Shown: one piece after another, positions 1 through 64,000 of the stretch
How the letters are laid out: each line of letters begins with the position of its first letter
How positions within the stretch are numbered: the first letter of the stretch is position 1
Origin: Bacilli bacterium
Lineage (GTDB): Bacteria > Bacillota_I > Bacilli_A > RFN20 > CAG-826
Direction: 5' to 3'
Length of the DNA stretch: 64,000 bases
Assembly: GCA_017470115.1 (NCBI GenBank)
Contig: JAFUEZ010000003.1
Location: 1 to 64,000, forward strand
Notes under the pieces: generated by a model
Told to the model about the DNA's origin: nothing
The model's database searches: none
Seen by the model: only the letters and a program-made list of their open reading frames with translations
Program-made: the position numbers and the translations under genes

Positions 1-34
1 TGTATACGAGTTTCTCTCTATCTATATCGTTCAT
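1..34 (-). CDS. 5' end of an unidentified gene running off the left edge
   Basis: On the minus strand an ATG at position 34 opens a reading frame (MNDIDREKLVY...) that continues to position 1. It is preceded at the right distance (6 bases) by a strong ribosome-binding site, GAAAGGAGGA, at 41-50. Eleven codons are too few to identify the protein. It is divergent from the zinc-ribbon gene at 237. The start is well supported; the product is unknown. Confidence 0.6.
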   Translation of the reverse strand, partial: MNDIDREKLVY

Positions 35-236
35 ATGTTTTCCTCCTTTCTTAGCAAAGCGAAACTCATTAAAATTATAACTGCAAAATAAAATGCACCT
101 ACATAATTTGAAATGGTGCAAAGACAAATTCAATTTACAGACCGAAAATTAATTTGGTTGTTAAAAGTAATTTTTAAATTTATATATTTATTTTTTCAGT
201 TTCTGATAACATATTAATTAATGGAGATGATATTTT

Positions 237-629
237 ATGTTTTGCTCAAATTGTGGAAAAGAAATAAGTAACAAAGACAAATATTGCCCATATTGTGGAT
301 GCGAGATTTCTCAAAACGAAAAAGACGGAAGCGAATCTTCTGATTTGCAGCAAAAAGAAGTAATGCAAACACCCGAACAAGAAAAAAGAGTCGATAAAAC
401 TGTTGGAGTGTTATCACTCGTTTTCGCATTCGTTTTTCCTCTTGTAGGTTTGATAATATCAATTTGTGGACTTGTTAAATATAAAGATAAAGAAAATAAA
501 TCTCTTTGCATGGCCGGATTAATTATTTCAGGTATTGATATTATTGTATATTTTGTTATTTCGATATTTCTTATGTTAGCAATTGTTGCTCAAGCTAATT
601 ATCATCCAAATTATCTCTTTTTAATATAG
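237..629 (+). CDS. Zinc-ribbon membrane protein (DUF4190-like)
   Basis: A 130-residue protein. Residues 3-22 carry two CxxC pairs (CSNC and CPYC), the usual zinc-ribbon at the start of small Firmicute membrane proteins. A charged linker follows, then two hydrophobic segments (about 55-78 and 93-118) separated by a short basic loop, the layout of DUF4190-type proteins. The ribbon should be cytoplasmic and the two helices in the membrane. No enzymatic motif is visible. The start has a GGAG about 11 bases upstream. It stands alone, divergent from the gene at the left edge. The precise role is unknown. Confidence 0.7.
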   Translation: MFCSNCGKEISNKDKYCPYCGCEISQNEKDGSESSDLQQKEVMQTPEQEKRVDKTVGVLSLVFAFVFPLVGLIISICGLVKYKDKENKSLCMAGLIISGIDIIVYFVISIFLMLAIVAQANYHPNYLFLI

Positions 630-668
630 TAAAACTGTTTTGTATTAATTCATCATCGCTGAATAATT

Positions 669-674
669 TATAAT
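669..674 (+). promoter_or_regulatory. -10 box giving a leaderless transcript
   Basis: A perfect TATAAT ends six bases before the ATG at 681, and no Shine-Dalgarno sequence lies between. Transcription would start at or next to the start codon. This is one of several such arrangements in the window. Confidence 0.55.
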
Positions 675-680
675 TTAAAC

Positions 681-1262
681 ATGATAAATATTTATTCCAT
701 AAACATAAAAGAAGTAGAAAAGTATTATCAAAAAGAGCTTTTTGGAGCGACAACTGTCGATAATTTTTCGGTTTCTGAAGAGGCAAACAAAGAAGAAATT
801 AAGGAATTTGCTAAAAGTTTACTGATTAAAAAATTTGTTTCGGAAAGAACTGATAATAATATATATTTCTCGACATCATTTAGTGGGCATTATTATTTAA
901 TTGCTATTTATAACAAACAAATTGGAATAGATATTCAAAGATTCGTCGATATTGATGTGCGATTAATAAATTATGCGTTTGATAAAAATGAAAGAGGCAA
1001 TTCAATTACTGAGGCTGATTTTGCTAGAGTATCAGCTTTAAAGAAATCTTTAATGAAATGTGCCAAAGTAAATCAAGAAATAAAACTAAATGATTTATCA
1101 TCAAATGAGTGTGATGGACCATATATCTTTGATAATGAAAACTATGTTTCATTAGCGAAAATTTATAAAGAGCATTATTATATAGCTATAACATACAAAG
1201 GAAATTTCATAGATAATATAGAAATTAACGAAATTAATATGGAGGAAATAATTGGAGACTAA
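681..1262 (+). CDS. Degenerate 4'-phosphopantetheinyl transferase-like protein
   Basis: A 193-residue protein whose middle resembles Sfp-type phosphopantetheinyl transferases, which load the CoA-derived arm onto carrier proteins. The stretch SFSGHYYLIAIYNKQIGIDI matches the family pattern in which a serine/histidine-containing strand precedes V/I-G-I-D-I/V-E, and ALKKSLMKC aligns with the W-x-x-K-E-S-x-x-K helix. Two Mg-binding acidic residues of Sfp appear replaced: GIDIE reads GIDIQ, and KES reads KKS. No carrier protein, polyketide or peptide synthetase gene is near. It may be a divergent or inactive paralogue. The transcript appears leaderless. Family assignment is from motif reading only. 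Confidence 0.5.
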   Translation: MINIYSINIKEVEKYYQKELFGATTVDNFSVSEEANKEEIKEFAKSLLIKKFVSERTDNNIYFSTSFSGHYYLIAIYNKQIGIDIQRFVDIDVRLINYAFDKNERGNSITEADFARVSALKKSLMKCAKVNQEIKLNDLSSNECDGPYIFDNENYVSLAKIYKEHYYIAITYKGNFIDNIEINEINMEEIIGD

Positions 1263-1314
1263 CAGGTAAATATCTATAAAAACCTTGCAAAACCCAGATA
1301 TTTTTTAAAAAATT

Positions 1315-1773
1315 ATGAACAAATTTATGCAATTAGCAATTAAAGAAGCAAAAAAGGGAATTCAAAATGGATACGGTGGACCTTTTGGTGCTGTGGTTGT
1401 TAGAAACGGAAAAGTAATAGGAAGAGGTCATAATCAAGTTATAAAAAATAATGACCCTACATGTCATGGAGAGATAATGGCGATTAAAGCTGCTTGTAAG
1501 AAAATTAAAAAATTTGACTTAACAGGATGTGAATTGTATACAACAGGAGAGCCATGCCCAATGTGCTATGGCGCTATTTTATGGAGCAACATAAAAGCAG
1601 TTTATTATGGATGTAACATTGTAGACACAGACATTATTGGTTTTAGAGATAATAATTTTTATAAAAGAATGGATTTAGCAAGTAGAAAAGAGATTATGAG
1701 TGAACTTGACAGATCTGAATGTCTAAAACTTTATAAGGAATACGCAGCAATTGAGGATAAAAAGGAGTATTAA
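1315..1773 (+). CDS. Nucleoside deaminase, guanine deaminase-like
   Basis: A 152-residue zinc-dependent deaminase of the cytidine deaminase superfamily. The zinc ligands are visible as HGE (replacing the commoner HAE; the Glu is the proton shuttle) near residue 50 and PCPMC near residue 80. The downstream GFRDNNFYKRM segment resembles guanine deaminases (B. subtilis GuaD type) more than the tRNA deaminase TadA, so purine salvage (guanine to xanthine) is the most likely role. Its stop overlaps the response-regulator start by a single base-adjacent junction, so the three genes 1315-3685 are probably co-transcribed. Substrate is not proven by the sequence. Confidence 0.75.
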   Translation: MNKFMQLAIKEAKKGIQNGYGGPFGAVVVRNGKVIGRGHNQVIKNNDPTCHGEIMAIKAACKKIKKFDLTGCELYTTGEPCPMCYGAILWSNIKAVYYGCNIVDTDIIGFRDNNFYKRMDLASRKEIMSELDRSECLKLYKEYAAIEDKKEY

Positions 1774-2457
1774 ATGAAAATTCTTGTTGTTGAAGACGAT
1801 AGGGAACTATCAAGAGCAATAAAAAGACTTCTTGAATTCAACAAATATGAGGTCGATGTTGCCTTTGATGGGTTAGAGGCGCTAGATAAAGTTTATTACA
1901 ACGAATATGATGCGCTTATTTTAGACTATATGATGCCAAAGATGGATGGCATCACTACTTTAAAAACGCTAAGAGCTAATGATAACAACATTCCAGTTTT
2001 GATGCTAACAGCAAAAGCAAGTATTGATGACAAAGTAGAAGGATTAGATGCAGGAGCAGATGATTATCTTACTAAGCCATTTCAAATTAAGGAACTTTTG
2101 GCTAGAGTTCGTGCTTTATTAAGAAGAAAAGGTGAGGTAATTAGTTCCATAGAATTTGGCGATTTCACTCTTGATCCAAATACAGCCGAAGTAATTTCAA
2201 AAGATAAACGAGTCAATTTAACAAATAAAGAATATCAATTATTAGAATTATTTATTAGAAATAAAAATGTTTTGTTATCAACAGAAAAGATTATGAATAC
2301 AATTTGGGATTTTGATTCTCAAGCTGAGATTAATGTTGTATGGCAATTTATTTCAAATATTCGTAAAAAGTTGAAGTTAATTGGTAGCAATTATACTATT
2401 CAAGCCGTTAGAGGTATAGGTTATAGATTAGGTAAAAACGATGATAAAGAAGCTTAG
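1774..2457 (+). CDS. OmpR-family response regulator
   Basis: A 227-residue regulator with an N-terminal receiver domain (acidic pair D8-D9, phosphoacceptor D51 in LILDYMMP, conserved K101 in TKPF) and a C-terminal winged-helix DNA-binding domain (about 125-222). It pairs with the histidine kinase that overlaps its 3' end by 17 bases. RBS AAAGGAGTATTAAATG inside the end of the deaminase gene fixes the start. Because the VTC-type and DUF4956 genes follow directly after the kinase, the system may control polyphosphate or envelope functions; that is inferred from position only. Confidence 0.9.
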   Translation: MKILVVEDDRELSRAIKRLLEFNKYEVDVAFDGLEALDKVYYNEYDALILDYMMPKMDGITTLKTLRANDNNIPVLMLTAKASIDDKVEGLDAGADDYLTKPFQIKELLARVRALLRRKGEVISSIEFGDFTLDPNTAEVISKDKRVNLTNKEYQLLELFIRNKNVLLSTEKIMNTIWDFDSQAEINVVWQFISNIRKKLKLIGSNYTIQAVRGIGYRLGKNDDKEA

Positions 2458-3685
2458 ATTTCAAATAGTTTTAGTTACGATAGTTTCAATCTTCCTTTTA
2501 TTAGGCAGTGTTCTTTTAGCGATTAACATTATCAATTTCTCAAATGTCGCTTCTAGAGCTGATGAAGTTACATCTAGAATCGTTAGAGAAAATAGTGCCG
2601 AATTAGATCCAGACTTTGATAATTCAAATGGGCAAAACCTTTCTTTATTATATTTTGCAAGCGATCCAGCTACAGATAGAAATGGTCCAGAAGACTTGCA
2701 CGCATTTAGATACTTTTTTGTAAAACTCACAAAAAGCGGTGAAACACTTGAAACAAATGTTGAACACACCTCTGCTTTTACAGTTGAAGAAGCTAATGCT
2801 TTTGCTCTTTCTATTTATAAGCAAGAAGGTACTTATTGGAAAGATAACTATAGATGTAGAGTTGAAAAACTCCCTGATTATAGAATGGTAGTAGCTGTTG
2901 ATTTTTCAAGAGAACGTGAATCATCTTTTGTTTTTCTTTGGACATCGCTCGGTGGTTTTGCAGTTGCTTTAATTATTGCTTTTGTTGTTACTTTAATGCT
3001 TTCAAAATTAATTACAAAGCCAATTGAGGAATCACAAAGACAACAAAAAAGGTTTGTTTCAAACGCAAGTCATGAATTAAAAACACCTTTAACAATAATT
3101 TCTGCAAATAGCGAATTACTTGAATTAGAAATCGGTGAAAATAATGAATCTTTGAATACAATCAAAAAGCAAACCAAAAAATTAATTAATATGGTTAAAG
3201 ATTTGAATAAACTCACAAAGATTGATGAATCAACAAATAAAGAATTTACAACTTTAGACATTTCAAGCTTATTGAAAGAGGTTTTTGAGTCTTATAAAGA
3301 AACATTTAGACAAGCAAATAAAGAAATTAACACACAAATTGATAACGACATTTCTTTACAAGGCAACGAAAAAATGATTCGAAACCTATTTAACATTCTC
3401 CTTGATAACGCTTATAAATATTCTTTATCTTTTGTGTTTGTATCTTTAAAGAAGAATAATTCACGAATTTATCTAGAAGTTAAAAATGATGTTGAAGAGA
3501 TCGAAGAAGAAGGCGATCAAGATAAAGTATTCGATAGATTTTATCGTGGAGATCGTGCTAGAAGCTCTAATATAGAAGGTTCTGGAATTGGTTTGTCGCT
3601 AGCAAAAGAAATCGTTGAAATGCATAAAGGAAGAATATCTGCTCGTGCAGAAAACAGAGAATTCATAATTAAAGCAGATTTTTAA
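2441..3685 (+). CDS. Sensor histidine kinase
   Basis: A 414-residue membrane kinase. Two transmembrane segments (about 7-29 and 163-188) enclose an extracytoplasmic sensor of about 130 residues with no recognised fold. The dimerisation/phosphotransfer helix holds SNASHELKTPL near residue 210; the ATPase part shows the N-box (LLDNAYKY) and the G-box (GSGIGLSLA). It is the cognate partner of the overlapping regulator at 1774. The ligand cannot be told from sequence. Confidence 0.9.
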   Translation: MIKKLRFQIVLVTIVSIFLLLGSVLLAINIINFSNVASRADEVTSRIVRENSAELDPDFDNSNGQNLSLLYFASDPATDRNGPEDLHAFRYFFVKLTKSGETLETNVEHTSAFTVEEANAFALSIYKQEGTYWKDNYRCRVEKLPDYRMVVAVDFSRERESSFVFLWTSLGGFAVALIIAFVVTLMLSKLITKPIEESQRQQKRFVSNASHELKTPLTIISANSELLELEIGENNESLNTIKKQTKKLINMVKDLNKLTKIDESTNKEFTTLDISSLLKEVFESYKETFRQANKEINTQIDNDISLQGNEKMIRNLFNILLDNAYKYSLSFVFVSLKKNNSRIYLEVKNDVEEIEEEGDQDKVFDRFYRGDRARSSNIEGSGIGLSLAKEIVEMHKGRISARAENREFIIKADF

Positions 3686-3712
3686 TAAATAAAATTTAAC
3701 TTAAATTTAAGT

Positions 3713-3751
3713 CACCTCCTTATTATGTAATTAAGAAAGGAGGTTTTATAA
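3713..3751 (+). promoter_or_regulatory. Hairpin that sequesters the ribosome-binding site of the VTC gene
   Basis: ACCTCCTT just upstream is a perfect complement of AAGGAGGT, the Shine-Dalgarno of the GTG start at 3752, with a 14-15 base loop between them. Folding would hide the RBS, so translation of the polyphosphate-polymerase-like gene may be tuned separately from the kinase upstream. The complementarity is seen; the regulatory effect is inferred. Confidence 0.5.
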
Positions 3752-4525
3752 GTGGCAACATATGGAAAAGTATTTGAAAGATACGAATTAAAATACATTC
3801 TTACAAAGCAAGATTATGAATTCATTAAAGAAGAATTATCTAAGCATATGAACATTGATGAATATGGAAGAACGACAATTCAATCAATTTATTATGACAC
3901 ACCAACAAATCTCCTTGTAAGACGTTCAATTGAAAAGCCAAAATTCAAAGAAAAAATTAGACTTAGAAGCTATGGCTTAGCAAATGAAACGAGCCCTTGT
4001 TATTTGGAATTAAAAAGAAAATGCCAAGGGTTGGTCTATAAAAGAAGAGTTCAAGTTTGTGAGCAAGATGCTGAGACATTCTTCGAAAGAGAAAATGTAG
4101 CAGGTAATGGTCAAATCGCTAGAGAACTTGCTTACTTCAGAGATCATTATAAAAAGTTACAACCAACATTCTTAATTCTTTATGAAAGAGAAAGCTATTA
4201 TAAAGAAGGAAGTGAAGTCAGAGTAACATTTGACTTTAACCCAAGATATAGAGTAGAAGATGTGAACTTACATACATCTTTAGAAGGAATCCCATTACTT
4301 GATGAAGACACCTGTTTAATGGAAATAAAAGTTTTACATAATATGCCACTATGGTTAGTTCGCATTCTTACTAAAGGAAAAATTAGAAGAGGCAGTTTCT
4401 CAAAAATTGGAAAAGCATATATGTTAGAAAAATCTAAAGGGAACATTCCTAATTCAAAAGAATTAGAGATTAAGGAGGAAAATCTATGGAAAACTTATTC
4501 GATTCAATATTCAATGGTTCAATAA
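3752..4525 (+). CDS. VTC-domain (polyphosphate polymerase-type) protein
   Basis: A 257-residue single-domain VTC/CYTH-like tunnel protein. Typical strands are visible: ERYELKY near residue 10, SIYYDTP near 47, the basic KIRLRSY near 71, YLELKRK near 87 and KRRV near 97, together lining the basic triphosphate tunnel, with LMEIKVL towards the C-terminus. In yeast Vtc4 this domain makes polyphosphate from ATP; bacterial copies are usually adjacent to DUF4956 membrane proteins, exactly as here. GTG is chosen as start because AAAGGAGG lies just upstream. Its end overlaps the DUF4956 gene by 40 bases. Enzymatic activity is inferred from the family. Confidence 0.8.
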   Translation: MATYGKVFERYELKYILTKQDYEFIKEELSKHMNIDEYGRTTIQSIYYDTPTNLLVRRSIEKPKFKEKIRLRSYGLANETSPCYLELKRKCQGLVYKRRVQVCEQDAETFFERENVAGNGQIARELAYFRDHYKKLQPTFLILYERESYYKEGSEVRVTFDFNPRYRVEDVNLHTSLEGIPLLDEDTCLMEIKVLHNMPLWLVRILTKGKIRRGSFSKIGKAYMLEKSKGNIPNSKELEIKEENLWKTYSIQYSMVQ

Positions 4526-5166
4526 CCGCACCAACATTTCTAATTATGATTGCATCAAGTCTATTAACTGGACTTGCACTAAGCTTCTTGATGTCATTTA
4601 AAATGCATACATCAAAAAGATTTTTCATTATTAATTCAATTTTACCTACTGTTGTTGCAATGATAGTTGCTCTTGTTAATAACATTGCAGCAGGTCTTGC
4701 TATTGCTGGAGCTTTTTCATTAGTTAGATTTAGATCTGCTCAAGGAAGTTCTGAAGAAATTGGTAGCATCTTTATTGGTGTTGCTTGTGGTCTCACATTT
4801 GGAATGGGTTATATCGCTTATGGAGTTATTTTTGCTCTTGTTATGGCTTTAATTTATATTGGTTTAACATATTTACCAATTTTTACTCATAAAGCAGCAC
4901 AAGCAGAAAAGGTAATTAGAATTACTGTTCCTGAAGATTTAAATTATGATGAAGAATTTGCTGATATATTTGCTCATTACACAAAAGAGCATGAATTAAT
5001 TAGAGTAAAAACGATTGATATGGGTTCATTATTTAGACTTGAATTTAGAGTTAGAATGAAAAATCCAGATGAAGTGAAAGTTATGATTGATGAATTGAGA
5101 GAGAAAAATGGAAATCTTGAAATTCAATTCATGCCTTATTCACTTTATGAAAACACTACTCTTTAA
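4486..5166 (+). CDS. DUF4956 membrane protein
   Basis: A 226-residue protein with about four hydrophobic helices in residues 15-135 (the loop FSLVRFRSAQGSSEEIG is the conserved signature of DUF4956) and a soluble, probably cytoplasmic C-terminal domain of about 85 residues. The family habitually accompanies VTC polyphosphate-polymerase domains and may form the membrane partner or export channel. RBS AAGGAGGAAAATCT precedes the ATG inside the upstream gene, so the pair is translationally coupled. Function is not established. Confidence 0.8.
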   Translation: MENLFDSIFNGSITAPTFLIMIASSLLTGLALSFLMSFKMHTSKRFFIINSILPTVVAMIVALVNNIAAGLAIAGAFSLVRFRSAQGSSEEIGSIFIGVACGLTFGMGYIAYGVIFALVMALIYIGLTYLPIFTHKAAQAEKVIRITVPEDLNYDEEFADIFAHYTKEHELIRVKTIDMGSLFRLEFRVRMKNPDEVKVMIDELREKNGNLEIQFMPYSLYENTTL

Positions 5167-5173
5167 TCAAAAT

Positions 5174-5207
5174 AAAATATCACGTCTCAAGGCGTGATAT
5201 TTTTTTG
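5174..5207 (+). terminator. Intrinsic terminator after DUF4956 gene
   Basis: AAAATATCACG pairs with CGTGATATTTT across a short loop and is followed by a T run. It also ends transcripts arriving from the convergent CofE-like gene if read on the other strand. Confidence 0.85.
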
Positions 5208-5221
5208 AATATATAAAGAAA

Positions 5222-6412
5222 TTAATTTGTGTAATTATCAAAGTATCCTTGGATTAAGATAATTGGTGTACCTTTATCTCCTGATCCACTTGTTAAATCA
5301 CAAAGCGAACCAATCAAATCAGTTAGTTGACGTGGAGTTGTACCTTGTGAAGCCATGTTACCAACTAAATTTGAATCCTTGGTTTTAATTGAGTTTTTAA
5401 TTGCTTCTTTCAATTCTTCACCATTAAGATTTTTATAATCGTTATCAGCTAAATATTTAAGTTTAAGTTCATTAGGTGTACCAACCAAACCTTTTGTAAA
5501 GAATGGTGAAACAACAGGATCAGCAAGTTCCCAAATCTTTCCTTGAGGATCTTTAAAAGCACCATCACCATAAACCATAACTTCAACATGTTTACCGGTT
5601 TTTTCTAAAATAGAAGCTTGGATTTTTTCAACTAATGGTTGTGAATCTCTAGGGAATAATTTGACTTTATCTTCAGTTGATTTATTTGAACCAAGTAAAC
5701 CATATTTTTGATTGTATCCGGAACCATCAACAGAAGAAGTGAGGATATCGTCCATTCCTAAAACAACTTCAGCACCATTTGCTTTCAAGATACGTTTTGT
5801 TCTTGCTCTTGTGTGAATATCGCAAGTCAAAACATGCTTTGTATAATTTAAAATTGCTCTTGGATTATTGGAGAAAATTATCTCACATTTAGCACCTTCG
5901 TTTTCGACTAATTCTTTATAGTAAGAAATGTAGTCTACACCAGTAAATTCATGTACCTTATAGCCGAATAATTCTCTATATTTTTCCAGGCTTAAAACAT
6001 CACTATATGGGTTGATTCCTTTTTCGTCTAAATCATCATAAGTTAATAGTGCATTTCCTACTTCATCACTAGGATATGAGAGCATTAAATAGATCTTTTT
6101 TGCGGCCTTAGCAAAACCCTTTAAAAGGATAGAAAATCTATTACGTGAAAGGATAGGAAAAATGACAGCAAATTCGTCGCTTCCCATCTTATTTTTTACA
6201 TCTTTTGCGATATTTTCAATCGTTGCATAATTGCCTTGTGCACGGGCAACAATTGACTCGGTTAAAGCGATAACATCTTTATCGCGTAATTCAAAATTGT
6301 GAGCTTTTGCAGCGGCTAAAACAGCATTAACAGCAATTTCACTTAAATCATCGCCTTGTCTTATAATAGGGGCTCTAATTCCACGTGAAACTGTACCAAC
6401 TAATCTTTCCAT
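5222..6412 (-). CDS. CofE-like gamma-glutamyl ligase family protein
   Basis: A 396-residue protein of the F420-0:gamma-glutamyl ligase fold. The N-terminal part has the GDDL motif (near residue 21) and DVIALTESIVAR, as in CofE, which adds glutamate to F420-0; a related chlamydial enzyme glutamylates folate. No other F420 biosynthesis gene is present in the window, and this group of bacteria is not known for F420, so the true acceptor may be folate or an unknown molecule. It is a single gene with RBS AAGGA and a perfect inverted repeat in its leader (6436-6456). Fold assignment is firm; substrate is unknown. Confidence 0.75.
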   Translation of the reverse strand: MERLVGTVSRGIRAPIIRQGDDLSEIAVNAVLAAAKAHNFELRDKDVIALTESIVARAQGNYATIENIAKDVKNKMGSDEFAVIFPILSRNRFSILLKGFAKAAKKIYLMLSYPSDEVGNALLTYDDLDEKGINPYSDVLSLEKYRELFGYKVHEFTGVDYISYYKELVENEGAKCEIIFSNNPRAILNYTKHVLTCDIHTRARTKRILKANGAEVVLGMDDILTSSVDGSGYNQKYGLLGSNKSTEDKVKLFPRDSQPLVEKIQASILEKTGKHVEVMVYGDGAFKDPQGKIWELADPVVSPFFTKGLVGTPNELKLKYLADNDYKNLNGEELKEAIKNSIKTKDSNLVGNMASQGTTPRQLTDLIGSLCDLTSGSGDKGTPIILIQGYFDNYTN

Positions 6413-6435
6413 ATATTTAAATTCCTTCTTTGTTA

Positions 6436-6456
6436 AAGTAAGAATATTTCTTACTT
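6436..6456. repeat. Perfect inverted repeat in the leader of the CofE-like gene
   Basis: AAGTAAGAA-TAT-TTCTTACTT, nine-base arms with a three-base centre, lies 24 bases upstream of the start and just after a plausible minus-strand -10 box (TAAAAT). It could be a repressor operator or a leader hairpin. Confidence 0.5.
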
Positions 6457-7243
6457 GAATATTTTATCACTAGATGAGTTTTCTCGGTATTAATCTTAGA
6501 TTAAAAGTTTATATATGATTATCTTTATGATTTAGATAATGAATTTATAAAATATATGATTGTTATCACATATTTTTTATTTATAGGTAAATTCCTAGAC
6601 TTTATTAATTTTAGATTTTAACGCTATTTTGAAATGTAAAATCTAATTAACAAAATTTTCTACATCAATAGCAATAAAGACATTATTTTAGAAAAAAAGG
6701 AATTTCAACTTTAAGACAAATTTACATAACTATAAAAGCTTAAAATAGTGAAAAAAGATATTGAGGGATCTTGAACTCTAATTGAATTTTTTGAGGAACC
6801 TTAAACTAGGTGTAAGTCAAATTTCTGATATCAAACCTTATTGAGTTTTCAGCTAAAGGAAGTGTAAGTTTTGATAGCTAAAAAGTAAGGTAAAAATTTT
6901 TATTGAGGCAAGTAAAAAAATAATTAAAAATATCAAGGAAGAAAAAACCAAAATCTTGTTTAAATTTTGTCTCTATTTTTTTAAACAAACTTTATCCTTA
7001 TATATATAAATAAAGATAAGAAAAAAGTTGCCTTTCATAAGTTTTTTGACTCAGACAAAAGTTAGTCATGACAAATGTGGAAAAGAGATAAAAATTGTAA
7101 AATTTACCCTAAAAAATAGCGTTTCTTGTTCTAAAAAAATTCAATAAAAAAATGTTTCAAAAAAAGTTAAAAATTTTAGTGCTTTTTTATTTGCAAAAAA
7201 TATAAAATGTGAGAGACTAAATACACTCACTTGAGGAGATAAT
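6457..7243. other. AT-rich gene-free region before nrdG
   Basis: About 790 bases with no credible reading frame on either strand. It holds a perfect 10-base inverted repeat (TTAGATTTTA at 6611-6620, TAAAATCTAA at 6637-6646), loose repeats of a TTGAGG..CTT..AACT theme around 6760-6850, a palindrome GTAAAATTTAC near 7097, an AAATAGCGTTT sequence (7114-7124) that recurs in the hydrogenase promoter, and a GTGAG/CTCAC hairpin just ahead of the nrdG RBS. It is probably the control region of the nrdG-nrdD-trxB operon. No riboswitch family is recognised. Confidence 0.5.
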
Positions 7244-7933
7244 ATGAAAATTTGCGGGCTTCAGAAATTAACTCTTTTAGATTACCCCGGAAATCTGGCT
7301 TGTACAGTATTCCTCGGAGGATGCAACTTCAAGTGTTCTTATTGTTACAACACATCACTAATTAATCCGCCTAGTGATATTAGAACCATTTCGGTAGAAG
7401 AATTGATGAGATTCTTAGACACCAGAAAAGGTATTCTAAATGGGGTAGCAATAACAGGTGGGGAACCACTTATTAATAAAGATATCAAGGACCTGATTCT
7501 TAAGATTAGAGAAAAAGGTTTCAAAGTAAAATTAGATACAAACGGATCCTTCCCGGATGTGTTAGAAAATCTCATTGAAGAAGGACTCGTTGACTATGTT
7601 GCAATGGATGTAAAAAATACTTATGAAAAGTATTCTTTCACTGCCGGCGCAAAGGTCAACATTGAAAACATAAGCCGAAGCATAAATATATTGCTTCAGG
7701 GCAAAGTTGATTACGAATTCAGAACAACAGTAATCAAAGAATTCCACGCTATTGATGACTTTGAAGAGATCGGAAAGATGATTAAAGGTGCTAAACATTA
7801 TTTCCTTCAAAGCTTCCAAGACAAAGATAGTGTGCACGGACATTTCAATGCAATGTCAAAAGAAGATTTAGAGGCGTGCCTTAAAAAAGCACAATTATAT
7901 GTTCCAGTAGCTAAAATTAGGGGTGTAGACTAA
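7244..7933 (+). CDS. nrdG: Anaerobic ribonucleotide reductase activating protein
   Basis: A 229-residue radical-SAM activase. The cluster motif CxxxCxxC is CNFKCSYC near residue 27, followed by the GGEP motif (AITGGEPL near 70). It generates the glycyl radical on NrdD using a [4Fe-4S] cluster and S-adenosylmethionine. The sequence is of the longer NrdG2 type. RBS TTGAGGAG precedes the ATG, and nrdD begins 12 bases after the stop, so the two are one operon. Confidence 0.9.
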   Translation: MKICGLQKLTLLDYPGNLACTVFLGGCNFKCSYCYNTSLINPPSDIRTISVEELMRFLDTRKGILNGVAITGGEPLINKDIKDLILKIREKGFKVKLDTNGSFPDVLENLIEEGLVDYVAMDVKNTYEKYSFTAGAKVNIENISRSINILLQGKVDYEFRTTVIKEFHAIDDFEEIGKMIKGAKHYFLQSFQDKDSVHGHFNAMSKEDLEACLKKAQLYVPVAKIRGVD

Positions 7934-7945
7934 GGAGGTAAAAAC

Positions 7946-10330
7946 ATGTATAGAGTCGTAAAAAGAGACGGAACCATTAAAGATTTTGATATCAACAAAA
8001 TCATCAACGCAATTTCAAGAGCATTTGTTGCAGTTAATAAGGATTCAAATCCTTCAATCATAGATTTCTTAGCTTTGAAAGTAACAGCACATTTCCAAAA
8101 CAAGATTAATGAAGGCACAATCACTGTCGAAAATATTCAAGATAGTGTTGAAACAGTCTTAATCCAAGCAGGTTATGATGATGTAGCTAAAGCTTATATC
8201 CTTTATAGAAGACAACACGAGAATGTTAGAAGAGCTAAAAATACTTTCTTAGACTATAAAGCTCTCGTTAATAACTATTTAAAAGTTAATGACTGGAGAG
8301 TTAAAGAAAATTCAACTGTTACATATTCTGTCGGTGGATTGATTCTTTCTAATAGTGGTGCTATTACAGCTAACTATTGGTTAAGTGAAGTTTATGATGA
8401 CGAAATCGCTAATGCTCATAGAAATGGTGATATTCATATTCATGATTTATCCATGTTAACTGGTTATTGTGCTGGCTGGTCACTCAAACAACTTATTCAA
8501 GAAGGTTTAGGGGGCGTTCCTGGAAAGATTACAAGTTCACCAGCAAGACACTTATCAACACTTTGTAACCAAATGGTTAATTTCCTTGGTATCATGCAAA
8601 ACGAATGGGCAGGTGCTCAAGCCTTCTCATCATTTGATACATATTTAGCACCATTTGTTAAAGTTGATCATTTATCTTATAAAGAAGTTAAACAATGTGT
8701 CCAATCATTCATTTATGGTGTTAATACACCATCAAGATGGGGAACGCAAGCACCATTTACAAACGTTACACTTGACTGGGTAGTTCCAAACGATTTAGCA
8801 GAATTAAATGCTATTGTTGGTGGAAAACAAATGGACTTCAAGTATAAAGATTGTAAAAAAGAAATGGATATGGTCAACAAAGCATTCATCGAAACAATGA
8901 TTGAAGGTGATGCTAATGGTAGAGGTTTCCAATACCCAATTCCAACATATTCAATCACAAGAGACTTCGATTGGTCAGAAACAGAAAATAACAAATTATT
9001 ATTTGAAATGACCGCTAAATATGGCACTCCATATTTCTCAAACTACATCAACAGTGATATGGAACCAAGTGATGTTAGAAGTATGTGCTGCCGTTTAAGA
9101 CTCGACTTAAGAGAATTAAGAAAGAAATCAGGTGGTTTCTTCGGTAGTGGTGAATCAACTGGATCAGTTGGTGTTGTTACAATCAACATGCCACGTATTG
9201 CTTATCTTGCAAGTGATGAAATCGATTTCTTTGCTAGACTTGATAAGATTATGGACATCTCAGCACGTTCATTAAAAGTTAAACGTGAAGTTATTACACA
9301 ACTCTTAGAAAACGGCTTATATCCATATACAAAGAGATATTTAGGAACATTTAATAACCATTTCTCAACAATTGGCTTAGTTGGTATGAACGAAGTTGGC
9401 TTAAATGCTAAATGGTTAAGAATGGATATGACTCATAAAGAAACTCAAGAATTCACAAAGAAAGTCTTGAACCACATGAGAAATAGATTATCCGATTATC
9501 AAGAAAAATATGGGGATCTCTATAACTTAGAAGCTACACCAGCAGAATCAACAGCATATCGTTTAGCAAAACACGATAAGAAACGTTATCCAGATATCAT
9601 CACAGCTGCTAAAGAAGGTGAAACACCATATTACACCAATTCAAGTCATTTACCAGTTTGGTTTTCAGAAGATATCTTTGCCGCTCTTGATATTCAAGAT
9701 GAACTTCAAACACTTTATACATCAGGAACAGTTTTCCATGCATTCCTTGGAGAAAAATTACCAGATTGGAAAGCAGCTGCAAATTTAGTTAGAACAATTG
9801 CTGAAAATTATCGTTTACCATATTACACAATGTCACCAACATATTCAGTTTGTGCTGAACACGGTTACATTGCAGGTGAACACTTCACATGTCCAAAATG
9901 TGGTAGAAAAGCTGAAGTCTATTCACGTATTACTGGTTACTATAGACCAATTCAAAACTGGAACGATGGCAAAGCTCAAGAATACAAAGATAGAAGAGAA
10001 TATGATGCAATTGAATCAATGGTTAAGTTCGAATGTAAGAAAGGTGATGAACTTATTGAAGACGAACCAGAAAACTTTGCAACTCCATTAAATGATGGAA
10101 CATATCTCTTTGCTACTACAACATGTCCAAATTGTAGAATGGCTAAAACATTCTTAGCTCAAGCCAATATTGAATTTAGCGAAATTATTGCTAATGACAA
10201 TGTCGATTTAACAAAACAACTTGGTGTCACAGTTGCACCAACCCTTATTATTGTTAAAGATGGTGCTTTAGTTGAGAAAGTTGAAAACGTTTCTAACATT
10301 AGAGCATTTATTGAACAAGCAAGAGCATAA
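7946..10330 (+). CDS. nrdD: Anaerobic (class III) ribonucleotide reductase with fused glutaredoxin-like domain
   Basis: A 794-residue protein. Residues 1-95 form an ATP-cone allosteric domain (YRVVKRDGTIKDFD). The catalytic barrel follows, then the zinc site (Cys near 630 with CPKC near 647) and the glycyl-radical segment RITGYYRPIQNWNDG near residue 660. After about residue 710 an extra domain of about 80 residues starts LFATTTCPNCRMAKTF, a thioredoxin/glutaredoxin fold with a CPNC active site and a cis-proline VAPT. It converts nucleoside triphosphates to deoxy forms without oxygen. The fused redoxin plus adjacent trxB suggest reduction by NADPH through the C-terminal domain rather than by formate. 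Confidence 0.93.
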   Translation: MYRVVKRDGTIKDFDINKIINAISRAFVAVNKDSNPSIIDFLALKVTAHFQNKINEGTITVENIQDSVETVLIQAGYDDVAKAYILYRRQHENVRRAKNTFLDYKALVNNYLKVNDWRVKENSTVTYSVGGLILSNSGAITANYWLSEVYDDEIANAHRNGDIHIHDLSMLTGYCAGWSLKQLIQEGLGGVPGKITSSPARHLSTLCNQMVNFLGIMQNEWAGAQAFSSFDTYLAPFVKVDHLSYKEVKQCVQSFIYGVNTPSRWGTQAPFTNVTLDWVVPNDLAELNAIVGGKQMDFKYKDCKKEMDMVNKAFIETMIEGDANGRGFQYPIPTYSITRDFDWSETENNKLLFEMTAKYGTPYFSNYINSDMEPSDVRSMCCRLRLDLRELRKKSGGFFGSGESTGSVGVVTINMPRIAYLASDEIDFFARLDKIMDISARSLKVKREVITQLLENGLYPYTKRYLGTFNNHFSTIGLVGMNEVGLNAKWLRMDMTHKETQEFTKKVLNHMRNRLSDYQEKYGDLYNLEATPAESTAYRLAKHDKKRYPDIITAAKEGETPYYTNSSHLPVWFSEDIFAALDIQDELQTLYTSGTVFHAFLGEKLPDWKAAANLVRTIAENYRLPYYTMSPTYSVCAEHGYIAGEHFTCPKCGRKAEVYSRITGYYRPIQNWNDGKAQEYKDRREYDAIESMVKFECKKGDELIEDEPENFATPLNDGTYLFATTTCPNCRMAKTFLAQANIEFSEIIANDNVDLTKQLGVTVAPTLIIVKDGALVEKVENVSNIRAFIEQARA

Positions 10331-10335
10331 GTGCT

Positions 10336-11241
10336 ATGGTCTACGATATTGTAGTCGTTGGTAGTGGTCCAGCAGGACTTACTGCAGCAATCTATGCTAG
10401 AAGAGCTAAAAAGTCTGTTCTTGTTATAGAAAAAGAAGCAATGGGTGGAAATATCACTCATTCCCCTAAAGTAGAAAACTATCCTGGTTATGAATCTATT
10501 TCAGGTTTAGATTTAGCAGATAAATTCGTTGCTCAAGCAATGGCGTTAGAAGTTGAATTTGAATTTGATGAAGTCACTTCGATTACAAAAACTGATGTAT
10601 TTAATATCACTTGTAAAAGAAGAGAAATAGAAGCTAGATCAGTAATTCTTGCTACAGGTTCAAAGCACAGAACCCTTGGTTTAAAGGGAGAAGAAAAACT
10701 TGTAGGCAAGGGTATCTCATATTGTGCTGTTTGTGATGGTGCCTTCTATCAAGGACAAGATGTGACTGTTATTGGTGGAGGAAATAGCGCTTTGCAAGAA
10801 GCAATATTACTTTCCAAAACATCAAAATCTGTCACATTAATTCAAAATTTAGGTTTCTTAACAGGTGAAGCGTCTCTTATTGAGCAAGTTAATAAAACCG
10901 AAAATATCAAAGCAATCTTCAATAAAGTCGTAGTTAGATTAAATGGAGAAGACTATCTTGAATCAATTGTTTTGCGAGATGAAGTTACTCAAGAAGAACT
11001 AATCTATGAAACAAAATCAATATTTGTAGCAATTGGTCAAGTAGCTGATAATGAACCATTTGAAAATCTTTTAGATTTAGATGAATATGGATTTATTATT
11101 AGCGATGACGCTTGCACAACTAAAACTGAAGGACTCTTTGTAGCAGGTGATTGTAAACAAAAACGAATTCGTCAAATTGTTACTGCAACAGGAGATGGAT
11201 CAATTGCTGCACTTGGAGCTATTAGATTCTTAGATAAATAA
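10336..11241 (+). CDS. trxB: Thioredoxin reductase-like flavoprotein
   Basis: A 301-residue FAD/NADPH enzyme. The N-terminal FAD site is GSGPAGLTAAIYARR, the redox pair is CAVC (near residue 132), the NADPH site is GGGNSALQEA, and the C-terminal FAD motif is GLFVAGDC. Starts five bases after nrdD with no strong RBS, so it is probably coupled to it. The neighbour's fused glutaredoxin-like domain is its likely partner. A strong terminator follows. Confidence 0.9.
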   Translation: MVYDIVVVGSGPAGLTAAIYARRAKKSVLVIEKEAMGGNITHSPKVENYPGYESISGLDLADKFVAQAMALEVEFEFDEVTSITKTDVFNITCKRREIEARSVILATGSKHRTLGLKGEEKLVGKGISYCAVCDGAFYQGQDVTVIGGGNSALQEAILLSKTSKSVTLIQNLGFLTGEASLIEQVNKTENIKAIFNKVVVRLNGEDYLESIVLRDEVTQEELIYETKSIFVAIGQVADNEPFENLLDLDEYGFIISDDACTTKTEGLFVAGDCKQKRIRQIVTATGDGSIAALGAIRFLDK

Positions 11242-11252
11242 ATTTATTAATT

Positions 11253-11286
11253 ACTCTATGCGATCACACCTAGCATAGAGTTTTTA
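11253..11286 (+). terminator. Intrinsic terminator of the nrd operon
   Basis: ACTCTATGC pairs with GCATAGAGT over an 11-base loop, followed by TTTTT. Confidence 0.85.
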
Positions 11287-11314
11287 TATGGAAAAAATAT
11301 GTATAAAAATCCAT
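11270..11314 (-). CDS. Possible 14-residue leader or micro-peptide
   Basis: On the minus strand GAAAGGAGAG lies four bases before an ATG at 11314 that opens a 14-codon frame (MDFYTYFFHIKTLC) ending inside the trxB terminator. The ribosome-binding site is among the best in the region, but the frame is very short and could be chance. It belongs to the unexplained structured segment at 11287-11460. Confidence 0.2.
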   Translation of the reverse strand: MDFYTYFFHIKTLC

Positions 11315-11339
11315 TTTACTCTCCTTTCATATAAATAAT

Positions 11340-11460
11340 TGATTAAAGGGTTCTAAGACGGAGATAAATTAATCCCGTCTTAGATAAGGGGGAAATTGTA
11401 TTTTAGATAGCTATTGTCTCTAAAACTATTCCTTCATCACCTCCTTTCACATAATATAAA
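11340..11460. ncRNA. Structured intergenic segment, unidentified
   Basis: A perfect 10-base hairpin (TCTAAGACGG at 11352-11361 with CCGTCTTAGA at 11375-11384) is followed by a 7-base hairpin (TTTTAGA 11401-11407, TCTAAAA 11419-11425) and then ATCACCTCCTTTC, identical to the conserved 3' end of 16S rRNA. Read on the minus strand this last sequence is a very strong ribosome-binding site with no good frame after it. No T run follows the hairpins, so they are not ordinary terminators. It could be a small RNA, a regulated leader or a decayed small gene; no known family is recognised. Confidence 0.35.
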
Positions 11461-11579
11461 GAGTTTGACAATGGATTTTTTCCGAAGAATTTAATTATTT
11501 CTTATATTTATGATTGGTTTTGCAATCAAATCTTTAAAAGTTTACATAAATCAAGAGGTGCTTAAAAAGAGGATTCTAA

Positions 11580-11648
11580 ATGAAATTAGAAGAGATTATT
11601 AAATTTCAAATTTTTAAAAAAATTTTCTTTGAAAATATGGACAATTAA
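11580..11648 (+). CDS. Possible 22-residue small protein
   Basis: AAGAGGATTCTAA precedes an ATG that opens a 22-codon frame, basic and hydrophobic, ending 46 bases before the candidate precursor peptide gene. RBS spacing is good but there is nothing else to support it; it may simply be a leader peptide. Confidence 0.25.
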   Translation: MKLEEIIKFQIFKKIFFENMDN

Positions 11649-11694
11649 TATAGTCGGTGAAATAATTTATGTGTATCAAAAGAGGTATTTATAT

Positions 11695-11829
11695 ATGGAA
11701 GATAAGAAATTCATTATACCACTTGCAGAAGTCGTTGATTTTGCTTGTGATGATATTATTACGTTAAGTGGAAGAGGAAGTCTTAGCAACTTCGGAGACG
11801 ATCCTGATAAAGATATTTGGGGGAACTAA
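11695..11829 (+). CDS. 44-residue small protein, candidate precursor peptide
   Basis: The peptide begins MEDKKFIIPLAEVVDFACDD and continues IITLSGRGSLSNFGDDPD to a WGN end. The pattern of K-x-x-x-P-x-A-E-V followed by DI-I-T-x-SG resembles small Firmicute peptides with a conserved leader and a variable Gly/Ser/Asp tail, which I recall near modification genes. Two bases separate its stop from the lipoprotein start at 11832, and PqqD, kinase, peptidase and exporter genes lie 2.3-6 kb downstream. AGAGG lies nine bases upstream of the ATG; a longer upstream extension of the frame is unlikely because it lacks an RBS. It has no signal peptide. The precursor role is inference. Confidence 0.5.
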   Translation: MEDKKFIIPLAEVVDFACDDIITLSGRGSLSNFGDDPDKDIWGN

Positions 11830-11831
11830 TT

Positions 11832-13055
11832 ATGAAGAAGAGTTTATTTTTATTGGCACTCCCTGTTTTAATGGTATTATTTGGATGCAATAATTCAGGC
11901 TCGGGAATGGGTACAAAAACAAAAGTTTTTGCTGAAGATTGTCTTGCTCATGAAGAAATTTTTGGAAAAGCTAGTGAATTGAAAGCTTTTAATAAAGCTC
12001 CACAAATTAAAAAAGCTGTTCCAACCGTTGAGCATGTTGGTTTCCAAACACTTTACGACGATGAAAATGATAAATATCATGTCAGATTTATTGCTAAAGT
12101 TGCTGATCCTGATAATATTACTGAAGCAACATGGACAAGAAACGCATATGATAGTGCAACAGGCAGTTCATTAGGTCAAAGCACAAAATCACCAACAGGT
12201 TATTATGAAACTGTTAATGATGGTGGCACACCATTAGTGGCAGGAGAAGGTTTTGGTTTTGTTGTCTATACTTTAATGGATATCGGTGAAGAGTACAAAG
12301 ATGATTATATCGTTGTCAGTTTAAGTTTAACAAATGCTGAAGGAACAACAATTTCCTCAACAAGAGTAGCTTCTGCTGATGATACTGTTAGTTATACTTT
12401 TGCTAGAAACGAAACTAAGTTCTATTTAAAAAAAGCAAACGGTTCTCCAGTTCCTCAAGACATTACAACACAAGGAGATAAACCAGAAAATAATTTTGGT
12501 TCATTTTCAAATATTGCTTTAAATAAAGATGACAAATTCTTTATTTTCGGGCAAGATGCAACAAGCAATAATTTCCAAGTAATTAAAGCAAACGGTCTTG
12601 ATACAGGCAATGCTGTTGATAATTATTTCTTTGCAAACGATGAAGGTTCAATTAAAGCAAATTATAAAGCCGACTATACTCTATATTTAAATAATCAAGG
12701 AAAGATTTATGTTTCGGCACAAAATGTTGTTAGACCAATTTATGTTAAAAACGATGTTTGGTGGTGGGGTGCAGACGGTAGATGGACAGCCTTATATGCT
12801 TTTAACGATACAACAAATAGAAAAGATTGGTTTACATTTGTTGAAGAAGGGGCATATTTAAAGACTGCAGAGATTGACCCAACTCTTTATCAAGCAATAG
12901 TTCTTGTTGAAATGAAATCAGGAGGAACAGCTTCTTGGGAAAACCAGAACGAGAGTAATCAAACTTCAAATCTTGAATTTCCAAAGAACAATGAAGATTG
13001 TCTATATTTGTATTTAACGAATAATAATTTAAGTTATTCGTTTGGCTCAAGATAA
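11832..13055 (+). CDS. Surface lipoprotein with two carbohydrate-binding-like modules
   Basis: A 407-residue lipoprotein (hydrophobic leader and lipobox LFGC, near Cys 19). After a short all-beta region, residues about 195-300 form a module of the kind NIALNKDDKFFIFG ... ADYTLYLNNQGKIYVS, also seen in the lipoprotein at 29739. Residues about 300-405 form a second module with VWWWGADGRWTALYAFN, an IVLVEM strand and NQNESNQT, closely matching the C-terminus of the protein at 26195. Such W-rich, NQT-ending modules occur on amylases and surface proteins of gut Firmicutes, so starch or glycan binding is likely. RBS GGGGGAA supports the internal ATG. It follows the 44-residue peptide gene immediately. 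Confidence 0.65.
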   Translation: MKKSLFLLALPVLMVLFGCNNSGSGMGTKTKVFAEDCLAHEEIFGKASELKAFNKAPQIKKAVPTVEHVGFQTLYDDENDKYHVRFIAKVADPDNITEATWTRNAYDSATGSSLGQSTKSPTGYYETVNDGGTPLVAGEGFGFVVYTLMDIGEEYKDDYIVVSLSLTNAEGTTISSTRVASADDTVSYTFARNETKFYLKKANGSPVPQDITTQGDKPENNFGSFSNIALNKDDKFFIFGQDATSNNFQVIKANGLDTGNAVDNYFFANDEGSIKANYKADYTLYLNNQGKIYVSAQNVVRPIYVKNDVWWWGADGRWTALYAFNDTTNRKDWFTFVEEGAYLKTAEIDPTLYQAIVLVEMKSGGTASWENQNESNQTSNLEFPKNNEDCLYLYLTNNNLSYSFGSR

Positions 13056-13073
13056 TATAAAACAAATATTATT

Positions 13074-13096
13074 AGGCGGAGCAATCCGCCTTTTAA
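13074..13096 (+). terminator. Intrinsic terminator
   Basis: AGGCGGA pairs with TCCGCCT over a four-base loop, then TTT. It ends the 11695-13055 transcript. Confidence 0.8.
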
Positions 13097-13170
13097 TTTG
13101 CCTTGACGCTTACCCTCTTTAATAATACTCCTCCAATAAATATAATGTATTTCAAAACGAAATTTTTCCG

Positions 13171-13207
13171 AAAAACTTGCAAATTTTAGGAAAAAACTTG
13201 CAAAACT
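13171..13207 (+). repeat. Two tandem copies of the dispersed CTTGCAAA motif
   Basis: AAAAACTTGCAAA (13171-13183) and AAAAACTTGCAAAACT (13192-13207) lie side by side. They are one-base-shorter variants of the AAAAACCTTGCAAAACCT sequence repeated elsewhere in the window. Confidence 0.5.
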
Positions 13208-13237
13208 AAAATATTTTTAAAATTTTTCAAAAAGTTA

Positions 13238-13267
13238 TTGACAAGATATTTTGCTTGCGAATATTAT
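13238..13267 (+). promoter_or_regulatory. Strong promoter of a structured transcript
   Basis: A perfect -35 TTGACA (13238-13243) and -10 TATTAT (13262-13267) with an 18-base spacer. The predicted start (about 13274) falls on the 5' arm of the first stem of the structured region that follows. Confidence 0.7.
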
Positions 13268-13272
13268 AAAAT

Positions 13273-13510
13273 TAATCTTGAAGCAGAATTTAAAATGAAG
13301 CGCTAAATTAGTTTGCTTAAGATTAGAAAACGCCTTTCACTCTATTTAAGAGTTAACTATAACCCATTATCGATAACATAATTTAAAGTTAGCCTATCTT
13401 TTAAAAGGCATGGCCAAGCGATTCCAAAATCCTATACACATTTTTAAAGTCGGTCGTTTTGTGTTAGTGGATCAGGAATTTCCTTAAGCTTAGATAACTA
13501 AGGGAAAGTG
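13273..13510 (+). ncRNA. Structured RNA or long leader, no known family
   Basis: Directly after a strong promoter, four nested or stacked stems can be drawn: TAATCTTGAAGC (13273-13284) with GCTTAAGATTA (13315-13325); GCCTTT (13332-13337) with AAAGGC (13404-13409) enclosing smaller hairpins; a long rod GATTCC..ATCC..ACACA (13420-13440) with TGTGT..GGAT..GGAATT (13460-13480); and TTTCCTTA (13479-13486) with TAAGGGAAA (13499-13507). It does not match tmRNA, RNase P or SRP RNA by eye. It either is a free small RNA or is the 350-base leader of the lipoprotein at 13631. No T-run terminator closes it. Confidence 0.45.
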
Positions 13511-13630
13511 TTCTTTGAAATAATATATTTTGTTTTAAGTTTCTAAAATTTATAGTCATGATACTTGAAGTTAATAACATTACTAGATTTTTTAAATCTT
13601 TGGTGATTTAATATCTTTAAGGAAAGAAAT

Positions 13631-13990
13631 ATGAAGCGTAGACATCTAGTATTAGTTTTATCTATCTTATCAGTTGCTTTGTTTAGCTGTGATAAACCTA
13701 AAGATAATGGTACAAAACCAACTGGAGGCGAGGATACACCAGCTGAAGCAACGACATATCACGTCACATTTATAAATTATAATGATGATGTTCTTTATGA
13801 AGTGGATGTAAAGGAAAATGAAGCCGCTGAATATAAAGGTGAAACACCTACTAGACCAGAAGATGATGAATTTACCTACGAATTTGAAAAATGGGATAAA
13901 GATTTATCATCGATTAAAGAAGATTTAACTACGAAAGCTACTTATAAATATATAGCAAAAGAAAACCGGGGACCAATTCACTGGTTTTAA
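13631..13990 (+). CDS. Small lipoprotein with one InlB-type repeat
   Basis: A 119-residue protein with a lipobox ALFSC near residue 20, an acidic, glycine/threonine-rich linker, and one beta-grasp InlB/Flg_new-type repeat (VTFINYNDDVLYEVDV ... FEKWDKDLSS ... ATYKYI). Such repeats mediate surface interactions. RBS AAGGAAAG supports the start. It sits between the structured leader and the RiPP-like operon; two terminators separate it from the kinase gene. Ligand unknown. Confidence 0.7.
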   Translation: MKRRHLVLVLSILSVALFSCDKPKDNGTKPTGGEDTPAEATTYHVTFINYNDDVLYEVDVKENEAAEYKGETPTRPEDDEFTYEFEKWDKDLSSIKEDLTTKATYKYIAKENRGPIHWF

Positions 13991-14005
13991 TGAAAAGGGA
14001 AACTT

Positions 14006-14035
14006 AATGGCAAAGTACACGCCATTATTTTTCTT
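14006..14035 (+). terminator. Intrinsic terminator
   Basis: AATGGC pairs with GCCATT across nine bases and is followed by ATTTTTCTTTTT. Confidence 0.7.
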
Positions 14036-14058
14036 TTTATGCTTAATTTAGCTATGAT

Positions 14059-14092
14059 GAGAATAAATTTTAGTTAATTTATTCTCTTTACT
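14059..14092 (+). terminator. Second hairpin/terminator before the kinase gene
   Basis: GAGAATAAATT pairs perfectly (11 bases) with AATTTATTCTC over six bases, followed by TTTACT. Weakly T-rich end, so it may be a tandem terminator or an operator. Confidence 0.5.
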
Positions 14093-14143
14093 AATTTAAT
14101 TATTTATAATTATTTTGTTATTGATATAACTCGTCTTTTAAAT

Positions 14144-14863
14144 ATGGTTAATTTTAAGATTAAAATTGCAGGGTTAGTTCTAGAGATAAATTGTTTTAAT
14201 GAAACTACAAAACGATATTGTAGAGATTTTTTAACAGATTTACCTAAAGATTTAGAAATTAATTTAACTGAAGAAGATCTAAAAAACGAAGTAATTAATA
14301 GCACCAATAATCAATTTTATGTTGATGAAGAAATATCGGCTTTATATAGAAAAATTGCTGATACTTTAATTGAAAAGAATATTGTTGTATTTCATTTTTC
14401 ATCAATAAAAGTCGGTGGTTATGCATTTATTTTTACTGCTAGAAGCGGAGTGGGAAAATCAACTCATACAAGACTCTTGTCGGAGTTATTAGGTGATAAA
14501 ATGATTTATATCAATGATGATAAGCCTCTATTAGAAGTTAAAAATGATGAGATTATAATTCATTCTTCGCCATGGAACGGAAAAGAAAGAAGAGGTAATG
14601 ATATTTCGGCCCCATTAAAAGCAATAGTGTTTTTATCTAGAGGAGAAGAGAATACTTATAAAAAAATTGATGATAAAAGCACTCATTATTTAAACCTTAT
14701 ATCTCAGATTTATCTACCATATGATAAAGCAAAAAGAGCAAAAGCTTTAAATATTGCTGATGAGATCATTAAAAAAGTAAATTTATATGAAATTTATGTC
14801 AATAAAGACATTAGTGCAGCTAAAATGACTTATGAAAGGATTATAAAAAATGAAATTAAATGA
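14144..14863 (+). CDS. HPr kinase-like P-loop protein of a RiPP-type cluster
   Basis: A 239-residue protein with a Walker A loop ARSGVGKST (residues 99-107) and the HprK-type NDDKPLL (about 124-130), so it belongs to the HPr kinase/phosphorylase C-terminal fold but lacks the N-terminal half of true HprK. Stand-alone copies of this fold occur in lasso-peptide and other RiPP clusters, where some phosphorylate the peptide. It overlaps the pqqD-like gene by 14 bases and heads an uninterrupted five-gene run. No strong RBS is seen, so a very short leader is possible. The peptide substrate is inferred. Confidence 0.75.
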   Translation: MVNFKIKIAGLVLEINCFNETTKRYCRDFLTDLPKDLEINLTEEDLKNEVINSTNNQFYVDEEISALYRKIADTLIEKNIVVFHFSSIKVGGYAFIFTARSGVGKSTHTRLLSELLGDKMIYINDDKPLLEVKNDEIIIHSSPWNGKERRGNDISAPLKAIVFLSRGEENTYKKIDDKSTHYLNLISQIYLPYDKAKRAKALNIADEIIKKVNLYEIYVNKDISAAKMTYERIIKNEIK

Positions 14864-15122
14864 AAACTTCTTGATTCATGATACTGGAAATGGAGAAATC
14901 TTAATTGCTGTTGGAGAAGAGACAAAGAAATTCCATGGTATCGTAAAATTGAATTCTACAGGCGCAGAAATTGTTCACCTTATTGAACAAAATGACCTTT
15001 CAGTTGAAGAAATCTGTGAGCACTTTTATGAAAAATGCCCAAATGATGATAAAGAAACGATTAAAAAAGGAGTTAGTGATTTTATAAATCAATTAGAAAA
15101 GATTAATGCAATCAAGTTATAA
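14850..15122 (+). CDS. PqqD-family RiPP recognition element protein
   Basis: A 90-residue stand-alone PqqD-like protein. The segment GIVKLNSTGAEIVHLIEQN followed by VEEICEHFYEKC and a C-terminal helix matches the winged-helix fold that binds leader peptides (RRE). In RiPP pathways it delivers the precursor to modifying enzymes. It overlaps both neighbours, so stoichiometry with the kinase and peptidase is probably coupled. Its presence is the strongest sign that the cluster acts on a ribosomal peptide. Confidence 0.82.
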   Translation: MKLNENFLIHDTGNGEILIAVGEETKKFHGIVKLNSTGAEIVHLIEQNDLSVEEICEHFYEKCPNDDKETIKKGVSDFINQLEKINAIKL

Positions 15123-15540
15123 ATTTGAAGAAATACTTGAAAGAGATGGTGAACTCTTTTTTACAAATATTGGATTCTCAATGTACCCATTAATTAGGGA
15201 AAGAGAAGATGTTTTACATATCGTAAAGCAAGATGGAGAGTTCAAAAAAGGCGACATTGTTCTATATAAAAGCCATCAAGAGCATTACGTCCTTCATAGA
15301 ATCTTAAAAGTAAAAAAAGATAAGGTGATACTTGCTGGTGATTATAATTACTTTAAAGATAAACCAATAAGTAGAGATGCTATCTTAGGAAAATTAATTG
15401 AGATTACTAAAAAAGATGGTAAAAAAATCGATCTATCTAAAGATAAAAAAGCGCGCAAATTCTTTTATTCAAATTTCTTCTACATCAAAGCAATGTGGCA
15501 AATAGGATTAAAGATATTACATTTAAGGAAAGTGAAATGA
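15106..15540 (+). CDS. S26-type serine peptidase (signal-peptidase-like)
   Basis: A 144-residue S24/S26-fold peptidase. The catalytic serine is in GFSMYPL (near residue 19), and the general base is probably the histidine of VLHRIL (near 63), the ER/SipW-type Ser-His arrangement rather than Ser-Lys; GDYNYFKD holds the conserved aspartate. There is no clear N-terminal membrane anchor, unlike housekeeping signal peptidases. In this operon it probably removes a leader peptide. It overlaps PqqD (17 bases) and the ABC transporter (4 bases). Confidence 0.75.
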   Translation: MQSSYKFEEILERDGELFFTNIGFSMYPLIREREDVLHIVKQDGEFKKGDIVLYKSHQEHYVLHRILKVKKDKVILAGDYNYFKDKPISRDAILGKLIEITKKDGKKIDLSKDKKARKFFYSNFFYIKAMWQIGLKILHLRKVK

Positions 15541-17186
15541 AAAACAAAGAGACACTAAGATTTATTATTCAAAACATCAAAGGAAAAAAGAGAACGGTTT
15601 TCCTTCTTTCGCTTTGTCAGATTCTTCTTGGCGCTTTGACAGTTGCTTTCTCTTTTATGCTTCGCTTTGTAATTTCATCAATCGAATCTAAAGATAACGA
15701 AGCATTCATTAAATATACCATCATAATGTCAATAATTGCTCTATTCCTCATTATTTTTCAAATTTTTTATAGATTTTATTATGAATATAGTTATGTTGAA
15801 ATCGAGAATAAATTAAAAAATAATTTATTTAAAACGATTCTTAGTAAAGACTATCAAGAAATAAAAAGCAAGCATGAAGAAGAGTGGATACATCGACTTA
15901 CAACAGATACAAATGTAATTGCTTCTTCAATTTTATCAATCCTTCCTTCTCTTTGTAGGATGATTGTTCAACTTGTCTTAGCTCTTGCTGCAATTATTTA
16001 TTTATTCCCTATTTTTGGTTTATCGCTTATTCCTTGTATCTTGTTGATCTTACTTACAACTTACTTTTTACGTAAGAGATTAAAAACTCTTAATCACGCT
16101 ATGCAAGAAAAGGACGCAAGAGTAAAAGTGTTTTTCTCAGAGAGTCTACAAGGATTATCTATTATCCATTCATTTGTGAAAGAAGATGTCTTTATTAAGC
16201 GTAGCGAAAAGGGGGTAGAAGAATACAAGAAAGCTAGACTTAGTAGAAATTATTTTTCAATCATATGTTCGATTTCTTATATTTTTGTTTACTATTTAGC
16301 ATATCTTTTAGGCATATTCTTCTGCGGAAACGCAATTATTGAAGGCACGATGACTATCGCACTTTTGACTTCTTTAATTGCTTTGCTTACTCAACTTACA
16401 GGCCCACTAGGTAATTTAACAGCAATAATTCCTAGATATTATTCTTTACTCGCTAGTGGAGAGCGTTTAAAAGTTGAAATAAACGAACAAGAAAACGCAC
16501 TTACAAAAGAAGAAATTATTGAATATTACAACAATAAATTTAAATCTATTGAAGTTAGAAATATCAACTATTCTTATTTAGATAAATATGGAAACAAAGT
16601 AGAAGCTCTTAAGGATTTCAATTTATCTATTAAGAAGAATGAGAGAATCTTAATTAGCGGACATTCAGGAAGTGGAAAATCTACTTTATTTAGAATTATT
16701 TTGTCGCTTATTAAACAAGATAGTGGAGAGATTGTTTTGGTTGATGAAAACGAAAAGAGTTTATCAAGAAAATACGAACAATTGTTTGCTTATGTGCCTC
16801 AAGAAAACTTATTAATGGAAGGAACAATAGAAGAAGTTATCACTCTATTTGATGAGCAAATTGATGAAAAAACTCTACAAAACTCCATTAAAATGAGTGA
16901 TTCTGAAGAATTTATAAATGATTTAGCTTTAAAAGAAAAGACATTTTTAAATGAAAAAGGAAATGGATTATCTCTTGGCCAAATGGAGCGAATTGCTATT
17001 GCTAGAGCTTTATATAGTGAAGCACCAATTTTGCTTTTGGATGAATGCAGCGCATCGCTTGATGCAGCAACTGAAGAAAAAGTAATTTCGAATATTTTAG
17101 CTCTTGAGAATAAAACTATTGTTTTAATTTCTCATCATAAATACGATGAAAAGTTGTTTGATAAAGTTATTAATTTAGGTGAATAG
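15537..17186 (+). CDS. ABC exporter (fused membrane and ATPase domains)
   Basis: A 549-residue half-transporter: six membrane helices in residues about 15-300, then an ATPase with Walker A GHSGSGKST, Q-loop VPQEN, signature LSLGQ and Walker B LLLDECSAS. The LSLGQ replaces the common LSGGQ. It lacks a C39 peptidase domain, so leader removal would be done by the neighbouring S26 enzyme. The ATG at 15537, with AAGGAAAG upstream and an ATGA overlap with the previous stop, is preferred over an in-frame upstream start. Likely exports the mature peptide as a homodimer. Confidence 0.82.
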   Translation: MKNKETLRFIIQNIKGKKRTVFLLSLCQILLGALTVAFSFMLRFVISSIESKDNEAFIKYTIIMSIIALFLIIFQIFYRFYYEYSYVEIENKLKNNLFKTILSKDYQEIKSKHEEEWIHRLTTDTNVIASSILSILPSLCRMIVQLVLALAAIIYLFPIFGLSLIPCILLILLTTYFLRKRLKTLNHAMQEKDARVKVFFSESLQGLSIIHSFVKEDVFIKRSEKGVEEYKKARLSRNYFSIICSISYIFVYYLAYLLGIFFCGNAIIEGTMTIALLTSLIALLTQLTGPLGNLTAIIPRYYSLLASGERLKVEINEQENALTKEEIIEYYNNKFKSIEVRNINYSYLDKYGNKVEALKDFNLSIKKNERILISGHSGSGKSTLFRIILSLIKQDSGEIVLVDENEKSLSRKYEQLFAYVPQENLLMEGTIEEVITLFDEQIDEKTLQNSIKMSDSEEFINDLALKEKTFLNEKGNGLSLGQMERIAIARALYSEAPILLLDECSASLDAATEEKVISNILALENKTIVLISHHKYDEKLFDKVINLGE

Positions 17187-17187
17187 G

Positions 17188-18303
17188 ATGGAAAAAGAAT
17201 TATATATAAAATATGTAAAAGATTATATTCATCTTATTGCCCTTTATCTTAATAAGAAAGAAGCTGATATTGAAGTAGATGATACTGAGCTAGGATTTTT
17301 TTATAAATTATCTAGTCATCATTCCTTAAGGGCTCTTTTTTATAAAGTAATAATTGATACAAAATTGAAAGTAGATCCTGAAAAACTGAAGAAGTTTGAA
17401 GAGATCTATATGATGAATATTAGAAAGTCGATTTTATATGATAATGAACGCAAAATTCTTTTTGATTTTTTAGGTGAAAATAAGATTCATTATTTGCCAT
17501 TAAAAGGAATAGCGATAAGAGAACTTTATCCTGATAAATTCACTCGTGAATTTGCTGATAATGATATTCTTTTTGCTTCAAACGATAAAGCTATCAAAAA
17601 GTTTTTTGTTAATAGAGGTTATAAGGTTGAAGATTTTAGAAGATCAAATCACGACGTCTATATGAAAGAACCAAGTTTTAATTTTGAGATGCATCGTGAT
17701 TTATTTGCTGATAGAGAAGATAATGCACTAAGCGTTGCCTATTTTAAAAATTATATTGATAAAGCACCTATCAAGGATGGGTATGAGCATTATTTAAAAG
17801 ATGAAGATTTTTATTTATATTTCACTGCTCATACATATAAACATTTCCACGTTTCAGGATGTGGAATTAGAACATTAATTGATTATTACTTATTTTTAAA
17901 AAACAAAACTTTAGATTGGGATTATATTGAAAAAGAGTTAAAAAAGCTCGATTTAGTAGACTTTTCAAAGCAAATATCCTCATTGTCAAGCAAAGCTTTT
18001 AATGATGAGAAGTTAGACGACAAAGAACAAGAGACACTTTTATTTATTGTGTCTTCTGGTACATATGGCACTTTAGAGAACGCTGTAAATAAGGGCGTTG
18101 AAGAAAAAGGAAAGTTTAGATATTTGATGTCTAGAATATTTCCACCTCTAGAATTTTATAAAGGAGCTTATTCTTGGGCTTATAAACATAAGATTTTAAT
18201 TCCTGTCGCATGGTTTGTAAGATTATTTAGAATCGTCTTCAAAAGTAATAAGCAAGCTCGCGATGAACTCAAGGCTATAAAGAAATCAAAAGCGAGCAAA
18301 TAA
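17188..18303 (+). CDS. Nucleotidyltransferase family protein (PF14907-like)
   Basis: A 371-residue protein related to the uncharacterised nucleotidyltransferases found in lasso-peptide and other RiPP clusters. The core reads LPLKGIAIRELYPDKF then EFADNDILF, where LKG and the D-x-D motif are the family's catalytic signature, followed by a conserved histidine-rich FEMHRDLF. Adjacent genes encode the kinase, RRE, peptidase and exporter, so it may transfer a nucleotide or other group onto the peptide. Start chosen at ATG after TTTAGGTGAATAGG; its start lies one base after the ABC stop. Confidence 0.72.
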   Translation: MEKELYIKYVKDYIHLIALYLNKKEADIEVDDTELGFFYKLSSHHSLRALFYKVIIDTKLKVDPEKLKKFEEIYMMNIRKSILYDNERKILFDFLGENKIHYLPLKGIAIRELYPDKFTREFADNDILFASNDKAIKKFFVNRGYKVEDFRRSNHDVYMKEPSFNFEMHRDLFADREDNALSVAYFKNYIDKAPIKDGYEHYLKDEDFYLYFTAHTYKHFHVSGCGIRTLIDYYLFLKNKTLDWDYIEKELKKLDLVDFSKQISSLSSKAFNDEKLDDKEQETLLFIVSSGTYGTLENAVNKGVEEKGKFRYLMSRIFPPLEFYKGAYSWAYKHKILIPVAWFVRLFRIVFKSNKQARDELKAIKKSKASK

Positions 18304-18417
18304 TAGAATTAAACATAGTTTAATTTCGTGCAAAATAGTTTAATAAAACTGCTATGCAATTAATCACATATTTTCATTTTGCTATTATTTTCGTGAGAAA
18401 ATAAACGGGTAATCAAA

Positions 18418-19752
18418 TTGAAATTAATTTATAAAAAAATATTTACACTTAGTTTAGCTATGTTAGCTTCACTTTTTTCTTGTACTGAAAATAACGATAA
18501 TGGTGATGAAAAAGAAAAAGAGAGTGATAAGCCAATAACTGAAACTTTTGATTTATTTGGCGAATTTGATGACTCCGATTATTTAAAAATAGACTTGGAT
18601 AGCGTTCTAAAGAACAAGAATAAAGAAGAGATATATTTAAGAGGCGTGAATGCCGGTGGATATTTAGTTACTGAAAAACGGATGTGCGCCGCTTCAATGT
18701 CTAGAGGGACAACTGATCATTATACTTTAACAAACAAGATGGTCGAAAGATTTGGTGCAGAAAAGACACTTAAATTATGGAAGTATTATCGTGATAATTT
18801 CTGGACAGAACATGATTTTGATAATATCAAAAACATGAATATGAACGTTATTAGACTCCCATTCTCATATATGAGTGTTGATCCAGATTTTAATAACGTA
18901 AGAAGAATTGAAGGTCAAAAATACAATTTTGAACTATTAGACAGTTTTATTGAAGGCGCAGCTAAACGTAAAATTTATGTTATATTAGATTTGCATGGAG
19001 CTTATGGTTCACAAAATGGACAAGATCATAGTGGTCAAGTTTTTGGAAGCGCAGACGAAGTTGATTTTTATTCAAATGAAGAAAAAATGAATAAAACTAT
19101 CGATTTATGGAAGGCACTTGCTGAACATTATAAGGGAGTTAGTTCAATTGCTGGATATGATTTATTAAATGAACCTGGTGAAAAGGGAGGGTCAACGACT
19201 ACAAGACACCGGGAATTCTTAGACAATTGTTACAAAGCAATTAGGACAATTGATAGTGATAGGCCACTTATTATGGAATCGTGTTGGGACGGCCCAAATT
19301 TACCACAACCATCTAAATATTATTGGCAAAATGTAATATATTCTTTCCATCATTATTCAGGAGCTTACAATGTTGATTCTAATAGAAGTTCATGGAATAG
19401 CAAATTTAATTCAGTTAATGAACAAAATTTCCATGTACCTCTCTATATGGGCGAATTCAATCTATATAACGTTGAAGACAGCTGGAAAGATACATTAAAT
19501 AGATTAAATACTGATAAATGGCATTGGACATCATGGACATATAAATTAAACCTTACTCAAGAAGGAAAATATGGAGGACGGGGAATTTATTATTCACATG
19601 TTAGCCAAGCCGTTATTGATAAAGATTCTTATGAAGAAATAATGGAAAAATGGTATGAAATCGATACTGCTTATGAAAGCGTCACAAAAATGACTTTTGA
19701 ATCAGGCACCACGCTTGAATCAATCATGAGAATGTATTGTTCAAATAATTAA
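18418..19752 (+). CDS. Lipoprotein glycoside hydrolase family 5
   Basis: A 444-residue protein with a lipoprotein leader (lipobox SLFSC near residue 22), a short acidic linker and a GH5 (beta/alpha)8 barrel: VIRLPFSYM, ILDLHGAYGSQNG, the acid/base LLNEPG near residue 245, and the nucleophile in YMGEFN near 345. The pattern resembles the exo-beta-1,3-glucanase/cellulase side of GH5. It acts on a beta-glucan at the outer face of the membrane. The start is TTG; an ATG is not available in frame ahead of the leader. It is separate from the RiPP-like run by 114 bases. Confidence 0.85.
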   Translation: MKLIYKKIFTLSLAMLASLFSCTENNDNGDEKEKESDKPITETFDLFGEFDDSDYLKIDLDSVLKNKNKEEIYLRGVNAGGYLVTEKRMCAASMSRGTTDHYTLTNKMVERFGAEKTLKLWKYYRDNFWTEHDFDNIKNMNMNVIRLPFSYMSVDPDFNNVRRIEGQKYNFELLDSFIEGAAKRKIYVILDLHGAYGSQNGQDHSGQVFGSADEVDFYSNEEKMNKTIDLWKALAEHYKGVSSIAGYDLLNEPGEKGGSTTTRHREFLDNCYKAIRTIDSDRPLIMESCWDGPNLPQPSKYYWQNVIYSFHHYSGAYNVDSNRSSWNSKFNSVNEQNFHVPLYMGEFNLYNVEDSWKDTLNRLNTDKWHWTSWTYKLNLTQEGKYGGRGIYYSHVSQAVIDKDSYEEIMEKWYEIDTAYESVTKMTFESGTTLESIMRMYCSNN

Positions 19753-19777
19753 TAATTTATGATTGGAGGATAAAAAA

Positions 19778-21919
19778 ATGAAAAATCGTAAAAGAATATT
19801 GGTTTCATTATTAAGTCTTGGATTAATCACAGGAACATTTACAACCTTAGCTTCTTGTGGAGGAGATAATCAAGGCGAAACACAAGGAACAAAATTTGCT
19901 CTAACATGGAACGTTGATGATCACGCTCATGTTGAAGTTGAAGGGCAAAGTTCGTTACCAAAATCAGCAGAAGAAGATAGTGTTATTTCTTTTACTGTAA
20001 CAGTTGATACTGGGTATGAAGTTTCTTCAGTTAAAGTTAACAACAAGAGGCTTGGTGCTAAAAATGGCAAATATTCAACAACAATTACAAAGGATACAAC
20101 AATTGATATCGCTGTTTCCGAAATGGTTGGTGAACTTGTAGTTTCATCAAAACCAACAAAATTAGTTTATTTTGCTGGAGAATCAGTTGATGTAGCTGGA
20201 ATGGTCGTTGAAGTTACATATGCCACAGGAAGAAAAGATACCATTTCAAGTGGAGCCGGCGGTTATACAATTAGTCCAGCAACATTTGTTGGTGGCGAAA
20301 CATCTTTTGATGTTGTCTATGGCGATAAGAGTATTACAGTTCAACTTGATAAAGCAGTTGAATTCTTAGTAACAATTGATCCAGATGGCGGAACTATTGA
20401 TAGCAGTTATCTTTCTGCCTTAGCAGCAAGAAATTTAAATAACTATAAAGTCGATGCAAGCGGGGTTGTTAGCTTCTCATATTATAGAAATTTAGCTTCT
20501 GAAGTTGCTCTTCCTACAGCTGCTCAAATATCTAAGGCTGATAGCAAATTCAATGGTTGGTCGTTTAGTGGAGCTATTTCAAACGCTACAAGTGCGAACG
20601 TTAATGCTAAAGCAAGTTGGGAAGTTGAACTTGTTAAAATTGATGCTGTTTCTTTAAGTGTTGAAGAAAATAAACCAATTTTAACTATTCATGGTATTTA
20701 TAAAGCTGCTGATACAGTTAAACTCCACTTAAAAGAAGGAAACAAGAACATTGAACTTGATGGTCCTGAATTTAAAGGAACAAAAGGTGAAGAATTTAAT
20801 GCAAAATTTGATTTAACAAATTTAAGTGATAAAGGTGCTGATTTTGAAGGCGCTTGGATGGATATTACCTTGATTGGTTCTTATAAAGAACGTACAGAAA
20901 CAATGAACATCGTTAAAAACGATGTCAGTGTTGATGTTGATAAAACAATTGAAGTTAATAATAATATGTATGCTTTTGCTACATATAATGGTTTATTAAA
21001 AGTTTATTTCTCAGCAATCAATTATAGATACACATTATCATTTGTTGATAAGACAGTAGAAGGTGTAGAAAAATCATTTATGAAGTTTGAAGGTACTGCA
21101 CACTCTAAATTTGCTAATCAATATCTCGAACTTTCATTCTGGCAAGGAAGCGAAACAACTCCAGTAAGAGCAAAGATTGGTGAAACTGGTGCATTCACAC
21201 TTGAATACGATTTAGATTACGTTTCTACATTAAAGACAATGGGATACGCTCATATTGGTATCTATGATGCTGCTGAAGGTGGAAATGCTGTATATGGTGG
21301 AACAAGCACCAACTTCAATTATTCAGGTGCTTCAAATACATGGACAAAACTTGAAAATCCACAAGGTGAAGTAACTCACGCAATTACTTATACGGCTAAA
21401 AACGGCTTCACATATTATGTAGGACATGCAAGTTGGGATGGCTTATTAATCTATGCAGTTGATGAAGGACACTTATTTGAGATGAATACAGTTGATCTTG
21501 AAGAAAGAGAAGCCGGCATCTTCTATGTCTTAAACGGAACAGTTAAAGGCTATACAGCAGAAGAGTTAAAGTACGATTTCTATTTCCAACACAACCAAGA
21601 TGCAGATGGCATTGGGTGGGATGAAGTTTACAACCCAGATACAGTTGCTTTAGATCCTGTATTAGATGGAAGCAACGGCTTCAAAATGGAAATCAATATC
21701 TCAAATGTTATGAAACCATTATATGGTGAAAGCACCGCTCAATGGGTATTAACACCAAAGATTTATTTAGGTGGTCGTGGTGCTGAATATTTACACGAAA
21801 TTAAACCTAAAACATGTGATACAACAAAGACATTTACAAAAGACGGCATTAAATACGGCTTAAGATTGGATTCTGTCACATGGCAAATGGCTGCATTAAC
21901 AGTTGAAAAAGCTGCTTAA
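19778..21919 (+). CDS. Large surface lipoprotein with Ig-like domain
   Basis: A 713-residue lipoprotein (lipobox TLASC near residue 27). Residues about 125-190 form a bacterial Ig-like (Big_3 type) domain: KPTKLVYFAGESVDVAGMVV then VTYATGRKDTIS. A stretch at about 210-275 resembles an InlB-type repeat (DPDGGTIDSSY ... FNGWSFSGA). The remaining 420 residues are beta-rich and unrecognised, with aromatic residues spaced as in carbohydrate-binding proteins. RBS GGAGGATAAAAAA fixes the start. It follows the GH5 gene by 25 bases, so the two may bind and cut the same glycan. Confidence 0.7.
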   Translation: MKNRKRILVSLLSLGLITGTFTTLASCGGDNQGETQGTKFALTWNVDDHAHVEVEGQSSLPKSAEEDSVISFTVTVDTGYEVSSVKVNNKRLGAKNGKYSTTITKDTTIDIAVSEMVGELVVSSKPTKLVYFAGESVDVAGMVVEVTYATGRKDTISSGAGGYTISPATFVGGETSFDVVYGDKSITVQLDKAVEFLVTIDPDGGTIDSSYLSALAARNLNNYKVDASGVVSFSYYRNLASEVALPTAAQISKADSKFNGWSFSGAISNATSANVNAKASWEVELVKIDAVSLSVEENKPILTIHGIYKAADTVKLHLKEGNKNIELDGPEFKGTKGEEFNAKFDLTNLSDKGADFEGAWMDITLIGSYKERTETMNIVKNDVSVDVDKTIEVNNNMYAFATYNGLLKVYFSAINYRYTLSFVDKTVEGVEKSFMKFEGTAHSKFANQYLELSFWQGSETTPVRAKIGETGAFTLEYDLDYVSTLKTMGYAHIGIYDAAEGGNAVYGGTSTNFNYSGASNTWTKLENPQGEVTHAITYTAKNGFTYYVGHASWDGLLIYAVDEGHLFEMNTVDLEEREAGIFYVLNGTVKGYTAEELKYDFYFQHNQDADGIGWDEVYNPDTVALDPVLDGSNGFKMEINISNVMKPLYGESTAQWVLTPKIYLGGRGAEYLHEIKPKTCDTTKTFTKDGIKYGLRLDSVTWQMAALTVEKAA

Positions 21920-21940
21920 GCAAAACTATATAAACAAAAT

Positions 21941-21980
21941 AGAGCATATCACCTGTAAAGAAGGGCAATATGCTCTTTTC
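21941..21980 (+). terminator. Intrinsic terminator
   Basis: AGAGCATAT pairs with ATATGCTCT across 18 bases, followed by TTT. It ends the GH5/Ig-lipoprotein transcript. Confidence 0.75.
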
Positions 21981-22020
21981 ATTCTTATAAATTAAAATTT
22001 ATAAATAATAGCGTTTTTGT

Positions 22021-22044
22021 ATGTAAAATTGATAATATTTACAT
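22021..22044. promoter_or_regulatory. Operator-like inverted repeat in the hydrogenase promoter
   Basis: ATGTAAA and TTTACAT, perfect 7-base arms with a 10-base spacer, lie about 22 bases upstream of a TATAAT (22067-22072). AATAGCGTTT (22007-22016) just ahead also occurs before nrdG. The regulator is unknown. Confidence 0.45.
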
Positions 22045-22096
22045 AAATTAAACGGATATTTTAATATATAATAAGGATGAAAGATTGAGGTAAGAT

Positions 22097-23530
22097 ATGC
22101 CAAAATTTGATACTAGAGTACAAGAATTAAGATACCGTGTTTTAAAGACTGTCGCAAAACACATATACGATGGAGATTTCGAAGAGAAATTTTATGACAT
22201 TCCAGAAGAGATTTGTCCAGGCCCAAAACCATCGTTTAGATGTTGTATATATCATGAAAGAGCAATTGTTAGAGAAAGAATGAAAGTTGCAACGCGTTTT
22301 AGTGTTGATGATACTAGTAATGTTATTAAAGTAATTCCAATTGCTTGTGATGAATGTCTACTTGGTGGATACACAGTTAGTGATGCTTGCCGTGGTTGTA
22401 TCGCACATAGATGTAGTGAAGCCTGCCCTGTTAAATGCATTTCTTTTGGTAGCGATTTAAAAGCAACAATCGATAAATCAAGATGTGTTAACTGTGGATT
22501 ATGTGCTCAAAATTGCCCTTATCAAGCTATTGAAAATAGAATTAGACCATGTGAAAGAGCGTGTAAACAAAAAGCAATCTCACCTGATCCACTAACAAAT
22601 GCGGCTCAAATTAATGATGAAAAATGTATTAATTGTGGTGCTTGTGTCTATCAATGTCCATTTGGAGCAATTGTTGATGTCTCTTATATTAAAGACATCA
22701 TTAAAATGATTAAAGAATCTGAAAACAACACAAAATATAAAGTATTTGCTATTGTTGCTCCTTCAATTGGTGGAAACTTTATCGAATATCCAAATAGTAA
22801 AATCATTTCAGCAATTAAAGAATTAGGTTTTTATGATGTAGCAGAAGCCGCTCTTGGTGCTGATATTGTTGCTTTAAACGAAACAAAAGAATTAGTTGAA
22901 AGAGGAAAACTAACCTCATCATGTTGTCCTGCTTTCAAAAAATACATTCAACTTTTCTATCCTGATTTAGTTAAATATGTTTCTGATTCACCTTCTCCAA
23001 TGACAGCAGTTGCTCAATTAATTAAAGAAAAACATCCTGATGCAAGAATTGTTTTTGTTGGTCCTTGTACAGCAAAGAAAAATGAAATTAAACTTGAAAA
23101 TGTTAGAAAATATGTTGATTCTGCATTGACTTTTGAAGAACTTCAAGCTTTATTTGATGCTAAAGGTGTTGATATTTTATCTTTAAAAGATAGTGAATAT
23201 AGTGAGTTTGGCGGATCTTATTTCGGAAGAGGCTTTGCTAAGTGTGGTGGTTTATCAGCAGCTGTTGGTGAAGTTATAAAAGAAAGAAATTATGACTTTG
23301 AAGTTAAAGGCATTAATGCTGATGGAATTGATAACATCAAAAAAGCTTTAGCTGAATTAAAGAAAGCTCAATCTGAATTTAATTTTGTTGAAGGAATGGT
23401 TTGTAACGGGGGTTGTATTGGAGGTCCATGCAATTTAACTCATCATATCAAGAATATTTCAATGCTAGAAAAATATAAAAATCAAGCTTCTAAGAGCATT
23501 GAAGAAACTGTCGAAAAAGCAAACAAATAA
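22097..23530 (+). CDS. Monomeric [FeFe] hydrogenase, group B-like
   Basis: A 477-residue enzyme that makes or consumes H2. Three ferredoxin-type clusters are visible (CRGCIAHRCSEACP, CVNCGLCAQNCP, CINCGACVYQCP). The H-cluster motifs follow: TSSCCPAF near residue 275, GPCTAKKNE near 325, and the C-terminal EGMVCNGGCIGGPC. CPAF and GPC instead of the CPGW and MPC of group A place it in the group B type. An electron acceptor such as ferredoxin is expected. It is a single-gene unit flanked by terminators. Its presence argues for obligate anaerobic fermentation. Confidence 0.9.
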   Translation: MPKFDTRVQELRYRVLKTVAKHIYDGDFEEKFYDIPEEICPGPKPSFRCCIYHERAIVRERMKVATRFSVDDTSNVIKVIPIACDECLLGGYTVSDACRGCIAHRCSEACPVKCISFGSDLKATIDKSRCVNCGLCAQNCPYQAIENRIRPCERACKQKAISPDPLTNAAQINDEKCINCGACVYQCPFGAIVDVSYIKDIIKMIKESENNTKYKVFAIVAPSIGGNFIEYPNSKIISAIKELGFYDVAEAALGADIVALNETKELVERGKLTSSCCPAFKKYIQLFYPDLVKYVSDSPSPMTAVAQLIKEKHPDARIVFVGPCTAKKNEIKLENVRKYVDSALTFEELQALFDAKGVDILSLKDSEYSEFGGSYFGRGFAKCGGLSAAVGEVIKERNYDFEVKGINADGIDNIKKALAELKKAQSEFNFVEGMVCNGGCIGGPCNLTHHIKNISMLEKYKNQASKSIEETVEKANK

Positions 23531-23567
23531 TCGCTTTAATTGATAAAAATTCAATTATTTATAAAAG

Positions 23568-23590
23568 TACACTTTTTAAGTGTATTTTTT
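23568..23590 (+). terminator. Intrinsic terminator of the hydrogenase gene
   Basis: TACACTT and AAGTGTA flank a three-base loop and a T run follows. Confidence 0.8.
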
Positions 23591-23778
23591 GTATCGTGAT
23601 TATTGAAAATAGGTTTTCTCGGGTTTAAAATTAAATTGCTAAGAAAGCGATATTAATCATATAAGCCTATTTCTTAACCTATTTGGGTACACTTAAGTTG
23701 ACTCACATAATTTAGAGTAAATTTGTATTTAAAATGAGCTTTGTGATTTTTATCAATTTAATATGAAAGGAAAACAAA

Positions 23779-24348
23779 ATGAGCAAAAAAGCATTTTTAA
23801 TTGGAGCCATGGTCGTTTGCCTTGCAGGATCGGTTGGTACTGTTTTCGCATTGACTAGAAACTCCGCAGCAGCTACAGGAACAAGTGGTAACTTTGATCA
23901 AGCAATTAATCTATATTGGGGACATGAATCAACAACAGCCACAATCGATAATTGTGAAAACTTAGTTCAAAATAGACCTGTATATCGTTATTTAACTGTT
24001 TCTCCAAAATCAACAAAATCAGTTGCTGGAAATGTTACATTATCATTTACAATGGCGGCAAAATCAGCAACAAACTTTGTTGATGGTATGACAGTTAAGG
24101 TTTATCAAACCGCTGCATTAGCAACTGATGAAACAATTGCTAGTGCATTAAATGAAAATCCAGCTAAATTAACTCTTGATAAAGATCATTTAACAGGACA
24201 AACATCTTTTGCTGTCGTTGCAAGCAATGATAATCAAACACATGAAACTACAGCATATTATGCTATTGAATTAGTGTATGACGGAACTGAAGTTGCTGGT
24301 AAAACTTTAAGCGGTTCAATTACAATCGCCCAATCCTTTGGCGCATAA
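23779..24348 (+). CDS. TasA/CalY-like matrix protein with SipW-type signal
   Basis: A 189-residue secreted protein. The leader has a basic start, a hydrophobic core and the cut region VFALTRNSAAATGT.SGNF, the SipW-dependent pattern of TasA/CalY proteins (cleavage after a small residue, followed by an Asn/Phe-rich start). The mature part is an all-beta domain of about 160 residues with few aromatics and no cysteine except one. In Bacillus such proteins polymerise into biofilm fibres. It heads the operon that includes the matching signal peptidase at 25315. RBS AAAGGAAAAC. A 190-base leader precedes it with an AAATAGG/CCTATTT stem. Confidence 0.68.
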   Translation: MSKKAFLIGAMVVCLAGSVGTVFALTRNSAAATGTSGNFDQAINLYWGHESTTATIDNCENLVQNRPVYRYLTVSPKSTKSVAGNVTLSFTMAAKSATNFVDGMTVKVYQTAALATDETIASALNENPAKLTLDKDHLTGQTSFAVVASNDNQTHETTAYYAIELVYDGTEVAGKTLSGSITIAQSFGA

Positions 24349-24363
24349 TAGGAGGTAATAATC

Positions 24364-25269
24364 ATGAAAAAGAGTAAGATTATCGCTATTGGCGCTGCAG
24401 TATCAGGCGTATTAGTTAGTTTTGGAGCAGCATTTGCACTTTATGTTTCAAATGCAAGCAATGCAAGTTTTGATTTCTCAGCCGCTACTGGTTCAGAAAG
24501 TACAGGTACAGTAAATTATTTAATTACAAACGCTAACGAAGGAAAAGTAGCTGTTGAAGGTTATTATGATGAAGCCGGAGTAAATAAAGGAACTGGCATA
24601 TCTGCTGATTTCCCACAAGTTCATTATCAATTTGATTTAGGTGCATCATTTGCTAATGGTGTTCCATCTCAATCATATGTTTTAGGAAATCTTTCAGCTT
24701 CATTAACTTTACTTGATGAAACTTTAGCAGGAAAAGTTACAGTTTATGCTTCTTTAGATGGCTATCAAGAAGGTAAAGTCGGCGCAAATCTTTATGGTGG
24801 CGCATTAATTGATAATTTAGTTCCAGCTGCTGATGCATTGACTGTTTCAGCAAATAAAGACGTTTGTGTTACATCAAATGGCGGACAACATTTAAGTGTT
24901 TGGGTCAAATTTAATATGGAAGGTGTCGACCTTTTACAAAAGAATGAAGCTGGTTCACTTTATAATTTATCAGTCAATTTTGGTGATGTTAGCCAAGGAT
25001 TCAACAAGGCTTATGTTGTTTGTGGTGCTACAAATTGGTCACCAGATGATAAATATGCTATGTCAGTTAACATCAATGCAGATAATTATGAATGGATGTA
25101 TAACGGAATAGTTGGTACAGCCGAAGCTGGTGGTTTTGAAAAGATTAATTGTTTCTGCAATGGAGTATGGGGAAATGCAGATGCTCCACTTGAAGAAGGC
25201 GAGACCTATGATGTTTATTGGTTAGGTGGAAACGCTAATCCAGTAAATGCTGTTAAAAGAAACGCTTAA
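24364..25269 (+). CDS. TasA-type protein with C-terminal carbohydrate-binding-like module
   Basis: A 301-residue secreted protein. The leader ends AAFALYVSNASNASFDF, the same SipW-type layout as its neighbours. Residues about 45-215 are a TasA-like beta sandwich (QFDLGASFANGVPSQSYVLG). Residues about 218-301 are a separate module, NKAYVVCGATNWSPDDKYAM ... YEWMYNGIVGTA ... CNGVWGN, which has the G-x-x-NW, M and W pattern of starch-binding modules (CBM26/SusE-like appearance). A fibre subunit that displays a glycan-binding module beside amylase genes would tether starch. RBS GGAGGTAATAATC. Module identity is by eye. Confidence 0.6.
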   Translation: MKKSKIIAIGAAVSGVLVSFGAAFALYVSNASNASFDFSAATGSESTGTVNYLITNANEGKVAVEGYYDEAGVNKGTGISADFPQVHYQFDLGASFANGVPSQSYVLGNLSASLTLLDETLAGKVTVYASLDGYQEGKVGANLYGGALIDNLVPAADALTVSANKDVCVTSNGGQHLSVWVKFNMEGVDLLQKNEAGSLYNLSVNFGDVSQGFNKAYVVCGATNWSPDDKYAMSVNINADNYEWMYNGIVGTAEAGGFEKINCFCNGVWGNADAPLEEGETYDVYWLGGNANPVNAVKRNA

Positions 25270-25281
25270 TTATTAAAATGA

Positions 25282-25310
25282 TTCCTCCCCTATAATGGGG
25301 AGGAAATATA
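25282..25310 (+). promoter_or_regulatory. Hairpin enclosing the SipW-like peptidase RBS
   Basis: TTCCTCCCC (25282-25290) pairs perfectly with GGGGAGGAA (25297-25305), and the right arm contains the Shine-Dalgarno for the ATG at 25315. No T run follows, so it is not a plain terminator. It would keep the peptidase at lower levels than its substrates. Confidence 0.6.
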
Positions 25311-25314
25311 AAAT

Positions 25315-26205
25315 ATGGAAAAAAAGAAGGAAAAATCTAAATTTATCAGAGCCTTAAAGATAATTGGCAACGTTTTGTTTTATGCTTTTGCAGGAATAAT
25401 TATTTTTGTTGCAATATTTAATGGCATTGATAGACATAGTGGTTATAAAGCATCCTTTTTTGGTCTCCATTCAGCCGTTGTAGTCAGTGACTCAATGGCA
25501 TTAAGAAACCCAAATAATACTTATCTTGATGATTCAATGGAACAAATCGAAAAATTTGATTTGATTACTTTCCAAGAATATAAGAGTTTCGATGATGTCA
25601 AAGTTTATGATGTTGTGACTTATTATTATGATGACACCCTAGTTGTTCATAGAGTAATTGATAAATACACATCTGTTGATCCTGATAGTGGTGTTACAAA
25701 ACAATTTTTAGTTACAAAAGGCGATTCAAATAATTCTGCTGATACTCCATTTGAATATTCGCTCGTAAGAGGAAAGGTCATTTGGAAAATTCCTAAGGTT
25801 GGAGCAATTTTTGCTTTTACAGGAACTTTGTATTTCTGGTTTGCATTATTCACATCAATCTTTATTATTCTTGTAATAATTTATATTTTGAAATATTTAA
25901 AACCAGGATTAGAAAGAAGACGTATTGCAAAATATGAACGTCAAAAAGCGATAGAAGCAGAAGTTATCGAGCGTAAAAAAGACGTCAAAAAAAACGAAAT
26001 AAATAAAGAAGAAGAAAAAAGAGAAAGAAAATTTGGTGGAAGAAGCCCACATTATAGAAGTGAAAGCGAAAATTTATTATCAAAACAAGATAGTTGCAAA
26101 GTAGATGGTAGAAGCTATACAAGAACTAGTTACTTTAGTCAAAATAACGATAATAAGGCTTCAAATTTAGTATTACAAGTTTACGAGGAGAATTATGAAG
26201 ACTAA
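25315..26205 (+). CDS. SipW-like (ER-type) signal peptidase I
   Basis: A 296-residue S26B peptidase. Membrane helix at about 17-40, catalytic serine in VVSDSMA (near residue 60), probable general base His in VVHRVID (near 108) and aspartate in KGDSN (near 140), a Ser-His-Asp arrangement as in SipW and Sec11. A second helix spans about 165-192. A charged, helical cytoplasmic tail of about 100 residues is extra compared with SipW. It probably cuts the three SipW-type leaders encoded at 23779, 24364 and 26195. Its 3' end overlaps the next gene by 11 bases. Confidence 0.8.
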   Translation: MEKKKEKSKFIRALKIIGNVLFYAFAGIIIFVAIFNGIDRHSGYKASFFGLHSAVVVSDSMALRNPNNTYLDDSMEQIEKFDLITFQEYKSFDDVKVYDVVTYYYDDTLVVHRVIDKYTSVDPDSGVTKQFLVTKGDSNNSADTPFEYSLVRGKVIWKIPKVGAIFAFTGTLYFWFALFTSIFIILVIIYILKYLKPGLERRRIAKYERQKAIEAEVIERKKDVKKNEINKEEEKRERKFGGRSPHYRSESENLLSKQDSCKVDGRSYTRTSYFSQNNDNKASNLVLQVYEENYED

Positions 26206-27097
26206 TAAAAAGGTAATTTTATCAATTCTAACAGTAGCTCTTTTAGGCTCCTCTTTTACAAGTGCATTTGCCTTAACTACAAAAGGAGCAACAAATGTAG
26301 AATTTGATTTTGCTGCAAAAGAAAAAGTTACAGTAACATATTTTGTTCCTGCTCCTAATGCAGAAGGTGATTATTTAACATTTGAAGAAAAATCACTTAA
26401 AGCTTATGAAGGTGATTCATTATCTAGTTTAGGTTTCGAATTTAATTCAATTGGTGGAGGATTTAGTTTTGATTCATGGAATTCTTCTAACGATTTTGCA
26501 AGTGAAACAAAATTAAGTGACGATGCAACAGTTACTGGTGATATGACGCTTTATTCTAAATTTACAAGAAACAATGTCTTATATTTTTATAATGAAGAAC
26601 ACAATTATTTAACAGCTAGTAGTGGAGATGAGATTTTAACTCAACAAAATTATTATGTTGGTATTCAAACATATGGAAAATATGGTGTAGAGGGTGAGAC
26701 AATCAATTTGACTAGTGAAAGTGGAATTTATAAATTCACCTTAAACGAAGGAAATTGGAGTTGTTCTCGTAAACTTACTATTAGTATTAAAGATGTTACT
26801 TGGTGGAATAGCGACGGAGCAATTTCTAAACTTTGGTGCTTTGGTTCATCAAGTTTAGCTGATGGTTATACAGATGCTTTTACATTTACTGATAACGCAA
26901 GCACAGTTTATATTGACGCATCATTTACAGGATTTACATTTGATCGACTTAATCCTGGTGATTTGACTCAAAGACGGAATCAAACGATTGATATCTCTTT
27001 AAATTCTGATAGTGGATCAAAAAAATATACAAAGGATTCAATAATTATTTATGTCAATGGTGAGACCGTTGATGGAAAAAATAAATATTATTATTGA
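26195..27097 (+). CDS. Secreted SipW-type protein with InlB-type repeat and W-rich module
   Basis: A 300-residue protein with the leader end AFALTTKGATNVEFDFAA, matching the proteins at 23779 and 24364. Residues about 45-130 resemble an InlB/Flg_new repeat (VTYFVPAPN ... FSFDSWN ... TLYSKF). Residues about 180-290 form the W-rich module VTWWNSDGAISKLWCFG ... DAFTF ... RRNQTIDISL, alignable with the C-terminus of the lipoprotein at 11832. This module occurs on starch-active surface proteins, so it probably binds polysaccharide in the matrix. RBS CGAGGAGAATT. Confidence in secretion route is higher than in ligand. Confidence 0.62.
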   Translation: MKTNKKVILSILTVALLGSSFTSAFALTTKGATNVEFDFAAKEKVTVTYFVPAPNAEGDYLTFEEKSLKAYEGDSLSSLGFEFNSIGGGFSFDSWNSSNDFASETKLSDDATVTGDMTLYSKFTRNNVLYFYNEEHNYLTASSGDEILTQQNYYVGIQTYGKYGVEGETINLTSESGIYKFTLNEGNWSCSRKLTISIKDVTWWNSDGAISKLWCFGSSSLADGYTDAFTFTDNASTVYIDASFTGFTFDRLNPGDLTQRRNQTIDISLNSDSGSKKYTKDSIIIYVNGETVDGKNKYYY

Positions 27098-27155
27098 TAA
27101 ATTTAGAAAAAAACGCTGATTTAGAAGGTTTTTATAAAAAAGCGAGGTAAAAAAT

Positions 27156-29726
27156 ATGAAAAAATTTAAAGCACTTTTACTTTTATTACCTATCTTTATC
27201 GTTTCTTGTGGAGGTGGCGGAAATGACCAAGGAGGTGGAGAAACTCCAACTCCAACACCAGGTCCAGGTGGAGATGACACGCCAGGAGAAACAATCGAAG
27301 ACCCTGATGAATATGATAAATGGTTAACATCCATTTCAAAACCAGGGCATTTATACTTCCATTATAATAGAGGAAGTAAAGGCAATTATGAGAAGTATTG
27401 TCTTTGGATTTGGCAACACGCACCTCAAGATTTAGAAGGTTCGCTTTGGGCGTTTGGAAGGGACCCAGTTGTTAGTCCAAAATTAACTCTTTCACCAATG
27501 TCAACAGCTTGGATGAGTTATGAAGATCTTGGTAGAACAGACAAAACTGGAATGTTTGTTGATGATTATGGTGTTATTGCTGATGTTGACCTTTATAAAG
27601 CAGGACTTGTTGGCGGTAAAACTGGTAAAGCAACAAGTTTTGAAGGTGCAGAAGAAATTGGTTTCTTGCTTCCTTTACAAGATAGTATGACTGGAAAAAC
27701 AAACCGGACTAGTGATGGTGGAAGAGAAACATATTTAGATGATTTTGGTTTAGAAAAGAATTGGAGAGTTGTTGAAGGAGGGAAAGCAATACATATTTTC
27801 GTCACAAGCGGCTCTTTATACGACTATAAATACTTTGCTGGAAGTGGTGCTTCTGAAGTTAAAATTAACCCAGTTGAAACTGATACTGAAGGTAAATATA
27901 GATCATCAATAAATCCTTATAGCAATTCACTTGGAGTTTCTTCAACCTCCGATGAATTCAAATCACTTGGTACTGGTTATCAAATCTTTGTTGCTTCATT
28001 TAGAGATAGTAACGGAGATGGAATGGGTGATATTAGAGGTATAATTGATTCTCTTGATTATCTTGATGATTTAGGAGTTGATGTATTATGGCTAACTCCA
28101 ATTCAAAAGAGCGATTCTTACCATGGTTATGATATTTCTGACTATTATCAAGTCGATAAGAAATTCGGAACAATGGATGATTATAGAGAGCTCTTATATA
28201 AAGCCCACAAAAAAGGAATGAAAGTTTTAATGGATTTGGTTTTGAACCATACATCAAAAGGAAATGTTTGGTTTACTAAATCTCAATGGAACGAGCAAGA
28301 TCCTTCAACGGGTATTAATTATAGAGATGTTTATACTTGGAAATTTGAAACAGATACAATTGAAAAGTATGATCACACTCAAGGAAAATATATTCAAACG
28401 ACAGTTAAAGAAGACGCAGAAAGCGACAACCCATCATGGTTTAAAGATGGTGAATCTAGATATTACTATTATGGTAAATTTGGAAGCGGAATGCCTGAAA
28501 TTAACTACCTTAACTCATCTACAAGAAAACTTGTCATCGATATGGCAAAGTATTGGATGGGATTTGGCTTAGATGGATTTAGACTTGATGCTGTTAAACA
28601 CATCTTCATGAGAGATGAATGTTTCCAAAGCGGTGACATCATTGTTCAAGATGTTGGTACTACAGAAACTTATGATGATGAAAGAGGTAAATATATCTCT
28701 AAAAATTATGATTATTCATCTAATTTAACTAAGAACATTATGTGGTGGAAAGATTTCGCTCATGGTGTTAAAGCAGATTATCCAAACTGTTTCTTAGTTG
28801 GTGAAAACTTCGATGGTTGGGGAACAAGAACCGCAACATATTATCAAGCTCTTGATTCACAATTTAATTTCTCAAATTACTATCATGTTCCTGCTTATTT
28901 ATATGCTAATGCAGGTGGCGCTAGTAATTACGCAAGTAAACAAGCTAATGAAACATATGTTCCATTTGCATCAAGTTCATCAGTTCTAGTTGATGATGGT
29001 AAAAACCCATATTCAATCCCTGGTGGATCAAGAAAAGACTTTATTGATGGTGCATTTACATCAAATCACGATGTCATGAGAGCTATCAACCAAGTTAATG
29101 GTACTGGAACAATTGATAGTACAGTTGCTTTAGATAATGTTACTGGTCAAGGTGATCAAATTAATAAAGCAAAAATCCACGCAGCAGTCACGCTTTTAAG
29201 CCAAGGCTTAAGCTGGATCTATTATGGCGATGAACTTGGTATGTCATCAAATACAAATAAACATGTTGACCTTTATGGAAGCGAAAACTCAAAAGATATT
29301 TGGTATCGTCAACCATTCTTGTGGCAAGATGCAACAAAGAGACCAAATTATAAAGCTGGTCCATATACATTTGAACTTGATGCTTATAACAAGACATTAA
29401 AAGATGTAGAAGCTCAAAAAGCCGATGCAAATTCAATGTTCAATTGGTATAAGAATTTAATTGCTATCAAGTCACTTTATGGAAAGAATGCAAAAGTTGA
29501 ATTCCATTCTTCAAGTAGTCAAAATGTTATGGTTTTGAAGGTCACAGGTGAATCTAAGCTTGTTATCTATATTAATATAGGAACAGGAAATAGCTCATAT
29601 TTGATGAATCCAGATGATGTTGCTGGAACATCAACAACGTTCTATAAATCATTAGGTGGAGCCCCTGAAGCAAAAGGAGCAGATATTGGTCAAACTGCTT
29701 GGGGAATCACGGTATTTAAGGCATAA
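27156..29726 (+). CDS. Lipoprotein GH13 glycosidase (amylase/neopullulanase type)
   Basis: An 856-residue surface enzyme. Lipobox IVSC near residue 18 and a Gly/Pro-Thr linker of about 30 residues lead to a PUD/CBM41-like starch-binding domain (PGHLYFHYNR ... LWIWQHAP, about 50-150). A GH13 barrel follows from about 270: DVLWLTPIQKS, DLVLNHTS, nucleophile GFRLDAVKH, acid/base LVGENFDGW, and TSNHDVMRA. It cleaves alpha-1,4 (or 1,6) links in starch-type glucans outside the cell. The next gene encodes a lipoprotein with the same linker, 12 bases on. Exact bond preference cannot be read from sequence. Confidence 0.88.
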   Translation: MKKFKALLLLLPIFIVSCGGGGNDQGGGETPTPTPGPGGDDTPGETIEDPDEYDKWLTSISKPGHLYFHYNRGSKGNYEKYCLWIWQHAPQDLEGSLWAFGRDPVVSPKLTLSPMSTAWMSYEDLGRTDKTGMFVDDYGVIADVDLYKAGLVGGKTGKATSFEGAEEIGFLLPLQDSMTGKTNRTSDGGRETYLDDFGLEKNWRVVEGGKAIHIFVTSGSLYDYKYFAGSGASEVKINPVETDTEGKYRSSINPYSNSLGVSSTSDEFKSLGTGYQIFVASFRDSNGDGMGDIRGIIDSLDYLDDLGVDVLWLTPIQKSDSYHGYDISDYYQVDKKFGTMDDYRELLYKAHKKGMKVLMDLVLNHTSKGNVWFTKSQWNEQDPSTGINYRDVYTWKFETDTIEKYDHTQGKYIQTTVKEDAESDNPSWFKDGESRYYYYGKFGSGMPEINYLNSSTRKLVIDMAKYWMGFGLDGFRLDAVKHIFMRDECFQSGDIIVQDVGTTETYDDERGKYISKNYDYSSNLTKNIMWWKDFAHGVKADYPNCFLVGENFDGWGTRTATYYQALDSQFNFSNYYHVPAYLYANAGGASNYASKQANETYVPFASSSSVLVDDGKNPYSIPGGSRKDFIDGAFTSNHDVMRAINQVNGTGTIDSTVALDNVTGQGDQINKAKIHAAVTLLSQGLSWIYYGDELGMSSNTNKHVDLYGSENSKDIWYRQPFLWQDATKRPNYKAGPYTFELDAYNKTLKDVEAQKADANSMFNWYKNLIAIKSLYGKNAKVEFHSSSSQNVMVLKVTGESKLVIYINIGTGNSSYLMNPDDVAGTSTTFYKSLGGAPEAKGADIGQTAWGITVFKA
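27231..27285 (+). repeat. Pro-Thr linker repeat DNA
   Basis: GGAGGTGGAGAAACTCCAAC and the following bases encode GGGETPTPTPGPGGDDTP, a near copy of the 36-base units in the neighbouring lipoprotein gene (29862-29945). The shared linker DNA suggests recent shuffling between the two surface genes. Confidence 0.6.
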
Positions 29727-29738
29727 GGAGGATAATTT

Positions 29739-30602
29739 ATGAGAAAGAATCGTATATTAGCAATTTTGATGCCTATCTTCTTATTATCGTTAAGTTCTTG
29801 TGTTTTATATAACGGAAAAGGAAAACCTAATAAAGGTGATGATAGTGGAGATCATACTCCAGGAGGAGATGACACTCCAACTCCAACTCCAGGTCCTGGA
29901 GGAGATGATACACCTACTCCAACTCCAGGTCCAGGAGGAGAAGATGTACCAAGTGGAACTGAAGTTACAACCTATTTGGTTTTAGGAAAATATGGTTTAT
30001 ATCAAGGCAGTCAAGGAACATCAATCGATTCACTATTTTTAGAAAATACAGTCGAATATAAAGCGGTTGTTGGAAGTGCGTTGCCTGGAGTAGAAGAAGT
30101 TACTTCTTCAATTGGTGGCTCAGTTTTCCAATATTGGCAAGCTTATGATGGAACTGGTGCCCCAGTTGGATACACTCGTGTTCCTTCTGTAGCTAACAAA
30201 ATCTTATATGCTGTATTTAGTGGTGGAGAAGGTGGTTCAACTAGCGAAGCACCTGAAGAAGGCTATGGAATCATGTTTGGAAGCGGAAAATATTATCTAG
30301 CTACACATTCATCCGATCCTGTCTATGATGGAGTTCAATATGCTGAATACACCATTAATAACGTTGATTTTAAGAAAGATGAAACATTTGGTCTATATGA
30401 TTTTGGTACACAAGCTCAATGGACAGTGAATTTAGATCCATATTCATTTGGTGGTTCTCCAGATAGTATTAAATGGACTTCCTACTTAAGTAAAGGTGAA
30501 TCATCTTATACAGTACTTAAAGATTTCACCGCAAGTTACTTCTGTATAAAACTTGCTTTTGAAAAAGACCAAGTCTATATAGGAATTCCAGCTGAAGCAT
30601 AA
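29739..30602 (+). CDS. Accessory lipoprotein with tandem Pro-Thr linker and carbohydrate-binding-like module
   Basis: A 287-residue lipoprotein (lipobox LSSC near residue 21). Residues about 40-75 are two and a half repeats of GGDDTPTPTPGP. A short InlB-like segment (VFQYWQAYDGTG ... NKILYAVFSG) is followed by a C-terminal module, YAEYTINNVDFKKDETFGLY ... AQWTVNLDP ... DQVYIGIP, of the same type as the first module of the lipoprotein at 11832. It is probably a starch-holding partner of the amylase upstream. No catalytic motif is seen. RBS AAGGAGGATAATT. Confidence 0.65.
   Translation: MRKNRILAILMPIFLLSLSSCVLYNGKGKPNKGDDSGDHTPGGDDTPTPTPGPGGDDTPTPTPGPGGEDVPSGTEVTTYLVLGKYGLYQGSQGTSIDSLFLENTVEYKAVVGSALPGVEEVTSSIGGSVFQYWQAYDGTGAPVGYTRVPSVANKILYAVFSGGEGGSTSEAPEEGYGIMFGSGKYYLATHSSDPVYDGVQYAEYTINNVDFKKDETFGLYDFGTQAQWTVNLDPYSFGGSPDSIKWTSYLSKGESSYTVLKDFTASYFCIKLAFEKDQVYIGIPAEA
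29862..29945 (+). repeat. 36-base tandem repeats coding the Pro-Thr linker
   Basis: Units at 29862-29897 and 29898-29933 differ at a few third positions, with a partial third copy after. Each encodes GGDDTPTPTPGP. Copy number is likely to vary between strains. Confidence 0.8.
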
Positions 30603-30775
30603 ATTAGATATTGATACACGAGCAATATTTAAAAAAGTATCAAAAATTCGAAAATAATTAAGTTCTGCAAGGTTTTTGATAATAATTCGTGATAAAAAGG
30701 TTATTATTGTTCTTATTTATAAATAAGACAATGGTGATAAATTAAAGTTGTTTTAAAAAAGAAAGAGGAATAACT
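30603..30775 (+). promoter_or_regulatory. Leader of the pullulanase gene with three hairpins
   Basis: Between the stop at 30602 and the pullulanase start are TTGATAC/GTATCAA, ATAATAA/TTATTAT, and the 16-base palindrome CTTATTTATAAATAAG, plus one copy (minus strand, 30661-30677) of the dispersed CCTTGCA motif. No classical terminator is seen, so the operon may read through with partial attenuation. Confidence 0.4.
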
Positions 30776-33700
30776 ATGAAAAAGTCAAAATTTCTGTTTT
30801 GTACTTTGCCACTCAGCTTATTCATTCTAGGGATGAGCACATCTCTTTCATCATGCGCTATAAATGAGGAAAAAGACCTTCCTGGTTTAGACACTGCGCT
30901 TTATGATGATAATGATGATGGTCACGCCATCTTTGATCAGCCAGACATTCGTTATGAAAATGATGATGATGACGAAGAAGATGATGTTGTAGTAGACAAA
31001 GTTATTCTCCATTATTACAACGAAGCAGGTGGATGTGATGGTAGAGCATTCTATCTTTGGGTCACCGGTGTTGATGGCGCTGAATATAATTTCGATAATG
31101 CCTCTGACATTATGGAAGTTAACGCTGATAACACTATGATGACCATTACCATCGACTTCAAGGATTCTCGTTTTGTTGATTTTGCTGATAAGAGTAGTCT
31201 TTTCTTTATTATTAAGTTTAAGAAGATTAGTGAAACTCAACTTAATTGGGGCGGACAATCCGACGATATGCAACTTGTATATAAAGATTTTCCTCCTGAA
31301 GCAGGGTCAACGACTTGTGAAGTTTGGACAATGCCAGCCGCAGGCGGTGGTATTGCAATCCTTGATAGCGAGGCAAAAACAAGAGTCCATGGTATTAAAC
31401 TTGCAAAGTTTACCGATTGGAAAACTATTGAATGTAAACTCACTGATGCCACTCCAAGTGTAAAATGGAAACTTTATGCGTTTGATGAGACCTATTATAA
31501 GGTTAAAGCTAAAAAGCGTGCTGACATTCAAAAACGGTATTTAGTTAAAGAAGGTGTTAATAATGGTGATTTTAATATTAATCTTCCTTACGATGCCCAC
31601 ATTAATGTCGTTTATTCACTTGTTAGCCATGATCCATCAACCGATACTGATCCAGATATGGCGGAACTTGATAAGACCGCAACAGTCAGTTTTGAAAATC
31701 TTTATAATACAGCAAAGTTCCATCAATATTATGAATCTACAACAAAAGATTTAGGTTGTACTGTTGAAAGCGACAAAATCACCTTTAGAGTTTGGTCACC
31801 AGTTTCAGCAAATATGACTTTGATGGTTTATGATAAAGACACTTCTGCAGAATATGCTCCTAGTGGATTAAGCGATATTGAAAAAGCAGCGTATAACAAA
31901 TACAAAGGATACCATATGAAATATACTTCAGGTGGTGTTTGGGAATTAACATTCACTGGAGAAGACATTGCTGAAGTTAAAGGCAAATATTATAACTACC
32001 AAGTTGATAATAGTATTGGTACAAATATTGTAATGGATCCTTATGCAACAAGTGCTGGTGCATGTGGTGTTAGAGGTTATGTATATGATAAAGCTGATCC
32101 TAATTCTAAACCTGAAGGTTGGGACGAATTACCAGTTAAATGGGATGGAGTAGAAGGATTAGATTTAGCAACCCCTCAAGATTTATCAATTTATGAAGTC
32201 CATATTCAAGACTTTACTGGAGATTCTTCATGGATTTCTAATAAAGGCAACAAAAACGGAACATATAACGCATTTGTTGAAAGTGGCACAAAAGTTGCTG
32301 GCACTGAAGTCACAACTGGATACGATCACTTAAATGAATTAGGCGTTAATGCAGTTCAACTTAATCCTGTATTTGATCATGATAATGATGAATCCGGTGA
32401 AACATTAAAATATAACTGGGGCTACAATCCACTCAATTATAATGTTGTTGAAGGTGGTTATTCATCTAATGCTCATGATGGTTTAGCTCGTGTTAAAGAA
32501 TTTAAGAATTTAGTTTTAAAGCTCAGTCAAACTGAAGCACATACGCGTGTAATTATGGATGTTGTTTATAATCACGTTAGTAGTGCAACCGGAAGTAACT
32601 TCCATAAACTCATGCCAAGATATTACTTTAGATATGACGCAAATGGTGAACTTTTTGATGGTTCAGGATGTCATAATGAAGTAGCCACAGATAGACCAAT
32701 GATGAGAAAATTCATCGTTGATAGTTTAAAGATGTGGGCAACTGAATATAAAGTTAAAGGATTCAGATTCGACCTTATGGGTTTAATTGACTTCAAGACA
32801 ATGATTGAAGCTAAAAAAGAACTCTATAAGATTGACCCAGATATTTATATTTATGGTGAAGGTTGGACTAGTGGTGGATATCATGGTGAAGGAAGCTCTG
32901 AATGGTGGAGTGTAAATCCAGGTGCAGCTGATCCACATAACTATGGCGCTTCAACATGGCAAATTTATAACGAATGTAACAATTTCATCACTGATGGTGT
33001 TTATTTAGGCGGATTTAATGATGCATTTAGAAACGCTGTTAGAGGTGGAAATGGAACAACTTATGATGGCAAGAATTATCCAGATTCTGGTTGGATTCAA
33101 CAAGGTAACTGGAAAAATAGAGGTGGAGATGACTGGTATTGTGACAAAGGCACATTAGAAACAATTGCTGATGGCTTATGGGGAACAAATTCAGGCGTCA
33201 ATACTGATGGAGTTAAGACTGGTTATTATCCAGAACAAACAATTAACTATGTTTCTTGCCACGATAACTGGACATTAAGAGATCAACTTTATAATACATT
33301 AAAGGGAAGTGAAGCTGCTTCAGCTGAAGATTTATTACACGCATCACTTCAAGCACATGCAATGCTATTTGCAAGTAACAGTGCATCTCTTATGCTTGGA
33401 GGCGAAGAACTTTTAAGAACAAAAGAACTCTCAGATGAAGATTTAGCTAATAAAGATTATTCAATTACAGCAGATTCATGGACTACACTTCATGGTCATC
33501 ATATTTCTCATAACTCATATAACGCTCCACTAAGTGTCAACTCATTCAAATGGCGTAACAAGATCGAAATTAAGGTTGATAACACTTCAATTAAAAATGA
33601 AGATTTCAAATATAATGAAGCTTGGAAGACCATTGTTAAGAGTCATAAAAACTTCTTAAAAAAGAGAGGAACAAATGATGGTTATAATGCTTTTATGTCC

Positions 33701-33967
33701 TCAACATCTGAAGGAAGTGGAGTTATGAATAGATATTGGTCACAAGAAGGTAATTTCTCAAATTGCGTTGCTTTCCAAGCTAATGAAGGATTCATTTACA
33801 CATGCAGTGGAAATGTTGGCAGTGGAGATTACATTCAATGTGATCAAAATGCTATGCAAAACGTTTGGGATCATGTTTTCACATATGGAAATATGTCAAT
33901 TGATGATAACAAAGTCTATTTTGGTAGAACCAATTCAGTTGGAATCTACGATAGACATGGCAAATAG
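30776..33967 (+). CDS. pulA: Lipoprotein type I pullulanase (GH13)
   Basis: A 1063-residue surface debranching enzyme. Lipobox LSSC near residue 27, then an unusually acidic stretch (ENDDDDEEDDVV) and beta domains including a PUD-like segment (HYYNEAGGCDGRAFYLW). A CBM48-like domain (ITFRVWSPVSANMTLMVYD) precedes the barrel. The type I pullulanase signature YNWGYNP is present, with nucleophile GFRFDLMG, acid/base YGEGW and SCHDNWTL for the third carboxylate. It hydrolyses alpha-1,6 branches of amylopectin or pullulan. RBS AAGAGGAATAACT. The acidic stretch after the anchor is an odd feature. Confidence 0.92.
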   Translation: MKKSKFLFCTLPLSLFILGMSTSLSSCAINEEKDLPGLDTALYDDNDDGHAIFDQPDIRYENDDDDEEDDVVVDKVILHYYNEAGGCDGRAFYLWVTGVDGAEYNFDNASDIMEVNADNTMMTITIDFKDSRFVDFADKSSLFFIIKFKKISETQLNWGGQSDDMQLVYKDFPPEAGSTTCEVWTMPAAGGGIAILDSEAKTRVHGIKLAKFTDWKTIECKLTDATPSVKWKLYAFDETYYKVKAKKRADIQKRYLVKEGVNNGDFNINLPYDAHINVVYSLVSHDPSTDTDPDMAELDKTATVSFENLYNTAKFHQYYESTTKDLGCTVESDKITFRVWSPVSANMTLMVYDKDTSAEYAPSGLSDIEKAAYNKYKGYHMKYTSGGVWELTFTGEDIAEVKGKYYNYQVDNSIGTNIVMDPYATSAGACGVRGYVYDKADPNSKPEGWDELPVKWDGVEGLDLATPQDLSIYEVHIQDFTGDSSWISNKGNKNGTYNAFVESGTKVAGTEVTTGYDHLNELGVNAVQLNPVFDHDNDESGETLKYNWGYNPLNYNVVEGGYSSNAHDGLARVKEFKNLVLKLSQTEAHTRVIMDVVYNHVSSATGSNFHKLMPRYYFRYDANGELFDGSGCHNEVATDRPMMRKFIVDSLKMWATEYKVKGFRFDLMGLIDFKTMIEAKKELYKIDPDIYIYGEGWTSGGYHGEGSSEWWSVNPGAADPHNYGASTWQIYNECNNFITDGVYLGGFNDAFRNAVRGGNGTTYDGKNYPDSGWIQQGNWKNRGGDDWYCDKGTLETIADGLWGTNSGVNTDGVKTGYYPEQTINYVSCHDNWTLRDQLYNTLKGSEAASAEDLLHASLQAHAMLFASNSASLMLGGEELLRTKELSDEDLANKDYSITADSWTTLHGHHISHNSYNAPLSVNSFKWRNKIEIKVDNTSIKNEDFKYNEAWKTIVKSHKNFLKKRGTNDGYNAFMSSTSEGSGVMNRYWSQEGNFSNCVAFQANEGFIYTCSGNVGSGDYIQCDQNAMQNVWDHVFTYGNMSIDDNKVYFGRTNSVGIYDRHGK

Positions 33968-33978
33968 GAGGTAAAGTG

Positions 33979-34410
33979 ATGAAAAAGAAATTATTTATAC
34001 TTAGTTTAATCACGCTTCCACTACTTGCTGCGTGTAATTTCACAGAAACCGTTACTCCAACTCATGAATATCCTGGAGACCCATTTGCTGATGGCGGCCA
34101 AGAAGGAGATGAAGGAGGAGGAGGCGACATTGATACAAGTGAATTTAACATGACAGTCAATTTCTATTTGAACAATTCAAATAGTGATGAGCCACTTTAT
34201 TCTATGAGATGGTACATGTTAAAACCTTTAGGATCATTGCCAGATGAAGCAAAAATAACTGATTCTATGGCACCAGATCCACTTTATCCACACTTTATTG
34301 GATATTCCGAATATAGTTCATCAATTGATGAATCTCATCTTTGGAATTTTGAAACAGATTACAAACAAGGCAATATTTTAAGCCTTTATGGAATCTGGGT
34401 TTCAGCATAG
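33979..34410 (+). CDS. Small lipoprotein with an InlB-type repeat
   Basis: A 143-residue protein (lipobox LAAC near residue 18), a Gly/Glu-rich spacer, then one InlB-like unit, VNFYLNNSNSDEPLYSMRW ... HFIGYSEYSS ... LWNFETDY ... LSLYGIWV. Stop-to-start distances (11 bases on each side) put it in the pullulanase-MalE transcript. The ATG at 33979 is preferred over the GTG three bases earlier because of the spacing to AGGAGG. Possibly positions the transporter or binds glycan; role unknown. Confidence 0.65.
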   Translation: MKKKLFILSLITLPLLAACNFTETVTPTHEYPGDPFADGGQEGDEGGGGDIDTSEFNMTVNFYLNNSNSDEPLYSMRWYMLKPLGSLPDEAKITDSMAPDPLYPHFIGYSEYSSSIDESHLWNFETDYKQGNILSLYGIWVSA

Positions 34411-34424
34411 GAAAGGAGGAAATT

Positions 34425-35714
34425 ATGAAGAATAAATTAAAATTATTATTGTTCGTACCTGCTTTCTTATTATCAAGTTGTAATTTTACCTATAGTTATG
34501 TTGTTGCTGGTCTTGATGCTTCTTCAGGTAGCGGAGATGTCATCGATGATGGTATTGAAGATTCAGGAACATACGATATTAAGATTTGGGTAGATGATGC
34601 AATCGTTGATTTAACAAGAACTCAAGTTCAACAATTTGTTAATGATAATGGTACAAAATACAAAATCAATTTAACAATTGAACCTCAATCAGAAGGTAAC
34701 GCTGCTAGCTCAATGCTTCAAGACGTCACTGAAGGTGCAGACATTTTCGCATTTGCTCAAGACCAACTTGCACGTCTTAAAGTTGCTGGTGCTGTTGCTA
34801 AACTTAATTCAACATATTTGAATTTAGTTTCTGAAAGAAATAGTGAAGACTCAGTTAAAGCTGCAACAATTGGTTCATCAGTTTATGCATTCCCACTCAC
34901 TAACGATAACGGATATTTCTTATATTATGATAAGAGCGTTATTAGTGATGAAGATGCTAAAAGTGTGACAACCATCATGGCTAAATGTAAAGCAAAGAAT
35001 AAAACATTTAACTTCCCAGCAAGAGGAGATGGCTTCTATAGTGCAAGTTATTTCTTAGGTGCAGGATGTAAAACATCTTGGGATATTAATGAAGAAACCG
35101 GTGCATTTACTGCATACCATGATAATTTCCATGAAGCTAATGGTCTTAAAGCTGCAAAAGGTTTAAGAGAAGTTGCTGATAAATCTGTTGTTTCAACCGA
35201 TGCTATTGCTTCTAGACTTGGTGAAAGATCAGCAGCTCTTGTTTCAGGTATTTGGAATTATGAAGTTGCTAAGAATAGACTTGGTGATAACTTAGGTTGT
35301 GCAGAACTTCCATCATATACAGTTGATGGAGAAACAATCCATTTAGGAAGCTATGATGGATTTAAATTACTTGGTGTAAAACCTCAAGTAAATTCTAAAA
35401 AAGCTTCTGTTTGTAGAAAACTTGCCCTTTATTTGACAAGTGAAACCTGCCAAACAGAAAGATTTAATACAGTTTCTTGGGGTCCTACAAACGTTAAATC
35501 ATCTCAAGAAGAAGCAGTTGTTAATCATCCAGGTTTAGCAGCACTTGCTAAACAACATGAATACGCAACAATTCAATCACAATGTCCAGGTACTTGGTAT
35601 TTACATTTAGCTACAACAGCTAAAGCGATTGAAACTTCTTCAACAGATGCTCAATTACAAGCCATTTTGACAAATTACAAAAATGGTTTGCCTGACTTAT
35701 TATCAGATGATTAA
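34425..35714 (+). CDS. Maltodextrin-type ABC transporter substrate-binding lipoprotein
   Basis: A 429-residue lipoprotein (lipobox LSSC near residue 19) of the family 1 solute-binding fold: a first beta strand DIKIWVDD, GADIFAFAQDQLARL as the hinge-side motif, and SAALVSGIWNYEVAK in the C lobe. MalF, MalG and ATPase genes follow immediately. It delivers malto-oligosaccharides released by the neighbouring glycosidases. The short acidic spacer after the lipobox matches a membrane tether. RBS GAAAGGAGGAAATT. Confidence 0.88.
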   Translation: MKNKLKLLLFVPAFLLSSCNFTYSYVVAGLDASSGSGDVIDDGIEDSGTYDIKIWVDDAIVDLTRTQVQQFVNDNGTKYKINLTIEPQSEGNAASSMLQDVTEGADIFAFAQDQLARLKVAGAVAKLNSTYLNLVSERNSEDSVKAATIGSSVYAFPLTNDNGYFLYYDKSVISDEDAKSVTTIMAKCKAKNKTFNFPARGDGFYSASYFLGAGCKTSWDINEETGAFTAYHDNFHEANGLKAAKGLREVADKSVVSTDAIASRLGERSAALVSGIWNYEVAKNRLGDNLGCAELPSYTVDGETIHLGSYDGFKLLGVKPQVNSKKASVCRKLALYLTSETCQTERFNTVSWGPTNVKSSQEEAVVNHPGLAALAKQHEYATIQSQCPGTWYLHLATTAKAIETSSTDAQLQAILTNYKNGLPDLLSDD

Positions 35715-35725
35715 GGAGGTTTAGC

Positions 35726-37213
35726 ATGAAACAATATTCAGATTTAGAATTATTGAGATTAAGCCGCTCCCAAAAGTTTGGTTATAAAGTTGGCTTGTTC
35801 TTTAAAAGAATTCCTCTTTGGTTCAAGAATTTAGGAATCAAGATTTGGGGATTCATTAAAGGAATTGGATTAGGAATCTTTAATTGGTTCAAGACAATCA
35901 TCATGACATTCATTCAAGGTGATTGGAAAACAAAAGTTTCTTACTTTGTAATGGGATTTGGAAGCATTGCTCGTGGACAAATCTTAAGAGGAATAATATT
36001 TGCTTTATTCGAAGTAGTATTTATCTTGTACATGGTTTTCTTTGGTGGTCATTATTTATCAAGGCTTTATATTCTTGGTGAAGTTGAATCAGCAGTTGAT
36101 GCAGAATCAGGAACTATCGTATATGGAGAAAACTCATTTAATATTTTGCTTTATGGTGTTTTGACATTATTCTTCATTGTGGCTTTCATTTACACATGGA
36201 ACCTCAATATTAAGCAAAATAGAATTAGTGAACAAATTATTAAAGATAATAAGAAACTTGAAACTGCTCAAGATGATTTAAGAGCAATGGTAGATAAAGA
36301 ATTCCACAAGACACTTTTAGCTATTCCAACTATTGGTATCTTGATTTTCACAGTTTTACCAATCTTCTTCATGATTCTTGTTGCGTTTACAAATTATGAT
36401 GCAAATCACACCCCACCATTAAATTTATTTGGTTGGGTAGGATGGGATAACTGGGCTCAACTCTTTACTTGGACGAACTCAGATGGTGCATCATTCTCAA
36501 TGACTTTTGGTCAAATCTTACTTTGGACACTTATTTGGGCATTCTTTGCAACATTCTCTAACTACTTTATAGGTATGTTGATTGCTATGCTCATTAATAA
36601 AAAAGGAATCAAGTTAAAGAAGCTTTGGAGAACCGTGTTAGTTTTCTCAATTGCTATCCCACAATTTATTTCACTTTTATTCGTGTCTAACATGTTCAAA
36701 ACTGATGGTATTATTAATGGAATTTTAGGTACCCACATTGATTTCTGGGGTAATGCAATTCTTGCTCGTATCACAGTTATTGTTATTAATCTTTGGATTG
36801 GTGTTCCTTACTTAATGCTTGTTGTCACTGGTATTTTGATGAATATCCCTGCAGATCTTTATGAATCTGCAAATATTGATGGTGCAAATCCATGGCAACA
36901 ATATTCAAAGATTACCTTACCTTACATGTTATTTATTACTGGTCCATACCTCTTAACGAGCTTTACTGGTAATATGAATAACTTCAATGTTATTTATCTT
37001 CTTACTGGTGGTGGACCTAACGTTCAAGAATACTATGGAAACGCAGGTAAAACAGACTTGCTTATTACATGGTTGTTCTCACTTGCGGTTAATGATAGTA
37101 ACTACAAGTTAGCGGCAGTTATTGGTATCATGGTCTTTATTGTTGTTGCCGTACTCTCACTTGTCGTTTATAACATTATCCCAAGTACACGTAATGAGGA
37201 GGAGTTCCAATAA
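35726..37213 (+). CDS. malF: Maltodextrin ABC transporter permease (MalF-like)
   Basis: A 495-residue membrane protein. The N-terminal 80 residues hold amphipathic helices (IWGFIKGIGLGIFNWFKT) before the first true membrane helix, an extension beyond ordinary MalF. About eight membrane segments follow. The EAA-type loop that docks the ATPase reads ESANIDGANPWQQYSKITLP (near residue 405). It pairs with MalG, whose ATG starts one base after this stop. RBS AAGGAGGTTTAGC. Confidence 0.9.
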   Translation: MKQYSDLELLRLSRSQKFGYKVGLFFKRIPLWFKNLGIKIWGFIKGIGLGIFNWFKTIIMTFIQGDWKTKVSYFVMGFGSIARGQILRGIIFALFEVVFILYMVFFGGHYLSRLYILGEVESAVDAESGTIVYGENSFNILLYGVLTLFFIVAFIYTWNLNIKQNRISEQIIKDNKKLETAQDDLRAMVDKEFHKTLLAIPTIGILIFTVLPIFFMILVAFTNYDANHTPPLNLFGWVGWDNWAQLFTWTNSDGASFSMTFGQILLWTLIWAFFATFSNYFIGMLIAMLINKKGIKLKKLWRTVLVFSIAIPQFISLLFVSNMFKTDGIINGILGTHIDFWGNAILARITVIVINLWIGVPYLMLVVTGILMNIPADLYESANIDGANPWQQYSKITLPYMLFITGPYLLTSFTGNMNNFNVIYLLTGGGPNVQEYYGNAGKTDLLITWLFSLAVNDSNYKLAAVIGIMVFIVVAVLSLVVYNIIPSTRNEEEFQ

Positions 37214-37214
37214 G

Positions 37215-38084
37215 ATGGAAAAGAAACCAAAGATGGTATCGATGTCAAAAAGACGTCGTACAGTTAATATAATTTCTTATATTACGCTCGCTTTAATTTC
37301 AATTGTTTGGATCCTTCCATTCATATTCTTATTACTCAAATCATTTGATGTTGGAAACCCAGGTGTTACAGGTTATGTTTTCCCAGAACAATGGGGATTT
37401 GATAATTACATTTATCTATTCTCAGCAGAAACTAACTTCTTACAATGGTATTTCAACACATTCATTATTGCTTTATTTGTTTGTGTCATTCAAACAGCAA
37501 TGCAATTCATGATGAGTTACGTTTTATCTAGATTTAGATTTAAATTACGTAAACCATTAATGAACATCATGTTAGTCCTTGGCATGTTCCCTGGATTCTT
37601 AACAATGATCGTTTTATATCAAATCTTAAAAACATTTGGATTGACTGGTGATAATGCTGTCCCAGGTTTAATTCTTGTTTATTGCGCATCTAGTGGTATG
37701 GGCTATTACGTATCAAAAGGCTTCTTAGATACGCTTCCAAAATCACTTGATGAAGCAGCCTTAGTTGATGGAGCGACAAGAGCACAAATCTTTATTAAAG
37801 TTATCTTGCCACTTTGTAAACCAATATTAATCTATACTGTTTTAACTTCCTTCATGGGACCTTGGGGAGACTTCGTCTTCGCGTATACGGTCTCACTTGG
37901 TAGTCAAGCAGGTATGAACGTTGCAGCAGGTCTTAATTCTTGGTTAAGTGCTGCAAATATCGGTGCACACTTCGCGCATTTCTGTGCTGGTGGTGTCATC
38001 GTTGCAATTCCAGTAATGGTCTTATTCTTGTTCTTACAAAAATACTATGTTGAAGGCGTTACTGGTGGTGCTGTTAAAGGATGA
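37215..38084 (+). CDS. malG: Maltodextrin ABC transporter permease (MalG-like)
   Basis: A 289-residue permease with six membrane helices and the EAA loop DEAALVDGATRAQIFIKVIL. The ATG at 37215 with upstream GAGGAGG is preferred to an in-frame start at 37122 inside malF. It forms the channel with MalF and is driven by the ATPase at 38095. Confidence 0.9.
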   Translation: MEKKPKMVSMSKRRRTVNIISYITLALISIVWILPFIFLLLKSFDVGNPGVTGYVFPEQWGFDNYIYLFSAETNFLQWYFNTFIIALFVCVIQTAMQFMMSYVLSRFRFKLRKPLMNIMLVLGMFPGFLTMIVLYQILKTFGLTGDNAVPGLILVYCASSGMGYYVSKGFLDTLPKSLDEAALVDGATRAQIFIKVILPLCKPILIYTVLTSFMGPWGDFVFAYTVSLGSQAGMNVAAGLNSWLSAANIGAHFAHFCAGGVIVAIPVMVLFLFLQKYYVEGVTGGAVKG

Positions 38085-38094
38085 GGAATAAATT

Positions 38095-39390
38095 ATGGCA
38101 AGAGTAAAAATTACCAATGTAAAGAAAATCTATTCTGGCAACGTTGTTGCAGTTCATGATTTCAATTTAGACATTGCAGATAAAGAATTTATTGTTTTCG
38201 TTGGACCTTCAGGATGTGGAAAATCAACCACACTTAGAATGGTCGCTGGACTTGAAGATATTAGTGAAGGTACAGTTGAAATTGATGGAGAAGTCGTTAA
38301 CGATTTGCAACCAAAAGATCGTCACATTTCAATGGTTTTCCAAAACTATGCTCTTTATCCACATTTAACTGTTTACGAAAACATGGCTTTCCCACTTCGT
38401 TTAGATAAAAATATTAGACACTATGAATTAAGCGAAGAAGAAAGAGCAGCTGATGAGAAAAAATTGGCTGAATTACAAAAAGACCCAGTAAAAAATGCTA
38501 AAAAGATAGCTCAAGTCGAAGAAGAACTCGAAAAAGGTAAAGCCGTCAAAGGTTATACAAATGATCAAATCTATGAAAAAGTTACTTCAGCAGCAAAAGT
38601 TTTAGGCATCACACAATATTTAACTCGTAAACCAAAAGCACTTTCTGGTGGTCAACGTCAAAGAGTCGCTATTGGTAGAGCTATGGTTAAAGATTGTAAA
38701 GTGTTCTTAATGGATGAACCTTTAAGTAACTTAGATGCTAAACTTCGTAACCAAATGAGAGCTGAGATTATTCTTTTAAGAAAGAGAATCAATACAACAT
38801 TTATTTACGTTACTCACGATCAAACTGAAGCTATGACACTTGGTGATAGAATTGTTTGTATGAAAGATGGTTATATCATGCAAGTTGGCACACCAACAGA
38901 ACTTTTCGATATGCCAGCTAACCTTTTCGTAGCTCAATTTATTGGTGCTCCAATGATGAATACAATTAAAACCAACCTTTATTCAAAAGGTGGCAAATAT
39001 TTTGTTAAAGTCTTTGGACATGAACTTGAAGTCACTGGTGAAAAGGGTGAAATGCTTAAAAAACGTAACACACCTGATAGAGAAATCAATTTAGGTGTTA
39101 GACCTGAACATATTACATTTGCTAGAGATAAAGGTTCAAATTCATTCCCTGTTACCATCGAAGTTAATGAAATGATGGGTAGTGAATATCACTTACATGT
39201 TGTTACAGAAGATGGCACAAAATTAGTTGTTAGAATTCCTACAATTAATTTAAGCGAATCCGAAAGAGAAGGCATGGTTATGGGTAATAAAATTAATGTT
39301 ACCTTCGAAGGCAAAGCAATGCATTTCTTCGATTTAGAAACTGAACGTAATATTTTAGTTGATCAAGAGAACGCTCCAGAAATTAAGTAG
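38095..39390 (+). CDS. msmX: Sugar ABC transporter ATPase with an inserted helical segment
   Basis: A 431-residue MsmX/UgpC-type ATPase, about 60 residues longer than usual. Walker A GPSGCGKST, Q-loop VFQNYALYP, signature LSGGQRQR, Walker B LMDEPLSNLDAK and H-loop THDQTEA are all present. The extra length is a charged helical insert at about residues 104-160 (EEERAADEKKLAELQKDP...) between the Q-loop helices and the signature. A C-terminal regulatory TOBE domain (NLGVRPEHI) is kept. It energises MalFG. The insert may bind a regulator; that is speculative. Confidence 0.9.
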   Translation: MARVKITNVKKIYSGNVVAVHDFNLDIADKEFIVFVGPSGCGKSTTLRMVAGLEDISEGTVEIDGEVVNDLQPKDRHISMVFQNYALYPHLTVYENMAFPLRLDKNIRHYELSEEERAADEKKLAELQKDPVKNAKKIAQVEEELEKGKAVKGYTNDQIYEKVTSAAKVLGITQYLTRKPKALSGGQRQRVAIGRAMVKDCKVFLMDEPLSNLDAKLRNQMRAEIILLRKRINTTFIYVTHDQTEAMTLGDRIVCMKDGYIMQVGTPTELFDMPANLFVAQFIGAPMMNTIKTNLYSKGGKYFVKVFGHELEVTGEKGEMLKKRNTPDREINLGVRPEHITFARDKGSNSFPVTIEVNEMMGSEYHLHVVTEDGTKLVVRIPTINLSESEREGMVMGNKINVTFEGKAMHFFDLETERNILVDQENAPEIK

Positions 39391-39408
39391 TGGAAGGAGA
39401 AAAGTTAG

Positions 39409-39807
39409 ATGAAGAAACTTGATAAAAAACAATTAAGAACGCTTGCTTATGTAGGCATTATTGGTGTATTAGGAATTGCTTCTATAACTCTTTTCACTGT
39501 TTCTAAATTTGAAAAAGCAAAATATCAAGCTTCAAACTCTGTTCAATTAGCTGCAACAAATAAGTTAAACCAATTAATTAAAGCAGATGCTAATGCTTTA
39601 ACTGATCAAAGTAGTAAATATTATGCTGCTGCAGTTTATTGGGATGAAGTCCAAACAATATTTACTGAAAAAACAAAAGCAAATTCACAAGCTTATATGG
39701 CAACCGCTATCCCAGCTTATGCATTTTCTCTTTCAACACTTATTGCTTTTGGTCTCATATTGAAGCATGCAGAAAAAGTAAAAGAAAAAGAAGAAAGCGT
39801 TGTTTAA
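39409..39807 (+). CDS. Small membrane protein at the end of the maltodextrin operon
   Basis: A 132-residue protein with two membrane helices (about 11-32 and 100-120) flanking an extracytoplasmic, alanine/asparagine-rich helical region and a short charged tail. Begins 18 bases after the ATPase and ends at a terminator, so it belongs to the operon. No homologous family is recognised by eye; it may be an accessory subunit of the importer. Confidence 0.55.
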   Translation: MKKLDKKQLRTLAYVGIIGVLGIASITLFTVSKFEKAKYQASNSVQLAATNKLNQLIKADANALTDQSSKYYAAAVYWDEVQTIFTEKTKANSQAYMATAIPAYAFSLSTLIAFGLILKHAEKVKEKEESVV

Positions 39808-39828
39808 AAGCATCACTTAAAAATATAA

Positions 39829-39855
39829 GAAGCAGAATGATTTCTGCTTTTTATT
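39829..39855 (+). terminator. Terminator of the starch/maltodextrin operon
   Basis: AAGCAGAA and TTCTGCTT around four bases, followed by TTTATTT. Confidence 0.85.
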
Positions 39856-39914
39856 TGGCTTAAATTTAAGGTAACTATGATAAAATAAAGATGTCTCATT
39901 AACAATATATGTAT

Positions 39915-40112
39915 CCAAGGGATGCATTATTGATCGACCCCTAGGGTCGCTTTTTCTTCCTTGGTAAAATATATAAGGATAGTCGCGGGACCTCTAAAAT
40001 ATATTTACTGCTAGACAGTCTGATTTTCATATTGAGGACGCGGCTTCCCTATTAAACGTTGTTTGTAGGATGAGGCGTCGACCTTCTATTTGAGATATTA
40101 CGTTAGGGAAGC
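39915..40112 (+). ncRNA. Candidate bridge RNA of the IS110 element
   Basis: Three consecutive hairpins, each with a large internal loop, fill the left end. A: CCAAGG (39915-39920) with CCTTGG (39959-39964), inner CGACCC/GGGTCG. B: CGCG-CCTC (39984-39994) with GAGG-CGCG (40034-40042), inner ACTG/CAGT. C: GCTTCCCTA (40043-40051) with TAGGGAAGC (40104-40112), inner AGG/CCT. Bridge RNAs of IS110 elements have the same layout of internal loops that pair with target and donor DNA. The strand and position (upstream of the transposase) fit. The guide sequences cannot be assigned without the empty site. Confidence 0.6.
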
Positions 40113-40156
40113 TAAGCGAATTGCCCAAAGTAACTATCCAAAAGGAGGTTTTATTT

Positions 40157-41371
40157 ATGCCTACTTATTTTGTGGGTATTGATGTCAGCAAGTTTAAGCA
40201 CACTTGTTGCATCATCAGCGAATACGGAGAAATAGTTAAAAAGAGTTTTGACTTCTCCAATTCTAAACAAGGATTTGATTCATTGATAGAAATATTTAAA
40301 TCAATTGATCAATCTGAATTATTATTTCAAATAGTGATGGAAGCAACTGGTCATTATCATGAATGTTTATTTAGATATTTAGTTGCTAATAATTATTTAG
40401 TCCAAATTAAAAACCCTGTCGTGATAGCGAGATTTAAACAATCTGAATATCTCGACAAGGCGAAGACTGATAACCTTGATGCACTTCTTATTGCCCGATA
40501 TGCATCAAAGCATCCATTCAGTCCATCTATGCTTAAATCATACAACATTGAAAGAATTAGGCGAATATCTAGAGCTAAATATTTTCTTTATCAGGACAAA
40601 GAAAGAACAATTAATCATCTTCATCGATATTTAGATGAATCTTTTCCAGAATTAATCCCTTTCTTAAGAAAAAGAGGAGATATTAAACGATATCAAGGTC
40701 GTAATTTCTTTGATTCAAAAACTACTTTGTGGTTTGTAGAGAACTTTCCATCCGCGAAGAAATTTTCTAATGCAAGAAGTGAAACAGCGGAGAAACTAAG
40801 GAGAATGTCAAAGGGAGCATTTTCTTTAATTAAATTCAGCGAACTTAGAAATATTGCTAAAAATTCTATTGGGGTTTCATTCCAAGAAACCGAAGAAATA
40901 ATAATCCAATTGGTACACGAACTTAGAAACATCCAAGAAAGGAACGACAAACTAGATGAACTTTTGGTTCCATTAATTGATGAAACAGCACCTAACTTAT
41001 TAACTGTTCCTGGAATCGGTTATCGTTTAGCGGGTCTACTTATTAGTGAAATAGGAGATGCGTCCCAATTTCCAAGTGCGGATAAGATAATTAAATTTGC
41101 AGGGCTAGATGTAAGAGTCTATCAATCTGGAACGATTGAAAAGCATGGGGCAATTAGAAAGAGAGGATCGCCTTTACTTAGATATGCTTTATTTCAAGCA
41201 GCGGAAAAAGCTCGTATTCATTGTCCTGAGATTGCAGAATTCTATTCAAAGAAAAAAGGCGAAGGAAAACATCCAATTTGTGCCTTAACTCATACAGCAA
41301 GAAAGATACTTCGAATTGTTTGGGCTTTATTAAAAACTGGGCAAAACTATAGTCAATCTATCTCTGATTAG
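40157..41371 (+). CDS. IS110-family transposase
   Basis: A 404-residue recombinase. The N-terminal RuvC-like DEDD domain is visible as GIDVSK, MEATGHY and KTDNLDALLIARY; the C-terminal Transposase_20 domain has VPGIGYRLAGLLISEIGD and the segment IRKRGSPLLRYAL, whose serine is the nucleophile in this family. A coiled-coil lies between. It appears intact. The ATG at 40157 with AAAGGAGGTTTTATTT is chosen over an upstream TTG. It would act with the bridge RNA upstream. Confidence 0.92.
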   Translation: MPTYFVGIDVSKFKHTCCIISEYGEIVKKSFDFSNSKQGFDSLIEIFKSIDQSELLFQIVMEATGHYHECLFRYLVANNYLVQIKNPVVIARFKQSEYLDKAKTDNLDALLIARYASKHPFSPSMLKSYNIERIRRISRAKYFLYQDKERTINHLHRYLDESFPELIPFLRKRGDIKRYQGRNFFDSKTTLWFVENFPSAKKFSNARSETAEKLRRMSKGAFSLIKFSELRNIAKNSIGVSFQETEEIIIQLVHELRNIQERNDKLDELLVPLIDETAPNLLTVPGIGYRLAGLLISEIGDASQFPSADKIIKFAGLDVRVYQSGTIEKHGAIRKRGSPLLRYALFQAAEKARIHCPEIAEFYSKKKGEGKHPICALTHTARKILRIVWALLKTGQNYSQSISD

Positions 41372-41461
41372 TGCTTAAATCAGTGAATATTTTAAAACTT
41401 TATCTTTGATATAGTCTTTTCGTCGTGGACTTTAAGAAAAAAATACTTGATAATTGTAGGT

Positions 41462-41926
41462 ATGAAAAAGAAACAAGAATTTATATTTTTATTTATCTCT
41501 ATTTTGCTTGCTTTATTATTTTTATTAACTGGATATTCATTAGTTAAAGTACTTTATCAAGAAGATTGGGAACATAATTTTGGCTTATATATTTTAGAAG
41601 CTATTTATTTAGTTTTACATTTTATTTTTATAGGAATTATTTTCTATTTAAATTTTAGAGCATATAAATTAGGACCTCAAATTTTACCAGGTTTAACCTT
41701 GGATAAAGATAATAAAATTATTAAAAAAACATCCATTTTAGCAGGGATTTTTGCTATTTTATTCTTTTTATTGGCTTTATATTGCTTTTTAATTACCTTA
41801 GGATTAGACCTTCCTTTAAGCAACTTTTTTGGTGGGCTATCTTATGATATTTATAATGGCGCATTACTTTTAACAGTTATTGCTTTTGAAATTTTTATAT
41901 ATCCTTTTACGATAAAAGAAAAATAA
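41462..41926 (+). CDS. Four-helix membrane protein, unknown
   Basis: A 154-residue, very hydrophobic protein with about four membrane helices and a basic N-terminus. No family recognised. The ATG at 41462 is preferred to a TTG five codons earlier. It is convergent with the AraC-type gene and shares a terminator with it. Its promoter region may have been altered by the IS110 insertion just upstream. Confidence 0.5.
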   Translation: MKKKQEFIFLFISILLALLFLLTGYSLVKVLYQEDWEHNFGLYILEAIYLVLHFIFIGIIFYLNFRAYKLGPQILPGLTLDKDNKIIKKTSILAGIFAILFFLLALYCFLITLGLDLPLSNFFGGLSYDIYNGALLLTVIAFEIFIYPFTIKEK

Positions 41927-41950
41927 AAAGCACTCGAGGTGCTTAATAAT
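41925..41950. terminator. Short convergent terminator
   Basis: AAGCAC pairs with GTGCTT over five bases; A-rich on one side and T/A-rich on the other, between two convergent genes. Confidence 0.45.
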
Positions 41951-42803
41951 ATTTTTTACGGAATTCTTTTGGAAGCTCTCCGTTTATTCGCTTAAATGCT
42001 TCGGTGAAAGTTGTTTCATTTTTATATCCAACCATTTTAGCAATTTCTTTTATAGATAACGATTTATCATAGAATAAACTCTTTGCTTCTGATAAACGCA
42101 ATCTATTAAGATGATTAATCGGAGTATCGTTCATAAATTGCTTAAATGATTTAGTAAAATAAGCAACAGAAAAACCTGAAAGAGCGGCTAAATCTTTAAT
42201 TGTTAAATCAGGATTTTTGAAATTATCATACATATAAAGAGCAATTGATTTCATTTTTGGGAAGTATCTTTTTTCTGGGCGTTTATCTGTATGACCAGTC
42301 ACTAAACCAAAATTAATTAAATAAGAAGCGATTAAATAAGTAATATTCAAAATTTCATCAGGAGTAGATAAAGGTGAGTTATTTAATCTTTGGAATGTTT
42401 TGATGTATTCAAGAAGCGAGATTCCAACATTAAATCTTGCATAGAAGAATTTATTTTGGAATCCAAATTTAGTTTTGATCTTGTCTAAATAATCTCTAGC
42501 GATAATAACTGAATAAAATTCTGAATTTTTGCTAACAGATTCAATTCCATGTCTAGAATATGGATTAATAGGGTAAACAAAGCCAACTTCACCGATGTAA
42601 TCAGCTTTTTCATAAAACATAAGTGGAATAGTTTTTAAAGGAATCAAAAACTCATAATCATCATGATTATGTCTAAAAGATTGTAAGTCTTCTCCATTAT
42701 CTTTAGATGAATACTCTGCTATTGAGATGTTTTCATTTCCAACGATAGAATTAAACTTATTTAATTCTTCTTCAGTTGGTGCGTGTGCTGCTCGACTAAT
42801 CAT
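41943..42803 (-). CDS. AraC-family transcription regulator
   Basis: A 286-residue regulator: N-terminal cupin-type sensor (HNHDDYEFLIPL) and C-terminal double helix-turn-helix (LTIKDLAALSGFSVAYFTKS and SIKEIAKMVGYKNETTFTEAF). Such proteins control carbohydrate-use genes. The start at 42803 is preferred to one 19 codons upstream because a -10-like TATCTT lies six bases before it, another apparently leaderless arrangement. No adjacent target is evident. Confidence 0.85.
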   Translation of the reverse strand: MISRAAHAPTEEELNKFNSIVGNENISIAEYSSKDNGEDLQSFRHNHDDYEFLIPLKTIPLMFYEKADYIGEVGFVYPINPYSRHGIESVSKNSEFYSVIIARDYLDKIKTKFGFQNKFFYARFNVGISLLEYIKTFQRLNNSPLSTPDEILNITYLIASYLINFGLVTGHTDKRPEKRYFPKMKSIALYMYDNFKNPDLTIKDLAALSGFSVAYFTKSFKQFMNDTPINHLNRLRLSEAKSLFYDKSLSIKEIAKMVGYKNETTFTEAFKRINGELPKEFRKKYY

Positions 42804-42972
42804 AATTTTAAGATAAAGCACACTTAAGAAAATAAAAATAAAAAAGTTTGTAGAATTCAAATTTATGTCAAAATATTCAAATTTTTAATCTAGAAAGTGC
42901 GTTTATTTGAATAATTGAGCATTTTTATCAAAATCATATTATTGGTATTGTCATAAAATAACATCTAGACAC

Positions 42973-43001
42973 TTGAATCTTGCTTAATAAATTTTTATAT
43001 T
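42973..43001 (+). promoter_or_regulatory. Promoter of tcdA, leaderless
   Basis: TTGAAT (42973-42978), a 17-base spacer and TATATT (42996-43001) end six bases before the ATG at 43008, with no Shine-Dalgarno sequence. Confidence 0.65.
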
Positions 43002-43007
43002 TTTGTT

Positions 43008-43724
43008 ATGGAAAATTATTTTAATCGCGAAGAATTAATTCTTGGTAAAGAAGCTCTAGAAATTCTAAAAGGTAAAAAAGTTGCAATTTTTGGAATTGGT
43101 GGAGTAGGAGGCTACGCTTTAGAAGCGCTTGTTAGAAGTGGTTTAGGAAATGTTGTTTTAATTGATAAAGATGAAGTGAGCGAAACGAATATTAATAGAC
43201 AAATAATTGCTACAACATCGACTATTGGAGAAGCAAAAGTTGATGTGGCTGAAAAGCGCATTAAAGATATCAATCCTAAAATTAATGTAAAAAAATATAA
43301 ATGTTTTTATCTTCCAGAAAATAGAAGCGAAATTGATTTTAGTGATTTTGATTATGTAATAGATGCAGTTGATACTGTTTCAGCAAAAATCGATATCATA
43401 TCAAGATGCAATGAATTAAATATACCTGTAATTTCTGCTATGGGAGCTGGAAATAAAATTGATCCTACAAAGCTAGTTGTTACAGATTTGTTTAAAACAA
43501 ATACTGATCCACTTGCAAAAGTAATGAGACATGAATTAAGAAAGCGTAAAATTAATAAACTTAAAGTAGTTTATTCAAAAGAAGAGCCTAAAGAAATTGA
43601 CGAATCTTTGATATTAAAAGAAGAGAAAGAAAAAAAGAGAGTACCTGGATCAACCGCATTTGTCCCATCAGTAATGGGAATTATCCTAGCCTTTGAAGTT
43701 GTTAAAGATTTGTTATCCTTATAA
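43008..43724 (+). CDS. tcdA: tRNA threonylcarbamoyladenosine dehydratase
   Basis: A 238-residue E1-like enzyme (ThiF/MoeB fold). The ATP-binding loop is FGIGGVGGYALEALVRSG, the conserved R is in NINRQI, and DAVDTVSAKIDII matches the TcdA type. It cyclises t6A in tRNA to ct6A with ATP. The tsa genes making t6A are in the same window at 61943-64000, which supports the assignment. It is preceded by a leaderless promoter. Confidence 0.85.
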   Translation: MENYFNREELILGKEALEILKGKKVAIFGIGGVGGYALEALVRSGLGNVVLIDKDEVSETNINRQIIATTSTIGEAKVDVAEKRIKDINPKINVKKYKCFYLPENRSEIDFSDFDYVIDAVDTVSAKIDIISRCNELNIPVISAMGAGNKIDPTKLVVTDLFKTNTDPLAKVMRHELRKRKINKLKVVYSKEEPKEIDESLILKEEKEKKRVPGSTAFVPSVMGIILAFEVVKDLLSL

Positions 43725-43764
43725 AATAACCTTGCAAAATCTCATTATTTTATATAAATAATGA
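43723..43764 (+). repeat. Dispersed motif plus perfect hairpin in the tcdA spacer
   Basis: AACCTTGCAAAATCTC (43728-43743), a copy of the dispersed motif, overlaps a perfect hairpin TCATTATTT (43742-43750)/AAATAATGA (43756-43764). Confidence 0.5.
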
Positions 43765-43791
43765 TTCAGATTATGTATAATTAATTTTAGT

Positions 43792-44784
43792 ATGAGTTTA
43801 ACTATTATTTTAATTTTGATGCTGGTGTTTATTATTCTTTACATTATTCTTGTAGAGTTTTTTACTATCGCATTTAGACTTACTGGACTCACTCATGAAA
43901 AAGCTAGATTCCAAGTTATTTCTCTTTTTACAAACGCAGGTTTTACAACTCGTGAATCTGAAATCATTCCTTCTTCACCAAAAAGACGTAAACTCGCGAT
44001 TGCAACAATGATTACTGGACACATTTTCTCAGCTATCATTGTTTCTCTTATTGTCTCTATATTTACTAATATTTCAACTATTAATGAATTAAAAGACCAT
44101 AGTGTTGTTATTTTAATCTCACTTGCTGTTTTCTTCCTTTTGTTAATTGTTTTAAAGGTTCCTTTTGTTGCTAAACCATTATCAAAACTTTTAGAAAGAT
44201 CGGCAATCAAGAGCATGCAAAGAAGACCAAATAAAAATATTATTACTGAACTTGATAACTATGGAAAATATTCAATCATGGAAGTTTTAATTAATGAAAT
44301 GCCATTAAGTTTAGTTGATAAGCCACTATATGAAACTGATCTTAAAAATAACTACAATATCAATTTATTGATTGTTAATAGAAAAAACAAAGTCCTTGAT
44401 GTTTCAGCAAATACGATATTACAAAAAGGCGATATTATCGTACTTTTTGGTCCTGTACAAAACATTAAAGATTTGTTCAATTTAACTAAAAAAGAACACA
44501 TTGAGCTTGTTAAAGAGTTAAAAGAAAAAACAAACGAAATTGCTATTATTGATAATTATGGCAAAGAAGCGATGGTTGAAGTTACCTTAAATAAAATGCC
44601 AGAAATTATTATCGATAAAACTTTAATAGAATCTAAATTAAAAGAAGAACATGGTATCAATGTAATGATGCTTAAACGCCAAGGAACAGTTGTTGAAATT
44701 TCAAAAGATACAACATTTATTGAAGGCGACACAATTGTTGTCTTTGGTGAATATAAAGAAATTAAAGAAGTATTCTTAAATTAG
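43792..44784 (+). CDS. Membrane protein with two RCK_C (TrkA-C) domains
   Basis: A 330-residue protein with three membrane helices (about 3-25, 75-98, 103-127), the conserved LTGLTHEKARFQVISLFTNA between the first two, and two cytoplasmic RCK_C domains (about 165-230 and 250-330). RCK_C domains regulate cation transport and in Firmicutes often bind cyclic-di-AMP. It is not a full TrkH/KtrB channel. A TG-extended -10 (TATGTATAAT) ends ten bases before the ATG. The transported or sensed ion is not known. Confidence 0.75.
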   Translation: MSLTIILILMLVFIILYIILVEFFTIAFRLTGLTHEKARFQVISLFTNAGFTTRESEIIPSSPKRRKLAIATMITGHIFSAIIVSLIVSIFTNISTINELKDHSVVILISLAVFFLLLIVLKVPFVAKPLSKLLERSAIKSMQRRPNKNIITELDNYGKYSIMEVLINEMPLSLVDKPLYETDLKNNYNINLLIVNRKNKVLDVSANTILQKGDIIVLFGPVQNIKDLFNLTKKEHIELVKELKEKTNEIAIIDNYGKEAMVEVTLNKMPEIIIDKTLIESKLKEEHGINVMMLKRQGTVVEISKDTTFIEGDTIVVFGEYKEIKEVFLN

Positions 44785-44879
44785 ATACTTAAAATTTAAT
44801 TATTAAAATCCATTAATTAACAATATTATTAAATATTATTAATGGTAAAATTTATATAAGAAAATTAGGGGGAATTATT

Positions 44880-45710
44880 ATGTCTAGAGCAGATGAAATC
44901 TTTGTAGAAAATATTAAGGATATCCTTGAAAATGGTTTTTGGGATACAAATTTAAAAGTTAGACCACATTGGGAAGACGGAACTCCAGCACACACAGTTA
45001 AAAAATTCTGCATTGTTAATCGTTATAATCTTCAAGAAGAATTACCAATTTTAACAATCAGAAAGACAGCTTTTAAAAACTGTATTGATGAACTTTTATG
45101 GATTTGGCAAAAAAAGAGTAACAACATTCATGATTTACACTCACATATTTGGGATGCTTGGGCTGATGAAAACGGTTCAATTGGAAAAGCATACGGATAT
45201 CAACTAGCTAAAAAATCAATTTATCCAGAAGGTGAATTTGATCAAGTTGATCGTGTTTTATATGATTTAAAGCACAATCCACAATCAAGAAGAATTATGA
45301 CAAATATCTATAATTTCGAAGATTTACATGAAATGGGTCTTTATCCATGTGCATATTCAATGACTTTCAATGTTAGTGGAGACACATTAAACGGAATTTT
45401 AAATCAACGAAGTAATGATATGTTAACTGCTAATAACTGGAACGTTTTGCAATATTCAATTCTTTTAATGATGTTTGCTCAAGTATCTGGATTAAAAGCG
45501 GGAACTTTAGTACATGTTATAGCAGACGCTCATATTTATGATAGACATGTTGATTTAGTTAAAGAGGTTATTGCAAAGCCTCAACATAAAGCCCCTAAAC
45601 TTATAATGAATAAGAATGTTAAGAATTTCTATGATTTCACTGTCGATGATTTTGAACTCGAAGACTATGAATATGAAAAATTAGGAAAGAAGATTCCTGT
45701 AGCTATCTAA
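44880..45710 (+). CDS. thyA: Thymidylate synthase
   Basis: A 276-residue ThyA. The active-site cysteine is in LYPCAYSM (near residue 156), the folate-binding QRSNDM motif follows, and HIYDRHVD closes the site. It methylates dUMP using methylene-tetrahydrofolate, producing dihydrofolate that the next gene's product recycles. folA begins two bases after the stop. RBS TAGGGGGAATT. Confidence 0.95.
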   Translation: MSRADEIFVENIKDILENGFWDTNLKVRPHWEDGTPAHTVKKFCIVNRYNLQEELPILTIRKTAFKNCIDELLWIWQKKSNNIHDLHSHIWDAWADENGSIGKAYGYQLAKKSIYPEGEFDQVDRVLYDLKHNPQSRRIMTNIYNFEDLHEMGLYPCAYSMTFNVSGDTLNGILNQRSNDMLTANNWNVLQYSILLMMFAQVSGLKAGTLVHVIADAHIYDRHVDLVKEVIAKPQHKAPKLIMNKNVKNFYDFTVDDFELEDYEYEKLGKKIPVAI

Positions 45711-45711
45711 A

Positions 45712-46221
45712 ATGATTATTTCAATTTTAAATTGTGATAAAGAATTTGGTATCGGAAAGAGAAATGGGTTGTTGTTTTCTCTTCCTTTAGATATGAAATT
45801 TTTTAGAGAGACAACTTTAAATCATTTTGTTGCAATGGGAGAAAACACATTATTATCTTTTCCAAATTCAAAACCATTAAAGAATAGAACTCATATAGTT
45901 TTATCTGCCGATCCAACACACAATTATGAAGGTGTAATCAATGTTCATAGCTTTGAAGAATTTTTAAAAGTCATTAGCGAAAAAGCTAAAGATGAGGTCG
46001 TCTATATTATTGGTGGAGCTTCAATTTATAATCAAACCTTGCCTTATGTTGATGAAGTTTACTTAACAAAAGTGAATGAAGTTGGTGGTGCTGAAGTGTT
46101 CTTCAATAACTTAGATGAGAACGAAAATTTTGTTTGTTATGAAGAAGGCGAGCCATTAATTGATAATAATCACGAGATAAGATTTACAAAATATAAGAAT
46201 ATAAATAAGAAGAAAATATAA
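45712..46221 (+). CDS. folA: Dihydrofolate reductase
   Basis: A 169-residue DHFR: N-terminal ISILNCDKEFGIGKRNGLLF, FVAMGENTLLSFP (NADPH-binding region) and YIIGGASIYNQTLP. Coupled to thyA. A hairpin with T run ends the operon. Confidence 0.92.
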   Translation: MIISILNCDKEFGIGKRNGLLFSLPLDMKFFRETTLNHFVAMGENTLLSFPNSKPLKNRTHIVLSADPTHNYEGVINVHSFEEFLKVISEKAKDEVVYIIGGASIYNQTLPYVDEVYLTKVNEVGGAEVFFNNLDENENFVCYEEGEPLIDNNHEIRFTKYKNINKKKI

Positions 46222-46232
46222 TAAAATTTAGT

Positions 46233-46284
46233 AAAAAGCCTGCAAAACCTCAATTAAATTATGAAATTAGCAGGTTTTTATTTT
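46233..46284 (+). terminator. Terminator-like element built from the dispersed motif
   Basis: AAAAAGCCTGCAAAACCT (a copy of the dispersed motif, 46233-46250) pairs through CCTGC with GCAGGTTTTTATTTT 26 bases on. It shows the motif can serve as the left arm of a terminator. Confidence 0.55.
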
Positions 46285-46320
46285 GGTTTAAAACAAATGC
46301 TATAATGAATTTGTATAATT

Positions 46321-46347
46321 TTAGCACTTAGGTATTGACAGTGCTAA
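46321..46347. promoter_or_regulatory. CIRCE operator 1 of clpB
   Basis: TTAGCACTT and CAGTGCTAA, a 9-9-9 CIRCE element for HrcA. Its spacer contains the clpB -35 TTGACA (46335-46340), which pairs with TATAAT at 46357-46362 (16-base spacer). Binding of HrcA would cover the -35. Confidence 0.9.
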
Positions 46348-46366
46348 ATTTGTTTGTATAATATAG

Positions 46367-46393
46367 TTAGCACTTAGAATTAATGAGTGCTAA
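46367..46393. promoter_or_regulatory. CIRCE operator 2 of clpB
   Basis: TTAGCACTT and GAGTGCTAA with a 9-base spacer, the consensus CIRCE, starting five bases after the -10 and ending just before the Shine-Dalgarno of the gene. It starts exactly 46 bases after operator 1. Confidence 0.95.
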
Positions 46394-46410
46394 TGAAAGG
46401 AGGGTTTATT

Positions 46411-48540
46411 ATGGCATTTAATGGACCAGAAGATTACAGCAAAGATGAAAACATCTTAGAAAAATTTGGGCGTAATATTAATGAAGAAGTTAAAAAGAAT
46501 AAGTTAGACCCTGTTATTGGTAGAGATGAAGAAATTAGAAACATTATTACAGTACTTGCACGTAAGACTAAGAATAATGTTGTTCTTTTAGGTGAACCAG
46601 GTGTTGGTAAAACAGCAATCTTAGAAGGGTTGGCACAAAGAATTGTTAAAAATGATGTCCCATCTACCTTAAAAGATAAAGAAATTTTTGAACTAGATAT
46701 GGGTGCACTTGTTGCTGGTGCAAAGTATCAAGGTGAGTTTGAAGAAAGATTAAAAGCTGTTCTAAACAAGATTAAAGATAGTAATCATAAAATTATTCTT
46801 TTTATTGATGAAATCCACTTAATTGTTGGAGCTGGTAGAAACCAAGGTGCAATGGATGCTTCAAACATGCTTAAACCAATGTTAGCTAGAGGCGATATTG
46901 ATTGTATTGGTGCGACAACATTAAAGGAATATCAACAATATATAGAAAAGGATAGAGCTCTCGAAAGAAGATTCCAACCAGTTATGGTTTTGGAGCCATC
47001 TAAAGAAGATACTTTATCAATTTTAAGAGGCTTAAAAGATCGTTTTGAATCTCATCATGGCGTTCATATTACCGACAATGCTCTTGTTGCTGCTGTAAAT
47101 TATAGTGTTAGATACATTACAAATAGATTTTTGCCAGATAAAGCAATCGATTTAATTGATGAAGCTTGCGCAGAGACTAGAGTTGAAATCGAATCAATGC
47201 CTAGTGAATTAGACGATGTTTCTAGAAAAATTAGACAACTTCAAATCGAAAAGATGGCTTTGAAACAAGAAAAAGATGAACAATCTGCTTTGAGACTTTC
47301 AAAACTTGAAGACGAACTTGACGGCTTAAATAAAGAAGCTGAAGAATTGACAAAACAATGGCAAAAAGAAAAACAAGAAATTAAAGATATTAAAGAGTTA
47401 AAGTCAAAACTTGATGATCTTAATTTCGAACTTCAACAAGCATTTAATAGTGGAGACTATAAAAAAGCTAGTGAAATTCAATATAAAGAAATTCCAAGCA
47501 TTAAAAATAGACTCAATGCATTAGAAAAAGGTTCTGGAGATAGAAAAATACTTTCTGATGTTATAACTGAAGATAATATTGCTAGTATTGTTTCAAAAAT
47601 GACTAACATTCCTGTTCAAAGAATAACAAAGGGCGAAAAAGAAAGAGTTCTACACCTTGATGAAGTTCTAAAAAAGAGAGTGATTGGTCAAGATAAAGCA
47701 ATCAAGCTTATAAGCGATGCAATTATTAGACAAAGAGCTGGAATTAACGATCCACATCGTCCAATTGGTAGTTTCTTATTCTTAGGACCTACTGGTGTTG
47801 GTAAAACAGAGATTGCAAAAGCATTAGCAGAAGCTTTATTTGATAGCGATCAAAAGATTATTAGAATCGATATGTCTGAATATATGGAAAAATATAGTGT
47901 ATCAAGATTGATTGGTGCCGCTCCAGGATATATTGGTTATGAAGAAGGCGGTCAATTGACTGAACCTGTTAGACATAATCCTTATTCTATTGTTTTGTTT
48001 GATGAAATTGAAAAAGCTGCTCCAGATGTATTAAATCTTTTGCTTCAAATCATGGATGATGGAAGACTAACTGATGCTCAAGGTAGACTTTGTGATTTCA
48101 AAAACACAGTAATTATTATGACAAGTAATCTTGGATCTCAAGAAATTCTTGAAGGACATTCAGAACTTGTTGATAGGTTACTTCACACATCATTTAAGCC
48201 AGAGTTCTTAAATAGAATTGATGAAATAGTAACGTTCAATTCGTTAAGTAAAGAAGTACAATATCAAGTTGTTGGTAAGATGCTTAACGACTTAAAAGAA
48301 CGATTATTATCGCAATATTATATTGTTGATTTTGATGTTAGTGTTAAAGATTATGTACTTGAAAGCGCATATTCTCCTGAATTTGGTGCTAGACCATTAA
48401 AGAGATTTATCCAACATAATATCGAAACACAAATAGCTAAAATGATTATTGACCAAGAGATTTCTCCTTCTCGTAAGTACGTATGCAAATACGATAGCGC
48501 TCTAGGTATTACACTAAACAAAGATATCGAAAGTTGCTAA
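46411..48540 (+). CDS. clpB: ClpB-type disaggregase without N-domain
   Basis: A 709-residue AAA+ protein with two ATPase modules (GEPGVGKT near residue 70 and GPTGVGKT near 468) separated by a long coiled-coil middle domain (about 265-380), the ClpB mark. The Clp_N repeat domain is absent, as in mycoplasma ClpB. No ClpP-binding IGF-type loop is obvious, so it is a disaggregase rather than a protease partner. ATG at 46411 after GAAAGGAGGG; an in-frame upstream start overlaps the CIRCE element and is rejected. Heat-shock controlled by HrcA. Confidence 0.9.
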
Positions 48541-48550
48541 TTCAAGCAGC

Positions 48551-48582
48551 AAAAAAGCTTACCTCATGGGTAAGCTTTTTGT
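48551..48582 (+). terminator. Terminator of clpB
   Basis: AAAAAAGCTTACC pairs with GGTAAGCTTTTT across five bases. Convergent with desulfoferrodoxin, so it may work in both directions. Confidence 0.85.
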
Positions 48583-48598
48583 TTATAAGAAGTAGTAA

Positions 48599-48988
48599 TT
48601 AATCTAATTCTTTAACCCAAAGTCCATGTAAATTACAATATTCAAAGACTTTTAATGGTTTTTCGCAATCACAGATAACGAATCTTGCTTCTGGAGCATC
48701 ACCTGGTTTTAAATCAACTCTAATTGTCCTTTTTGTTGTAACAAGATAAACAAATTGAATGAAGTGAGCATCAATCATTGGGTGTTGAACACTACCGACT
48801 TGAACGATTACTTTGTTTCCTTCGATTGTTACTGCAGGAACGTGTTTTTCAAAAGCACCATCTGTTGTGTTTGCTTTTAATTCTTCCATTTTTTCACCAC
48901 AACAAACTGTTGGACAGTCATGTGTGCCAGGTAAAAGTTCGATTACTTTACCACATTTTTTACATTTAAATAATTTTGGATCAGCCAT
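48599..48988 (-). CDS. dfx: Desulfoferrodoxin (superoxide reductase)
   Basis: A 129-residue protein. The N-terminal desulforedoxin iron site is CKKC ... CCGE (Cys 9, 12, 29, 30), and the catalytic centre II has the histidines of KHVPAV, QHPM and AHF plus CNLHGLW at the C-terminus. It reduces superoxide to peroxide without making oxygen, typical of anaerobes. RBS GGAGGAATAAAT. Monocistronic. Confidence 0.93.
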   Translation of the reverse strand: MADPKLFKCKKCGKVIELLPGTHDCPTVCCGEKMEELKANTTDGAFEKHVPAVTIEGNKVIVQVGSVQHPMIDAHFIQFVYLVTTKRTIRVDLKPGDAPEARFVICDCEKPLKVFEYCNLHGLWVKELD

Positions 48989-49059
48989 ATTTATTCCTCC
49001 ATCAATATTTTAAATAATTTGATATTAAAAATAAAAGATAAATGCATTATTATATTTTT

Positions 49060-49755
49060 ATGAATATTGAAATAGAGATTTATAAGAGAATTAGCGAAGC
49101 AAAAAAAGACGAAAAGACCATTGAGTGGAAGCGTAAGATTTTGAATACAAAAATGGAGTTATTCGGTTTATATGCTAAAGAAGTTGAATCTATTATAAAA
49201 GAATTTAAGAGTGCTGATTTTAGAGAATTAAAGAAAAGAAACTGCTTTGAATTAAACCAAATATACTTGACAATTAACCTCATTCAAATGAAAAACCTTG
49301 CAGAACAGGAATTATTTTTGAAAAATAATACTGATATTATTGATTCTTGGGCAATTACTGATTGTACATATCAGCATTTAAAGATAAAGAAATTTGAAGA
49401 AGCAATTACATTTTTTGATGAATTTTCAAATACAAATATAGAGATGTTAATTCGCTATGCTTATTTAGTTTTATTCAAATTTAAAAACTGTAAAGAGTAT
49501 TTACAGGATATTCTTGGTTTATTTAAAGATTCCTCTTTTTATTATGTGAATATGGTCGAAGCTTGGCTACTATCCTTTTTATATATATCATTTCCATCTG
49601 AAGTTTATGAATATTTAAAAGATTCTACAATTTCGAATGATATTAAACTTAAGGCAATTTCTAAAATTTGTGATAGTTTCAGAGTGAGCGATAAAGATAA
49701 GAATTTAGTTAAACAATTAAGATATAATTTTAAAGGGATAGGTGTTAATTTATGA
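49060..49755 (+). CDS. AlkD-like DNA alkylation repair protein
   Basis: A 231-residue all-helical protein resembling the AlkD HEAT-repeat DNA glycosylases: TKMELFGLYAKEVE near the start, IIDSWAITDCTYQHL (the central WD region) near 100-114, YYVNMVEAWLLSFLYISFP near 170, and KAISKICDSFRVSDKDK near the end. AlkD removes bulky or alkylated bases. The ATG at 49060 is used because a -10-like TATTAT ends six bases before it (leaderless). A copy of the dispersed motif lies inside the gene at 49291. Confidence 0.72.
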   Translation: MNIEIEIYKRISEAKKDEKTIEWKRKILNTKMELFGLYAKEVESIIKEFKSADFRELKKRNCFELNQIYLTINLIQMKNLAEQELFLKNNTDIIDSWAITDCTYQHLKIKKFEEAITFFDEFSNTNIEMLIRYAYLVLFKFKNCKEYLQDILGLFKDSSFYYVNMVEAWLLSFLYISFPSEVYEYLKDSTISNDIKLKAISKICDSFRVSDKDKNLVKQLRYNFKGIGVNL

Positions 49756-49931
49756 ACAGAAGAGAAAAAGAAGAATTTATAAAAAATGACAGCAAATCAT
49801 CTGGTCTAAGATCGTTAACTGTTGCCTTGTTTGTTATTGGCGCAATTCTTGTAGCGTTTGTTATTTTTTTAGTAATTTGCAATCAAACTGGAACGATCAC
49901 AAAGCTGCCAGACGGTTCAATTAAAATATAA
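49752..49931 (+). CDS. Small membrane protein (59 residues)
   Basis: ATG overlaps the AlkD-like stop (ATGA). The N-terminus is charged (MNRREKEEFIKND), one membrane helix follows (LTVALFVIGAILVAFVIFLV) and a short extracytoplasmic tail ends the protein. No family recognised. Coupling to the repair gene makes translation plausible. Confidence 0.5.
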   Translation: MNRREKEEFIKNDSKSSGLRSLTVALFVIGAILVAFVIFLVICNQTGTITKLPDGSIKI

Positions 49932-50007
49932 TTTTATATTTTTAAATTTGTAAAAATAACGATAATAATCGCTAATTTTTTATTTAAAGAAAGTGCTATT
50001 ATAAAAT

Positions 50008-50034
50008 TTAGCACTTTTCTATTGCAAGTGCTAA
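50008..50034. promoter_or_regulatory. CIRCE operator 1 of htpG
   Basis: TTAGCACTT and AAGTGCTAA with a 9-base spacer. TTGCAA (50022-50027) overlapping its right arm serves as -35 to TAAAAT at 50044-50049 (16-base spacer). Confidence 0.9.
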
Positions 50035-50053
50035 AAATAGTGTTAAAATATTG

Positions 50054-50080
50054 TTAGCAGATTTAAGAATAGAGTGCTAA
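50054..50080. promoter_or_regulatory. CIRCE operator 2 of htpG (degenerate)
   Basis: TTAGCAGAT and GAGTGCTAA, one arm diverged, starting 46 bases after operator 1 and ending before the Shine-Dalgarno. The geometry equals that of clpB. Confidence 0.8.
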
Positions 50081-50096
50081 AAACGGAGGTAAATAT

Positions 50097-52010
50097 ATGA
50101 AAGAAACAAAAGAATTTCAAACCGAAAGTAAAGAACTGTTAAACTTAATGATCAATTCTATTTACTCAAATAGAGATATATTCTTAAGAGAATTAATTTC
50201 AAACGCAAGCGATGCTATCGATAAATATAAGTATTTAGAATTAACAAGTGATGGAAAAGTTCCTGGAAAGTCATATGAAATCTGGATTAAAACAGATAGC
50301 AAAAATAGAACAATCACAATTACCGATAATGGTATTGGTATGTCTAAAGAAGATTTGATTACAAATTTAGGAACAATCGCACATAGTGGCAGTAAAGAAT
50401 TCTCTGAAAAAATCAAAGAAGCTAAAGAAAAGAACGATTTAGATATCATTGGTCAATTTGGCGTAGGTTTTTATAGCGCATTCATGGTTGCTGATAGAAT
50501 CGAAGTTAAGACAAAGACATTAAATGACACAGGTTATTTATTTGTTAGTGATGGTTTATCAACTTACACGATTGAAGACGTCGAAAAAGAAGATACAGGT
50601 ACAGAAATCACATTACATTTAAGAAAGAATACTGACGAAATTGATTACGAAAAATATTTAAACGAATATAATATCGAAAACCTTGTTAAGAAATATAGTG
50701 ATTTCGTTAGATATCCTATTAAGATGACTGTGAAAACCACAAAACCAAAATTAAATGATAAAGGTGAACAAATTAAGGATAAGACTGTCGAAGTTTTAGA
50801 AGATAAAACACTTAATTCGATGATTCCTTTATGGAAAAAGAACAAAAAAGATATTACTGAAGAAGATTTAAACAATTTCTATAAAGACAATTTCGCTGAT
50901 TTTGATAATCCTTTATTGAATTTAAACCTTAATATTGAAGGTGTTGTAAGTTTTAATTCTTTGGTCTTTGTACCATCACATGCACCATTTGATCTTTATT
51001 CACAAAACTATGAAAAAGGATTAAAACTTTATATTAAAGGTATCTATATTAAAGATAAGACAAAAGAATTAGTCCCAGATTATCTTAAGTTCCTTAAAGG
51101 TTTAGTTGATACAAATGATTTAAGCTTAAATATCTCTCGTGAAATGCTTCAAGAAGATGTAAGACTTAAAAAAATGAGTGATATTATCGAAAATAAAGTA
51201 ATAAGTGCCCTCAAAGATTTGAAGACATCAGACAATGAAAAGTATCAAAAATTCTGGAATTTATATGGTGAACACATTACATATGGAATCTATTCATCGT
51301 ATGGATTTAAGAAAGACGCTTTAGCTGATTTGCTTGTTTATCAAACTTTAAATAATGAAAAGCCAATAGACCTAAAAACATATAAAGAAAATATGAAAGA
51401 CGGTCAAAAGTACATTTATTATGCAAGCGGAAGAAGTGTTGAAGCAATTAAATTACTTCCTGAAATTGAAAAATTCAAAAAAGATGGTATTGATGTATTG
51501 TTCTTAACAAAAGAACTTGATGAATTTGCATTTAGAATGATGAATGATTACGATAAAGTATCATTTAGAAATATTACAGACCACGATAAAGAAGAACTTT
51601 CTAAGGAAGATAAAGATAAACTTGATATTGCAGAAGCCGAAAATAAAGAATTGCTCGATAATTTAAAAGCTGCACTTGCTGGTAAAGTCGATGAGGTTTC
51701 TATCTCAAATAAGTTAGTTGATTCACCAGTTTGTATTTCAACAAAAGATGGTTTGTCACTAAATATGGAAAAGACCATTAATGATATTCCTAATGGCGAA
51801 GAAAAGGCAAAAGCCATCAAAGTTTTAGAAATCAATGCAGATCACGCACTTTTTAAAGCTTTAGATAAAGTAAAAGGAGATCAAGAGAAAGTTAATAAAT
51901 ATGCTTCAGTCCTTTATAATGAAGCAATGTTACTAGAAGGATTTGAAGTAGAAGATAAAGAAACTTTCATCAAAAACTTAAATGAACTTATGCTTGAATC
52001 TTTAAAATAA
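50097..52010 (+). CDS. htpG: HSP90 chaperone HtpG
   Basis: A 637-residue HSP90. The ATP pocket has LRELISNASDA, DNGIGM and GQFGVGFYSAFMV; the middle domain (LNLNIEGVVSFNSLVFVPS) and the C-terminal dimerisation domain are intact. RBS ACGGAGGTAAATAT. Two CIRCE elements put it in the HrcA regulon, unlike B. subtilis htpG. Confidence 0.95.
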   Translation: MKETKEFQTESKELLNLMINSIYSNRDIFLRELISNASDAIDKYKYLELTSDGKVPGKSYEIWIKTDSKNRTITITDNGIGMSKEDLITNLGTIAHSGSKEFSEKIKEAKEKNDLDIIGQFGVGFYSAFMVADRIEVKTKTLNDTGYLFVSDGLSTYTIEDVEKEDTGTEITLHLRKNTDEIDYEKYLNEYNIENLVKKYSDFVRYPIKMTVKTTKPKLNDKGEQIKDKTVEVLEDKTLNSMIPLWKKNKKDITEEDLNNFYKDNFADFDNPLLNLNLNIEGVVSFNSLVFVPSHAPFDLYSQNYEKGLKLYIKGIYIKDKTKELVPDYLKFLKGLVDTNDLSLNISREMLQEDVRLKKMSDIIENKVISALKDLKTSDNEKYQKFWNLYGEHITYGIYSSYGFKKDALADLLVYQTLNNEKPIDLKTYKENMKDGQKYIYYASGRSVEAIKLLPEIEKFKKDGIDVLFLTKELDEFAFRMMNDYDKVSFRNITDHDKEELSKEDKDKLDIAEAENKELLDNLKAALAGKVDEVSISNKLVDSPVCISTKDGLSLNMEKTINDIPNGEEKAKAIKVLEINADHALFKALDKVKGDQEKVNKYASVLYNEAMLLEGFEVEDKETFIKNLNELMLESLK

Positions 52011-52035
52011 GATTCTATAATCCCCCTTTCATTTT

Positions 52036-52066
52036 GACCTATAACTCAATGTTATAGGTCTTTTTC
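52036..52066 (+). terminator. Terminator of htpG
   Basis: Perfect 10-base stem GACCTATAAC/GTTATAGGTC with a five-base loop and TTTTT. Confidence 0.9.
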
Positions 52067-52097
52067 TATTGGATAAAAAATCTTATAATTAATATCT

Positions 52098-52976
52098 ATG
52101 GAAGCAATTTTAGAAAACGAATATTTAAGATTAAAAGTCAAAGACCAAGGCGGATCAATGACCTCCATTTTTGACAAGATGAAAAATGAAGAATGTTTAT
52201 ATCAACCTTTAACTAATTCTTGGCAAGGTCAAGACATTTTTATTTTTCCTTTTATTGCTAGATTAAAAGATGGATATTATCTTCATAATGGCAAAAAATA
52301 CGAATTTAAAAACCATGGTTTAATCCGCTATATGACTGGCGATATGCTTAGTGAAAATAAAAGAATAATAGTTTCATTTAAAAGTAACTCAGAAACAATT
52401 GAAAGATATCCATTTAATTTTGAAGCAAATATTATATATGAGTTGATAGAGAACGAAATAAAAATTACTTATGAGATAATAAATAAAAGTAATGAAATAC
52501 TTCCTTTTGAACTAGGAGCTCATCCAGCTTTTTTAGTTCCTGGAAGGTTAGTAAATGAGTATTTTGAATTGAAAGGAAACACGATAACAATCGATAAAAA
52601 AAGAAAACTGATTCAAATGGAATTAGAAAAGACAGGATCTTTTATCAAAGGCGAAAGAATATTGAAAGAATCAAATGTAATTGAAGTTAATAGAGAATTG
52701 TTTTTAAAAGAAAACACTTTAATTTTAAAAGCATCAGATATTAATGAATTTGAATTAAATAAAATTAATGGTTCTAAAATTACTGTGAAAAAAGGTGATG
52801 CTCCATTTGTTGCGATTTGGAGCGATAAAGCATGGGGCAATTATATTTGCATTGAGCCATGGTTTGGATTACCTGATTATTTAGATGCAAATCGAGAAAT
52901 TACTGAAAAGCCATATATGAATTTTGTTGATGTAGGTTCAAAATTTATATATTCATATATTATTAAAGTTAATTAG
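52098..52976 (+). CDS. Aldose 1-epimerase family protein
   Basis: A 292-residue galactose-mutarotase-fold protein (LacX/YeaD-like): FPFIARLKDGYY near 50, the probable catalytic histidines in KNHGLIRY (near 74) and ELGAHPAFLVP (near 144), and a C-terminal WFGLPDYLDAN. It probably interconverts anomers of a sugar or sugar phosphate. A TATAAT ends eight bases before the ATG and there is no RBS. The NUDIX gene follows nine bases after the stop. Confidence 0.8.
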   Translation: MEAILENEYLRLKVKDQGGSMTSIFDKMKNEECLYQPLTNSWQGQDIFIFPFIARLKDGYYLHNGKKYEFKNHGLIRYMTGDMLSENKRIIVSFKSNSETIERYPFNFEANIIYELIENEIKITYEIINKSNEILPFELGAHPAFLVPGRLVNEYFELKGNTITIDKKRKLIQMELEKTGSFIKGERILKESNVIEVNRELFLKENTLILKASDINEFELNKINGSKITVKKGDAPFVAIWSDKAWGNYICIEPWFGLPDYLDANREITEKPYMNFVDVGSKFIYSYIIKVN

Positions 52977-52985
52977 AGGTGCTTT

Positions 52986-53531
52986 ATGGATTTAAAAGAA
53001 ACTAAAGTCGAAAGTGAAGTAATTTATTCTGGAAAAATAATTGACGTTTATAAAGATAAAGTTGTTTTGCCTAATGGAACGTTTACTTATAGAGAATATA
53101 TTAAACATTGCAAAGCAAGTTGCGTGCTTGCTCGTTTACCAAATGGAAAATTTTTAGTCGAAAAACAATTTAGATATCCTTATCAAGAGGTACTTTATGA
53201 ATTTCCAGCAGGAAAGTGTGATGAAAATGAAGAACCAATCCATACAGCTCTAAGAGAGCTTGAAGAGGAAACAGGATATAAAGCTAGCAAGATAACATAT
53301 TTAGGATTAATGTATCCAACATGCGCATATTCTGATGAAATAATATATCTTTATTTTGCTGAAAGTTTATCAAAAACCTCGCAAAACCTCGATGAAAATG
53401 AAAATGTTGAGGTTATCGAACTTAGTTATGAAGAAATAATTAACTTAATTAAAAAAGGTGAATTGAAAGATGCAAAGAGTTTGTGTCTTATAACATATCT
53501 TCAAAATTCATCTTTGAAAATTGGAAATTAA
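52986..53531 (+). CDS. NUDIX hydrolase (ADP-ribose pyrophosphatase type)
   Basis: A 181-residue enzyme with the full NUDIX box, G-x5-E-x7-REL-x-EE-x-G: GKCDENEEPIHTALRELEEE then TGY. The N-terminal strand and FRYPYQEVLYEFPAG match ADP-sugar pyrophosphatases. RBS AGAGGTGCTTT. A copy of the dispersed motif (53372-53391) codes part of the C-terminal third. Likely clears ADP-ribose. Confidence 0.88.
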   Translation: MDLKETKVESEVIYSGKIIDVYKDKVVLPNGTFTYREYIKHCKASCVLARLPNGKFLVEKQFRYPYQEVLYEFPAGKCDENEEPIHTALRELEEETGYKASKITYLGLMYPTCAYSDEIIYLYFAESLSKTSQNLDENENVEVIELSYEEIINLIKKGELKDAKSLCLITYLQNSSLKIGN

Positions 53532-53533
53532 AA

Positions 53534-53556
53534 GAAGAGCGATGCTCTTCATTTTA
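53534..53556. terminator. Convergent terminator
   Basis: GAAGAGC-GAT-GCTCTTC followed by ATTTTAA, between the NUDIX gene and the convergent DUF2804 gene. Confidence 0.75.
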
Positions 53557-54582
53557 ATATACATTGTGCACTTTTTCTAAAAAGCCAAGTGCATTTTTGA
53601 TTTCGTATGTTTTACCTTCAGCAGTGATTGTTCCATTGAATCTTCCAAATACTTGATTTTGATTTGTTTTAATAATGATGGCGTTTGTTTCATCGTGTCT
53701 ATTGAATAGTGGAGCAAAAATTAAATCAATATCTTTGCTTTCGGAATTAACTTTGATCTCTTTTAAGAAATCAATGTTTCCTTTTTCATCTTGTGTGAAT
53801 TCAAATTTAACATCATTTAGTTTAAATGCCTCTTTATTAAAGAAGAACATATTTTCCGTTGCTTTTGATGTATCTCCAAACCCATATCCTAAATTGAATC
53901 CAACATTATTACCAGCTTCATCAACATAATTTAATGATGACCAATACCAAGTATTATCTCGTGACCAAATGCCTCTTCCCCAATCAAGAACACCTAAACA
54001 TGGTTTAATATTAATTCCACGTCTTCCGATTTCAATTGAACCGGCTCCAAGAAGTAAATTTTTCTTTTGGTTGTAGTAGAATTGGTGTTTCTTCTCAAAT
54101 GGAGTTGCGATAACCATCGATTTTTCTGTTGTTTCTTTAACTTTAAGCGAAACCTTAACTGCATCGTGGTTAGCAAAGTTTTTCATTATAACAGTAATAA
54201 CTCTTTCATCATTAACGTGTTTAATTGAGAAAGAATAATTTCTTTCATGAATTGAAATATTACCTGTAGAAGAGTCTTTAGGAAGGATGAATTTTTTATC
54301 TCTTGGATTTAACTTAATATAAGTCTTAGTTATATATTTATTTATTTTGAAATCTATATAAGTTAAAGAAAATAAAGCTAAATATGAGAGATTACTAACA
54401 GTTATACAAACACCATTTTCATCATTTAAGAAAGCATAATAGTCCCACTCTTTACGTTTATTAATGTTTCTTCCCATCGCTAAACGATTGTATTCTTTAA
54501 CTAAATCAAAAGCATAACCGGATTCAGTTAATGATCCATCATCATTCAATAATAAACCTTCTTTTAATAGTGTTTGTTCCAT
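53554..54582 (-). CDS. DUF2804 family protein
   Basis: A 342-residue protein with the DUF2804 signature CLGVLDWGRGIW then NTWYWSSLNY and GFNLGYGFGD in a beta-rich fold that includes N-terminal LLNDDGSLTESGYAFD. Function unknown; the fold recalls tocopherol-cyclase/retinoid-binding families. It is co-transcribed with glf, starting seven bases after its stop; a TTG two codons upstream of the ATG is an equally possible start (AGGAG is five bases before the TTG). The link with galactofuranose synthesis is positional only. Confidence 0.75.
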   Translation of the reverse strand: MEQTLLKEGLLLNDDGSLTESGYAFDLVKEYNRLAMGRNINKRKEWDYYAFLNDENGVCITVSNLSYLALFSLTYIDFKINKYITKTYIKLNPRDKKFILPKDSSTGNISIHERNYSFSIKHVNDERVITVIMKNFANHDAVKVSLKVKETTEKSMVIATPFEKKHQFYYNQKKNLLLGAGSIEIGRRGINIKPCLGVLDWGRGIWSRDNTWYWSSLNYVDEAGNNVGFNLGYGFGDTSKATENMFFFNKEAFKLNDVKFEFTQDEKGNIDFLKEIKVNSESKDIDLIFAPLFNRHDETNAIIIKTNQNQVFGRFNGTITAEGKTYEIKNALGFLEKVHNVY

Positions 54583-54588
54583 AGGCAA

Positions 54589-55695
54589 TTATTCTCCTAA
54601 TTCTTTTCTAACGTCATCAAGAGCTTTTCTAACAGTGTCGTCCATATCAAAATATTTGTAATTTGCTAAACGACCACCAAAGATGACGTTATTTAATTTA
54701 TTTGCTTCCTCTTTATATTTAAGATAGAGAGAATTGTTCTTTTCATCGTTAATTGCGTAGTATCTTTCTTTACCTAATTCATAATTATCTGGATATTCTT
54801 TGGTGATAATTGTGACAGGTGATTTATCGTCTTCAAAATATTTGTGCTCAATAATTCTTGTCCATGGAATCTCGTATTCGTTGTAATTGATAACACAATT
54901 CTTTTGATAATATTCTTTATTGTGTTTTTCAATTTCAAAACGTAACGAACGATATTCAAGTGGTCCAAATTTATAATCAAAATATTCGTCAATTGGCCCA
55001 GTGTAAACAATTTTATCTGCAATTGAATCGAGTTCTGCTTTGTTTTTGAGATAATCACAATTAAGTCTTAAGTCTGCACCTTCAATCATTCTTTGAATTA
55101 AAAGTGTATATCCACCAATTGGAATACCTTGATAAGTGTCATTGAAGTAGTTGTTATTGTATTCAAATCTTAAAGGCAATCTCTTAATGATAAATGCAGG
55201 AAGTTCAGTTGCACGTCTTCCCCATTGTTTTTCTGTGTAGCCCTTAACAAGTTTTTCATAAATATCACGACCGACAAGTGAGAGAGCTTGTTCCTCTAAG
55301 TTCTTAGGGTTTGTGATATTTTCTGCTTTTACTTGGGCTTCAATGATGGCTTTAGCTTCTTCAGGCGTATTTACTCCCCACATTTCATGAAAGGTATTCA
55401 TGTTAAAAGGCATGTGATAATATTCGCCTTTATAGTATGCAAGTGGTGAGTTAATGAAACCGTTAAATTTAACCAAATCATTAACATAATTCCAAACTTC
55501 TTCATCACTGGTGTGGAAAATGTGTGCACCATAAATGTGGACATCAATGTTGTCCACTTTTTTTGTATAAATGTTTCCTGCTATATGATCTCTTTTTTCA
55601 ACGATTAAAACAGATTTTCCCGCTTTTAAGAGCTCATGAGCAAAAGTTGCTCCGTATAGGCCGCTGCCTACAATTAAATAATCGTAATGTTTCAT
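54589..55695 (-). CDS. glf: UDP-galactopyranose mutase
   Basis: A 368-residue flavoenzyme. FAD site IVGSGLYGATFAHELLK at the N-terminus, YGAHIFHTSDEEVW near residue 55, and YTEKQWGRRATELP near 160 are standard Glf motifs. It isomerises UDP-galactopyranose to the furanose form, so the cell probably makes a galactofuranose-containing envelope glycan. First gene of the minus-strand pair with DUF2804. Confidence 0.93.
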   Translation of the reverse strand: MKHYDYLIVGSGLYGATFAHELLKAGKSVLIVEKRDHIAGNIYTKKVDNIDVHIYGAHIFHTSDEEVWNYVNDLVKFNGFINSPLAYYKGEYYHMPFNMNTFHEMWGVNTPEEAKAIIEAQVKAENITNPKNLEEQALSLVGRDIYEKLVKGYTEKQWGRRATELPAFIIKRLPLRFEYNNNYFNDTYQGIPIGGYTLLIQRMIEGADLRLNCDYLKNKAELDSIADKIVYTGPIDEYFDYKFGPLEYRSLRFEIEKHNKEYYQKNCVINYNEYEIPWTRIIEHKYFEDDKSPVTIITKEYPDNYELGKERYYAINDEKNNSLYLKYKEEANKLNNVIFGGRLANYKYFDMDDTVRKALDDVRKELGE

Positions 55696-55814
55696 GAGAT
55701 TATTATAGATTTTATTTATCCTTTTATAAAGTTAAATAAATTAAAGTAAATTCAATAAACTGTTTAAATTTAGCTTTAAGAAATTAATATTAATTTAATA
55801 TTCATTAATTGTGT

Positions 55815-55820
55815 TATAAT
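55815..55820 (+). promoter_or_regulatory. Extended -10 promoter, leaderless
   Basis: TGTTATAAT (TG-extended -10) ends seven bases before the ATG at 55828 with no RBS. Confidence 0.6.
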
Positions 55821-55827
55821 TAATCAC

Positions 55828-56517
55828 ATGGAAAAGAAACAAAAAAATATTTTAGTTGTTGAAGATGATAAGTTGACTTTATCTCAAATCAAGAACTCAT
55901 TAAAAACCAACGGATTTAGAGTGTATGCTGTTTCTACAGCATCTGAAGCCATCGATTTTTGTATCAAATCAGTAATTGATTTAGTCCTTTTAGATTTAGG
56001 TTTACCTGATAAAGATGGTTTATATGTCATTCAAACAATTAGAAGTTTTAATAATACTCTTCCAATTATTGTTGTCTCCAGCAGAACAAATGTTGAAAGC
56101 AAGGTTTTGGCACTTGATGCTGGTGCGAATGATTATGTTACAAAGCCATTTAATATGGATGAACTTTTCGCTCGTATGAGAAAAGAGTTCAGATATTTGA
56201 CAAGTGAAGAAAGATATATCTTCAAAAACGGTAACTTAATGATCGATTATGATGCGAAAACAATTTATGTTAACGGAGTAGAAGTTCACTTTACGAATTT
56301 CGAATATAAAATTGTTTGCTTACTTGCATATAATTTGGGAAAAACACTTACTTACGAATACATTATTAATCACATTTGGGGAGAAGGCGGCCAAGATCAA
56401 AATGGATTGCGTGTCTTTATGGCGGCAATTAGAAAGAAAATTAGTCGAGATGAGAAATCTGGAAGACTAATAAGAACAGACATTGGTACTGGCTATAGAA
56501 TGAACAAAGTAAATTAA
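55828..56517 (+). CDS. Orphan OmpR-family response regulator
   Basis: A 229-residue receiver plus winged helix. Acidic pair in VVEDDK, phosphoacceptor D56 in LVLLDLGLP, and TKPFNMDELFARM. The C-terminal domain (about 130-229) has the usual wing GTGYRMNKV. No kinase gene is adjacent; the next gene is a small membrane protein, which might be its target. The receiver resembles KdpE-type regulators. Confidence 0.88.
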   Translation: MEKKQKNILVVEDDKLTLSQIKNSLKTNGFRVYAVSTASEAIDFCIKSVIDLVLLDLGLPDKDGLYVIQTIRSFNNTLPIIVVSSRTNVESKVLALDAGANDYVTKPFNMDELFARMRKEFRYLTSEERYIFKNGNLMIDYDAKTIYVNGVEVHFTNFEYKIVCLLAYNLGKTLTYEYIINHIWGEGGQDQNGLRVFMAAIRKKISRDEKSGRLIRTDIGTGYRMNKVN

Positions 56518-56538
56518 CCAAATTTACTTTTTATTTAT

Positions 56539-56973
56539 ATGAAGAATTTTATTGGAAGAATAATCGTTTTAATTTGTGGAGTCGCAAATGTTGTGCTCTT
56601 TTTAGTCATGATTGGAACTTTTATTTTCTATAGTTTAAGTGATCCTAGTGCAGTAGCTGCTTTTTTCACCGGTGGATTAGCGAGTCATTATTACATTTCA
56701 ATTGGTCTTGTAAGTCTTGTTATTGTGTTATATCTGTATTTAACAGTTCATTCACTTATTAGTATTACCAAAGGAAAGGTTATGAAAAAAGATATGTTTG
56801 TTTCAATTTTTGTATTTGTAGCCTTGCTCTCTTCGTTTATATTTAATGTAATGACAACTCCTGAATACTCTTTATACTATGCATTCTTTTATGGAATTGA
56901 GATTGCTCTAATATTGACAACTAGTGGAATGTTTGTTGGTTCTTTTCTTAATTATCATAAAGATTGTAAATAG
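56539..56973 (+). CDS. Four-helix membrane protein, unknown
   Basis: A 144-residue protein with four membrane helices (about 6-31, 50-75, 86-106, 115-138) and basic cytoplasmic loops. No family recognised. It lies 21 bases after the response regulator, with no RBS, and is closed by a terminator. Confidence 0.55.
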   Translation: MKNFIGRIIVLICGVANVVLFLVMIGTFIFYSLSDPSAVAAFFTGGLASHYYISIGLVSLVIVLYLYLTVHSLISITKGKVMKKDMFVSIFVFVALLSSFIFNVMTTPEYSLYYAFFYGIEIALILTTSGMFVGSFLNYHKDCK

Positions 56974-56984
56974 ATTAGATTTTC

Positions 56985-57015
56985 AAAAAGTCTGCAGAAC
57001 CTGCAGATTTTTATT
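56985..57015 (+). terminator. Terminator built from the dispersed motif
   Basis: TCTGCAG-AAC-CTGCAGA, a perfect hairpin, with A-rich left flank and TTTTTATTT right flank; the left half reads AAAAAGTCTGCAGAACCTGC, a variant of the dispersed motif. Confidence 0.75.
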
Positions 57016-57125
57016 TAATTTTAAACAATTTAATTGTACACAATTATATTTATATAATGTTTTAATTTATAAAAATTATTACTTTTACTATAATTATTTA
57101 GATGATTAGAAAGTGAGCAAACACT

Positions 57126-58010
57126 ATGAAAGAATTTAGAGATTTGATGGCTAAGAACAAGGGTGAAGCAAACGTATTTATTTGCGGCATTCCTTTTGAT
57201 AAAAATGCAAGTGTTGGTAAAGGCGCATCTTTAGCCCCAGATGTTTTGAGAGAACTTAGTTATGATCTTCCTGCTTTAGACATGCAAGGAAACTTATTAA
57301 CAAAGGTTAAGATTTTTGATAACGGAAATTATTCAGGAGATAATTTTGATGCTCTTAAAGAAAAGTTAGAAAAAGAATTCTTGAGCCAAAAAGGATTCCA
57401 TGTAATATTTGGTGGAGATCATAGTGTTGCTATTGCTTCCGAAAGAGCATTTTTTGAAAATTGTAAGAAACACGGAACAACCCCAGTAATTATACATATG
57501 GATGCTCATCCAGATATCTGTGATGTATATGATGGATCAAAATATTCGCATGCTTGTCCTATTTTTCGTGCATTAGAATATGGATTTGAAGATAAAAATG
57601 TAACTCTTGTAGGTATCAGAGGATTTGAAGCTCAAGAGATAGAAACTTTTAAAAAGCATCCACAACTTGATGTTTATAAAACAATAGATATTAAAAAATT
57701 AGGGGTTGAAAGACTGCTTGAAGTTTTAATTGCAAAATATAAAGATCCAAAATACGAAATCTATTTTAGTTATGATATCGATGCTAACGATCCTGCTTAC
57801 GCTCCTGGTACAGGTACCCCAGAAGCTTTTGGTCTTTCAAATTTTGAAACGATTGCTATTTTAACAGGTGTCATTGGAACTTTAAATGTCACCTGTATGG
57901 ATTTAGTTGAAATTGCACCTCCATTAGATGTTAACAATATTACTTCATGGTTAGGTTTGAAGTCTTTATATGAAGTTTTTCACACATTGATTAAGAATAA
58001 TAAAGTATAA
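57126..58010 (+). CDS. Agmatinase/arginase family ureohydrolase
   Basis: A 294-residue ureohydrolase. Manganese ligands are in GGDHS (near residue 100), MDAHPD (near 126) and SYDIDANDPAYAPGTGTPE (near 218). It probably cleaves agmatine to putrescine and urea, or a related guanidino compound; the substrate cannot be fixed from motifs. The stop lies four bases before ung. Confidence 0.85.
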   Translation: MKEFRDLMAKNKGEANVFICGIPFDKNASVGKGASLAPDVLRELSYDLPALDMQGNLLTKVKIFDNGNYSGDNFDALKEKLEKEFLSQKGFHVIFGGDHSVAIASERAFFENCKKHGTTPVIIHMDAHPDICDVYDGSKYSHACPIFRALEYGFEDKNVTLVGIRGFEAQEIETFKKHPQLDVYKTIDIKKLGVERLLEVLIAKYKDPKYEIYFSYDIDANDPAYAPGTGTPEAFGLSNFETIAILTGVIGTLNVTCMDLVEIAPPLDVNNITSWLGLKSLYEVFHTLIKNNKV

Positions 58011-58014
58011 ATTT

Positions 58015-58683
58015 ATGACATACACTTCTTGGGATGAATTGTTTGAAAATTTAAAAAAGCAAAAATATTATACGGATTTGCAGGCTTTTTTAGATGAAGA
58101 ATATAAAAACAAGATAATTTATCCTCCAAGAAATGAGATTTTTAATGCTTTTAATTTAACACCATTAAGCGAGGTGAAAGTTGTAATTTTTGGTCAAGAC
58201 CCTTATCCTAACCCAAGAGAGGCAATGGGTTTAGTCTTTAGTGTTAGAGATGGCATAAAACTACCTCCTTCACTTCAAAATATATTTAAAGAAATATATA
58301 AAGAATATAAGGTAGAAAGAGAATTGCCAAAATCTGGAGATTTAACATATTTAGCTAAACAAGGTGTTTTGCTTTTGAATTCGTTTTTAACAGTAGAGGC
58401 TCATAAGCCATTAAGTCACAAAAGGAAAGAATATGAGCAATTATTAATCGACGTGATTTCTGTTTTAAACAAAATGCATAAGCCAATGGTTTTCATGTTG
58501 TGGGGTGGAAACGCTAAAAAATATCACAAATATCTTACAAACCCTTATCACAAAGTAATTGAAACCAATCATCCTTCCCCATTAAGTGCAAATAGAGGTG
58601 GATGGTTTGATAGTGGCTGTTTTTTAGAAGCCAACAAATATTTAAAGGAGAATAAAGAAAAAGAAATTAATTGGTTGCAATAG
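58015..58683 (+). CDS. ung: Uracil-DNA glycosylase
   Basis: A 222-residue family 1 UDG. Catalytic water-activating motif GQDPYP (near residue 62), LLNSFLTV near 120 and the minor-groove loop HPSPLSANRGG near 188 are all present. It removes uracil from DNA. It appears coupled to the ureohydrolase gene. Confidence 0.93.
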   Translation: MTYTSWDELFENLKKQKYYTDLQAFLDEEYKNKIIYPPRNEIFNAFNLTPLSEVKVVIFGQDPYPNPREAMGLVFSVRDGIKLPPSLQNIFKEIYKEYKVERELPKSGDLTYLAKQGVLLLNSFLTVEAHKPLSHKRKEYEQLLIDVISVLNKMHKPMVFMLWGGNAKKYHKYLTNPYHKVIETNHPSPLSANRGGWFDSGCFLEANKYLKENKEKEINWLQ

Positions 58684-58689
58684 AGATAC

Positions 58690-58718
58690 TTTACTTTATC
58701 AATTAACAAAACTATAAT
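58690..58718 (+). promoter_or_regulatory. Promoter of the thiT leader
   Basis: TTTACT (58690-58695), 17 bases, TATAAT (58713-58718). The start would fall at about 58724, the first base of the riboswitch P1 stem. Confidence 0.55.
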
Positions 58719-58720
58719 TA

Positions 58721-58810
58721 ACTCGGGTGCTCAAGAATGGGCTGAGATAAACGTGATACTCGTTTGACCGTTGACCAGATCTAGGTAATGCTAGCGTTGG
58801 AATATGAGAC
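58721..58810 (+). ncRNA. TPP riboswitch
   Basis: The THI-box core is clear: CGGGTGCTC, GGGCTGAGATAA, GACCGTTGACCAGATCTAGG and TAATGCTAGCGTTGGAA in the expected order and spacing, with CTC/GAG as part of P1. It binds thiamine pyrophosphate and controls the downstream transporter through the terminator at 58816. Confidence 0.95.
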
Positions 58811-58815
58811 GATAA

Positions 58816-58847
58816 CTCTACCTATATTTTGGTAGAGATTTTTATTT
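58816..58847 (+). terminator. Riboswitch-controlled terminator
   Basis: CTCTACC pairs with GGTAGAG across eight bases, followed by ATTTTTATTT, directly after the aptamer; TPP binding should favour it and turn off thiT. Confidence 0.88.
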
Positions 58848-58862
58848 ATAAGAGGTGGAGTT

Positions 58863-60083
58863 ATGGTTTTGACTAATACTATTTCTTTAAAAAGTATCGA
58901 TTGGCACTTACTTTTGGTACTTTCGATAGTGGCTTTAGGTGTAGCGGCACTTTTAGTTGGATATTATTATTTGAAAAAGTTTTTAGAGAAGAAGGGAATC
59001 ATTGAAAAAAATAAATTCCTTAAATTTATATTTACTAATTCGAACGATCTCTTTGTCTTGATATCAACAGTTGTAGCCTTCTTCCTATTTATGGGAGGAA
59101 GCGTTTGCGTTTATTTCTATGCTGATCCTGATATTGCCGACTTTGTTAAATTCTTTACTTTAGCTTTTGGTGGAGAAGCAAAACTAATTGATTCTACTTT
59201 TGAATTTAAATCAAATCTACTCTTAATTTTTGCTCTTGTAGCTATCATTCTTACTGGAATTCTCACTGCAATTGGAATGGTTGAAAAAATTAAAAACAGC
59301 AAAATAAATAAGGTTTTGCAAGGTTTTTCTATTATTACAGCTATTTTACCATTACTTTTAATTGCTATTTATTTCACAAACTTTTTTAAAATTAATGATG
59401 TGAGTAGTGTCACTCTTCATGATGAATGGCCATCATTAGATTATTGTACATACGATGCTTTTTTCTTTTATTTATCCATTTTATTAATAGCTGTTTGTAA
59501 ACCTTCAAAGTTGTTTGCAAGCATCAAATATACGACAAGGGAAATCTGTGAAGAAGGCGTTTTAATTGCTCTAGCAATTGTGCTCGACAACTTCGTGAAA
59601 ATTAAAGTTCAAAGTGGTGGAGGAAGTGTCGGTTTTGCCGCAATCCCATTGTTTATTATTGCTATTAGACATGGACCATATAAAGGTTTTGTCGCAAGTG
59701 CCGTTATTTTCGGTCTTATCACTTGTATGCTCGATGGTTATGGCTTTCAAACATATCCATTTGATTATTTTATTGGGTTCGGTGGATATTGTCTTGTCGG
59801 TTTATTCTTCAATTTATTTAAGTTGTTTTATAAGAACAAAAAAGAGGATTATGCTCAAGCGGAATTTATTTATAGTTTTATAGCTGTAACAATCGGATGC
59901 TTTTTAGCAATGGTCGTTAGATACATAGGATCTTGCTCATCAAGCATGATACTTTATGAATATACTTTAGTAGATGCTTTAATATATAACTCAACATACA
60001 TTCCTATGACTATGTTAATAGACTGGGTTGCAGTTTTACTCCTGTTAAAACCTATTTTATTGATTAATAAAAAATTCAATTAA
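58863..60083 (+). CDS. thiT: ThiT-type ECF thiamine transporter with long N-terminal membrane extension
   Basis: A 406-residue membrane protein. The C-terminal half (from about residue 215) is ThiT: EEGVLIALAIVLD, SVGFAAIPLFIIAIRHGPYKG and the YGFQTYPFDYFIGFGGYCLVG binding region. Typical ThiT is about 190 residues; here an extra 200 residues with about five membrane helices precede it, unrecognised by eye. Imports thiamine as the S-component of an ECF transporter. Control by the TPP riboswitch confirms substrate. RBS AAGAGGTGGAGTT. Confidence 0.88.
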   Translation: MVLTNTISLKSIDWHLLLVLSIVALGVAALLVGYYYLKKFLEKKGIIEKNKFLKFIFTNSNDLFVLISTVVAFFLFMGGSVCVYFYADPDIADFVKFFTLAFGGEAKLIDSTFEFKSNLLLIFALVAIILTGILTAIGMVEKIKNSKINKVLQGFSIITAILPLLLIAIYFTNFFKINDVSSVTLHDEWPSLDYCTYDAFFFYLSILLIAVCKPSKLFASIKYTTREICEEGVLIALAIVLDNFVKIKVQSGGGSVGFAAIPLFIIAIRHGPYKGFVASAVIFGLITCMLDGYGFQTYPFDYFIGFGGYCLVGLFFNLFKLFYKNKKEDYAQAEFIYSFIAVTIGCFLAMVVRYIGSCSSSMILYEYTLVDALIYNSTYIPMTMLIDWVAVLLLLKPILLINKKFN

Positions 60084-60096
60084 ATTAAAAATATTT

Positions 60097-60114
60097 GGTT
60101 TTTGCAGGCTTTTT
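60097..60114 (-). repeat. Copy of the dispersed motif after thiT
   Basis: Minus-strand AAAAAGCCTGCAAAAACC in the spacer 60084-60303, which otherwise holds only AT-rich DNA and a weak promoter for the next gene. Confidence 0.5.
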
Positions 60115-60303
60115 CATCAAATTCAAAGAATTTTTCTTATTAGAATCACTATATTTTAGAAAAAAATTGAGAATTTTTGGTCATTAAATTTTAATAAATT
60201 TAAAAGTTAAAATTATCTTTTTTAAAATTTATGGCCTTTTTATTTTATAAAAAGAAACAAATAGTGTAGACTATTACTAGTTTAAGTAAGGAGACTTATC
60301 TCT

Positions 60304-61380
60304 ATGGGTTTAAAGAAGTATAGCGAAGAAGAAGCTAAAAAAGTTGAAGAGGCTGAGATACAAGCCGAAAAAGAAAAAACTAGTAATGCTCCCGTTGCTA
60401 GCGATGACGAAGTTTTAACTACTATTGAAGAGAATCAAAAAGAAGAAGATGCATTAAATGCTGAACCTCTTGCTGATGATGAAGAGGCTGTTAAAAAGAG
60501 AATCGAAGATGGTAGAAAAGAGTATTTTGTTAAACAAAAGAAAATTAGAAGAACAAATACCTTAGTTAGTATCATTGTTTTGGTTGTTCTTGTAGGTTGC
60601 TTTGTTTTGATGCTTACTCTCGGAAGACAAGAAGGACTCCAATATATTTCGTATATTGGCTTAGGTGTAATGATTGCTGTTCTTATTGTCGTTTTCTTAA
60701 TGGGTAGAGTTCAAAAGAAGCAAATGACTCAAGCAGCAAACGATTATTTAGAATTGCTTTGCAAGAGCACAAATGAGTTCCTATATTCAGGTTCAAGATT
60801 TGAAAATTTACGTTCAAGTGCAACTGAACAATTAAAAGACGAACTTTTCATTAATGCTAGATTTTACAAAGATATTAAGAATACTAGATCTAGAAATACA
60901 GTTATCGTAAATTACAAAGGTAAAGAATTGAGCACAGCTGAGATGGCTGGCAATATCATGATTAAGAACAGACTCTCACCAATGTTTTTAGGAAGATTCT
61001 TTGATTATGATAATAGTTATGACAAAGAAGGATGCAGAATTATTTTACAAATAAAAGGCGGAAATTTATCTAGACCAGTCGATGATTTGGATGGTATTGA
61101 ACTTGTTGAAAACAACAAGACATATCTAGTTTATACAAATGACAAAAATTGGAAATCCGTTTTAACAACGAAGGTTATCGGAAAAATTACAAGTTTAAAA
61201 ATTGATAAAACTTTAATTGATGTCATAGTTTCAATTAGACCAGGTAAAACATGTATTGGAATTGATTATTCTGATGAATTTATGTCAATTCCTGTTGATA
61301 AAGAATTTGATTTTAATAGTGTTAAAAGAAGCCAAAGAGATCTTGAAAAGGTTTTAAGCATTTTAGACGAAATTAAATAA
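60304..61380 (+). CDS. Membrane protein of unknown function with acidic N-terminus
   Basis: A 358-residue protein. Residues 1-85 are acidic and helix-forming, two membrane helices follow (about 92-112 and 118-140), and a C-terminal cytoplasmic domain of about 215 residues contains mixed alpha/beta segments (NTVIVNYKGKELSTAEMAGN, YLVYTNDKNWKS). No family recognised. RBS AAGGAGACTTATCTCT. The next gene starts 24 bases on, so it probably heads the DUF402-tsa operon. Confidence 0.6.
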   Translation: MGLKKYSEEEAKKVEEAEIQAEKEKTSNAPVASDDEVLTTIEENQKEEDALNAEPLADDEEAVKKRIEDGRKEYFVKQKKIRRTNTLVSIIVLVVLVGCFVLMLTLGRQEGLQYISYIGLGVMIAVLIVVFLMGRVQKKQMTQAANDYLELLCKSTNEFLYSGSRFENLRSSATEQLKDELFINARFYKDIKNTRSRNTVIVNYKGKELSTAEMAGNIMIKNRLSPMFLGRFFDYDNSYDKEGCRIILQIKGGNLSRPVDDLDGIELVENNKTYLVYTNDKNWKSVLTTKVIGKITSLKIDKTLIDVIVSIRPGKTCIGIDYSDEFMSIPVDKEFDFNSVKRSQRDLEKVLSILDEIK

Positions 61381-61403
61381 TCCATTTTTTAGGAGTGTTT
61401 TTT

Positions 61404-61946
61404 ATGAACTTACTGAATAAATGGATTGAAATCCAAGGATATAAACATGACGGAAGAATGCACCGTATTCGGGACAATGTTTTTGTAGTGGAAGAAACAG
61501 AAGAATATATCGTTGTGGCTTCAACCAAAACAAAGGTTATTGAACACGATTTTAGAGTTTGGTACACCAAAGAGCCAGCGATTATGATTTTCTTTAAAAA
61601 ACGTTGGTGGAATGTTATCGCTATGTTGAAGTCTACTGGAATTACTTATTATGTAAATCTTGCTTCACCATATGTTGTCGATAATTTCAAAGTTAAATAT
61701 ATTGATTACGATTTTGATTTGAAGCTTTACCCAAATAACGACATTAGATTGATTGACGTAAGAGAGTATGGATATCACCGCAAAAAATATAATTATAGTG
61801 ATGACATTGATAAAATTTTAAGATTCAATATCGAGCAAATTAGAAAATATATGCAAAATGGTGACTACCCATTTAATGATGAAAAAATTAAAGAGTACTA
61901 TGAAACATTTTTAAGCACAATTAAGAAAGAAACGAACAAAAAATGA
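61404..61946 (+). CDS. DUF402 family nucleoside di/triphosphatase (Ntdp-like)
   Basis: A 180-residue protein matching the YgaC/Ntdp type: YKHDGRMHRIRDN near the N-terminus, VWYTKEPAIMIFFKKRWWNV near 55, YYVNLASP near 80 and YIDYDFDLKLYPN with the acidic residues that bind the metal near 98-112. Such enzymes hydrolyse nucleoside tri- and diphosphates. RBS TAGGAGTG; the ATG is preferred to a GTG three codons earlier. It overlaps tsaE by four bases. Confidence 0.8.
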   Translation: MNLLNKWIEIQGYKHDGRMHRIRDNVFVVEETEEYIVVASTKTKVIEHDFRVWYTKEPAIMIFFKKRWWNVIAMLKSTGITYYVNLASPYVVDNFKVKYIDYDFDLKLYPNNDIRLIDVREYGYHRKKYNYSDDIDKILRFNIEQIRKYMQNGDYPFNDEKIKEYYETFLSTIKKETNKK

Positions 61947-62422
61947 AACTAACAATTATTTCAAAAACTATTGACGATACAAATAAAATTGGTGAAAACC
62001 TTGCAAAACTTGCATTTCGTGGTGAAGTTTTGACTCTTTCTGGTGATTTAGGGGCTGGGAAAACGACATTAACTAAATCAATTGGAAATTCTTTGGGCAT
62101 TAAAGACGAGATAAATTCACCAACCTTTAATATCTTAAAATGTTACTTCCATGAACCAATTTCTCTTTTTCATATCGATGCGTATCGATTAGAAGATGTT
62201 AGACCTGAGCAAAAGGATATTGGCTTAGAAGAAGTGATCGAAGGAAACGGGTTATGCGTTATTGAATGGCCTGCTTTTATAGATGAAATGATTCCTTTTG
62301 ATTCTTTGAGTGTCGAGATTTTACTTAATGATGATGGATCAAGATCATTCAATTTTGATACTTTATCACCAAAATATTTTCATATTTTAGAAGCTTTGAA
62401 AGAGGTGTTTAAAAATGCTTAG
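61943..62422 (+). CDS. tsaE: tRNA t6A synthesis ATPase TsaE
   Basis: A 159-residue P-loop ATPase: Walker A GDLGAGKTTLTK near 38, SPTFNI (switch) near 65, HIDAYRL near 83 and VIEWPAF near 112. It works with TsaB and TsaD to put threonylcarbamoyl on A37 of tRNA. Overlaps both neighbours. A copy of the dispersed motif (61994-62013) lies near its start. Confidence 0.93.
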   Translation: MKLTIISKTIDDTNKIGENLAKLAFRGEVLTLSGDLGAGKTTLTKSIGNSLGIKDEINSPTFNILKCYFHEPISLFHIDAYRLEDVRPEQKDIGLEEVIEGNGLCVIEWPAFIDEMIPFDSLSVEILLNDDGSRSFNFDTLSPKYFHILEALKEVFKNA

Positions 62423-62999
62423 TTTAGTTTTAGATAGTGCAAACAAAGAACTATTGGTAGCTCTTTTTAAAGATAATCTTAAAGTAGATGAGACAAGATA
62501 TGAAGCGTGGCAACGTCAATCTGAGTACATGCTTCCAGAGCTTGATAAGATTCTAAAGAGGAATAATGTTGATCCAAAATCGATAAATGAAGTTATTGTT
62601 ACAGTTGGCCCTGGTTCATATACAGGTGTTAGAATTGCCTTAACCATCGCAAAAATTTATGCTTATACGTTAAATATTCCTTGTTATGCAATTTCTTCTC
62701 TTCAAGTTTTAGAGAATCCAAACAAACCATCGATTTGTCTTGAAAACGCAAGAAGCGGAAGAAGTTATGTTGGAGTTTATGATGGTAAGAAAGCGTTAAT
62801 CAAAGATACAATTTGGAGCAATGGAGAAGTATTAAAATATATAAGTGAACATAAAGATTATGCTCTTTGTGGAGATTTGCTTTATCTTGATTTAGTAGGT
62901 GAAAGAAACGACATTTCTTCAAACCTTATCGCATTAAAAGGCGAAGATAATTTAGTTGAGAATATATTCTCGTTGAAAGCTATATATTTGAAGGATTGA
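62415..62999 (+). CDS. tsaB: tRNA t6A synthesis protein TsaB
   Basis: A 194-residue ASKHA-fold partner of TsaD: SLVLDSANKELLVALF at the N-terminus and VTVGPGSYTGVRIALTIAK near 70. It lacks the HxxxH iron site of TsaD, as expected. Overlaps tsaE by eight bases; rimI starts one base after it. Confidence 0.92.
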   Translation: MLSLVLDSANKELLVALFKDNLKVDETRYEAWQRQSEYMLPELDKILKRNNVDPKSINEVIVTVGPGSYTGVRIALTIAKIYAYTLNIPCYAISSLQVLENPNKPSICLENARSGRSYVGVYDGKKALIKDTIWSNGEVLKYISEHKDYALCGDLLYLDLVGERNDISSNLIALKGEDNLVENIFSLKAIYLKD

Positions 63000-63000
63000 T

Positions 63001-63438
63001 ATGAGAATTATTAAAGCTAGAAGAAAATATCTAAAAGAAATTTTAGAAATAGAAAATGAATGTTTCAAAAACGCATTCAATGAAGAAAACATTCTTTACG
63101 AGATGGAAGAAAATCCTTTTTCTCATTTCTTGCTTGCAAAAGAAAAAGGCGAAATTGTTGGTTTCATTATTTTCTGGATAACTTTTGAAACTTCAACAAT
63201 TTGTCAAATTGCTGTTAAAAAAGCCTGCAGAAATCAAGGATTTGCTACAAAACTATTAGAAAGAAGTGAAGTTATTTTAAAGAAAAATGATGTAGAATTT
63301 TATTCTCTTGAAGTAAGAGAATCAAATGTTGCAGCAAGAAAACTCTATGAGAAATTTGGTTTCACCACGATTACAAAAAAAGAAAAATATTATAACGATG
63401 GTGAAGATGCGCTTTATATGATGAAAGGAGAAATTTAA
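63001..63438 (+). CDS. rimI: RimI-type N-acetyltransferase
   Basis: A 145-residue GNAT enzyme. The acetyl-CoA loop is [19 protein letters not shown] (R-x-x-G-x-A) and the C-terminal strand pair is [21 protein letters not shown], the RimI signature. It acetylates a protein N-terminus, classically ribosomal protein S18. It is the usual neighbour of tsaB and tsaD. Confidence 0.9.
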
Positions 63439-63440
63439 TG

Positions 63441-64000
63441 GATAAACCAGTGATTATACTTGGTCTAGAAAGTAGTTGTGATGAAACTGCTTGCGCCATA
63501 ACTAAAGATGGTGCACTCCTTTGTAATGTAATTTCAAGCCAAATTGAAGTGCATAGAAAATTCGGAGGTGTCATGCCTGAAATCGCTTCGAGATTACATC
63601 TAGAAAATGTTGTTTGTGTTATTGATGAAGCTCTTCAACAAGCAGGAATTAAAATGGATGATGTTACTGCAATTGCTGTTACCCGTGGTCCAGGTTTAAT
63701 TGGTGCGCTTCACGTTGGCTTACAAGCAGCAAAAACACTCGCTCTAATTTATAACAAACCATTGATACCAGTGCATCATTTAACTGGTCACATTTATGCT
63801 AACGAATTTGTTAAGCCACTTCATTTCCCTTCACTTGCCGTTGTTGTTAGTGGTGGAAATACTGAACTAGTTTATATGAAAAATCACTTGGATTTTGAAA
63901 TTATAGGTGAAACTCGAGATGATGCCGTTGGAGAATCTTTTGATAAAGTAGCTCGTGTTTTGGGACTTCCTTATCCAGGAGGAGTTGAAATTGATAAACT
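63441..64000 (+). CDS. tsaD: tRNA t6A synthesis protein TsaD, 5' part
   Basis: An open frame from ATG 63441 (RBS AAAGGAG) to the window end, about 186 residues of an expected 330-340. [16 protein letters not shown] starts the ASKHA domain, the iron-binding HxxxH is HHLTGH, and [12 protein letters not shown] and [16 protein letters not shown] follow as in all TsaD. It transfers the threonylcarbamoyl group to tRNA. Truncated only by the window edge. Confidence 0.95.

Follow-up and report, generated by a model that had tools for sequence, protein, structure and literature searches.

A divergent LPP-type maturation cluster in a Bacilli genome that probably serves dispersed precursor peptides encoded beside surface-protein genes

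The closest described relatives of the locus analysed here are the clusters for linear polyphosphorylated peptides (LPP), which Popov et al. (Nat Commun, 20 May 2026; PMC13381572) defined by the gene set lppK-B-S-D-N in that order, with the lpp cluster of Paenibacillus alginolyticus DSM5050 as the type. In P. alginolyticus the kinase introduces one to four phosphorylations on core Ser3, the signal-peptidase-like LppS cuts off the leader only when the RRE LppB is present, and activity of the nucleotidyltransferase LppN was undetectable upon heterologous expression; no product has been reported for the type cluster (PMC13381572). The structure of the LppB-LppA leader complex has been solved (9x8z), with Asp70 of LppB hydrogen-bonded to a leader Tyr and Asn33 fixing the Pro kink (PMC13381572). 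In Bacilli, clusters of this type have between one and three precursors nearby and are distributed patchily, in a manner that resembles horizontal transfer and is typical of conflict genes (PMC13381572). The roles discussed for LPP so far are those of conflict peptides or biofilm factors.

Phosphorylated lasso peptides of the paeninodin/pseudomycoidin type rely on related machinery, namely a kinase acting on Ser through a His-Lys-Asp-Asp catalytic set (PMC9266682), a discrete RRE reading a [Y/W]xxP leader, and a PF14907-like protein, which in the case of pseudomycoidin (PsmN) adds hexoses to phospho-Ser (review PMC9266682). An HprK-like kinase together with a PqqD-like protein is likewise found in the HprK-related kinase A/B systems (NCBIfam TIGR04352, TIGR04353 and TIGR04355), matches to which are weak only, far below the curated cut-offs, and useful for naming only.

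In the window, i.e. the whole stretch of 64,000 nucleotides that was analysed, five tightly packed genes on the + strand encode a predicted HprK-like peptide Ser kinase (LppK-like, 14144-14863), a discrete RRE or PqqD-like protein (LppB-like, 14850-15122), a putative leader peptidase of the S26 type resembling archaeal-type signal peptidase I (LppS-like, 15106-15540), an MsbA-like ABC exporter (LppD-like, 15537-17186) and a PF14907 nucleotidyltransferase-like protein (LppN/PsmN-like, 17188-18303). Overlaps of 14 bp (kinase/pqqD), 17 bp (pqqD/S26) and 4 bp (S26/ABC) join the first four genes, and a gap of 1 bp separates the exporter gene from the nucleotidyltransferase gene, which starts at ATG 17188; the listed frame of the exporter begins at GTG 15495, its likelier start being ATG 15537. 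The preliminary description of this DNA had reported five genes that overlap or lie one base apart. It had taken them for a RiPP-type cluster whose products are a kinase related to HprK, an RRE, a leader protease of the signal-peptidase type, an ABC exporter and a protein of the PF14907 family. Both statements are borne out. It had also asked whether the five genes are kept together in relatives, which they are: the set is found again in the same taxonomic order and in Clostridia, and hence the arrangement goes beyond chance.

Concerning the individual proteins, the kinase of the window has no match of its own in Pfam or NCBIfam, and the kinases of named relatives give weak matches to HprK-related models. 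Its AlphaFold model, obtained from 43 homologues (pLDDT 94), has the PEPCK/HPr-kinase fold, with Foldseek E values of about 1e-6 to PEPCK and HprK/P (HPr kinase/phosphatase) structures, and H84, K105, D125 and D126 are invariant among the 43 homologues. The RRE matches PqqD (PF05402, E=1.2e-11). A search of the PDB with the RRE sequence alone returned influenza hemagglutinin HA2 (E 2e-4 to 3e-3), which was judged a chance match because a profile of 14 RREs matches TbiB1, PbaB1, LppB, TfuB1 and PqqD instead. The peptidase matches TIGR02228 (archaeal-type signal peptidase I) with E=1.3e-11, which is under the curated cut-off of the model; Ser25, His64 and Asp79 are invariant in nine homologues, and the Ser-His spacing of 39 equals that of LppS (S29-H68). 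Asp79 lies in a GD motif and may be the counterpart of the catalytic D93 of LppS. Both the membrane and the ATPase domain of an ABC exporter are matched in the fourth protein, and the fifth matches NTP_transf_5 (PF14907, E=6e-38) with invariant K106-G107 and D124-x-D126.

The gene cluster is of the LPP type and already described. The earlier claim that the combination could not be matched to a described class fails, as the exact K-B-S-D-N set in its exact order is that of the published family (PMC13381572), so that a new RiPP class is ruled out; full-text literature searches returned no second description of this gene set besides that paper. Beyond gene content and order, the locus has in common with LPP clusters the HprK-like kinase, the MsbA-like exporter, the PF14907-like protein, the signal-peptidase-I-like peptidase with identical Ser-His spacing, the lack of a cyclase, and a discrete RRE with the conserved Asn33 (N35 in the window); F78 corresponds to LppB F74. 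It differs in that the Asp70 site of the RRE is occupied by Gly74 and in that the leader carries Phe, and it lies outside any capsule locus, with precursors that are spread across the genome next to genes for secreted proteins. The published leader consensus (YxxPxVLxHQxIxFETxxS / Px9Fx[T/A]) and the window sequence FIIPLAEVVDFACDDIITLS agree only in the aromatic-xxP element and in having the Ser at a similar distance, VLxHQ and FET being absent and DD[IV]I being conserved ahead of the Ser. Because most of the leader consensus and Asp70 are missing, we file the locus as a divergent variant working like LPP.

A candidate precursor of 44 aa, MEDKKFIIPLAEVVDFACDDIITLSGRGSLSNFGDDPDKDIWGN, is encoded on the + strand at 11695-11829, approximately 2.3 kb upstream of the cluster, and is the sole match to the leader profile within the window (E=1.1e-9, the peptide itself being excluded from the profile). 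It displays FxxP (F6, P9), DDII, a nearly invariant Ser25 and an acidic core ending in an aromatic region, and is preceded by a Shine-Dalgarno-like AAGAGG. The aromatic residue, Pro and Ser come in the same order as in LppA, the Pro-to-Ser distance being 16 here and 15 there; [Y/F]xxP placed about 15-16 residues ahead of a conserved Ser is a trait common to the window and LPP leaders. Neither this peptide nor the two lipoprotein genes that follow it (11832-13055 and 13631-13990) had appeared in the preliminary description. The genome encodes four precursors in total, the three others (contigs C23:237552, C22:154554 and C15:22450) each lying 2 to 21 bp from a secreted-protein or lipoprotein gene. 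The divergent leader motif of these dispersed precursors is [FY]xxP...DD[IV]IxxS.

A census of 279 genomes of the order, in which a precursor was counted as a frame under 110 aa with E below 0.005, yields 84 precursors in 36 genomes, and matches to the kinase profile in 38; these thresholds were picked after viewing the lists, in which a wide gap separates the small-frame matches from the remainder. Leader-profile matches inside frames of 200 to 2400 aa were taken as chance and excluded. Kinase and peptide occur together in 30 genomes, the kinase only in 8, the peptide only in 6 and neither in 235 (Fisher p=4.5e-27), some of the 14 unmatched genomes being incomplete. The association persists at the level of genera (both 13, kinase only 2, peptide only 0, neither 41; p=5.6e-11), and within the genus of the window the identical three of 26 genomes hold both. 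Twenty of the 84 precursors lie at most 10 kb from the kinase. Precursors with divergent leaders also occur in Ruminococcus and other Clostridia, where leader-like peptides are often encoded immediately upstream of the kinase. A Shine-Dalgarno-like site precedes 77 of 81 precursor starts, compared with 10% of random ATGs. The link between precursors and cluster is both statistical and positional, and suggests that the cluster would modify these peptides.

The dispersed peptides are further tied to this RRE by residue covariation at the contact seen in the LppB-LppA structure. Asn is invariant at the Asn33 site across all RREs aligned. In 37 of 38 genomes or loci, Asp at the LppB D70 site coincides with a leader Tyr, and in 17 of 19, Gly, Ala, Ser or Cys coincides with leaders that have Phe or are mixed Phe/Tyr (p=2e-11), the leader classes having been curated by hand, with two leaders misread by the automatic motif search. 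In the tree of kinases, carriers of the Phe state, the window among them, fall into three distinct groups, of which two are in Bacilli and one is in Clostridia, beside relatives with the Tyr/Asp pair. The pattern fits the solved structure, since Phe has no hydroxyl for the Asp to bind, and constitutes natural, repeated evidence for the published mechanism of RRE recognition.

Precursors were discovered by sequence, neighbour context playing no part, and for 76 of 81 a gene for a secreted protein or lipoprotein lies on the same strand no more than 150 bp away. Judged by a simple rule based on hydrophobicity and the lipobox, 94 of the 110 close neighbours look secreted, versus 85 of 362 (23%) other genes of the same loci (p=4e-32). 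Typically the secreted gene comes first and the precursor follows after 10 to 20 bp; the secreted neighbour is upstream only in 47 cases, downstream only in 17 and on both sides in 11. The same layout is seen in Ruminococcus flavefaciens Y1 and other Clostridia. Prochlorosin precursors are also dispersed in the genome, and we know of no pairing of these with secreted-protein genes. There too one enzyme set, the single ProcM of Prochlorococcus and Synechococcus, serves many precursors (PMC10783134), whereas the chemistry is that of lanthipeptides and the enzymes and leaders are unrelated.

One group accounts for 50 of 91 neighbours, and most of its members share a domain of about 170 aa at the C terminus, for which Pfam has no family. 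This domain is undescribed and near-exclusive to cluster-bearing genomes: of the 279 genomes, 27 encode it, and 22 of these also have the kinase. Its motif, RFGxxI...GV...AAAYI...F.E..SVxxLA, joins large secreted proteins that otherwise differ (L059, L072, L073, L136, L138 and others); a fold model is poor (pLDDT 67) and gives only insignificant Ig/FN3-like matches. Two of the secreted proteins from precursor loci (L073, 5226-8255; L063, 1067-3613) have N-terminal parts that resemble, by eye, nucleases of the extracellular endonuclease I type (YSGNYYxxIDFS...MNGxLR).

In the window, the precursor is followed after 2 bp by a lipoprotein gene on the + strand (11832-13055, lipobox LFGC), whose product has no Pfam or NCBIfam match over cut-off and belongs to a 'LAHEEIFG' family that makes up 11 recurrent precursor partners across genomes. 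An equivalence of its N-terminal domain with the C-terminal domain shared by other partners is not supported (hhalign probability about 1%). Further downstream on the same strand, 13631-13990 encodes a small lipoprotein with no Pfam match, one InlB/Listeria-Bacteroides-like repeat recognised by eye and the tail RGPIHWF. Similar small lipoproteins lie beside precursors in five genomes (G209, G210, G199, G203 and G198).

Taking these data together, we consider it highly probable that the window locus is a divergent LPP-type maturation cluster serving several precursors in trans. A precursor of about 45 aa, encoded within or close to a secreted-protein or lipoprotein operon (11695-11829 and the three elsewhere), would be bound by the RRE via [F/Y]xxP, and by analogy with the homologous systems the HprK-like kinase would then phosphorylate the Ser just past the leader, most likely Ser25. 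The PF14907 protein may cap or glycosylate the phosphate, the cytosolic signal-peptidase-like Ser-His enzyme would cut off the leader presented by the RRE, and the exporter would release a core that is linear, acidic and about 20 aa long. RRE recognition is the one step with independent support in this analysis; phosphorylation, capping, leader removal and export are modelled on homologues. The flow given in the preliminary description, from RRE recognition through a phospho- or nucleotidyl-type modification and an S26 cut to export, is consistent with results on the homologous lpp cluster. The nearly invariant Ser may accept the phosphate, the reading we prefer because of where it stands with respect to Ser3 of LppA, or may instead occupy P1 at the signal-peptidase-like cut. 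Judging from gene order, the product would act with or on the cell-surface protein encoded alongside.

In a different reading, the locus is an ordinary LPP cluster with one local peptide (11695-11829) used in competing with other bacteria, and the dispersed peptides are chance lookalikes or relics. The one to three local precursors and patchy, conflict-gene-like spread of Bacilli LPP clusters (PMC13381572) would agree with this, as would the candidate 2.3 kb upstream of the cluster; we regard it as quite improbable, given that the presence of dispersed peptides follows the kinase across and within genera, that these peptides keep FxxP/YxxP, the Ser and ribosome-binding sites, with Tyr or Phe following the RRE residue, and that their adjacency to secreted-protein genes (76 of 81) is non-random. 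Descent from a paeninodin-type lasso-peptide cluster that lost its cyclase is hardly credible: an HprK-like kinase, an RRE and a PF14907 protein are held in common, and the RRE profile matches the lasso RREs TbiB1 and PbaB1 too, but the cluster encodes neither macrolactam synthetase nor B2 protease, the whole genome is without PF13471 (B2) and has no PF00733 (Asn synthetase) match over cut-off, the cyclase-free five-gene set is conserved over many genera, and at the site where paeninodin RREs have Gly, this RRE has the Asn seen in LPP RREs. Moreover, in contrast to that type, a Ser protease takes the place of the B2 cysteine protease, and the Ser lies near the start of the core instead of at its C terminus. 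With neither B2 nor cyclase, a lasso cluster was ruled out.

Considered rather unlikely is that the same pathway makes signalling or quorum-sensing molecules, the secreted neighbours being regulated output instead of binding partners. Small exported modified peptides in operons for extracellular proteins would suit regulation, as would variable cores behind conserved leaders; yet no gene for a receptor or regulator was seen to recur among the neighbourhoods that were read, such a variety of cores in one genome is unusual for a single signal, and most peptides follow the secreted gene within one transcription unit. From gene order, a product working with the adjoining surface protein is favoured, a signal being possible. 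As a plausible, still tentative generalisation of in-trans maturation, LPP-type clusters of gut Bacillota may form a general system in which many short phosphorylated peptides are each dedicated to the adjoining secreted or lipid-anchored protein, as ligand, anchor or assembly factor, and in some Clostridia act as one tag presented two ways.

Dispersed precursors, their pairing with surface-protein genes and natural covariation at the recognition site are new to this type of system. The adjacency to surface genes points to a previously undescribed role at the cell surface, and a dispersed precursor family tied to such genes provides a concrete, testable hypothesis on what LPP do. The dispersal also shows why cluster-centred mining (within 5 kb) overlooks most precursors. 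In addition, the LPP-type system is extended to the cultured gut species Ruminococcus flavefaciens and Faecalibacterium prausnitzii.

Some further observations concern the tails of the small lipoproteins. In Clostridia, precursor-adjacent small lipoproteins of six loci (L307, L309, L223, L268, L320 and L315) end in precursor-core sequence. In L307, for example, the lipoprotein (5779-6279) ends ...SDKPIELPLVPLR and the peptide (5627-5758) ends ...SNEPIELPLVPLR; in L309, a pair spotted by eye, the respective ends are ...DDGLEWSPLTPIN (5949-6392) and ...DDGLNWSPLTPI (6415-6552). When scored against mismatched pairs, 5 of 43 Clostridia pairs match at p<0.005, and many Clostridia lipoproteins have an [IV][ED]LPxxPx-like tail even without the same peptide ending. 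Bacilli small lipoproteins (13631-13990 of the window, L134, L135, L146, L148 and L156) bear W/R-GPIxWx-like tails, recurrent beside precursors, with no clear match to the peptide cores in Bacilli. Finally, the window also encodes, at 23779-27094, four small secreted or cell-surface proteins in a row, in which Pfam recognises only one Listeria-Bacteroides repeat and the first of which looks TasA/camelysin-like by eye.
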